From Lentisphaerota bacterium (GTDB lineage: Bacteria > Verrucomicrobiota > Kiritimatiellia > PWTM01), in contig VGWF01000044.1 of the NCBI GenBank assembly GCA_016873715.1, positions 1 to 34,617 of the forward strand: DNA of 34,617 bases. Direction: 5' to 3'. Below, in pieces: positions 1 through 34,617 of this stretch (its first letter is position 1; every line of letters begins with the position of its first letter). The notes below the pieces were generated by a model. That model did no database searches and had not been told where the DNA came from. It saw only the letters and a list, made by a program, of their open reading frames with translations. Made by a program: the position numbers and the translations under genes.

Positions 1-606
1 GGTCGCTGGAGGCCGGGACGGCGTCGTCGCCGGGGGGCGGGGGGCGGGGGCGGATGGCGTGGCCGGAGGCCGTGTCGGAGGTGCGACGGGCGGCGGGGCG
101 GGCCGGGGCTCCGGCGTCGCCGGCGGCCATGCCGGGGGCTTCGGCTGGGGCTGCGGCCAGAGCTTCGGCGGTGCGGGCGTGAGGGCGACGGCGGCGCGCG
201 CGGCATCGAAGTAGTCCAGGCGTGCGTCGAGCCATGCGGCATACGGGGCGAGTTCGCTGATGCGTGCGGCCTGCCGGGCCGCGGCGCGAAGGTAGGGCTG
301 GAGATCCGCCATGTCCTCCGGATGGGCCTCCTGCATGGCGGCCTCGGCGGCGGCCATCAGGTCCTGCATGTGGACCTCGAAGCTCACGGCAATCTGCTCG
401 GTCCAGTTCGACTGCAGCGGGCCGAAGACGCGGTCCATGGCGTTCAGGCCCTGCTCGATCCACGGCTGGACCGCGGCGGGGTCGAACTCCCACTCGACCT
501 GGGCCCGGGCGCCGGCCGGCGGGGCGGCGAGCCAGAGCACGGCGGAAGCGACGATCGCCTGCGCGCGACGCCGTTCCGCGGGTCCTGCTGGCCGGGTCCG
601 GTTCAT
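1..606 (-). CDS. Secreted protein of unknown function, proline-rich C-terminal half, 3' end cut off
   Basis: The frame opens with ATG at 606 and stays open to the window edge (202 codons), so the C-terminus is missing. Residues 12-36 form a signal peptide (two arginines, a hydrophobic stretch, then a site near ARAQ). Residues 37-140 are a helical, acidic domain with several Trp and Met residues. From about residue 145 the chain becomes a low-complexity linker of Pro, Ala, Thr and Arg. The likely layout is signal peptide, helical domain, Pro-rich spacer, then a domain beyond the window. The motif around LAPYAAWLDARLDYFD reminds me of periplasmic lytic transglycosylases, but the catalytic part is not visible, so I do not assign that function. 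It lies 62 bp downstream of yraN on the same strand. Confidence 0.6.
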   Translation of the reverse strand, partial: MNRTRPAGPAERRRAQAIVASAVLWLAAPPAGARAQVEWEFDPAAVQPWIEQGLNAMDRVFGPLQSNWTEQIAVSFEVHMQDLMAAAEAAMQEAHPEDMADLQPYLRAAARQAARISELAPYAAWLDARLDYFDAARAAVALTPAPPKLWPQPQPKPPAWPPATPEPRPAPPPVAPPTRPPATPSAPAPRPPATTPSRPPAT

Positions 607-617
607 GATGAGCCGCA

Positions 618-646
618 ACGCTATCCCGAAACCGCCCCGCGTGCCA
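618..646 (-). promoter_or_regulatory. Weak promoter candidate for the truncated secreted protein gene
   Basis: On the minus strand TGGCAC (641-646) lies 17 bp from TAGCGT (618-623), which ends 11 nt before the ATG. The -10 is the same as that proposed for the lipoprotein gene, but the -35 is poor. Confidence 0.22.
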
Positions 647-668
647 GCCGCACAAGCGTCGCGGCGCA

Positions 669-1106
669 TCACCAGGGAAGCCGGTAGCCGCCCTCGAGGC
701 CGAAGACGCTCCGGAGGTGGCGGACGGCGGGGGCGGGGCCGCCCTCCGTGCCGACAACCTCGACGACGTCGAACCGGATGTAGGCGGGGCGGATCCGCCT
801 CGACGCGACATAGCGCACCGCGGCGCGGGAGAGATTCCGGCGCTTGGACCGGCCGACCGCATCCACCGGGCGTCCGAATTCCTCGGAGGCGCGGGTCTTG
901 ACCTCGACGAAGACCAGCGTGTCGGCGTCCCACGCGACCAGGTCGAGTTCGTCACGGCGGCCGACGCGCACCCGCCGGCCCGCGATCCGCAGGCCGGACC
1001 GCTTCAGCTCGCGCTCGGCGACGCGCTCGCCCCATTCGCCGGGACGAAGCGGCCCGGCTCCGCGCCCGGCGAGCCGGGCGAACAGCGCATGGATCCGTCG
1101 GAGCAT
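669..1106 (-). CDS. yraN: YraN/UPF0102 family endonuclease-like protein
   Basis: A 145-residue protein of the UPF0102 family, close to the usual 115-130 with a short N-terminal extension. The family has a restriction-endonuclease-like fold; its role is not settled. Visible hallmarks are GEWGERVAERELKRSG near the N-terminus, and the nuclease-like core with DELDLVAWD followed by LVFVEVKTR, carrying the acidic and E-x-K residues. The usual RRGEIDLI reads RRDELDLV here. It follows rnhB by 40 bp, the classical rnhB-yraN order. A TATCAT box 6 nt before its ATG suggests an extra start of transcription inside the operon. Confidence 0.9.
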   Translation of the reverse strand: MLRRIHALFARLAGRGAGPLRPGEWGERVAERELKRSGLRIAGRRVRVGRRDELDLVAWDADTLVFVEVKTRASEEFGRPVDAVGRSKRRNLSRAAVRYVASRRIRPAYIRFDVVEVVGTEGGPAPAVRHLRSVFGLEGGYRLPW

Positions 1107-1112
1107 GCGGGG

Positions 1113-1141
1113 ATGATACCGGGGGGCGGCCCGAAAGGAAG
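1113..1141 (-). promoter_or_regulatory. Candidate promoter for yraN, near-leaderless
   Basis: A TATCAT box (5 of 6 matches to the sigma70 -10) at 1113-1118 ends 6 nt before the yraN ATG. The -35 is weak (CTTCCT at 1136-1141, 17 bp away). Transcription from it would begin at or very near the start codon. Confidence 0.35.
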
Positions 1142-1146
1142 CGGGT

Positions 1147-1803
1147 TCATTCGATCCCGGGCAGAAGGCCCTGCCGGGCGCGGGCCGGATCCGGGGCGGC
1201 GTCCGCGACGGGCCGGAACGACAGGCGGTGGGCCGCGCAGGGGCCGAGGCGGCGAAGGGCCGCGAGGTGCGCCGCCGTTCCGTAGCCCTTGTGCGCGGCG
1301 AATCCGTACCCCGGATGGCGCCGGTCCGCCGCGGCCATGAGACGGTCCCGCGTGACCTTGGCGATGACGCTGGCGGCGGCGATGGAGAGGCTGAGCGCGT
1401 CGCCTCGCACGATGGCGCGCGAGGGGCAGGGGAGCCCGGGCACCGGCAGGCCGTCGACGAGCAGGAAGTCGGCCGCGGGCCTCAGGGCGGCGGCGGCGCG
1501 GGCCATGGCCCGGTGGGTTGCGCGCAGGATGTTGAGCCGGTCGATCTCGGCCACGGACGCCCGGCCGACGCCGATCGCGACGCCGGGCAGGTGGCGGAGG
1601 ACCCGGAAGAAGTGCTCCCGCCGCCGGGCGGTCAGCTGCTTGGAGTCCGTAAGCCCGTCAAGGACCGCGGGGACGCCGTCCTCCAGCGGAAGAACCACGC
1701 AGGCCGCGACGACCGGGCCCGCAAGCGGCCCGCGCCCGGCTTCGTCGAGGCCGGCGATCCGCCGGAAGCCGGCGGCGAACGCCTCTCGCTCGAAGCCGGT
1801 CAA
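1147..1803 (-). CDS. rnhB: Ribonuclease HII
   Basis: Ribonuclease HII cuts the RNA strand of RNA-DNA hybrids and removes single ribonucleotides from DNA. The 218-residue length is typical. The family signature DEAGRGPLAGPVV starts at residue 20 (D20, E21 are metal ligands), followed by LTDSKQL, the third acidic site in FLLVDG, and the SLSIAAASVIAKVTRDR helix. The start is TTG at 1803; no ATG or GTG lies between it and the DEAGRG motif, so the TTG is likely real. It begins 7 nt after the rplS stop, consistent with co-transcription. Confidence 0.95.
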   Translation of the reverse strand: MTGFEREAFAAGFRRIAGLDEAGRGPLAGPVVAACVVLPLEDGVPAVLDGLTDSKQLTARRREHFFRVLRHLPGVAIGVGRASVAEIDRLNILRATHRAMARAAAALRPAADFLLVDGLPVPGLPCPSRAIVRGDALSLSIAAASVIAKVTRDRLMAAADRRHPGYGFAAHKGYGTAAHLAALRRLGPCAAHRLSFRPVADAAPDPARARQGLLPGIE

Positions 1804-1810
1804 ACCGGGC

Positions 1811-2161
1811 TTACTCTTCGTTGCGGACGCGGGCCGCCTTGCCGGTGCGCTTGCGCAGGTAGTAGAGCTTCGCGCGCCGGACGCGGCCGCGGGTCTCCAC
1901 CTCGATCTTCGCCACGCTCGGGGAATGGAGGGGGAAGACGCGCTCGACGCCGTAGCCGAAGGAAATACGGCGGACCGTGAACGTCTCGGTCGAGCCGCCG
2001 CCGTCCCGCGCGATCACGGCGCCGTGGAACAGCTGCACGCGCTCCTTGTCGCCTTCCTTGATCTTCACGTGAACGGCCACGGTGTCGCCGATGTTGAAAT
2101 CGGGGACCTCGTCCTTGCGGCGATTCTCGACGTCGATCTTCTCCAACAGCCGGTTCTTCAT
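1811..2161 (-). CDS. rplS: Large-subunit ribosomal protein bL19
   Basis: Ribosomal protein bL19, 116 residues, sits at the 30S-50S interface. The sequence from MKNRLLEKI through [44 protein letters not shown] and [17 protein letters not shown] matches the family end to end. The frame is open further upstream into trmD, but the ATG at 2161 starts at the conserved N-terminus and is preceded by a purine-rich GGAAGGGCGGGAG ribosome site, so it is chosen. It lies 28 bp after trmD, as in most bacteria. Confidence 0.97.
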
Positions 2162-2189
2162 GCTCCCGCCCTTCCTTCCTGCTCGTCCT

Positions 2190-2891
2190 TCAATTCCCGT
2201 CCTGCGCCGCTCCGCCCGCGAGGTCGGGCCTGCGCTGCGCCGTCCGCTCGATCGACATCGTCCGGCGCCACCGCCGGACGGCCTCGTGGTCGCCCGACAC
2301 CAGCACCTCCGGCACCCGCAGGCCCCGGAACTCCGGGGGCCGCGTGTACTGCGGGTACTCCAGGAGGCCGTCGCTGAACGACTCCTCGACCGTCGCACCC
2401 TCCCCGCCCAGCACCCCGGGACGGAGCCGCACCACGCTGTCGATCACCACCGCCGCCGGCAGGACGCCGTTCGTCAGGACGTAGTCCCCGATCGAAATCT
2501 CGTCCGTCGCCAGCCCCGTCCGGATCCGCTCGTCCACGCCCTCGTAGTGCCCGCAGACGAACACCAGGTGCGTCGCCCCGGCCAGTTCCCGCGCCATCGC
2601 CTGGTCGAACCGCCGCCCCTGCGGCGTCATCAGGATGACCCGCGAATCCGGCCTGCGCACCGACTCCACCGCCTCGAAGACCGGCTCGGGCTTCATCACC
2701 ATCCCGGGCCCGCCCCCGTACGGCCGGTCGTCCGTCGTCCGGTGCCGGTCGTGCGTGAAGTCCCGCAGATGGATGGTCCGGAACTCCACATGCCCGGCCC
2801 GGGCGGCGCGCTTCAGCATGCTCTCGCCGAGGAATCCCTCGAGCATGCCGGGGAAGATCGTGATGACGTCAACCTGGAGGCGGCCCTCCAT
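2190..2891 (-). CDS. trmD: tRNA (guanine-37-N1)-methyltransferase
   Basis: TrmD methylates G37 next to the anticodon of a set of tRNAs using S-adenosylmethionine, preventing +1 frameshifting. The 233-residue length is standard. Visible motifs of the SPOUT trefoil knot are DVITIFPGM at the N-terminus, [51 protein letters not shown] and the C-terminal [17 protein letters not shown]. It starts 9 bp after khpA and precedes rplS, the classical order. rimM, normally directly upstream, is absent. No clear Shine-Dalgarno sequence is seen, suggesting coupling to khpA. Confidence 0.97.
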
Positions 2892-2900
2892 GGCCGTCCG

Positions 2901-3131
2901 TCACTCGACCACTTCCAGCATCGCGCGACGGCCCTTCCGCGCCGCGACCGTGCTGAGGATCAGCCGGATCGCGCCCACGGTCTTGCCGTTCTTCCCGATG
3001 ACCTTCCCGATGTCCTCGGGATGGCAGCGCAGTTCGTAGATCGCCGTCTTTTCCCCGTCCACCTCGGTGATCCGGATGTCGTCCGGGTGATCGACAAGGT
3101 GACGGACGATGTATTCCAGCATCTCTTTCAT
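2901..3131 (-). CDS. khpA: KH-domain RNA-binding protein (KhpA/YlqC family)
   Basis: A 76-residue protein consisting of one KH domain. The RNA-binding GxxG loop is GKNG in EDIGKVIGKNGKTVGAIR, and the chain ends with the family-typical MLEVVE. In Firmicutes and related bacteria KhpA pairs with KhpB (Jag) to bind RNA and affects cell size and division; here only the family and fold are supported. It lies between rpsP and trmD, its usual place in many phyla, with a strong GGAGG-type ribosome site before ATG 3131. Confidence 0.93.
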   Translation of the reverse strand: MKEMLEYIVRHLVDHPDDIRITEVDGEKTAIYELRCHPEDIGKVIGKNGKTVGAIRLILSTVAARKGRRAMLEVVE

Positions 3132-3150
3132 GATATCGCCCCCCTCCCGG

Positions 3151-3408
3151 TTACGCCGTGGCCGGCGCGGCCGGCTTGCGGCGCTTCAGGAGGGTGCGGA
3201 TCGTGTCGGAGAGGCTGGCCCCCACGCCCTTCCAGTACTCGACGCGCGCGAGGTCCACCGACAGGTCGTTGTGCTTCTTCTTCGGGTCGTACCAGCCGAG
3301 GATCTCGAGGGTCTTGCCCGCGGTGGCGCCGCGGGAATCCGCGGCGACGATCCGATAGAACGGCTGCTTGTTGCTGCCCGCCCGGTGCAGTCGAACGATG
3401 ACCGCCAT
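3151..3408 (-). CDS. rpsP: Small-subunit ribosomal protein bS16
   Basis: Ribosomal protein bS16, 85 residues, helps assembly of the 30S subunit. MAVIVRLHRAGSNKQPFYRIV, then ADSRGATAGKTLEILGWYDP and the C-terminal KGVGASLSDTIRTLLKR match the family. It is the first gene of the rpsP-khpA-trmD-rplS-rnhB-yraN operon. The ribosome site AGGAAG lies just before the ATG. A TATAAG promoter box lies about 85 bp upstream, leaving a leader that can fold. Confidence 0.97.
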   Translation of the reverse strand: MAVIVRLHRAGSNKQPFYRIVAADSRGATAGKTLEILGWYDPKKKHNDLSVDLARVEYWKGVGASLSDTIRTLLKRRKPAAPATA

Positions 3409-3491
3409 GCTCTTCCTACCTCTCCCCAGGGAATCCAGGATCCCCGTGGGGCCGCTGGGGGTTCCGGCGCCCGGGGAATCGAAAGCGCGTC

Positions 3492-3519
3492 CTTATACCA
3501 CGGATCACGGCGGATGCAA
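3492..3519 (-). promoter_or_regulatory. Candidate promoter of the rpsP operon
   Basis: On the minus strand TTGCAT (3514-3519) and TATAAG (3492-3497) are separated by 16 bp. TATAAG is preceded by TGG, an extended -10 feature. It sits about 85 bp before the rpsP ATG, and the leader contains GC-rich inverted repeats, including CCCCAG paired with CTGGGG. Confidence 0.45.
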
Positions 3520-3587
3520 CACGAAACGACACGCAAGACGCACGCGAACCGCACCGGGGAGGCGCCGTCCGCCCCTCCCGTGCCCGC

Positions 3588-4460
3588 CTACCAGAACCAC
3601 CACGAGTCGGTCCGGAGGACGTAAAGGCCGAGGAGGAAGTTGGTCACGCCGTGCGCGAGGACGGCCGCCCAGATGTCGCCGGTGCGGAGCACGACCCAGG
3701 CGAAGGCCAGGCCGCAGAGGATGCCCGCGAACCACTCCGCGTGCTCGATCCCGAAGAACGCCGCCACCGCGAGGAACATCGGCAGGTCGAGGCGCGTCAG
3801 GGGGACGTCGAGGAAACGCCGGCCGCAGAGCCAGCGGTAGAGGAAGCCGCGCCAGAAGAACTCCTCGATGACCGCGATCACGACCGAGGTTCCGATCATG
3901 TGAACCCAGAAGAGGGGCCAGCCGGTGACGCCGGGGAGATAGGGATGGGCCGTCATCGGCTCCCGCATCTTCGCGAAGCCGGTGGGGAGGGGGCCGACCA
4001 GGAACTTCTCGTAGAAGGCCGCCAGCCCCGGCACGGCGCCCTTGACCGCGTCCGACTCGGGCCCGACCCAGACGAGGAAGACGGCAAGGCCGACGGCGAG
4101 CGCCAGCGGCACGTTGCGAAGACGCAGCGGTCCATACCAGCGCCACGGGCGCACCGCCAGCAGGAGGGCGGCACCGCCGGCCGTGCGGACGGCGTACGTG
4201 ACGCCGCTGGGGTCGCCCAGGCCGCTCATCAGCGCCAGCCACAGCGCGAACGGGGCGACATGCGCCCAGGTCGGCGCGTCCCGCCAGGGCTTCCGCCACG
4301 CCAGCGCCGCGATCGCGGCGGCCGCGCCGGCCGCGATCGCCCAGGGCGTGTCGTCGCCCAGCAGGTGCGCGATGAAGAAGAAGACCACGAACGGGAGGAT
4401 GTGGGCCCAGAACGGGACCTCCTCCCGGCACGACGACGACCGTTCGACCTCCTCGACCAT
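3588..4460 (-). CDS. CPBP-family intramembrane protease, PEP-CTERM-associated type
   Basis: A 290-residue multi-pass membrane protein of the CPBP (CAAX protease/bacteriocin-processing) family of metal-dependent intramembrane proteases. The three family motifs are visible in the C-terminal half: EEFFWRGF, then FFGIEHAEW, then LAHGVTNFLLG. The chain ends LYVLRTDSWWFW; this tail resembles the subfamily found in genomes with PEP-CTERM/exosortase sorting, recalled from memory and therefore an inference. At least seven hydrophobic segments are visible. The ATG at 4460 is chosen because a TATGGT box lies 6 nt before it; the longer open frame upstream carries no membrane or family features. Confidence 0.85.
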   Translation of the reverse strand: MVEEVERSSSCREEVPFWAHILPFVVFFFIAHLLGDDTPWAIAAGAAAAIAALAWRKPWRDAPTWAHVAPFALWLALMSGLGDPSGVTYAVRTAGGAALLLAVRPWRWYGPLRLRNVPLALAVGLAVFLVWVGPESDAVKGAVPGLAAFYEKFLVGPLPTGFAKMREPMTAHPYLPGVTGWPLFWVHMIGTSVVIAVIEEFFWRGFLYRWLCGRRFLDVPLTRLDLPMFLAVAAFFGIEHAEWFAGILCGLAFAWVVLRTGDIWAAVLAHGVTNFLLGLYVLRTDSWWFW

Positions 4461-4466
4461 CCCCAC

Positions 4467-4494
4467 ACCATAGCGCGCTTTTCCGGGATGCCAA
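4467..4494 (-). promoter_or_regulatory. Candidate promoter of the CPBP protease gene, near-leaderless
   Basis: TTGGCA (4489-4494) and TATGGT (4467-4472) are spaced by 16 bp on the minus strand. The -10 ends 6 nt before the ATG at 4460, so the mRNA would have almost no leader. Confidence 0.35.
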
Positions 4495-4522
4495 GATCGA
4501 ACGGCAGACGATTCCGGCGGAC

Positions 4523-4551
4523 TTGCGCAACGGGGGCCGCCGATGCATTGT
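4523..4551 (+). promoter_or_regulatory. Candidate promoter of trxA
   Basis: TTGCGC (4523-4528), 17 bp, CATTGT (4546-4551). The trxA ATG follows 48 nt later with its own AAGGAG ribosome site. The -10 match is only moderate; an overlapping TTGTAG is possible. Confidence 0.3.
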
Positions 4552-4599
4552 AGTCGCTCGCACGACGGCGCGGATGCCATCAAGAAGGAGCAAGGGAAC

Positions 4600-4917
4600 A
4601 TGAGCGAAGGTCTGATCGAACTTACGGGCGCGAACTTCGTGTCGGAGACCGCGAAGGGAATCACCCTGGTCGACTTCTGGGCCCCCTGGTGCGGCCCGTG
4701 CCGCATGCAGACGCCGATCCTCGAGCGCCTGGCCCCGAAGGTCGCCGGCAAGGCCCGGATCGCCAAGGTCAACGTGGACGAGGAGCAGGCGATCGCGATC
4801 CAGTACAACGTCCGGAACATCCCGACGCTGCTCCTGATCAAGGACGGCCAGGTGGTGCAGCAGATGGTCGGCCTGCAGCAGGAGGCGAAGCTGCAGCAGT
4901 TGATCGAGAACGCCTGA
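4600..4917 (+). CDS. trxA: Thioredoxin
   Basis: A cytoplasmic thioredoxin of 105 residues, the usual length, which reduces protein disulfides. The active site is WAPWCGPC with C31 and C34; the cis-proline is P75 in NIPTLLL; the buried aspartate is in LVDFWAPW. The ATG at 4600 is chosen over an in-frame upstream ATG because it has AAGGAG at 4585-4590, nine bases away, and matches the family N-terminus. It is followed 8 bp later by the fmdB-like gene, so the two are probably co-transcribed. Confidence 0.96.
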   Translation: MSEGLIELTGANFVSETAKGITLVDFWAPWCGPCRMQTPILERLAPKVAGKARIAKVNVDEEQAIAIQYNVRNIPTLLLIKDGQVVQQMVGLQQEAKLQQLIENA

Positions 4918-4925
4918 TCCTCGCC

Positions 4926-5162
4926 ATGCCCCTCTACGAATACCGGTGCGCCTCGTGCGGCGGGGCGTGCGAGATCCTCGTGCGGTCGGCGGACGAGAAG
5001 CCGGCCTGCCCGGCGTGCGGCTCGAAGAAGCTCTCGAAGCAGTTCTCGACGTTCGCCGCGGCCGTCGCCGGCCCCGCGTTGCCCTCGTGCGCCTCGGGGG
5101 CCTGTGCGACGGGTGCCTGCTCGACCGGCGGCTGTTCGACGGGCGCCTGCCCGTTCAACTGA
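4926..5162 (+). CDS. FmdB-family zinc ribbon protein with Cys repeat tail
   Basis: A 78-residue protein. Residues 1-45 are an FmdB-type putative regulatory zinc ribbon: MPLYEYRCASCGG supplies C8 and C11, PACPACGS supplies C28 and C31. The family is widespread and its role is not well established. The C-terminal tail is odd: cysteines at 55, 60, 65, 70 and 75 recur every five residues in units like CATGA, CSTGG and CSTGA. The tail could bind metal or form disulfides; its juxtaposition with trxA makes a redox link possible. Its last 8 bp overlap the end of the convergent HAD gene. Confidence 0.85.
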   Translation: MPLYEYRCASCGGACEILVRSADEKPACPACGSKKLSKQFSTFAAAVAGPALPSCASGACATGACSTGGCSTGACPFN

Positions 5163-5847
5163 CGCCGCCGGGCCACGCCTCGATCGCCCGCCACGCCCCG
5201 TGCATGTCGGCCGCGATCCGGTCGGCTCCGGCCTCGCGCAGACGTCCGGCCGGGAAACTCGACGTCACCCCGATGCACCCGGCGCCGGCCGACCGGGCGG
5301 CCCGGATGCCGTTGGGGGCGTCCTCGACCACGACGCAGGACGCGGCCGGCAGCCCCACCGCCGCCGCCGCCTTCAGGAAGATCTCGGGATCGGGCTTCTT
5401 GCGGACGATGTCGTCGCCCGTGATGCAGGCGTCGAACTGCGCCGCCGGCAGGCCGATCTCGCGCAGGTTGCCCTCGAGCTTCACGCGGTCCGCGCTCGTC
5501 GCGACCGCCGTCTTCAGGCCGCGGGCGCGGCAGGCGTGGACGAACTCCACCGCGCCGGGCAGGGGGCCGAGCCGGCCGCGGATGATCTCGAGGTAGATCG
5601 CATAGGTCCGGGCCTTGTCGTCCGGCATGCGCAGCGTCACCCCGTGCTTCTCCGCGACGCCGCCGAGGTAGCGGTCCTCGCCCGCGCCGACGAACGGAAG
5701 GAAGTCGTCCGGGTGGACCGTCGCGCCGTGGCGCTCGAGGAACATGCGGCAGGCCGCCTCGCAGATGAAGGGCTCCGAGTCGCAGAGCACGCCGTCCATG
5801 TCCAGCAGCACGCCGCGCAGCCCGCCCGGTCCGTCGTTCGGTTTCAT
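5155..5847 (-). CDS. HAD-family phosphatase (beta-phosphoglucomutase/CbbY-like)
   Basis: A 230-residue haloacid dehalogenase-superfamily hydrolase with a helical cap, probably acting on a small sugar phosphate. Motif I is LLDMDGVLCDSEP with nucleophile D16 and acid/base D18; motif II is TAVATSA; motif III is the Lys in RKKPDPEIF; motif IV is VVVEDAPNG. The DMDGVL-DSEP pattern and cap size fit the beta-phosphoglucomutase/phosphatase branch, but the substrate cannot be read from sequence. It converges on fmdB with an 8-bp overlap. No Shine-Dalgarno is visible; a promoter lies 8 nt before the ATG. Confidence 0.9.
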   Translation of the reverse strand: MKPNDGPGGLRGVLLDMDGVLCDSEPFICEAACRMFLERHGATVHPDDFLPFVGAGEDRYLGGVAEKHGVTLRMPDDKARTYAIYLEIIRGRLGPLPGAVEFVHACRARGLKTAVATSADRVKLEGNLREIGLPAAQFDACITGDDIVRKKPDPEIFLKAAAAVGLPAASCVVVEDAPNGIRAARSAGAGCIGVTSSFPAGRLREAGADRIAADMHGAWRAIEAWPGGVS

Positions 5848-5855
5848 GGCCGGCG

Positions 5856-5884
5856 AGACTACGGGCGCCCCGCCCGCGGGTCAA
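5856..5884 (-). promoter_or_regulatory. Candidate promoter of the HAD phosphatase gene, leaderless
   Basis: TTGACC (5879-5884), 17 bp, TAGTCT (5856-5861) on the minus strand. The -10 ends 8 nt before the ATG at 5847, so the predicted start of transcription is within a few bases of the start codon. No ribosome site is visible between them. Confidence 0.5.
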
Positions 5885-5892
5885 CCAACCCC

Positions 5893-5934
5893 AACTTGAA
5901 ACTTGAATCTTGGAACCCGAAACCGGAATCTCGG
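5893..5934. repeat. Degenerate heptamer tandem repeat, six units
   Basis: Six consecutive 7-bp units lie just before the oxidoreductase gene: AACTTGA, AACTTGA, ATCTTGG, AACCCGA, AACCGGA, ATCTCGG. The first two are identical and later ones diverge. The stretch is much lower in GC than its surroundings and ends 24 bp before the chosen ATG. Confidence 0.7.
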
Positions 5935-5958
5935 CCCATGGGAAAGGAGCCCCAGCCA

Positions 5959-7218
5959 ATGAACGCCGTCTCCCGCCGGAAATTCCTCGCCTCGACCGCC
6001 GCCGCCACCGCCGTCGCCGCGACGCCGGGCTGCGTCACCGCCGCCGTCCGCGCCCGCGCGATCGGCGCGAACGACCGCCTCCGCATCGGCCTGATCGGCT
6101 CCGGCAGCCGCGGGGTGGGGGCGCACATGACCTCGGTGAAGAAGTTCGCGAAGGAGATGAACGTCGAGTTCTCGGCGGTCTGCGACCCGTGGCGGCTGGC
6201 GCGCGAGAACGCGGCGGCCAAGGCGAAGGAGTGGTTCGGGCGCGACCCGAAGCAGTTCGTGTCCTACCGCGACCTGCTCGCGTTCGACGAGATCGACGCG
6301 GTCATGATCGCCTCGCCCGACCACGTGCACACGACGCACCTCGAGGCGGTGGCGAAGGCCGGCAAGCACGTGTACGTCGAGAAGCCGATGGCGACGGAGT
6401 TCGACCGTCTCGTGCGCGCCGTGGATGCGGTCAAGGCGTCGGGCGTCGTCTGCCAGGTCGGCACGCAGATCCGCAGCCTGCCGTCGATGGTCGGCGCGCG
6501 CGACCTCGTCCGGTCCGGCATCTTCGGCACGATCACGCGGGTCGAGGAGGTCCGGAACGCGGAGCGGCCCTACTGGTACTCGTACCTGAAGGATGCCCGG
6601 GCGGAGGACGTCGCGTGGGACGAGTTCCTCGCCGACCGCCCGCGCCGCCCGTTCCGCGCGGACATCTTCACCGGCTGGTACGGCTACTACGACTTCTCGC
6701 AGGGGCCGGTCCCGGGGCTCGGGAGCCACTACATCGACCTCGTCCACTCCATGACCGGCGCGAAGACGCCCGAAAGCTGCGTTTGCCTCGGCGGGACCTT
6801 CTACTGGAAGGACGCGCACAAGTTCACGGCGCCCGACCAGTGCCAGGCCTTGTGGACCTATCCCGAGGGCTTCCTCGTCAGCTACGTGACCAACTTCGGG
6901 AGCAGTGCCGGGAATCTCAAGCGCCTGTACGGCGACAAGGGGATGCTGAAGTTCGACAACTGGTCCGCCCCGACCTACAGCGCCGAGGGCGGTCCGAAGC
7001 GCGACGGCTCCATCCGCGGCGAGAACGAGGTCAAGCCGACCGAGCACCCCGACCACTGGCTCGACTGGCTCCAGTGCATCCGCAACGGCGGCACGCCCAA
7101 CGCGCCGATCGAGGCCGGCTTCCAGCACGCCGTGGCCGTCCTCATGGCGATGAAGTCCTACGAGACCGGCCGCAAGGTCGTCTACGACGCGAAGACCCGG
7201 ACGATGCGGACGGCGTAG
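5959..7218 (+). CDS. Tat-exported Gfo/Idh/MocA-family oxidoreductase
   Basis: A 419-residue NAD(P)-dependent oxidoreductase of the Gfo/Idh/MocA family. A twin-arginine signal SRRKFLAST opens the protein, followed by an Ala-rich stretch and TPGC, so it may be a Tat-exported lipoprotein. The Rossmann nucleotide loop is GLIGSGSRGVG near residue 45, and the signature EKP motif is in HVYVEKPMAT (K142). The C-terminal half carries the substrate domain with GSHYIDL. Export of a folded, cofactor-loaded enzyme through Tat fits this family in planctomycetes and relatives. The start at 5959 has AAAGGAG nine bases upstream; an in-frame ATG at 5938 is less likely. The substrate is unknown, probably a sugar or cyclitol. 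Confidence 0.92.
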   Translation: MNAVSRRKFLASTAAATAVAATPGCVTAAVRARAIGANDRLRIGLIGSGSRGVGAHMTSVKKFAKEMNVEFSAVCDPWRLARENAAAKAKEWFGRDPKQFVSYRDLLAFDEIDAVMIASPDHVHTTHLEAVAKAGKHVYVEKPMATEFDRLVRAVDAVKASGVVCQVGTQIRSLPSMVGARDLVRSGIFGTITRVEEVRNAERPYWYSYLKDARAEDVAWDEFLADRPRRPFRADIFTGWYGYYDFSQGPVPGLGSHYIDLVHSMTGAKTPESCVCLGGTFYWKDAHKFTAPDQCQALWTYPEGFLVSYVTNFGSSAGNLKRLYGDKGMLKFDNWSAPTYSAEGGPKRDGSIRGENEVKPTEHPDHWLDWLQCIRNGGTPNAPIEAGFQHAVAVLMAMKSYETGRKVVYDAKTRTMRTA

Positions 7219-7357
7219 CGTCGGTGCGTCCGGGAAGATGCGGAAGAGGAAGCTCGTGCGCAGCCGTGCCGTCCGAGGTCGCCTCGCGGGGACGGACCGG
7301 TCATGAGGGTGTGGGTCCGGCCGGAAACGCAACGCGGCGGCTCATCGCGGTCTTCTT

Positions 7358-7475
7358 ATGTCCGGGGCCATCGGGCGCGCCATCGCGCGGATTCCATCCC
7401 CGGCCGTCACCAAGGTGTAACATTATCGGATGCGGTCGCACTCGAGAATGTTACACATGGATCGTGCGCCGTTTC
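7358..7475 (+). repeat. Long direct repeat, copy 1
   Basis: This block of about 118 bp starts at ATGTCCGGGGCC and runs through GGATTCCATCCCC and palindrome 1 to ATGGATCGTGCGCCGTTT. It matches 7739-7859 with only four differences in the first 45 bp and a 3-bp length difference in the spacer before the palindrome. Confidence 0.85.
7415..7456. repeat. 42-bp palindrome, copy 1
   Basis: The arms are GTGTAACATTATCG (7415-7428) and CGAGAATGTTACAC (7443-7456), with a nested TGCG-GT-CGCA at 7431-7440. Seventeen of 21 symmetric positions pair. It is part of the longer direct repeat. Confidence 0.9.
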
Positions 7476-7738
7476 TGATGCCAGGCGACTCGCGCCTTGC
7501 GCCGCCGGAGACGGATCTCTCCGCGTCCCGCGACACGAGGTCGCGGGGGCGCGGTCCGGAAACGGAGACGCGTCCGGGTCTTCCCCTCCTCGCCGTTTGC
7601 GCCCGTGGGCAGGGGTGGTGGTTGTGCTGGGCGGTCTCGTCCTGGCGGGCGCAGTTCGGTTCAGGATTCTGTTGGTGATTCGATAAGGCACAGGTCTCGG
7701 TCGTGCTCTTCTGGGCATTCCGCACGGGTTTCAGCGCG

Positions 7739-7859
7739 ATGTCCGGGGCCGTCGGACACACCATCGCGCGGATTCCATCCCCGCTTGGCGTTTTCAAGGT
7801 GTAACATTATCGGATACGGTCGCACTCGATAATGTTACACATGGATCGTGCGCCGTTTC
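7739..7859 (+). repeat. Long direct repeat, copy 2
   Basis: About 121 bp matching 7358-7475, including the palindrome and the following ATGGATCGTGCGCCGTTT. The copies start 381 bp apart. Confidence 0.85.
7799..7840. repeat. 42-bp palindrome, copy 2
   Basis: The outer arms GTGTAACATTATCG (7799-7812) and CGATAATGTTACAC (7827-7840) are a perfect 14-bp inverted repeat. The inner arms are imperfect. Seventeen of 21 positions pair. Confidence 0.9.
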
Positions 7860-7868
7860 CGGGATCAG

Positions 7869-7910
7869 GTGTAACATTGTTGGATGCGGTCGCATCCATT
7901 AATGTTACAC
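7869..7910. repeat. 42-bp palindrome, copy 3
   Basis: The outer arms GTGTAACATT and AATGTTACAC are perfect, and the inner arms GGATGCG and CGCATCC are also perfect, unlike the other copies. Nineteen of 21 positions pair, plus one G-T. It begins exactly 70 bp after copy 2 but lacks the flanking direct repeat. Confidence 0.9.
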
Positions 7911-7984
7911 ATGGAAGACAGGAATCCGTGCTGGGGGCCGGCGTGCCGGTGTTGTCCCCGAGCCGTGTCCCGGCTGTGTGGCGG

Positions 7985-8013
7985 TTGACCGCGCCGGGGT
8001 TCCGCATCAGCAT
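7985..8013 (+). promoter_or_regulatory. Candidate promoter of the GH5 gene
   Basis: TTGACC (7985-7990, 5 of 6 matches), 17 bp, CAGCAT (8008-8013). The ATG is 23 nt downstream. Palindrome copy 3 ends 74 bp upstream of the -35, a position from which a bound protein or structure could influence it. Confidence 0.4.
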
Positions 8014-8036
8014 CCGGGCGCGATGGGAGATCGATC

Positions 8037-9527
8037 ATGAGATGGCTGACGGCGTTCGCGTGGATCGGCGTGGCGGCGGCGACGGCGTGCGGGGCGGCGG
8101 AACTGCCCGAGGCGTCCTGGCAGAAGCTGCCTCGGTGGCGCGGATTCAACCTGCTCGAGAAGTTCAACGTCGGGAAGAACGAGCCGTTCCGCGAGGACGA
8201 CTTCCGGATGATCTCCGAACTCGGGTTCAACTTCGTGCGGCTGCCGATGGACTACCGCTGCTGGATCGTCGGCGGCGACTGGCGGCGGTTCAACGAGGCG
8301 ACGCTCAAGGAGATCGACCAGGCCGTGGAGTACGGACGGAAGCACGGCGTCCACGTGCTGCTGAACTTCCACCGCGCGCCGGGCTACACGGTGGCGAGCC
8401 CGAAGGAGGCGAAGTCGCTGTGGACCGACCCCGAGGCGCAGGAGGTCTGCGCCCTGCACTGGGGGACCTTCGCCCGGCGCTACAAGGGCATCCCGAACCG
8501 CAACCTCAGCTTCAACCTTCTCAACGAGCCGTCGGGCGTCGAGGCGGAGGCCCACGCGGCGGCGATCGGCAAACTGGTCGCGGCGATCCGCGCCGAAGAC
8601 CCGGAGCGGCTCGTCATCTGCGACTCGCGCCAGTGGGGCAACGCGCCGAGCGACGAACTGATCCCGCTGAAGGTCGCGCAGGCGACCCGTGGCTACCAGC
8701 CGATGGAGGTGACCCACTACAAGGCGTCCTGGGTCGGCATCAAGGAATGGACGAAACCCTCGTGGCCGATGCTCGACGCTTCCGGCTGGCTGGCGGGGCC
8801 GGGGAAGAAGAAGGAAGGCGCCCCGCTGCGCATCGAGGGGCCGTTCGAGGGCGTCACGACGATGCGCGTCCGCGTGCACGAGGTCTCCGCGCATTCGAAG
8901 CTCGTCGTGCAGGCCGACGGCCGGCCCGTCTTCGAGCACGTGTTCCGGTGCGGCCCCGGGACCGGCGAATGGACGAGGGCGGTCTACCGGCCGCAGTGGA
9001 AGGACTACCAGAACGTCTACGACCGCGACTACGAGGTCCCGGTGCCCGCCGGCACCCGGGTTCTGGTGCTGGACAACGTCGAGGGCGACTGGATGACCGT
9101 GAGCGAGGTGGCCCTGCGCGGGGCCGGCGGTGACGGGGCCGCCGCCGTTCTACGCCCGGCCTACGGGCAGAAGCCGGCGGTTCTGACCTATCGTCCCGGC
9201 GCATCGCCGGCCCTGCAGGCGCCGGGGCCCTCCGGTCGCGCGTGGCTGGAGGAGCGGTGCATCGCGCCGTTCCGCGAACTGCAGGGAAAGGGCGTGGGCG
9301 TGATGGTCGGCGAATTCGGCGCGTTCAACCATACGCCGCACCCGGTGGTGATGCGGTGGATGGCCGACTGTCTCGCGAACTGGAAGGACGCGGGATGGGG
9401 CTGGGCGATGTGGAACTTCCGGGGGCCGTTCGGAGTGCTCGACAGCGGGCGCGGCGACGTCGTCTACGAGGACTTCCAGGGCCACAAGCTCGACCGGGCG
9501 ATGCTCGACCTCCTGCGGGCGAATTGA
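8037..9527 (+). CDS. Secreted glycoside hydrolase, family 5-like, with inserted domain
   Basis: A 496-residue secreted enzyme predicted to cut beta-linked glucan or mannan-type chains. Residues 1-20 are a signal peptide. The TIM barrel begins RGFNLLEKF and DFRMISELGFNFVRLPMDY. The acid/base is E164 in SFNLLNEPSG and the nucleophile E426 in GVMVGEFGAFN, the spacing being far longer than normal because residues about 245-360 form an inserted beta-rich region (IEGPFEGVTTMRVRVHEV to DWMTVSEVALRG) that looks like a carbohydrate-binding sandwich. WAMWNFRGPFG near the end is the last barrel strand. The exact GH5 subfamily and substrate are not readable. Confidence 0.88.
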   Translation: MRWLTAFAWIGVAAATACGAAELPEASWQKLPRWRGFNLLEKFNVGKNEPFREDDFRMISELGFNFVRLPMDYRCWIVGGDWRRFNEATLKEIDQAVEYGRKHGVHVLLNFHRAPGYTVASPKEAKSLWTDPEAQEVCALHWGTFARRYKGIPNRNLSFNLLNEPSGVEAEAHAAAIGKLVAAIRAEDPERLVICDSRQWGNAPSDELIPLKVAQATRGYQPMEVTHYKASWVGIKEWTKPSWPMLDASGWLAGPGKKKEGAPLRIEGPFEGVTTMRVRVHEVSAHSKLVVQADGRPVFEHVFRCGPGTGEWTRAVYRPQWKDYQNVYDRDYEVPVPAGTRVLVLDNVEGDWMTVSEVALRGAGGDGAAAVLRPAYGQKPAVLTYRPGASPALQAPGPSGRAWLEERCIAPFRELQGKGVGVMVGEFGAFNHTPHPVVMRWMADCLANWKDAGWGWAMWNFRGPFGVLDSGRGDVVYEDFQGHKLDRAMLDLLRAN

Positions 9528-9552
9528 GTTCCGCCCGCCGCCACGGCATACT
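9524..9552 (+). promoter_or_regulatory. Candidate promoter of the ROK kinase gene
   Basis: TTGAGT (9524-9529), 17 bp, CATACT (9547-9552), matching four of six positions in each box. The -35 overlaps the GH5 stop codon. The ROK ATG follows 23 nt downstream with GAGGA as ribosome site. Confidence 0.45.
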
Positions 9553-9575
9553 GACACCCTTTTCGAGGACTACGG

Positions 9576-10526
9576 ATGAAGCCAGCACTGGGAATCGATT
9601 TCGGCGGGACGGCGGTGAAACTCGCGGTCGTGGACGAGCGCGGGACGATCGTCGCGGAGGACGGGTTTGCGACGGCGGGGCTCGAGGGCGTGCCCGGCTG
9701 GATCGCGGCGGTCGCGGACGCCGCGTCGCGCATGGGCGTCAACCCCGCGGCGATGGCCCGCTCGCTCGCGGGGATCGGCGTCGGCGTGCCCGGCTTCGTC
9801 GACTTCGACCGCGGCTTCATCCACAACCTCACCAACGTGCCCGGCTGGAAGGCCGTCGGTCTCGCCGGCCTGCTCCGCAAGCGCTTCGGCGTGCCGGCGG
9901 TGGTCGACAACGACTGCAACGCGATGGTCCTCGGCGAGTGCCGCTACGGCGTCGGCAAGGGCTACCGCCACGCCGTCTTCCTGACTCTGGGGACGGGCGT
10001 CGGCGGCGGGATCCTGATCGACGGGCGCGTCTTCCGCGGCGCCCACTCGATGGCCGGCGAGATCGGGCACGTGCCGATCGACCTGCACGGCGTCCGCACG
10101 CCGACCGGGCGGGGCGGGCTCGAGCAGTACGTCGGCAACCGGCAGATCGTCCGCAAGGCGCGCGCCGCGCTCCGCGGCCGGCGATCCTCGATGCCCGCGA
10201 TGGTCGGCGGCGACCTGCGCAGGCTGACGCCGCGCCACATCGCCGAGGCCGCCGCGAAGGGCGATGCCGTCGCGCGCGAGGTCTTCGACTACGTGGCCGA
10301 CTGCCTCGCGACGGCGCTGGCGGGCGTGACCTACCTGCTGCAGCCCGAGGCGTTCATCATAGGCGGCGGCGTCGCGGCCGCCGGCCCGGTGCTTTTCGGC
10401 CCGCTGCGCAAGCGGCTGGACGACCGCCTGAGCCCGTACTTCGCCGAGCGCATCAAGATCCTCCCCGCGAAGCTCGGCAACCGCGCGGGCGTGGTCGGCG
10501 CCGCCTCGCTGATTCTGCGGGCCTGA
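9576..10526 (+). CDS. ROK-family sugar kinase, zinc cysteines missing
   Basis: A 316-residue kinase of the ROK family, probably phosphorylating glucose or another hexose at O6 with ATP. Visible: phosphate-binding DFGGT (8-12), catalytic Asp in VVDNDCNA (D113), the second phosphate loop GTGVGGG (139-145) and GEIGH (161-165) with the zinc-type His. The family's CxCGxxGCxE zinc motif is replaced by TPTGRGGLE (175-183), with all three cysteines gone, so zinc is probably not bound there. No DNA-binding helix-turn-helix is present at the N-terminus, so it is a kinase rather than a repressor. The SDR gene begins 2 nt after its stop. Confidence 0.9.
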   Translation: MKPALGIDFGGTAVKLAVVDERGTIVAEDGFATAGLEGVPGWIAAVADAASRMGVNPAAMARSLAGIGVGVPGFVDFDRGFIHNLTNVPGWKAVGLAGLLRKRFGVPAVVDNDCNAMVLGECRYGVGKGYRHAVFLTLGTGVGGGILIDGRVFRGAHSMAGEIGHVPIDLHGVRTPTGRGGLEQYVGNRQIVRKARAALRGRRSSMPAMVGGDLRRLTPRHIAEAAAKGDAVAREVFDYVADCLATALAGVTYLLQPEAFIIGGGVAAAGPVLFGPLRKRLDDRLSPYFAERIKILPAKLGNRAGVVGAASLILRA

Positions 10527-10528
10527 GC

Positions 10529-11392
10529 GTGAAACGGCCCCTCGTGCAGCGGCGGACCGTGCTGGTCACCGGATGCTCGTCGGGCATCGGGCTGGCGACG
10601 GCGAGAGTTCTCCGGGGGCGCGGGTGGGAGGTTGTGCCCACGGCCCGGTCGGACGAGGACCTCGCGATGCTGCGGGCGGACGGCTTCCGTCCGGTGCGGC
10701 TCGACGTGGGCGACGGCGCGTCGGTCGCCGCCTGCGTCGCGGAGACGATGGAGATCCTCGGCGGCGCGGTCGGCGGTCTCGTGAACAACGCGGGGATCGG
10801 CGTGCCGGGCCCGCTGGAAGAGCTCCCGCGCGATGCATTGCGCCGCCAGTTCGAGGTCAACGTCTTCGGCGCGCAGGATCTGGCCAACCGCTTCATCCCC
10901 GTCATGCGCAGGCAGGGGTGGGGGCGGATCGTCAACGTCAGCTCGGTCCTGGGCCGGATCGTCCAGCCTATGACCGGCGCCTACTGCGCGAGCAAGTTCG
11001 CCCTCGAGGCGCTGTCCGACGCGCTCCGCGTGGAGCTCTGGAGCTCCGGCATCGGCGTGAGCCTGGTCGAGCCGGGGCCGATCGTCTCCGAGTTCCGCCG
11101 CAACGCCGCGGCGACGGCGGAGGCCTCGCTCGACATCGACGGGTCGCGCTACGCCGCGCACTTCCGCAGCGAGATCGAGCGCCGCAAGAAACAGGTGAAG
11201 AAGCCCGACGGCTTCACCCTCGGTCCCGAGGCCGTGGCCTCGCCGATCGCCCACGCGCTGGAGTCCGCGCATCCCCGCCGCCGCTACGGCGTCACGATCC
11301 TGGCCCATGCCGGGGCCTTCGCGGCGCGCTTCGTGCCGCCGGCCTTCCTGGACTGGGTCAACCGGCGCGGTCTGCCCGGCGAAGGCCGCTAG
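10529..11392 (+). CDS. Short-chain dehydrogenase/reductase
   Basis: A 287-residue classical SDR that oxidises or reduces a carbonyl/alcohol with NAD(P). The cofactor loop TGCSSGIG covers residues 14-21, NNAG follows in LVNNAGIG, the catalytic Ser is in IVNVSS, and Y152/K156 lie in YCASK. The C-terminal part (RFVPPAFLDWVNRR) resembles SDRs of the 17-beta-hydroxysteroid dehydrogenase-like type that act on lipids or other hydrophobic substrates; substrate unknown. The start is GTG at 10529, two bases after the ROK stop; no ATG lies before the Rossmann motif. Confidence 0.9.
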   Translation: MKRPLVQRRTVLVTGCSSGIGLATARVLRGRGWEVVPTARSDEDLAMLRADGFRPVRLDVGDGASVAACVAETMEILGGAVGGLVNNAGIGVPGPLEELPRDALRRQFEVNVFGAQDLANRFIPVMRRQGWGRIVNVSSVLGRIVQPMTGAYCASKFALEALSDALRVELWSSGIGVSLVEPGPIVSEFRRNAAATAEASLDIDGSRYAAHFRSEIERRKKQVKKPDGFTLGPEAVASPIAHALESAHPRRRYGVTILAHAGAFAARFVPPAFLDWVNRRGLPGEGR

Positions 11393-11491
11393 GCGGACGG
11401 GCTTCCGGCGCGGGCCGCCGGGTGCCGGATAGGAAGCGCCGCGGACTGTCGCCTCGACATCGGCGCACCGTTTGCGCATCCTCGGCGCGCC

Positions 11492-14461
11492 ATGACACAC
11501 AAGCGGGACGGCGTGCGGGCGGAGCGGGTGCCGTTGGAACGGGCGGCGCCGCCGGACTCGTCGAAGGTCCTGAATCCATCCCCCGGCGGCTTCCCGGCCG
11601 GTGTGCCGGTCGCGCTGGTGATCCTCGCCGCGGGGAAGGGGACGCGGTTCGGGACGGCGCCGAAGTGCGTGCAGCCGGTGCGCGGCGTTCCGCTCGCGCG
11701 CCACTCCATCGACGCCTTCCGCCGTGTGCATCCGGCTCCGTGCATCTGCCTGGTCGGCCACGCGCACGGGGAGGTCATGGGCAGGCTCGGCGCGGACAAC
11801 ACGTACGTGCTCAGCGCGAACCCGACCGGCGGCACGGCGTTCGCGGCGTTCGAGGCGCTGGGCGTGACGGGGCTGGAGGCGGCGGACCCGCTGCTCGTCA
11901 TCACGATGGGCGACCGCGTCGTGCCGGAGTGCATCTTCCGGCGGCTGCTGGAGACGCACCGGGCCGGGGAGCGCGAGGCGGACCTGACCCTGCTGTCCGT
12001 CCGCTACGTTCCGCCCGCGCAGCACGGCAAGGGCCGCATCCTGCGCGGGGCGTCGGGGCGGATCGAGCGCATCCTCGAGCAGCGCGACATCGATGCGATC
12101 GCCGATCCGGCGGCGCGCCGCCGCTACGACGAGATCACCGAGGGCAACTGCCCGCTCTACATCGTGCGGGCGCGCGGGCTGCGGCGGCTCGGGGACCTGC
12201 ACAACGACAACGCGCAGGGGCAGTACTACATCACGGACCTCGTCGCGAGGATCGCGGGCGGCGGCGGCGACGTGCGGACCCTGACGGTGACGGAGGATGA
12301 GCCGGAATACGCGCTGCTCTGCTCCGACGTGACGCGGCCGGCCGACCTCGCGCGCCTCGAATCGCTCCTCGCCGCGCGCGAGTCGGGGGGGACGTCCGCC
12401 GGCTCCTCCGCCGCGGCGGCCGCGGAGGCGATCGCCGCCGATCGCGCGCCCGGCCAGACCGCGTCCATCGCGGCGCAGTTGCGGGAGATCCACGAGGCCG
12501 CGGTGCGCGAGGGCATGGGCTTCGACGCCGACCGTCCCGCCGCGATCGGCATCTCCGGCGGGCGACTTCGGATCGCCTTCATGCACCCGGACATGGGCAG
12601 GTTCTACGGGCCGGCCTGGCAGATGCCGACCGGCGCCGCCGACGCCGCCGGGCGTCAGCAGATCGCGCTCGTCGCGCAGGACTCGGAGGACGGCCACATC
12701 CGCCACTTCCCCGCGGCGCTGCAGTTCCGCGAGAAGATCGACGCCGTGCCCGCCGCCAATCCCGGCATGTACCCGGGCGAGGACATCGACGACCTCTACA
12801 AGTACGAGGAGTTCGGCACGCGGATGGCCGAGCGCATGCTGCTGTCGCTCGGCTACTTCTCGGAGCAGGAACTCCAGGCGCGCCGCGGCAAGGGCCTGCC
12901 GCTGCCGCCGCCCTCGCTCTGGGTCGCCAACAACATGCGGCGGCCGTTCTCGCTCATCTGCAACGCGATCGCGTCGATGCGCACGCTGCGCCGGGGGCCG
13001 GAGGGCGAGCGTGTCCAGCAGCGCCTCGGCATGAACCGGTTCCGCGGCCTGCGGATCGCGTCGACCGGGGCGATCCCGCGCGGCGGGTTCTCGAGCTCGT
13101 CGGCGCTGACGGTGGCGGTGAAGAACGCGATCAACGTGCTCTACGGGCTGGGCATCCCCCCGGACACGCTGGTCCATCTCGCCTGCCAGGCCGAGTACGG
13201 CACGGGCGTCCGCGCCGGCTCGCTCGACCAGGCGACGGAGCAGAAGGGCAAGCACGGGCAGGGGGCGCTGATCTCGTCCAACCCCCGCGACAACTACCGC
13301 ACGATCGGCGTCTTCCCGGTGCCGGCGGACCGGTTCCGCATGATCTTCCCGTTCAGCGTCGATCGCGACCGCGAGGCCTGGCGGTGGTCCGGCGGGGCCT
13401 ACGCGGCCGACGCGACGACCGCCGTGCCGACGACGACGGAGATGCGGAAGCTGACCGGCAAGGCGGCGGAGATGGCCGCGATCCTGACGCGGCTTCCGCT
13501 GCAAACGGACTTCTTCGCGCTGGTCGAGGAGGATCTGGTCCGCGACGGCGAGATCGGGCCGGCGACGCGCGCCCGCGTCTGCGGGCTTCTCCGCTCGCTG
13601 CCGCTGTGCGCCTCGCAGGATGACCTGCGGATCCGGTTGATGGCCGGGCGCGACGACCTCGCGGCGCAGTGGTCCGCGGAGCCGGGCGTCGGCGCCGCCG
13701 ACGCCGCCGCGCGTGCGGACGTGGCGATCGCCGCGCTGTTCGCCGGCTGGCGGACGCCGCGGCTGCGCCGCAGGCTGGCCGGCGGGAGCGTGGTCGAGGA
13801 GGACGGCGTGCCGCTGCGCGCGATGGTCGCCTACCTCTTCCTCGAGGTCGCGCGCTGCTTCCGCATGATCCGCCATCCGGAGGAGTGGATCGGGTCCGTC
13901 ACCCGCTCGCAGCGGGGCGACCGCTCGTTCGTCATCGACCCCGCCCGCCTGCCGCCGGCGGAGGAGCTGGTCGTCCGGGCCGGGTGGGAGCGCGGCCTCG
14001 AGGGCCCGCCGCTGCTCGACGCCTGGCTCGCGCGCGCGGGCGCCGTGCCCTTCGATTTCAACCGCGGTCTTTCCGACGCCGACCTCGACCGCGCCGGCGG
14101 TCCCGCCTTGGCCGACATCGAGGGCGGCAGCTTCTTCCGCGGACTCGCGTTGCTCGACCTGGTCGAGGCGATGCTCAAGCGCGCCTTCGGCGACGATGCG
14201 ACCGCGATCCGCGTCAACGCCGCCGGGCAGGGCGACTACTTCCAGGTCCACATCGACACCACGCGGGTCGGGATCGACGCGGTGAAGGACTTCATCCGCC
14301 GCGCGTTCTACCAGCGCTTCGACCTGGCCCCCGCGCTCCAGTTCGTCGAACCCCATCCCGGCGGCGGGGCCGTCGGCGTCCGCCTCGACCGCTTCGACAT
14401 GCTGCCGGACGTCGTCCGCCATCTCGAGATCCTCGGGTGCGGCGAGGCGCGGATGGCGTGA
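11492..14461 (+). CDS. Fusion of GlmU-like sugar-1-phosphate nucleotidyltransferase and GHMP sugar kinase
   Basis: A 989-residue two-domain enzyme. Residues 40-300 are a nucleotidyltransferase closest in pattern to the uridylyltransferase half of GlmU: LAAGKGTRFG (45-54), PKCVQPV, MGDRVVP at the metal site, GKGRILR, and NDNAQGQYYITDL (238-250). An Ala-rich linker (300-325) leads to a GHMP kinase: sugar-binding ISGGRLRIAFMHPDMGRF (about 354-371), ATP loop GAIPRGGFSSSSAL (527-540), LDQ at 578-580, and a C-terminal glycine motif NAAGQGDYF (about 909-917). Together these would phosphorylate a free sugar at C1 and then load it onto UTP. The order resembles bifunctional Fkp, but the transferase type is different. 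The start is uncertain; no ribosome site precedes ATG 11492, and the first 38 residues look non-conserved. Confidence 0.85.
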   Translation: MTHKRDGVRAERVPLERAAPPDSSKVLNPSPGGFPAGVPVALVILAAGKGTRFGTAPKCVQPVRGVPLARHSIDAFRRVHPAPCICLVGHAHGEVMGRLGADNTYVLSANPTGGTAFAAFEALGVTGLEAADPLLVITMGDRVVPECIFRRLLETHRAGEREADLTLLSVRYVPPAQHGKGRILRGASGRIERILEQRDIDAIADPAARRRYDEITEGNCPLYIVRARGLRRLGDLHNDNAQGQYYITDLVARIAGGGGDVRTLTVTEDEPEYALLCSDVTRPADLARLESLLAARESGGTSAGSSAAAAAEAIAADRAPGQTASIAAQLREIHEAAVREGMGFDADRPAAIGISGGRLRIAFMHPDMGRFYGPAWQMPTGAADAAGRQQIALVAQDSEDGHIRHFPAALQFREKIDAVPAANPGMYPGEDIDDLYKYEEFGTRMAERMLLSLGYFSEQELQARRGKGLPLPPPSLWVANNMRRPFSLICNAIASMRTLRRGPEGERVQQRLGMNRFRGLRIASTGAIPRGGFSSSSALTVAVKNAINVLYGLGIPPDTLVHLACQAEYGTGVRAGSLDQATEQKGKHGQGALISSNPRDNYRTIGVFPVPADRFRMIFPFSVDRDREAWRWSGGAYAADATTAVPTTTEMRKLTGKAAEMAAILTRLPLQTDFFALVEEDLVRDGEIGPATRARVCGLLRSLPLCASQDDLRIRLMAGRDDLAAQWSAEPGVGAADAAARADVAIAALFAGWRTPRLRRRLAGGSVVEEDGVPLRAMVAYLFLEVARCFRMIRHPEEWIGSVTRSQRGDRSFVIDPARLPPAEELVVRAGWERGLEGPPLLDAWLARAGAVPFDFNRGLSDADLDRAGGPALADIEGGSFFRGLALLDLVEAMLKRAFGDDATAIRVNAAGQGDYFQVHIDTTRVGIDAVKDFIRRAFYQRFDLAPALQFVEPHPGGGAVGVRLDRFDMLPDVVRHLEILGCGEARMA

Positions 14462-15381
14462 GGTCGCGTTTCCCAGGGCCGGCGATCGTGGCGGCGACGG
14501 TCGCCCTCGCGGCGGCCGGGCCGTTCGTGGTCGCGCGGACCGCCGTCGCGGCCGGGGCCCCGCCGTGGCCGGACCTTTCCAGCATCCCTGCCGATCTGGA
14601 GATTCCTCCGCTCGCTCACGCGCCGCCGGGACCGGGACGGCGCGTGAAACAGACGTTGCCTTCGTGGCGCGGGACCGGGGTGTATCACGTCGTCTGGCTG
14701 CCGGTCGACTGGCAGCCCGCGCAGCGGCTCCCGGTGATCGTCGAGTACGGCGGGAACGGCGGATTCCGCAACGGGTACGGCGACACCTGCACCGGGTTGC
14801 CGGAGGACTGCAAGCTGGGCTTCGGCATGTCGGCGGGGAAGGGCTTCATCTGGTTGTGCCTGCCGTTCCTGGATGGCAAGGGCGATTCGGTTGCGATCAC
14901 CTGGTGGGGCGATCCGCCGTCGTACGACGTGCAACCCACGTTGGACTACTGCCGCGAGGCCGTTGCGGCGGCCTGCCGCGATCTCGGCGGCGACCCCGGG
15001 CGCGTCGTGCTTTGCGGGTTCTCGCGCGGCGGGCTCGCCTGCAACCTCGTGGGCCTGCATGACGATGCCATGGCGCGCCTTTGGTGTGCGTTCGTGCCCT
15101 ACGCCGGGTACGAGGACGTCCGGGTTCAGCGACGGTATCCGGGCGCCGACCCCGTGAAGGCGATGGCACGTCTGCGGCGGCTCGGCGACCGCCCTCAGTT
15201 CATCTGCCAGGAAGGCGCCGGCCCCGAGGAGGCGCGCCGCCAGTTGTCCGAGGTCCTGCCCGGGGGCGATCTGACCTTCGCATCCACCGGCTTCCGCAAT
15301 CACAGCGATGCCTGGGTGCTCCGTCCCAGTGCGGCGCGGAGCCAGCTCCGCGCGTGGCTCGAGAAGGCGGTCGCGCGGTGA
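14458..15381 (+). CDS. Secreted alpha/beta hydrolase
   Basis: A 307-residue alpha/beta hydrolase, probably an esterase acting outside the cytoplasm. Residues 7-33 form a hydrophobic signal region. The nucleophile elbow is CGFSRGGLA with S189; a likely catalytic His lies in FRNHSDAW near the C-terminus. The oxyanion-side strand is PVIVEYGGNGGF. The start is GTG at 14458, overlapping the previous stop as GTGA, which suggests translational coupling to the kinase fusion. The substrate is unknown; the setting suggests acyl or uronyl groups on a glycan. Confidence 0.82.
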   Translation: MRSRFPGPAIVAATVALAAAGPFVVARTAVAAGAPPWPDLSSIPADLEIPPLAHAPPGPGRRVKQTLPSWRGTGVYHVVWLPVDWQPAQRLPVIVEYGGNGGFRNGYGDTCTGLPEDCKLGFGMSAGKGFIWLCLPFLDGKGDSVAITWWGDPPSYDVQPTLDYCREAVAAACRDLGGDPGRVVLCGFSRGGLACNLVGLHDDAMARLWCAFVPYAGYEDVRVQRRYPGADPVKAMARLRRLGDRPQFICQEGAGPEEARRQLSEVLPGGDLTFASTGFRNHSDAWVLRPSAARSQLRAWLEKAVAR

Positions 15382-15443
15382 ACGTCTTCCGTGCGCGCCG
15401 GTGAACCTGCGAACCCCGGCGCCTCCGGACCTCGTCAAACCGC

Positions 15444-15472
15444 TTGCCTTGTCGGCGCGGGAGGCTGAGAAT
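15444..15472 (+). promoter_or_regulatory. Candidate promoter of the DegT pair
   Basis: TTGCCT (15444-15449), 17 bp, GAGAAT (15467-15472, 4 of 6 matches). The ATG of the first DegT gene is 18 nt downstream. Confidence 0.4.
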
Positions 15473-15490
15473 CGGACCCGAGGACGAGCC

Positions 15491-16882
15491 ATGCATGCAC
15501 CCATCGACCGTCGTTCCTTCCTGAAGACCACCACCGCGGCCGGCGCCGGGCTCTCGCGTGCCGCCTCGCGTCTGGCCCCGCTGCTGGCGGCCGCCGCCGC
15601 GCCGGCCCCCGCCGCCCCGGGCGTCGCGGCGCCGTCGGCGGCGAAGCCCGCGCTGCTCGGCGGCGCGCCGGTCCACACGGGCGGCTGGTCGCGGTGGCCC
15701 CAGTGGCGGGAGGCGTGGGAGGACGACCTCCTCAAGGTCTACCGCAGCGGCAAGTGGTTCCGGGGCTCCGACACGCGGGTGGAGGATTTCGAGACGGCCT
15801 ACGCGAAGCTGCTCGGCGCGAAGAAGTGCCTCGCGACCGCCAGCGGCACGACGGCCCTGATGGTCGCGCTCCACGTGATGGACGTCGACGCCGGCGACGA
15901 GGTGATCGTGTCGCCCTACACGTTCATCGCGACCTACAACGCGATCCTCAACGCGCATGCGCTGCCGGTGTTCGCGGACACCGACCCCGCGACGCTCAAC
16001 ATGGACCCGGCGACGATCGAGAGCCGCATCACCGACCGGACGCGCGCGATCATGCCGGTGCACATCTTCGGGATGTCGTGCGACATGGACCCGATCCTCG
16101 CGATCGCGAAGGCGCGGGGCTTCGCGGTGGTCGAGGACGCCTGCCAGGCCTGGCTGGCCGAGTACAAGGGGCGCAGGTGCGGCACGATCGGCGATCTCGG
16201 CTGCTTCAGCTTCCAGGAGTCGAAGCACCTGCCCGCCGGCGAGGGCGGCGCCGTGGCCGGCATGAGCGAGGCGCTGATCGACAAGTGCAACTCGTTCCAC
16301 AACTGCGGCCGGGCGTGCGGCACGAACAAGGGATCGGGGAGCTTCACCCGGGGGAACAACTGCCGGATGACGCAGGCCCAGGCGGTGATCCTGCTCCAGC
16401 AGCTCGGCAAGCTGGTCGAGGACACGGCCGTCCGCCGCCGCAACGCGGACTACCTCGGCGAACAGCTCCGGCAGATCCCGGGGATCCAGACCATGCGGCT
16501 GCCGGAGGGAAGCCGCCCGGTCTGGCACCTCTACCCGTTCCGCTACGGCGCCACCGAGTTCGCCGGGCTCTCCCGCGATGCCTTCATGAAGGCGCTCAAC
16601 GCCGAGGGAATCCCGTGCTCGAGCGTGTACCGCGAACAGTACTTCGACGGCCTGCTCGACGAGGCCATCGCCTCGCGCGGCTTCAAGCGCCTCTGGAGCG
16701 CCCAGCGGCTGAAGGCCTATCGCGAGAGCCTCAAGGACCTGCGCGGAAACCAGCAGGTGTGCGCGACGACGGTGGCTCTGCCGCAGACCCTGCTGCTCTC
16801 CGACCGGGCCGGCGTCGATCACATCGTGGAGGCGATCCGGAAGATCCGGGTCAACGCCGCCGCGCTGGCGAAGGCCTCATGA
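15491..16882 (+). CDS. Tat-exported DegT/DnrJ/EryC1/StrS aminotransferase homologue, copy 1
   Basis: A 463-residue PLP enzyme of the DegT family, whose members mostly transfer an amino group to keto-sugars. The N-terminus carries a twin-arginine signal, DRRSFLKTTTAAGAG, followed by an Ala/Pro-rich region to about residue 58. The fold then starts with LLGGAPVHTGGW. Visible: SGTTALMVAL (PLP phosphate), the Asp in VVEDACQAW, and the PLP lysine K245 in SFQESKHLPAGEGG. All key residues are kept, so it is probably active or at least binds PLP. Tat export would allow transport with PLP already bound. The second DegT gene begins 13 bp later. Confidence 0.9.
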   Translation: MHAPIDRRSFLKTTTAAGAGLSRAASRLAPLLAAAAAPAPAAPGVAAPSAAKPALLGGAPVHTGGWSRWPQWREAWEDDLLKVYRSGKWFRGSDTRVEDFETAYAKLLGAKKCLATASGTTALMVALHVMDVDAGDEVIVSPYTFIATYNAILNAHALPVFADTDPATLNMDPATIESRITDRTRAIMPVHIFGMSCDMDPILAIAKARGFAVVEDACQAWLAEYKGRRCGTIGDLGCFSFQESKHLPAGEGGAVAGMSEALIDKCNSFHNCGRACGTNKGSGSFTRGNNCRMTQAQAVILLQQLGKLVEDTAVRRRNADYLGEQLRQIPGIQTMRLPEGSRPVWHLYPFRYGATEFAGLSRDAFMKALNAEGIPCSSVYREQYFDGLLDEAIASRGFKRLWSAQRLKAYRESLKDLRGNQQVCATTVALPQTLLLSDRAGVDHIVEAIRKIRVNAAALAKAS

Positions 16883-16895
16883 CCGGGAGACGACC

Positions 16896-18224
16896 ATGAC
16901 GACGCCCCGCGACCGGGATTCGAAGTGGACGCGGCGGAGCTTCCTGAGGACCGGCGGCGCCGCGACGGCCGGGCTGGCGGCGGCCCGCGGGGCCCGCGCC
17001 GGGGCGCTGGCGATCGACGGCGGGCCGAAAACCGTGACGGTGTCGCCGCAGAAGGTGTCGGCGCTGACGCGCTGGCCGCGCTACGGCGCCGCCGAGAAGG
17101 GCCGGCTGCACGAACTGATCGACTCGGGCGCGTTCTACGACGAGCTGCCGCTCTTCGAGAGCGAATGGCAGGCCTACACGCAGGCGCCGTTCGTCAAGGC
17201 GCACATGAACGGGTCCAGCGCGCTGACGAGCATGTACTTCGCGCTCTCCCTCGACGTGCCCCCGGGCAGCGAGGTTCTCGTGCCGACCTACACGTTCTTC
17301 TCGGCGTGCCTCGCGATGCGCTTCTCGAACCTGGTGCCGGTCTTCGTCGACATCGACCCGGAGACCGCGTGCTTCGACCTCGAGGATGCGAAGCGGAAGC
17401 TGACGCCGCGCGTGTGCGCCGTCGAGGCGATGCACTCGTGGGGCCTGCCGTGCGAGATGGACCGGATCTGCGGGTGGGCGAAGGAGAAGGGGATCGTGCC
17501 GCTCGAGGATTGCGCGCACGCGCACGGCGCCTCGATGCAGGGGCGCAAGGTCGGCACCTGGGGCGAGATGGCGATCTTCAGCTTCCAGGCGTCGAAGCCG
17601 CTCCCGTGCGTGGAGGGCGGCATGGGCATGTACCGGACGCGCGAGTACTACGAGCGGGCGTCCGCCTTCGGACACTACGAGGCGCCGGCGAAGTTCGCGA
17701 AGGACAGCCCGGTGCGCGCGTACGCGAACACCGGCTACGGGCAGAAGTACCGCATGCACCCGTTCGCCGCGGCGGTCGCGCGGATGCAGCTGAAGGGGCT
17801 CGACGAGGTGAACGCGATCGCGAAGCGAAACGTGCGCGCCCTCAACGACCGGCTGGTGCAGCTGCCGGGCATCCGGGAACCCCGCTGCCGGCCCGACCAG
17901 GACCGCGTCTACTACCACGCGAACATGCTGCTGATGGACTTCCGGAAGCTCGGCGTCTCCCGCGACCGCCTCGTGAAGGCGCTGGAGGCCGAGGGGGTTC
18001 GCGCGAGCTTCTGGGACTACCCCCAGCAGCACACGCACCGGATCTACGCCGAGGCGAAGTGGTGGCACCACCCGCCGGTGATCCCGGAGCGCATGCCCGG
18101 GTGCGAGTACGTCAACGCGAACCACCTCTTCCTCCCGCTGATGTACGGCGAGGCGCAGGAGCTGGTCGAGCAGTACGCGGTCGCGTTCGAGAAGGTCTGG
18201 GCGCGCCGCGCGGCGCTGACGTAG
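16896..18224 (+). CDS. Tat-exported DegT/DnrJ/EryC1/StrS aminotransferase homologue, copy 2
   Basis: A 442-residue DegT-family protein. The Tat signal WTRRSFLRTGGAATAG is followed by an ARA-type cleavage region near residue 36. Visible: NGSSALTSM, LEDCAHAHGA with the PLP-ring Asp, and K234 in SFQASKPLPCVEGG. It is clearly diverged from the preceding copy (different loop lengths, and MHSWGLPCEMD where copy 1 has VHIFGMSCDMD), so the pair is old and may act on different substrates or form a heteromer. GGGAG precedes the ATG. The propeller gene follows after 22 bp with a strong ribosome site. Confidence 0.9.
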   Translation: MTTPRDRDSKWTRRSFLRTGGAATAGLAAARGARAGALAIDGGPKTVTVSPQKVSALTRWPRYGAAEKGRLHELIDSGAFYDELPLFESEWQAYTQAPFVKAHMNGSSALTSMYFALSLDVPPGSEVLVPTYTFFSACLAMRFSNLVPVFVDIDPETACFDLEDAKRKLTPRVCAVEAMHSWGLPCEMDRICGWAKEKGIVPLEDCAHAHGASMQGRKVGTWGEMAIFSFQASKPLPCVEGGMGMYRTREYYERASAFGHYEAPAKFAKDSPVRAYANTGYGQKYRMHPFAAAVARMQLKGLDEVNAIAKRNVRALNDRLVQLPGIREPRCRPDQDRVYYHANMLLMDFRKLGVSRDRLVKALEAEGVRASFWDYPQQHTHRIYAEAKWWHHPPVIPERMPGCEYVNANHLFLPLMYGEAQELVEQYAVAFEKVWARRAALT

Positions 18225-18246
18225 GAACCGCCTCGGAGGTTGCGCG

Positions 18247-19620
18247 ATGCGCGAGACGACCCGTCCGCCGACGGCCCCCTGGGCGGCCTGCATCATGCCC
18301 CGTCCCGGCGCCTCCCCGGCGGCGGAGGCGGCCGATCCCTTCCAGCCCGCGCGGCGGCTGGTCGCGGAGAGGTTCGATTCGGGGTTTCCCAAGGCCCACG
18401 ACACCTACAACGGGATGCTCTGCGGAAGCGACGGGCGGATCTACTACGTGCTCAGCGCGGAGCCGCACGACGTCGGCGGGCGGATGTATGTCCTCGACCC
18501 CGCGACGGACTCGGTGTCGCTGATCGGCGATCTCACCGAGGCGTGCGGCGAGAAGGGGGCGAAGTCCATCGCCCAGGGCAAGAGCCACGTCAACTTCGTC
18601 GAGTCGGAGGGCCGCCTCTTCTTCGCGACGCACATCGGCTTCTACAGCCTCGTCGACGGGATGGAGACGATGGGCATCCCCCCGCGCGGCTGGACCCGGT
18701 ACCCCGGCGGCCACCTGCTGGCCTGGGACATGAAGTCCGGTTCGTTCGAGGATCTCGGCCTCGCGCCGGAGGGCGAAGGGGTGCTGACGTTCGCGATGGA
18801 CCCGGCGCGCGGGCGGATGTTCGGCCTCACGTGGCCGGGCGGCATGTTCTTCCGGTTCGACCTGGCGACGAGGACTCTGAGGAACTTCGGCAAGGCCTGC
18901 GCGGACGGCGAGGCCGCGAAGGGGGAGCGGTATCGGACGGTGTGCCGGTCCATCGCCGTGGACCCGGCGGACGGTTCGGCCTACTTCAGCACCTCGGAGG
19001 GCGACATCCTCCGCTACCGCGCCGACCGCGACGCCGTCGAACGCATCGAGGGCGAGGACCTCCGGAAGGACTACTTCGGCCTGTACGATCCGGCCAACCC
19101 CGGCCACATGGGCTACAACTGGCGGCAGACGTTCCACCGGCCGGCCGACGGCATGATCTACGGCGTGCACGGCAATTCCGGCTACCTCTTCCGCTTCGAC
19201 CCGCGCAGGCAGCGCATCGAGGTGCTCGACCGGCTCACGTCCGACGTGTCGAAGCGCAGCGGCATGTTCGACCAGTTCAGCTACGGCTACCTCGGCTTCG
19301 CGCTCGGGCCGGACGGCGACACGATCCACTACCTCACCGGCGGCCCGATCTACGAGGATGGGAGGCGGGTGAAGGGCAGGGACAGCATCGCCATGGGCGC
19401 CGCGAAGGGGCTGGAGAACCTGCACCTGGTCACCTGGCACATCCCGACCGGGCGGTGCCGGGACCACGGCGCGATCTTCTATCCGGACGGCACGCGCCCG
19501 CTGTACGTGAACTCGATCGCGATCGGGACGGACGGCAGCGTCTACTCGCTCGCGCGGGTGCCGGACGCCGCGCGCGTACGCACCGACCTGTTCCGCGTCA
19601 AGGGGCCGTTTCCGCCGTGA
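18247..19620 (+). CDS. Beta-propeller-like protein of unknown function
   Basis: A 457-residue protein built of repeated short beta-strand units with motifs such as GRIYYVLSAEP, GRMFGLTWPGG, GSAYFSTSEGDILRY and GMIYGVHGNSGYLFRFDP, which look like propeller blades. Similar folds occur in SMP-30-like lactonases and in lyases acting on sugars, but no catalytic set is recognisable. No clear signal peptide is seen, although the N-terminus up to residue 30 looks non-conserved. GGAGGT at 18235-18240 sets the start. It sits between the DegT pair and the ceramidase-like pair, with GTGA overlap to the latter. Confidence 0.75.
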   Translation: MRETTRPPTAPWAACIMPRPGASPAAEAADPFQPARRLVAERFDSGFPKAHDTYNGMLCGSDGRIYYVLSAEPHDVGGRMYVLDPATDSVSLIGDLTEACGEKGAKSIAQGKSHVNFVESEGRLFFATHIGFYSLVDGMETMGIPPRGWTRYPGGHLLAWDMKSGSFEDLGLAPEGEGVLTFAMDPARGRMFGLTWPGGMFFRFDLATRTLRNFGKACADGEAAKGERYRTVCRSIAVDPADGSAYFSTSEGDILRYRADRDAVERIEGEDLRKDYFGLYDPANPGHMGYNWRQTFHRPADGMIYGVHGNSGYLFRFDPRRQRIEVLDRLTSDVSKRSGMFDQFSYGYLGFALGPDGDTIHYLTGGPIYEDGRRVKGRDSIAMGAAKGLENLHLVTWHIPTGRCRDHGAIFYPDGTRPLYVNSIAIGTDGSVYSLARVPDAARVRTDLFRVKGPFPP

Positions 19621-21002
19621 GCGCGCGGGCCAGGGCCTTCGCCGCGCTCCTCGCCGCGGTCGCGTGCGTTTCCGTTCGGGGCGACGGACTTCGCCTGGCC
19701 GTGTTCGATGCGGATATCACGCCCCCGGTCGGCAGCGCGATGGCCTACGATCCCGTGGTCCGCGTCGGGGAGATGACGCTGCGCGGCCGCGGCGTCGTGC
19801 TGCTCGGCGCGGGACGTCCGATCGTGCTCTGCGCGCTGGACTGGATCGGTGTCTACAACGGGGCGCATGACCGGGTCCGGGCGGAGCTGGCCCGTGCCGC
19901 GGACACGGATCCCGACCGCGTGGCCGTGCATTGCGTGCACCAGCACGATGCGCCCCGCATGGGGACGGACGCCGAGGCGATCCTGCGGGAGAACGGATGG
20001 CCGGCCGGAGCGTGGGACAGCGCGCACACGCGCCCGGCGATCCGTCGCGTCGCCGCGGCGCTCCGGGCCTCGCTGACGAACGCGCAGCCCGTCACCCATG
20101 CGGGGTGGGGCGTCGCGCGCGTGGAGTGCGTCGCTTCGAACCGCCGGATTCCGGGTCCGGACGGACACATCCAGACGCGCTTCACGACGGAGCGGAACCC
20201 GGAGAAGCGGGCGGCCCCGGAGGGCGTCATCGATCCCGAGGTCAGCGTCGTGAGCCTCTGGAACGGCGAGGCGCCCGTGGCGGTCCTCAGCTACTACGCG
20301 TGCCACCCGCAGAGCTACTACCGGACCGGCGTGCCGAGCCCCGACTTCCCCGGCATCGCGCGCTTCATCCGCGGTCAGGGCGTGCCGCAGGCGCTGCACG
20401 TCCACTTCACCGGCGCCGCGGGCAACGTCGGCGCCGGCAAGTACAACGACGGATCGAAGGAGAACCGCATGCTGCTGGCGCAAAGGCTGGCGGACGGCAT
20501 GAAGCGCGCGTTCGAGGCGACAGCGAAGACGCCGCTGGGGGTGGGGGACGTGGACTGGCGGTCCGAACGGGTCCGGATCCCGGCGGCATCCCACGTCAGG
20601 GAGGACGAACTGGTGGAGCGCCTGAAGGCCGGTCCCGGGGCGCCCGGCGCGCCGGCGCAGCCCGATGCGTCGGCCGCCGTCCGCCTCGCGTTCCTCCGGC
20701 GCGTTCAGGCGGGTCACGAGACCCCGATGCCCTGTCTCCGGCTCGGCTCGATTCGCATCCTTCACATGCCGGGCGAGCTGTTCGTGGAGTACCAGATCGC
20801 GGCGAAGGCGATGCGGCCGGACCTGCATGTCGCGCTGGCGGCCTACGGTGACGGGGGACCCGGTTACATCGGGACGGCCAGGGCCTACGCCGAGGCCGGA
20901 GGGTATGAGACGGAGCCGCGATCGAGTCCCGTTCCACCGGAGATCGAGGGCATCCTGACGGCCGCCGTGCGGCGGCTGCTGGATGCCGGCGCCGCCCCCT
21001 GA
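19617..21002 (+). CDS. Secreted neutral-ceramidase-like metal hydrolase homologue, copy 1
   Basis: A 461-residue exported protein resembling the N-terminal domain of neutral/alkaline non-lysosomal ceramidase. GTG at 19617 overlaps the previous stop as GTGA and opens a signal peptide (AFAALLAAVACVSVRG). The domain begins AVFDADITPPVGSAMAY. Zinc-type histidines are in CVHQHDAP and YYACHPQSYY. The ceramidase nucleophile loop GDVSPN is replaced by GAAGNVGAGKYNDG with no serine, so true ceramidase activity is unlikely. Such homologues are common in planctomycetes and relatives next to sugar genes and may act on carbohydrate amides or esters; this is inference. Confidence 0.8.
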   Translation: MSARARAFAALLAAVACVSVRGDGLRLAVFDADITPPVGSAMAYDPVVRVGEMTLRGRGVVLLGAGRPIVLCALDWIGVYNGAHDRVRAELARAADTDPDRVAVHCVHQHDAPRMGTDAEAILRENGWPAGAWDSAHTRPAIRRVAAALRASLTNAQPVTHAGWGVARVECVASNRRIPGPDGHIQTRFTTERNPEKRAAPEGVIDPEVSVVSLWNGEAPVAVLSYYACHPQSYYRTGVPSPDFPGIARFIRGQGVPQALHVHFTGAAGNVGAGKYNDGSKENRMLLAQRLADGMKRAFEATAKTPLGVGDVDWRSERVRIPAASHVREDELVERLKAGPGAPGAPAQPDASAAVRLAFLRRVQAGHETPMPCLRLGSIRILHMPGELFVEYQIAAKAMRPDLHVALAAYGDGGPGYIGTARAYAEAGGYETEPRSSPVPPEIEGILTAAVRRLLDAGAAP

Positions 21003-21015
21003 GAGGAGAGTCGCC

Positions 21016-22380
21016 ATGCGCACGTGGATCCGGTTCCTCCTTCCCGCGCTTGCCGGCCCGGCGGTGACCTGCGCCGCGGAGTTTCGCGCGGGCGTTGCAC
21101 GGACCGATGTCACGCCGCCGACGCCTTTCTGGCTCTCCGGCTATGCGGCGCGGACGAACCCCGCGACGGTCGTCCGGAACCGGCTCTGGGCCAAGGCGCT
21201 CGCGCTCGACGACGGCGAGGGGGGGCGCGCCATCATCGTCACGGCGGATGTCATCGGCTTTCCGCGCGAGATGACCGACGCGATCGCGGAGCGAATCGGG
21301 ACGCAGCATGGGTTCCGGCGGGACCAGGTCCTCTTCAATGCGTCCCACACCCACTACGGGCCGGTGGTGAGGTCGAACCTCTCGACGATGTACGCGTTCG
21401 ACGAGCCCGAGCGCGCGCGGATCCAGGCCTACGGCGGGCGCCTCATGGACGACATCGTCGCCCTCGTCGGCGCCGCGCTGGCCGACCGCTCCCCCGCCCG
21501 CATCGAGTGCGGGCACGGCCGCGCCGTATTCGCCGCCAACCGCCGCGAAGCGACGCCCGGCGGCGTGAAGCTCGGCGTCAATCCGTCGGGCCCGGTCGAT
21601 CCCGACGTGCCCGTGCTGCGCGTGACCGCGCCCGACGGACGGTTGCGTGCGGTGCTCTTCGGCTACGCGTGCCACGGCACGACGCTGGCGGCGCGTTTCA
21701 CGGAGATCGACGGCGATTTCGCCGGCTTCGCCCAGCGCGCGGTCGAGGCCGCCCATCCGGGCGCCACCGCCCTCTACATGATCCTCTGCGCGGCCGACCA
21801 GAACCCGAACCCGCGCGGCGAGTACGAGCACCTCGAGCGCCACGGCCGGGAACTGGCCGGCGCGGTCGAGGCCGTGCTGGCAGGCTCGATGAAGCCGGTG
21901 CGCGCGCCGGTCCGAACCGCGCACGGGATTGCGGATCTCGCGTTCGCGCCCCATACGCGCGAGGCGTTCGAGAAGGAGGCGGCCGGAACCGACGGGGCGG
22001 CGCCGACGCCGCACAAGAAGCGCCGCGCGCAGAAGATGCTGGAGGCCTACGACCGCGGCGAGCCGGTGCGGACGCTGCCGTTGCAGGTTCAGGCGATCCG
22101 TCTCGGCGACGACTTCACCCTGCTCGGCCTCAGCGGCGAGGTGGTGGTCGAGTACGCCCTGCGCGCCAAGGGCGAGTTCCCGGCGGAGAACCTCGCGGTC
22201 GCCGGTTACTGCAACGATGTCAGTTGCTACATCCCGTCCGCCGCGGTCCTGCGCGGCGGCGGCTACGAGCCGGACACGAGCATGATCTACTACGGCCAGC
22301 CCGGCCCCCTGTCGACGAACGTCGAGGAGGAGGTCTTCGCGGCGATCCGCCGGACCCTGCGCCAGGTCGGCGCGAAGTGA
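21016..22380 (+). CDS. Secreted neutral-ceramidase-like metal hydrolase homologue, copy 2
   Basis: A 454-residue protein with a signal peptide (WIRFLLPALAGPAVTCAAE) and the same fold start, AGVARTDVTPPTPFWLSGY. Zinc-type histidines are in NASHTHYGP and GYACHGTTL. Where ceramidases have the GDVSPN serine loop it reads CAADQNPNPRGEYEH, again without serine. It is only distantly similar to the preceding copy. AGGAGAG lies just before ATG 21016, 13 bp after copy 1. It closes this block; repeats and a new promoter follow. Confidence 0.82.
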   Translation: MRTWIRFLLPALAGPAVTCAAEFRAGVARTDVTPPTPFWLSGYAARTNPATVVRNRLWAKALALDDGEGGRAIIVTADVIGFPREMTDAIAERIGTQHGFRRDQVLFNASHTHYGPVVRSNLSTMYAFDEPERARIQAYGGRLMDDIVALVGAALADRSPARIECGHGRAVFAANRREATPGGVKLGVNPSGPVDPDVPVLRVTAPDGRLRAVLFGYACHGTTLAARFTEIDGDFAGFAQRAVEAAHPGATALYMILCAADQNPNPRGEYEHLERHGRELAGAVEAVLAGSMKPVRAPVRTAHGIADLAFAPHTREAFEKEAAGTDGAAPTPHKKRRAQKMLEAYDRGEPVRTLPLQVQAIRLGDDFTLLGLSGEVVVEYALRAKGEFPAENLAVAGYCNDVSCYIPSAAVLRGGGYEPDTSMIYYGQPGPLSTNVEEEVFAAIRRTLRQVGAK

Positions 22381-22420
22381 CGCGGGCGGCGCGCCACGGG
22401 GATCCGGCGTTCGGCCCGCC

Positions 22421-22491
22421 CGGAAGATGACAACCGAATGGGGGCAACCGAATGGGGACGCGGCCGGGAGGGCCGCGCTCCGCGCGGCCGC
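22421..22491 (+). repeat. Hairpin-bearing repeat, copy A
   Basis: The unit has CAACCGAATG twice (22431-22440, 22445-22454) followed by a perfect hairpin GGCCGCGC-TCC-GCGCGGCC at 22471-22489. It recurs 120 bp downstream. Confidence 0.85.
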
Positions 22492-22540
22492 ACGCGGAAC
22501 CACGGATAGCACGGATCCCACCGATTCGACGAGGACGGCC

Positions 22541-22613
22541 CGGAGAATGACAACCGAATGGGGGCAACCGAATGCGGACGCCGGATCGGGAGGGCCGCGC
22601 TCCGCGCGGCCGC
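22541..22613 (+). repeat. Hairpin-bearing repeat, copy B
   Basis: The same unit as copy A, with CAACCGAATG at 22551 and 22565 and the identical hairpin at 22593-22611. A few bases are inserted between the two parts. Confidence 0.85.
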
Positions 22614-22634
22614 GAACGGATCCGCGTGAACCGT

Positions 22635-22663
22635 TTGCCGCGCGCATCCCGCCGGGCTACAAG
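22635..22663 (+). promoter_or_regulatory. Candidate promoter of the GH123-type gene
   Basis: TTGCCG (22635-22640), 17 bp, TACAAG (22658-22663, 4 of 6 matches). The ATG follows 36 nt later with GGGAGG at 22689-22694. Confidence 0.45.
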
Positions 22664-22699
22664 ACGGTTTCGACACGTGCACGGTGGCGGGAGGACGCG

Positions 22700-25600
22700 A
22701 TGAAGGCAATGATCGGACTGGGTCTGGCCGCGACCCTGGCGGCGGGCGCGGCGGTGCCGTGGGCGGACGGGCTCTACATCGGCAACGGCGGCGACTGGAG
22801 GCAACGCATCGCCATCACCGTGACCAACGCCGGCGGCCACGCGGTCGAGGGCGCTCCGGTCGAACTCGGCGTCGGAGCGGGTCCGGGCGAGATCGCACTG
22901 GCCGGGGCCGCCGCGGATGCGATCCGCGTGTGTGACTCGAACGGAACCGAGTTCCTTTGGGCGATCCGCGATGCGGCCGGCCGGCCGGTCCGCCGCGGTC
23001 CCATCCCCTCCGGCGCGACGCTGATCGTTCCGGTCGAGTGTCCTTCGGGCGCGTCGACGGCGCTCCACGTCTACTTCGACAATCCGTCCGCCTGGGCGGT
23101 GCCGGACTTCCTGGATGCGGCCGCGGGCTTCCGCAACGGCGGCGTCGAAGCCGGCGAGGGGGATACGCCGGAGGGGTGGGCGCATGACGGCGGGGATGAT
23201 GCCCACGTCGCATCGTGGTCCACCGAGCGTCCGCGCTCGGGCGCGAAGTGCCTCAAGACCGTCGTGGCGCCCGGTGCGGAACCGACCTGGATCGCCACGC
23301 GCCAGCACGGGATCGGCGTCGCGGCCGGGGCGCGCTATGTCTTCCGGGCCTGGGTCCGCGCGGAGGGCGTGACGGGGAGCGTCGGCTGGTACGTCCATGT
23401 CGGCAACGCGAAGAAGCCGCTGGCGATCAGCCCGATGGCGACGGTCCCCGGCGGCACGTTCGACTGGCGCGAGGTGAAGCTGGAGTTCACCGCGCCCGCG
23501 GATGCCGACCGCGCCGACCTCGGCACCGTCCTGCGCGGCACCGGCGCCGCGTGGTTCGACGACGCCTCGCTCGAGCGCCTCGATGCCAGCCCGCTCCGCG
23601 CTGCAGCCTCCGCGCCGGAGCGAAGGCCGGAGTTCCGCGAAACCGGCGGCGATGCGCCGTGGCCGGCCGACGAGGGCGGGGCCGTGTGGACGTGGCGCTT
23701 CCCCGTGCGAGTGCGGAATCCCGGCGAAGCTCCGCTCGATGCCGGGCTGCTGGCGGTGGATCTCGCCGGGCCGCTGGCGCGTCTCCATGGGCGCGCGGAT
23801 CCCGACCGGATCGTCGTGACGGACGGCGGCCGCGCCGTGCCGTTCAACCGGTTGGGGACGATCGTTCTCTTTCCCGCGACGGTCGAGGGCCGGTCGCTGC
23901 GCACGTTCCACGTCTGCTTCCGGCCCGGAGACGGGCGGGCGTCGTCCGCCGGCCCGGCCGTCCGCGAGTACGCCGCCAACCCCGCGCTGCCCGGCGGCGA
24001 GACGCGCGAGGCCGTGACCGGGGTGGAGCGGGCGGAGTACGAGCGGCTGCTGTCGGGCGCCGCGAACCTCGCGAGGAATCCGAGCTTCGAATCCGGCGCC
24101 GGGACGCCGGAAGACTGGACGGGGGCCGAACCGCGCGTCGGGGCGGGACGGGCCGACATGGCCGCCGAGGCGCCCGGTCTCTTCGGTGCGCGAGCGGTGC
24201 GGATGACGGTGCCGTCCGCCGCGGCGGGCGACTGGCGCGGATGGCGGCAGACGATCCCGGTCGGGCCCGGCCAGACGCTCCTGTTCGCGTCGTGGCTCAA
24301 GTGCCGCGACCTGGCCGGCGGCGGGCTCCAATTGCACGCCCACTGCCGCACCGCCGCGGGCGCGATGTGCTCGAGCGGTGCGTTTCAGGGCGCCGGACCC
24401 GGCATCTCCGGCACACGCGACTGGACGCTGGTGCAGGGGCTCTTCACGATGCCGGCCGACGCGGCGCGATTCGACCTGCACCTGACGATGAACGCCGCGG
24501 GCACGGCGTGGCATGACGGTGTCGTGGTCTGCCGCGTCACACCGGCCGTGGCCGGCGGCCTCCAGACGCGTCCGTCGTCCCCCGGATCCGGCCCCGCCGC
24601 GCGGCCGGTCAACGCGATCGTCAAAGTCTTCCGGGACGACGCTCCGCCGGCGTCAGCGGCGCCGGCGCGGCTCTCGGCGGCGCGGGGCGAGCGCGAGGCG
24701 CTGCAGATCGCGGTCCGGGGACCGCGGGCGGTTGCGGGCGTGCGCGTCGAGGCCCCCGCCCCGCGCGGCCGCTGGGGCCGGAGTCTTCCGGCGCCGGAGA
24801 TCGGCGTCGTCGGGTATGTTCCGGTCGATCACGTGACGAGTTACTACCAGTCCGACAGCCCCGCGTGGCATCGCAAGTTCCCGACGCGGCAGGGCGCCTC
24901 CGACGGCTGGCCGGGCTGGTGGCCCGACCCGATCCTGCCGCGCGACGGATTCGACCTTGCCGCCAACGAGACGCAGCCCGTGTGGCTGACCTTCCGCGTG
25001 CCCGCCGACGCCCGGCCGGGGGAGTACCGCGGCACGGTCCGGTTCGCCGCCGGCGGAGCCGTTCTCGCCGAGGCGCCGTACACGGTCCGCGTGTGGAACT
25101 TCGCGCTGCCCGACGAGCGTCACGTCAAGGCGATCTACGACGTGCGGCCGAATCTCCGGTACTGGCAGCCGGCGGAGGGAACGGCGGACGAGGTGCGCCG
25201 CGCGATGTGGCGGTTCATGTCCGAACGCCGCCTGTGCCCCGACACGATCCGGCCCGAGCCGAAGCTCGCGTGGCGCGACGGGAAGGTCGAGGCCGATTTC
25301 GCCGCGTTCGACGAGGCCGCCGCGTACTACTTCGACGAGCTCCACATGCCGCACATGTACACGCCGTGGATGTTCTACGGTTTCGGCTGGGGACACCCGC
25401 CGTCCCCGAGGTTCGGCGAGACGCCGTACGAGGGCGAGTCGCCGTACGAGGGGGCCGACCGCGCGGTCCTGCGTCCCGAGTTCAAGCGCGCCTACCAGGC
25501 CTGCCTGAAGGCCTTCTGGGACCATCTCAAGGCGAGGGGATGGGACCGGAAATGCGTGCTCTACATCTCCGACGAGCCGTACGACAGCCAGGAACCCATC

Positions 25601-26302
25601 CGCCGCCAGATGAAGGCGCTCTGCGACATGATCCACGAGGTCGACCGCGCGATCCCGGTCTATTGCAGCACGTGGCATCACCAGCCCGAATGGGACGGCG
25701 TCCTCGACGTGTGGGGCGTCGGCCACGACGGCCGCGTGCCCGTGGCGAAACTCGCGGAGATCCGGAAGTCCGGCGCGCGCGTGTGGTGGACCACCGACGG
25801 ACAGATGTGCACCGACACGCCCTACTGCGCGATCGAGCGCATGCTGCCGCACTACTGCTTCAAGTACGGCGCCGAGGCCTACGAGTTCTGGGGCATCGAC
25901 TGGCTCACCTACGATCCCTACGAGTTCGGCTGGCACGCCTACATCCACCAGAGCGGCTCGCCGGGGACGTCGACCTGGGTCCGCTACCCGGCGGGCGACG
26001 GCTACCTCGCGTACCCCGGCCGGCCCTTCGGCCGCATCGAGCCGGTGCCCTCCATCCGGAGCGAGCAGGCGGGCGAGGGGAGCGAGGACTACGAGTACCT
26101 CCACATGCTTCGCGAACGCATCGAGGCGGCCGCCCGCGCCGGGCGCGCCACCGGCGACGCCGTCCGCGTGCTTGCCGCCGCGCAGGACCTGGTCTCGATC
26201 CCGAATTCCGGCGGGCGCTACTCGACGCGATTCCTGTCCGACCCCGACGCCGTGTTCCGGGTCAAGGAGGAGGTCGCCCGCGCCATCGAGGCGCTGCGAT
26301 AG
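22700..26302 (+). CDS. Large secreted GH123/DUF4091-type glycoside hydrolase with N-terminal sandwich domains
   Basis: A 1200-residue secreted protein. Residues 1-23 are a signal peptide. Residues 24-150 are a beta-sandwich; 150-300 and about 455-625 are two carbohydrate-binding-like jelly rolls (the second starts NLARNPSFESG), with a further sandwich between. After an Ala/Pro linker, residues 636-810 form the N-terminal sandwich and 810-1200 the TIM barrel typical of GH123/DUF4091. The catalytic Asp-Glu pair is D958-E959 in YISDEPYD. GH123 enzymes release beta-GalNAc with substrate assistance; the exact substrate here is inferred only from family. The ATG at 22700 has a good ribosome site and promoter; upstream in-frame codons lie in repeats. 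Confidence 0.88.
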   Translation: MKAMIGLGLAATLAAGAAVPWADGLYIGNGGDWRQRIAITVTNAGGHAVEGAPVELGVGAGPGEIALAGAAADAIRVCDSNGTEFLWAIRDAAGRPVRRGPIPSGATLIVPVECPSGASTALHVYFDNPSAWAVPDFLDAAAGFRNGGVEAGEGDTPEGWAHDGGDDAHVASWSTERPRSGAKCLKTVVAPGAEPTWIATRQHGIGVAAGARYVFRAWVRAEGVTGSVGWYVHVGNAKKPLAISPMATVPGGTFDWREVKLEFTAPADADRADLGTVLRGTGAAWFDDASLERLDASPLRAAASAPERRPEFRETGGDAPWPADEGGAVWTWRFPVRVRNPGEAPLDAGLLAVDLAGPLARLHGRADPDRIVVTDGGRAVPFNRLGTIVLFPATVEGRSLRTFHVCFRPGDGRASSAGPAVREYAANPALPGGETREAVTGVERAEYERLLSGAANLARNPSFESGAGTPEDWTGAEPRVGAGRADMAAEAPGLFGARAVRMTVPSAAAGDWRGWRQTIPVGPGQTLLFASWLKCRDLAGGGLQLHAHCRTAAGAMCSSGAFQGAGPGISGTRDWTLVQGLFTMPADAARFDLHLTMNAAGTAWHDGVVVCRVTPAVAGGLQTRPSSPGSGPAARPVNAIVKVFRDDAPPASAAPARLSAARGEREALQIAVRGPRAVAGVRVEAPAPRGRWGRSLPAPEIGVVGYVPVDHVTSYYQSDSPAWHRKFPTRQGASDGWPGWWPDPILPRDGFDLAANETQPVWLTFRVPADARPGEYRGTVRFAAGGAVLAEAPYTVRVWNFALPDERHVKAIYDVRPNLRYWQPAEGTADEVRRAMWRFMSERRLCPDTIRPEPKLAWRDGKVEADFAAFDEAAAYYFDELHMPHMYTPWMFYGFGWGHPPSPRFGETPYEGESPYEGADRAVLRPEFKRAYQACLKAFWDHLKARGWDRKCVLYISDEPYDSQEPIRRQMKALCDMIHEVDRAIPVYCSTWHHQPEWDGVLDVWGVGHDGRVPVAKLAEIRKSGARVWWTTDGQMCTDTPYCAIERMLPHYCFKYGAEAYEFWGIDWLTYDPYEFGWHAYIHQSGSPGTSTWVRYPAGDGYLAYPGRPFGRIEPVPSIRSEQAGEGSEDYEYLHMLRERIEAAARAGRATGDAVRVLAAAQDLVSIPNSGGRYSTRFLSDPDAVFRVKEEVARAIEALR

Positions 26303-26315
26303 GACCTGGCCCGTT

Positions 26316-27152
26316 TCAAGGGCGAAGGAGCATCGCCACGTCGTGCCCCGCGTGAGCGAGGGCGAAGTCGTAGCGGACGGGATCCCCGGGGCACAGGACG
26401 GCGAGGGAGGCGGTGGCTTCGGCGGCGGCGGCGAAGTCCGGCGAGCGGCGGGACGTCAACCGCAGCCGTCGCGCGGCCCGGAAGGTGTGGACGTCCAGCG
26501 GCAGGACCAGTTCGGCGGGCGCGAGGCTCGTCCATCCACCGCGGTCGATGCGGTCGCGGCGGACCATCCAGCGGAAGAAGAGCAGCAACCGCTTGCACGC
26601 CGAGCCGCGGGCGGGGTCGGGCAGGAATCGCCCGTCGGCCAGGCCGGGCGAGATCTCCGCCAGCCCGGCGGCAAACGCCGCGGCGGCCTCGCAGAGCGTG
26701 GCGCGTCCGCGTCGCGCCGCGGCGAAGGCGGCATCGAGCGATCCGTGACGCTCGCGCACCTCGCGGACCGCCCAGAGGAGGTCCGCGAGGTGGGCGGCGC
26801 GGGTCCAGCGGTGCCGGAAGCCGGGCCACGCTCCCGCGAGGGCGTCGCGCGAGGGCTGACGCGCCAGCCACGCGGCGGGACCGGTGCCCATCGGGCGGAG
26901 CGCGGTTCCTACGCTTGCGAGAATCACCTTCAGGCCCCCGTAGGCCAGCAGGGCCGCGACAAGCCCGGCCACCTCGCGGTCCGCGACGTCGTCGAACGGA
27001 CGCACGAACCGGATCGGATCGATCTCCGCGAACGACGGCCGGTTGAAACGTTGATAGAGCCGGTCGAGGTCCGTCCGGAGCGCAAGCAGCCTGCGCGTCC
27101 GGATCGGCGACGGCGCCGGCGCGGCATGGAACGTCGGCGCGGGAGGCTTCAC
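26316..27152 (-). CDS. TIGR02757 (DUF2400) family protein
   Basis: A 278-residue protein of the TIGR02757/DUF2400 family, whose function is unknown. Recognisable stretches are YQRFNRPSFAEIDPIRFV near the N-terminus, DREVAGLVAALLAYGG, LLLFFRWMVRRDRIDRGGW, VLPLDVHTFRAARRL and the C-terminal CPGDPVRYDFALAHAG. Conserved Asp, His and Arg residues suggest a nucleic-acid or phosphate-related enzyme, but this is not established. The start is GTG at 27152, overlapping the manA stop as GTGA; earlier in-frame codons lie inside manA. It converges on the GH123-type gene with a 13-bp gap. Confidence 0.88.
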   Translation of the reverse strand: MKPPAPTFHAAPAPSPIRTRRLLALRTDLDRLYQRFNRPSFAEIDPIRFVRPFDDVADREVAGLVAALLAYGGLKVILASVGTALRPMGTGPAAWLARQPSRDALAGAWPGFRHRWTRAAHLADLLWAVREVRERHGSLDAAFAAARRGRATLCEAAAAFAAGLAEISPGLADGRFLPDPARGSACKRLLLFFRWMVRRDRIDRGGWTSLAPAELVLPLDVHTFRAARRLRLTSRRSPDFAAAAEATASLAVLCPGDPVRYDFALAHAGHDVAMLLRP

Positions 27153-28129
27153 GGAATCGACGCGCGGATCAGGGCCGCCGGTCCCGCTTCGGGCGAGAGA
27201 CGGAGGTCGCCCAGTCCGGCGGGGAGAAGCACCGAGGTGCCCGCGACGGCGTGTGCGGATCCGCCGCTCCATTCCAGGCCGAGGCGGCCCTCCGCGACGA
27301 ACAGGACGCGGAAGCCGCCCGGATCGGCGGACAGCCCGGCGGGGCCGCGAAGCGCCATCCGGTCGACGAGGAAGTAGGGGCTTTCCGCAATCCTCTCGAT
27401 CGAGTTCGGCGACGGACAGGGCAGGGGGCGGGGGATGGTCTTCGGCGCGCCGGCGTCGTCCCAGTCGATCACGCGGAGCGCCTGCGCGACGTGCGTTTCG
27501 CGCGGCCGGCCGTCGTGTCCGACGCGGCCCCAGTCATGGAGCCGGTAGGTCGTGTTCGAGTTCTGCTGCACCTCGAGGATCAGCAGGCCCGCGTCCAGCG
27601 CGTGGACGCGCCCGCCGGGGACGAAGATCGTGTCGCCGGCCGCCACCGGCACGGTCGCCAGCACATCCTCGAACCGGCTGCTGCGGATGGCGTCCTCCAG
27701 GTTGCGCCGGCCGGCGCCGGGTTTGAAACCCGCGTAGACCTGCGCGCCGGGGGCCGCGTCGAGCACGTGCCACATCTCGGTCTTCGCCTCGCCGCCGTGC
27801 CGCGCCGCCGTCGCGTCGTTCGGATGGACCTGCACGCTGAGCCGTTCGCGCGAGTCGATCAGCTTCACCAGGAGGGGGAACGGGCCGGCGCCGACGCGCG
27901 TTCCGAGCAGGGCGGCGCCGTGGGCTTCGACGAGGGACTGGAGCGTCGCGCCCGCGAAGCCGCCGTCGGCGACGACACTCATGCCCTCGGGCCGCGTCGA
28001 GATCTCCCACGATTCCGCGTAGATGCCCGGGGGCATGCCGCGGGCGTACTTCGTCACGATCCGGTCGCCGCCCCAGATGTAGTCCTTGTAGACGGGGCGG
28101 AACGTCAGCGGGTACCAGGGTGTCGTCAT
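27149..28129 (-). CDS. manA: Mannose-6-phosphate isomerase, class I
   Basis: A 326-residue zinc-dependent isomerase interconverting mannose 6-phosphate and fructose 6-phosphate; of the short bacterial type. Visible: PVYKDYIWGGDRI at the N-terminus, SWEISTRPEG, the metal site VQVHPND with EMWHVLD, GRVHALDAGLLILEVQQNSNTTYRLHDWGR, and a cupin C-terminus. The ATG at 28129 is chosen over a TTG seven codons earlier because GGAG lies nine bases before it. It has its own promoter overlapping the thiD stop and is coupled to the TIGR02757 gene by GTGA. Confidence 0.93.
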   Translation of the reverse strand: MTTPWYPLTFRPVYKDYIWGGDRIVTKYARGMPPGIYAESWEISTRPEGMSVVADGGFAGATLQSLVEAHGAALLGTRVGAGPFPLLVKLIDSRERLSVQVHPNDATAARHGGEAKTEMWHVLDAAPGAQVYAGFKPGAGRRNLEDAIRSSRFEDVLATVPVAAGDTIFVPGGRVHALDAGLLILEVQQNSNTTYRLHDWGRVGHDGRPRETHVAQALRVIDWDDAGAPKTIPRPLPCPSPNSIERIAESPYFLVDRMALRGPAGLSADPGGFRVLFVAEGRLGLEWSGGSAHAVAGTSVLLPAGLGDLRLSPEAGPAALIRASIP

Positions 28130-28149
28130 CGCCGGAAGCTCCGCGGGCA

Positions 28150-28178
28150 ATTCTACGCGGGTGTCCCGGCCGGTTCAA
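28150..28178 (-). promoter_or_regulatory. Strong candidate promoter of manA
   Basis: TTGAAC (28173-28178), 17 bp, TAGAAT (28150-28155, 5 of 6 matches) on the minus strand. The -10 overlaps the thiD stop codon. The manA ATG is 20 nt downstream. Confidence 0.55.
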
Positions 28179-28989
28179 CCGACGGGAGATCGCGCTCGTC
28201 CGCCGGCCACCCGAGATGGGCGAGCGGGCCGCGCCCTCGCCCGATCCCGCCGCCGAGCCGCAGTCCCTGGTTGACGTAGGCCTTGCCGAGCAGGACCGCC
28301 GTCTCGAGCGGCTTGCCGTGCGCGACGAAGGCGGCGATGGCGGACGAGAGGGTGCAGCCCGTGCCGTGGGTGTGCGTGACGTCCCGCCGCGGGCTGACGA
28401 TCCAGCGGACCCGGGTGTCGGCGTCGAGGTAGTCGCGCGCGTCCGTGCTCCGCAGGTGCCCGCCCTTGAGCAGAACCGCGCGGGCGCCGAGATCGCGCAG
28501 CGTGCGGGCGACCGCGGGGACATCGTCCGGGCCGCGCACCTCGTGGCCCGTCAGCAGCCCCGCCTCGACGGCGTTGGGCGTGAGCAGGCCGACGCGGGGC
28601 AGCAGGCTTTCGATCATCGCCCGCCGCCCGTCCGCGTCGAGAAAGGCCGCGCCGCCCGACGAGGCCAGGACCGGGTCGCACACGACGAAGGCGTCGAGGC
28701 CGGCGAGCACGCGGGCCGTCTCGCGCACCGCGTGGGCCGTGGCCAGCATCCCGATCTTCACCGCGCGCGGCGACAGGTCCTCGCGCAGGGCCTCGAGCTG
28801 CGCGGTCAGCATCGCGGGGGACACCGGCTCGATCGCGCGCACGCCGAGCGTGTTCTGCGCGATGACCGCGGTGATCGCCGAGCCGCCGTAGACGCCGAGC
28901 GCGTGGAAGACCTTGAGATCGGCCTGGATCCCGGCCCCGCCCGACGGGTCCGTCCCGGCGATGGTCCATGCAACCGGTCGCCCGCTCAT
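28153..28989 (-). CDS. thiD: Hydroxymethylpyrimidine (phosphate) kinase
   Basis: A 278-residue ribokinase-family enzyme that phosphorylates hydroxymethylpyrimidine and its monophosphate for thiamine synthesis. Visible: [18 protein letters not shown] at the N-terminus, [39 protein letters not shown] and [14 protein letters not shown] with C212. The ATG at 28989 overlaps the truA stop as ATGA. No other thiamine gene is nearby, so the enzyme may also serve salvage. The last 25 residues ([17 protein letters not shown]) are a non-conserved tail. Confidence 0.94.
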
Positions 28990-29822
28990 GCCGGCCGTCC
29001 CTTTCGTTGCGGTGGATAGAAGACGCGCCACAGGAAGAGCCCCTCCGGCGGGGCGGTGGGGACGCGGGCGGTGCGGACGCCGTGCGCGAGGATCTCCTCC
29101 GCGGATTCGGGCGGAAGCTCGCCGCGGCCGACGCGGATGAGGAAGCCCGCGAGGCTGCGGACCATGCGGTAGAGGAAGCCGTCGGCCCGCGCGACGATCG
29201 TGACCAGCGGCCCCCGGCGCAGCACGTCGAGCGCGCGGAGGTCGCGCACGGTCCCCTCGATCTCGCGGTTCGGGTTGGCGGAGAAGGGGGCGAAGTCGCG
29301 GCGGCCGAGAAGCCGGCCCGCCGCCTCGCGCATGGCCTTCACGTCGAGCGGTCGCCGCTCCCACGTGCGGTGGCGCCGCTCGAACGGCGGGAGCACGGCC
29401 GCGTTCCAGATGAAGTAGCGGTACTCCTTTCCCGTGCAGCTGTAGCGGGCGTGGAAGTCCGGCGCGACGGCCCGGAGCGCCGTGACACGGATGTCCGGCG
29501 GCAGCAGCGCGTTCATTCCGAGCTGGAGCCTGCGGGGGTCGGCGCGGAACGGGAGGTCGAAGTGGACCGGCTGGGCGCGGGCGTGGACCCCTGTGTCGGT
29601 TCGGCCGCTGGAATGCACCCGCGGGCGGTGGCCCGTGATCTCGCCGATCCCGCGTTCCAGCTCTCCCTGGACGGAGGGATGCTGCGGTTGGACCTGCCAG
29701 CCGGAGTAGGCGCCGCCGTCATACGCGACGATGGCCAGGTAGCGCCGGGCGCCGGTCTTCGCCGCCTCCGGGCGCACGCGGAAGCGGGCGCGGACGGCGG
29801 ACGGCTGGCCCGCCTGCGTCAC
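28986..29822 (-). CDS. truA: tRNA pseudouridine(38-40) synthase
   Basis: TruA converts uridines 38-40 of the tRNA anticodon arm to pseudouridine. The protein is 278 residues. Visible: [18 protein letters not shown], catalytic D76 in [44 protein letters not shown] and [21 protein letters not shown]. The GTG at 29822 overlaps the ruvX stop as GTGA; about 27 residues precede the conserved domain, so a later start is possible. It sits between ruvX and thiD. Confidence 0.95.
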
Positions 29823-30271
29823 CGCGGGTCCTCGTCCCCGAACGCGAACGGCTCCGGGGGCCGGCGGCTGTCGAGGTAGTGCTGGAGCACGATCTGTGCG
29901 GCGATCATGTCCACGACCTCCCTGCGCTTCTCGCGCCGCGCGCCGCCCTCGATCAGGGCGTTCTGCGCGGTGACGGTGGAGAGGCGCTCGTCCCAGAACT
30001 CGACCGGCAGGCCGAGCGCCTCGCCCGCCCATGCGGCGAACGCGCGGGCCTTCTCCGCGGCGGGCCCCTCGTCGCCGTCCATGCGCAGCGGCAGGCCGAC
30101 GACGATGCGGTCGACCTCCTTCTCGCGGCAGAGCGCCTTCAGCGCCGCGGCGAGGCGCGAGCGCGGCTCGGCCTCGAGCACCGTGTGGGGCGAGGCGATC
30201 AGGAGGGTGGGGTCGGAGAGCGCCACGCCGACGCGCTTCGTGCCGGGATCGAGGCCGAGAATGCGCGGCAT
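29819..30271 (-). CDS. ruvX: RuvX/YqgF family endonuclease, putative Holliday junction resolvase
   Basis: A 150-residue YqgF-family nuclease linked to 16S rRNA 5' end maturation and to Holliday junction cleavage. Visible: ILGLDPGTKRVGVALSD with the first catalytic Asp, IVVGLPLRMDGDEG, FWDERLST with the Glu, and DMIAAQIVLQHYL with the last Asp. It begins 3 nt after the trpA stop and is coupled to truA by a GTGA overlap. Confidence 0.94.
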   Translation of the reverse strand: MPRILGLDPGTKRVGVALSDPTLLIASPHTVLEAEPRSRLAAALKALCREKEVDRIVVGLPLRMDGDEGPAAEKARAFAAWAGEALGLPVEFWDERLSTVTAQNALIEGGARREKRREVVDMIAAQIVLQHYLDSRRPPEPFAFGDEDPR

Positions 30272-30274
30272 GGG

Positions 30275-31084
30275 TCAGGCCCCCGCGCCGTGGGCGGCGC
30301 GCGCCATCCGGGCGACCCAGGCGAAGACCGCCGCGCGCGCCTTCGCATCGCCGCCGGCCCCGTGGAGCCGGTCGACCAGCGCGCTTCCGACCACGACGGC
30401 ATCGGCGGCGGCCGCGGCGGCGGCGGCCTGGCCCGGCGTCGAGATGCCGAAGCCGAGCGCGAGCGGCAGGCGCGTGGCCCGGCGCATCCGCGCGAGGACG
30501 TCGCCGGCGTCGGTCGAGAGATCCTTGCGCGCCCCGGTGACGCCGGTGCGCGACACGCAGTAGACGAAGCCCGCCGCCTCGGCGGCGATGCGCTTCATGC
30601 GCGCGGCGGTGCTCGTCGGCGTGACGAGCAGGATCGGCGCGACCCCCGCGGCCCGCATGGCGGGGGCGAACGAGGGCGCCTCCTCGACCGCCATGTCGAG
30701 GATCAGCACGCCGTCGACCCCCGCGGCCGCGATGCGCCGGACCGTCGCCTCGAACCCGCGGGCGAGCAGGGGATTGAGGTAACTGTAGAGGACGATGGGC
30801 ACCCCGGACCGCCTCCGGACCGCGCGGACGCCGTCGAGAACGCGGGCCAGCGTGGCGCCGCCCTTCAGCGCGCGACCGGCGGACTCGACGTTGACGCGTC
30901 CGTCGGCCAGCGGGTCGGAGAACGGCACGCCGAGTTCGACGAGATCGGTTCCGGCCGCGGCCAGCCGAAGGACGTCCTCGACCGTGCGCTCCACGGTGGG
31001 GTCGCCGGCGGTGATGTAGGCGATGAAGCCCTTGCGGCCGTCCTTCGCCAGTTGCCGGAAGACCGCGTCGATGCGTTCGCTCAT
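30275..31084 (-). CDS. trpA: Tryptophan synthase alpha subunit
   Basis: TrpA (269 residues) splits indole-3-glycerol phosphate to indole and glyceraldehyde 3-phosphate; indole passes to TrpB. Visible: FIAYITAGDPT, LVELGVPFSDPLADG with catalytic E50 and D61, VLYSYLNPLL, YCVSRTGVTGAR and LALGFGIS. The segment after ADG reads RVNVESAGRAL rather than the usual PxIQ-A-RAL. trpB is not adjacent. The ATG at 31084 is chosen because a CATACT -10 ends 7 nt before it, leaving no room for a ribosome site. It heads trpA-ruvX-truA-thiD. Confidence 0.93.
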   Translation of the reverse strand: MSERIDAVFRQLAKDGRKGFIAYITAGDPTVERTVEDVLRLAAAGTDLVELGVPFSDPLADGRVNVESAGRALKGGATLARVLDGVRAVRRRSGVPIVLYSYLNPLLARGFEATVRRIAAAGVDGVLILDMAVEEAPSFAPAMRAAGVAPILLVTPTSTAARMKRIAAEAAGFVYCVSRTGVTGARKDLSTDAGDVLARMRRATRLPLALGFGISTPGQAAAAAAAADAVVVGSALVDRLHGAGGDAKARAAVFAWVARMARAAHGAGA

Positions 31085-31091
31085 GCGCCGC

Positions 31092-31120
31092 AGTATGGCC
31101 CGGCGCCGTCGCCCGGGCAA
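31092..31120 (-). promoter_or_regulatory. Candidate promoter of trpA, leaderless
   Basis: TTGCCC (31115-31120), 17 bp, CATACT (31092-31097) on the minus strand. The -10 ends 7 nt before the ATG, so transcription would begin at the start codon. Confidence 0.5.
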
Positions 31121-31163
31121 GCGGGCGCGCCGTGAAGATCGGGATGCATGATCCGGCAGGGTC

Positions 31164-31172
31164 TGCCATACT
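31164..31172 (+). promoter_or_regulatory. Candidate extended -10 promoter of the RluA-type gene, leaderless
   Basis: TGC followed by CATACT (31167-31172), ending 7 nt before ATG 31180. No convincing -35 is present; the TG of an extended -10 may compensate. Confidence 0.35.
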
Positions 31173-31179
31173 GGCCTCC

Positions 31180-31980
31180 ATGAGCGACTGCATCCCGAAC
31201 GCCTTTCATCTCGGACCGGACGCCCCGCCGGTGCCCATCGTGTTCCTCGACGAGGCGGTGGTCGCGGTCGACAAGCCGTCGGGCCTGCTGGCCGTCCCGG
31301 ACCGCTGGGACAAGGGGCTTCCGTCGCTGATGTCGCGCCTGAACGCCGGCATCCTCGTCGGCGCCGGCTGGGCCGTGTCGGGCGGCTTCACCTACCTGGC
31401 CAACGCGCACCGGCTCGACCGCGACACGACGGGGGTCATGATCCTGGGGCGCTCGCCGGCGGCGCTGCGCGACCTCGTCCGCCAGTTCGAGGACCGCGGC
31501 GTGGCCAAGGTCTACCTCGCGCTCGTCCGCGGCTCGCTGCCGGAGGCCGAGATCACGGTCGACCGGCCCGTCGGCATCGATCCCGCCCGGCCCGGCTTCG
31601 CCAAGGCGGGCGGGCGCACGGCCCGGAAGGCCGTCACCGTCTTCAAGCGGATCGAGGCCTACCGCGGCTACGAACTGGTCGAGTGCCGCCCGCAGACCGG
31701 ACGGATGCACCAGATCCGCGTTCACCTGCAGACACTCCGGTGCCCGCTGGTCGCCGACGATCGCTACGGCGACGGCAAGGGGCTTTTCCTGTCGAAGATC
31801 AAGGCCGGCTACAAGGGGGACCGCGAGGCCGAGCGCCCTCTGATCGGCCGCCTGGCCCTCCACGCGCTCTCGGTCGACCTCGTCCATCCGGCGGCGGGGA
31901 CCCCTCTGCACATCGAAGCGCCCTGGCCGAAGGACCTTCGCATCGCGGTCAAGTACCTGCGGCAGTTCGCGGGGCTGTAG
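31180..31980 (+). CDS. RluA-family RNA pseudouridine synthase
   Basis: A 266-residue pseudouridine synthase of the RluA family that modifies rRNA or tRNA. The catalytic Asp is D80 in AHRLDRDTTGVMIL; other family stretches are VFLDEAVVAVDKPSGLLAVP, KVYLALVRG, ECRPQTGRMHQIRVHL and RLALHALSVDLVHP. No S4 domain is present. The exact target base is not readable. The ATG at 31180 is preferred over an in-frame ATG at 31132, as it starts right after a CATACT -10 box. It is transcribed away from trpA. Confidence 0.9.
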   Translation: MSDCIPNAFHLGPDAPPVPIVFLDEAVVAVDKPSGLLAVPDRWDKGLPSLMSRLNAGILVGAGWAVSGGFTYLANAHRLDRDTTGVMILGRSPAALRDLVRQFEDRGVAKVYLALVRGSLPEAEITVDRPVGIDPARPGFAKAGGRTARKAVTVFKRIEAYRGYELVECRPQTGRMHQIRVHLQTLRCPLVADDRYGDGKGLFLSKIKAGYKGDREAERPLIGRLALHALSVDLVHPAAGTPLHIEAPWPKDLRIAVKYLRQFAGL

Positions 31981-32091
31981 ACGGATGCATCGGTGAATGG
32001 ATGGCCGGATGCGCGGGGGGCGCGTCTTCGGATCATCCGGGGAGCCGGTCAGCTTCGCATTCGTCGAGCCGCAGCGGCATCCGTTCTCCGG

Positions 32092-32120
32092 TTGCGTGCC
32101 GCGCCTTCGCGGTGTAGCGT
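32092..32120 (+). promoter_or_regulatory. Candidate promoter of the lipoprotein gene
   Basis: TTGCGT (32092-32097), 17 bp, TAGCGT (32115-32120), preceded by TG. The ATG is 40 nt downstream with a GGAGG ribosome site. Confidence 0.35.
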
Positions 32121-32160
32121 TCGTCCGGCGTCCGCGATCCGGACGCCCCGGAGGATTCCC

Positions 32161-32958
32161 ATGAAACGGATGGTTGCGGCTGGGTTGGCGGCGCTTGCGA
32201 TGCTCGGCGCGGGCTGCCTCGAGAGCAGGATGGTGGTCACGGTGAACAAGGACGGGACGGGCACCATCGTGTCGGAGGACTACCTTTCGCCCCAGATGAC
32301 CGGCATGATGGAGCAGTTCAGCCAGATGGGCGCATCGACGAACGCCGGCGCGAAGACGGATCCGCTCGCGATGTTCGCCGACCAGATCGAGAAGAAGGGC
32401 GCGGAACTGGGCGGCAAGGCCAAGCTCGTGAAGAAGGAGGCGAAGTCCAACGCCGCCGGCTGGAAGGGGTTCGCGCTGACCTACACCTTCGAGGACGTGA
32501 CCCAGGTGCTGCTGCCCATCGGGGGCGGGGACCAGGAGAAGGATGAGAAGGAGAACTTCACGGTGGAGTTCAAGCCCGGCAGCCGCGCGGTCCTGAAGCT
32601 CGTCCCGCCGCCAAAGGCCCCCGCGGCCCCCGCCGCCGAGGAAGCCACGCCTCCGGGCATGGACGCCCAGATGGGCGCGATGATGGGCCCGATGCTCGCC
32701 GGCATGCGGGTCTCCATGGAGATCCGCGTCAACGGCTCGGTCGTCAAGAGCGACGCGTCGAACATCAACCCCGACAAGAAGGGCGTCACGATCTTCGACA
32801 TCCCGATGGACAAGCTCGTCGGGAACCCCGAGGCGATGAAGCTGCTCATGAACAAGAAGGCCCCGCAGACCGAGACCATGGGCAAGCTCGCCGCCATGAA
32901 CCTCGAAGGCCTCAAGATCACCGACACCTCGAAGCCGATCACGATCGAGTTCGAGTAG
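32161..32958 (+). CDS. Lipoprotein of unknown function
   Basis: A 265-residue predicted lipoprotein. The N-terminus MKRMVAAGLAALAMLGAGC is a lipoprotein signal with lipobox LGAGC (C19); the +2 residue is Leu, so outer-membrane sorting is possible if E. coli rules apply. The mature part starts with a beta-strand (RMVVTVNKDGTGTIVSEDYLS), then Met- and Lys-rich helices, a Pro/Ala-rich linker near residue 145-165, a Met-rich stretch, and two beta-strand segments near the end. I do not recognise a family. GGAGG precedes the ATG. Confidence 0.8.
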   Translation: MKRMVAAGLAALAMLGAGCLESRMVVTVNKDGTGTIVSEDYLSPQMTGMMEQFSQMGASTNAGAKTDPLAMFADQIEKKGAELGGKAKLVKKEAKSNAAGWKGFALTYTFEDVTQVLLPIGGGDQEKDEKENFTVEFKPGSRAVLKLVPPPKAPAAPAAEEATPPGMDAQMGAMMGPMLAGMRVSMEIRVNGSVVKSDASNINPDKKGVTIFDIPMDKLVGNPEAMKLLMNKKAPQTETMGKLAAMNLEGLKITDTSKPITIEFE

Positions 32959-32974
32959 TCCATCCCGCCTTCTG

Positions 32975-33014
32975 CGAAGCCCCGTCCGCCCCGCGCGGCC
33001 GGGGCTTCGTGTTT
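32975..33014 (+). terminator. Rho-independent terminator after the lipoprotein gene
   Basis: A perfect 10-bp stem CGAAGCCCCG / CGGGGCTTCG (32975-32984 and 33000-33009) with a 15-nt loop, followed by TGTTT. It lies 16 bp after the stop codon. Confidence 0.7.
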
Positions 33015-33057
33015 CCAACCCTTGGACGGCGCCCCCGCAAGGGCTTCCAAGGGTTGG
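33015..33057. repeat. 12-bp inverted repeat between convergent genes
   Basis: CCAACCCTTGGA (33015-33026) and TCCAAGGGTTGG (33046-33057) form a perfect 12-bp stem with a 19-nt loop. It starts directly after the terminator's T run and 26 bp before the end of the minus-strand beta-helix gene, so it may serve that gene or be a separate repeat. Confidence 0.75.
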
Positions 33058-33082
33058 ACGGCGGTCCGGCGCTCGCCGCCGG

Positions 33083-34617
33083 TCACGGCTCGATGCGGAT
33101 GGCGTCCGTCGTGGCCGGGTCGGCGGTGACGGGGGTGGCGAAGCCCTCGAAGGTGTTGCCGCGGACAACCACCCCGCGGGCGTTGCGGATGTCGATGGCG
33201 GCGGAGTTGGAGACGGCGTGCGGGTTGCGGAAGACGTTGCCGGTGATCTCGACCGGCCCGTTGAAGGTGGGATTCCTGAAGTAGCGGCTGATCGAGTGGA
33301 TGAGCAGGGCGGCCGGACGGCCGCGCAGGGCGATGTCGATCCACGGGACGTCCTTGCATTGGTTGTCGCGGAAGACGTTGTTGCGGGTGAACCCGCCGGA
33401 CTCCGCGTTCGGTCCGTACTTCACCTGGTACGAGTTGTTGTCGAACGTGCAGCGTTCGACCGTGAGGTTCTCCTCGAAGTTGACGATGGCGCTGCCGAAG
33501 TTGTCCTCGAAGACGCAGGCTCGGACGACGCCCTTGCGCAGGCTGTGGGTGAGGAAGCTGACCGGGGTGCCGGTGACGACACCGGCGGGCAGGGGGCCGG
33601 CGAACGTGTACGCGTAGCCGCGGCCGCGGACCGGCGTGCACGTGCGCACGGCGAGGTCGGCCGGCTCGCGACCGGCCCAGAATCGCAGCGCGTCGCCGGC
33701 CGGGATGGCGTAGCCGGGGGCGATGAAGACACGCCCGTCCGGATCGAACGCGGTGACGCGGCCGAAGGTCCGGCGGATCACCAGCGGATCCATGCGAAGG
33801 CCTTTGAAATGGCAGTCCTCGACGAGCAGGTCGCCGGAGGTGTTGCTCAGGTGCAGTCCGTCGCGCGCCCCGACGGCGAGATTCCCGCCCTCCGGCTCGA
33901 AGCGGATGCGGCGCAGCGTCAGGTTGCGGTTGTAGCCGGCGAGCATCCCCATGTTGTACGCATTGGGTATGGCGAGGTTCTCGAAGACGAGGTCGCTCGA
34001 GTTCATGGCCGAGATCTGCTGGCCCTCTCCGTCCGCCCGGCGATGCCACGAGATGCCGTCACCGACCGCGACCTTGGCGGCAAACCCGGCGCCGGTCATG
34101 CGCAGCCGCCGTGCGCCGGTTCCGGGGACGGCCTTCCAGTAGGCCTCGACCTTCGTGCCGATGGTCAGCGTGGCCTCGGCCGGCGTCGTGCCGAAGCGGC
34201 GGAGCTTGCCGGCGGCGAGGTTCCAGGCGTGGGCCGAGGCGGCGCGCATGCCGTCGTAGGAAGGCTGCCCTTCGAGCACCTCGACCTCGACGACGTCCCG
34301 GTCCCTGTCCACCGCGATCACCTTCGCCGTGGACCCGAGCGGCGGGTTGTTGGCAAGGACGAGGTTCCGGATGGCGATGCCGGACGATCCGTCGATCCGG
34401 ATCTGGCTCGGAACCTGGACATCGTTGCCCGGCGGGATGGCGCGTTCGATGCGCGTGGCCGGCCGGCCGCCGGCGTGGGTTTGTCCGACGAGGGCAAGGT
34501 TGGTGGTCTGCAGGATGCCGATGTGGAAGCCGTCGCGCGTTTCCGGTGCGATGGGCGTGGACAGGAGGTAGGTCCCGGCGGCGAAGACGACACAACTCCG
34601 GTTGCTGATGGCGGCCG
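33083..34617 (-). CDS. Right-handed beta-helix protein (pectate-lyase-like), 5' end cut off
   Basis: The frame is open from the window edge to the stop at 33083 (511 codons visible), so the N-terminus is missing. The start of the visible part, VVFAAGTYLLSTPI, is typical of the first coil of pectate-lyase-superfamily proteins. Many short coils follow: LVFENLAI, LTLRRIRFE, LLVEDCHFKG, VVRACVFEDN, LTVERCTFDNN, VEITGNVFRN, VVVRGNTFEGF. These Asn- and Phe-rich steps fit a parallel beta-helix that binds or cuts a polysaccharide. Catalytic residues cannot be assigned. Export is likely but the signal lies outside the window. Confidence 0.85.
   Translation of the reverse strand, partial: AAISNRSCVVFAAGTYLLSTPIAPETRDGFHIGILQTTNLALVGQTHAGGRPATRIERAIPPGNDVQVPSQIRIDGSSGIAIRNLVLANNPPLGSTAKVIAVDRDRDVVEVEVLEGQPSYDGMRAASAHAWNLAAGKLRRFGTTPAEATLTIGTKVEAYWKAVPGTGARRLRMTGAGFAAKVAVGDGISWHRRADGEGQQISAMNSSDLVFENLAIPNAYNMGMLAGYNRNLTLRRIRFEPEGGNLAVGARDGLHLSNTSGDLLVEDCHFKGLRMDPLVIRRTFGRVTAFDPDGRVFIAPGYAIPAGDALRFWAGREPADLAVRTCTPVRGRGYAYTFAGPLPAGVVTGTPVSFLTHSLRKGVVRACVFEDNFGSAIVNFEENLTVERCTFDNNSYQVKYGPNAESGGFTRNNVFRDNQCKDVPWIDIALRGRPAALLIHSISRYFRNPTFNGPVEITGNVFRNPHAVSNSAAIDIRNARGVVVRGNTFEGFATPVTADPATTDAIRIEP

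Follow-up and report, generated by a model that had tools for sequence, protein, structure and literature searches.

The window analysed here, a stretch of 34,617 nucleotides from a Lentisphaerota bacterium, contains a long reading frame which raises the question of whether a single protein can take a free sugar all the way to its activated form. A sequence-only reading of this DNA had placed there an undescribed-looking fusion of a GlmU-type uridylyltransferase, devoid of the acetyltransferase half, with a GHMP sugar kinase, which would convert a free sugar, in two steps, to a UDP-sugar. The frame is present at the coordinates proposed (Table 1), and kinase and pyrophosphorylase domains do co-occur in its single product, so that the idea of two successive steps in one chain holds at the level of domains. 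The whole protein is modelled by AlphaFold2 with a mean pLDDT of 89, and it is a real enzyme whose probable role is to bring a free sugar to its activated form.

Table 1. Layout of the fusion gene and of the genes surrounding it, in positions of the window.
Feature	Residues	Position	Strand	Evidence or remark
Whole fusion gene, 989 aa, ATG start, stop included		11492..14461	+	
GlmU-type nucleotidyltransferase domain	40-290	11609..12361	+	Pfam NTP_transf_3, phmmer/hmmsearch to GlmU, Foldseek to GlmU, residue conservation
Linker, with low-confidence stretch 299-304	291-317	12362..12442	+	AlphaFold2 pLDDT, secondary structure
Galactokinase-type GHMP kinase half (672 residues)	318-989	12443..14458	+	Pfam GHMP_kinases_N, hmmsearch, AF2, Foldseek
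Kinase motif 1, GGRxRIAFMHPDMxRFxGPAWQMPxGA, near-wholly invariant	356-382	12557..12637	+	Family alignment
Kinase motif 2, TG.IP.GGFSSSSA, phosphate loop	526-538	13067..13105	+	Family alignment
Catalytic loop RAGSLDQATE, D579 at the galactokinase catalytic Asp	574-583	13211..13240	+	Family alignment, hhalign
Kinase motif 3, variant form RVNAAGQGDYF	907-917	14210..14242	+	Family alignment
GH5-type hydrolase		8037-9527	+	First of run
ROK sugar kinase		9576-10526	+	Two genes upstream of fusion
SDR oxidoreductase		10529-11392	+	Directly before fusion
DegT/DnrJ/EryC1-type aminotransferases, adjacent pair		15491-16879, 16896-18221	+	Downstream of fusion
Neutral-ceramidase-like protein		20983-22380	+	Downstream of fusion
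GH123		22427-26302	+	PF13320, E 4e-14

With regard to the N-terminal half, several lines of evidence agree on a GlmU-type transferase. Pfam recognises NTP_transf_3 (PF12804, MobA-like) at residues 43-159 above the gathering score (E 3.9e-11), phmmer against the PDB matches residues 43-266 to GlmU chains (E 1.2e-20), and the family profile reaches GlmU among PDB sequences at 4e-30 in hmmsearch. The first 20 Foldseek matches of the predicted structure are GlmU structures, including UDP-GlcNAc complexes, with 24-30% identity over 265-283 columns. The protein nevertheless falls far below every NCBIfam GlmU cut-off, scoring 97.4 against 366.85 bits with TIGR01173, of which only model positions 2-218 of 452 are matched; the C-terminal left-handed beta-helix acetyltransferase domain is missing, as had been claimed, and the kinase occupies the remainder. 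The motif LAAGKGTRFG lies at residues 45-54 and NDNAQGQYYITD at residues 238-249, with GGT at 113-115 and GDR at 140-142 in between. Residues R52, T115, D141, E196, N219 and D279 are kept in all 64 aligned family members and K58 in 63 of them; R52, K58, T115, D141, E196 and N219 presumably correspond to Arg18, Lys25, Thr82, Asp105, Glu154 and Asn169 of GlmU, and D279 stands at what we take to be the position of Asn227, a metal ligand.

The base site appears to be less conventional. S108, inside a family-specific loop S-x-N-P-x-G-G-T, is Ser in 58 and Thr in 6 of the 64 members and presumably occupies the position of the uracil-contacting Gln76 of GlmU, while M139 would stand at that of Tyr103. 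The LAAG form is found in pyrimidine-nucleotide enzymes, which makes UTP likely and CTP possible; a pyrimidine base, most likely that of UTP, is thus suggested by the motif, but the replacement of the uracil-contacting Gln means that base specificity may differ. Overall, the half shares with GlmU the predicted fold, the LAAGKGTR and N.NAQG.YY.TD motifs, the Mg2+ and phosphate residues and the sugar-site Glu and Asn, and departs from it in this Gln and in the missing beta-helix half.

The C-terminal half appears to be a kinase of the galactokinase/GalNAc-kinase type. Pfam places GHMP_kinases_N (PF00288) at residues 507-581 (E 6e-11, 42.8 bits against a gathering score of 22.3), phmmer against the PDB weakly matches galactokinase and GalNAc kinase, and the family profile finds galactokinase among PDB sequences at 8e-6 in hmmsearch, whereas the NCBIfam galactokinase model TIGR00131 gives 19.5 bits against a cut-off of 226.65. 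Modelled alone with AF2, this half reaches a pLDDT of 90.8 and a pTM of 0.88, and its top 50 Foldseek matches are all GalNAc kinase, galactokinase or Gal3, with human GalNAc kinase best, yeast Gal1 and human galactokinase included, and no fucokinase or Fkp chain among them. The structure prediction and comparison proposed earlier therefore align the N-terminal half with GlmU and the C-terminal half with GalNAc kinase and galactokinase. The kinase half is about 12% identical to any solved kinase, with TM-scores of 0.5-0.74 and large rmsd, partly because of inserts.

All the GHMP motifs that had been claimed are located in this half, including LDQ (residues 578-580), with motif 3 in a variant form. 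R358, H365, D367 and D579 are kept in 64 of 64 aligned members, and hhalign pairs the D579 loop with GIMDQ of galactokinase. The register of motif 1 was set by ungapped inspection and by the strand-turn-strand of the model, since the local profile-profile alignment reached motif 2 and the catalytic loop only and the global one was unsuccessful. Aligned ungapped with PGRVNLIGEHTDY of galactokinase, GGRxRIAFMHPDM keeps Arg37, His44 and Asp46 and does not match the sugar motif GR.N.IGEH.DY, of which R, H and D are retained and E becomes M. The position of galactokinase Glu43, the motif 1 Glu that we take to recognise the C6 hydroxyl and to be common to galactokinase and GalNAc kinase, is occupied by M364, Met in all 64 members, whereas the galactokinase-like proteins found in the window's class carry either Glu or Asn. 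This invariant Met suggests that sugar specificity may differ.

Furthermore, the kinase half is enlarged. Motif 2 starts 172 residues after the start of motif 1, whereas the spacing in eight galactokinases from the window's class is 92-93, and motif 3 follows motif 2 at 380 residues, against 209 in the same eight, which amounts to about 80 and about 170 extra residues, respectively. The sequence-only reading had given about 155 residues between motifs 1 and 2, a fair figure once motif lengths are subtracted from 172, and had left out the larger insert between motifs 2 and 3. Many family-invariant columns lie in the inserts, which thus seem to belong to the enzyme rather than being noise. Compared with GALK2 (GalNAc kinase) and galactokinase, the half therefore shares the predicted fold, the motif order and the R...H.D and LDQ catalytic residues, and differs in the low identity, the inserts, the Met for Glu43 and the NAAGQGD variant of motif 3.

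The joining of a sugar kinase and a pyrophosphorylase in one chain is already known as a kind. Fkp of Bacteroides fragilis (949 aa), which had been named as the bifunctional precedent, consists of an N-terminal GTP-using pyrophosphorylase and a C-terminal fucokinase and makes GDP-fucose (PMC11982464). It resembles the present fusion in being bifunctional, in domain order (pyrophosphorylase before GHMP kinase), in length and in the conversion of a free sugar into an NDP-sugar. Conversely, its transferase, an alpha/beta domain with a beta-helix domain that uses GTP, differs from the GlmU-type one found here, as had been stated, and its kinase belongs to the fucokinase branch rather than the galactokinase type. 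With the window protein as query, the Fkp model PRK13412 is not among the best 25 of 29 NCBIfam matches at E<=1, which are led by GlmU and galactokinase and none of which exceeds its cut-off. Fkp stands as a precedent, but an incomplete one, since in DrGKUP of zebrafish a putative UDP-glucuronate pyrophosphorylase is followed, in the same chain, by a glucuronokinase; this type of fusion was reported in fish, frogs, tunicates and fungi, while bacteria were reported with the single transferase only, the bacterial and archaeal members of the DrGKUP transferase group being unfused (PMC3938481). DrGKUP likewise has an N-terminal nucleotidyltransferase and a C-terminal GHMP sugar-1-kinase and turns a free sugar into a UDP-sugar with UTP, as the present protein would. 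It is set apart by the published description of its length and transferase type: a transferase of about 260 aa, aligned by its authors with RmlA-type bacterial enzymes, instead of a GlmU-type one, and a kinase of 357 aa against 672 residues. No paper on the pairing of a GlmU-type with a galactokinase-type domain was found in the literature searched, which mostly excludes subscription papers. The description of the fusion as undescribed therefore seems to hold for this domain pair, which would be new, and not for one-chain sugar kinase-pyrophosphorylases as such.

The search for the same fusion in other genomes that the sequence-only reading had proposed was made as one scan of 84,980 species genomes, which returned 75 further loci with relatives in several phyla, most spanning both domains. 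The 63 relatives that were aligned are 49-69% identical to the window protein, and the resulting alignment of 64 members from several phyla has about 150 invariant columns; judging from this conservation, the domain pairing is not due to chance. The analysis thus shows two domains with their predicted folds and conserved active-site residues, and it shows them fused in every close relative recovered. Going by record names, the carriers comprise Kiritimatiellae, Lentisphaerae, Opitutaceae and other Verrucomicrobia; Phycisphaerae, Thermoguttaceae and Sedimentisphaerales among the Planctomycetes; and Acidobacteria (Bryobacterales), Bacteroidales, Armatimonadetes, a Spirochaetales, a Trueperaceae and a Neomarinimicrobiota bin. 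The fusion is rare and patchy wherever it is present: genome samples gave 7 of 289 for the phylum of the window and 3 of 297 for that of an acidobacterial carrier (G306), whereas the single occurrences among 392 genomes (phylum of G302) and 273 genomes (order of G294) are the query genomes themselves. Among 346 genomes of the window's class, the kinase half has 17 strong matches. Of these, 14 lie in frames of 976-1059 aa and the other 3 are truncated where the contig ends; no stand-alone kinase half was seen in these 346 genomes or in the 297-genome sample.

In a quick tree, the eight phylum names require 17 label changes where the minimum possible is 7, which suggests that the gene has been transferred across phyla, but binning errors and paralogy are other ways of arriving at a raised count. 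With regard to vehicles, viral contigs contained no relative, PHROGs gave no significant match, and the plasmid matches were GlmU-like and partial, none reaching 80% of the query. Two copies of the fusion are interrupted, that of L049 by one in-frame TAG (10394-10396) and that of L062 by a frameshift in the transferase half (about 5686-5854), through assembly error or decay.

The reading favoured here, which we regard as likely, is that of a bifunctional nucleotide-sugar salvage enzyme in which an anomeric kinase and a pyrophosphorylase convert a free sugar into an NDP-sugar. The galactokinase-type half would transfer phosphate from ATP to C1 of a free monosaccharide; D579 would act as its catalytic base, and motifs 2 and 3 would bind the phosphates of the nucleotide. 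The GlmU-type half would then combine the sugar-1-phosphate with a pyrimidine NTP, most likely UTP, to yield NDP-sugar and pyrophosphate, via R52/K58 and with Mg2+ on D141/D279. We infer the two reactions and the order in which they run, as well as base and sugar; for the sugar we lean towards a galacto-configured one or a HexNAc. More tentatively, and with more doubt than belief, the fusion can be seen as a new bifunctional sugar-activating family, spread between phyla by gene transfer, whose product is a nucleotide sugar with an unforeseen sugar or base, such as the UDP- or CDP-form of a sugar for which no one-chain salvage enzyme is known.

The gene neighbourhoods support sugar salvage in general without fixing the sugar. 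In the window, the fusion is the fourth gene of a same-strand run. A conserved operon was sought by clustering the flanking genes of 76 loci, and no partner family occurs at more than 10; sugar transport genes (MFS, ABC permeases) and glycosidases turn up repeatedly on the same strand, in low numbers. The salvage of HexNAc, as proposed from the sequence, in which GalNAc or GlcNAc freed by glycosidases would become HexNAc-1-P and then UDP-HexNAc, is possible but rather unlikely. It would agree with the best Foldseek matches of the two halves, human GalNAc kinase and GlmU, with the nearby ROK kinase, and with the GH123 downstream, which is present on the same strand as had been noted, albeit at a distance of 8 kb that spans several other genes. 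Genes for a NagZ-like beta-N-acetylhexosaminidase and an AmpG-like transporter also lie directly downstream of the fusion in two related Opitutaceae (L010 and L011), and a NagA-like deacetylase gene lies upstream of it in a Bryobacterales bin (L057). However, such amino-sugar neighbours are found at about 4 of the 76 loci, the motif 1 Glu is replaced by the invariant Met, and other loci have a galactokinase-like gene (two genes past the fusion in one Bacteroidetes bin), an XylE-type (xylose-type) sugar porter (in two Verrucomicrobia), a sulfate transporter or sulfatases.

That same Met, hydrophobic at the Glu43 position while the His and Asp of the motif are retained, would suit a sugar altered at C6, such as galacturonate, L-arabinose, fucose or similar, released from plant or algal polysaccharide, and sulfatase-type genes at 10 loci, alpha-L-fucosidases at 2 and an esterase at L018 related to pectin and xylan acetylesterases point the same way. 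The activation of such a sugar is nonetheless improbable, since the case is argued from residue comparison, since galactokinase-like paralogues within the class carry Asn at this position, which thus varies without a known change of sugar, and since a divergent Fkp-like protein that may serve fucose is already encoded in the window's genome.

The fusion could also take the place of a GlmU or galactokinase that the cell lacks: in the genome of the window, which is 97.6% complete, no GlmU exceeds the family cut-off, the best GlmU match being the fusion itself, and no galactokinase is found at E 1e-40. As a general role this is very unlikely, because 9 of the 35 carriers examined have their own GlmU above the cut-off and carriers G110, G145 and G364 have a galactokinase-family gene, so that the fusion does not merely substitute for one or the other, and near relatives devoid of the fusion live without it. 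AmgK and MurU are two separate proteins rather than one chain, and the kinase fold of AmgK is unrelated. A fused analogue of this peptidoglycan-recycling pair making UDP-MurNAc, promising at L010 and L011 with their NagZ-like and AmpG-like genes and given that AmgK and the GlmU-like MurU perform the same two steps, anomeric phosphorylation and uridylyl transfer (PMC5371407), is highly improbable, since AmpG-like genes were found in just 5 of 288 genomes from the class of the window and were absent from the window's genome and from carriers G012 and G365, and since the fusion is too patchy for cell-wall housekeeping.

If both activities of the favoured salvage enzyme are real, a single protein supplied with ATP and one NTP would carry a free sugar through to its nucleotide-activated form, and could serve glycan synthesis in the manner of Fkp for GDP-fucose. 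A name could then also be put to roughly a thousand residues of highly conserved protein that curated families split into two weak domain matches, in polysaccharide-degrading hosts known mostly from metagenomes. The sugar and base sites, invariant and yet non-canonical, make the question of the substrate directly testable.

Some minor observations concern the surrounding genes and genomes. The first DegT aminotransferase begins with a TAT-type export signal, for which the second gives a weak match; such a signal is unusual in sugar aminotransferases. A lookalike of the ceramidase-like gene directly follows the fusion in L057 (12894-14204), and a relative adjoins it in L043. The window's genome also has GalU, a short UDPGP match on contig C97 as the one hint of a source for UDP-GlcNAc and, on contig C159, the divergent Fkp-like protein (L093, 973-3093, minus strand; 315 of 721 bits), so that it may hold two different fused sugar kinase/pyrophosphorylases. 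Lastly, the window's class contains a second galactokinase-like type (L128-L149), with GNHTDYN and GLLDQ replacing GEHTDYN and GIMDQ, which possibly acts on a different sugar.
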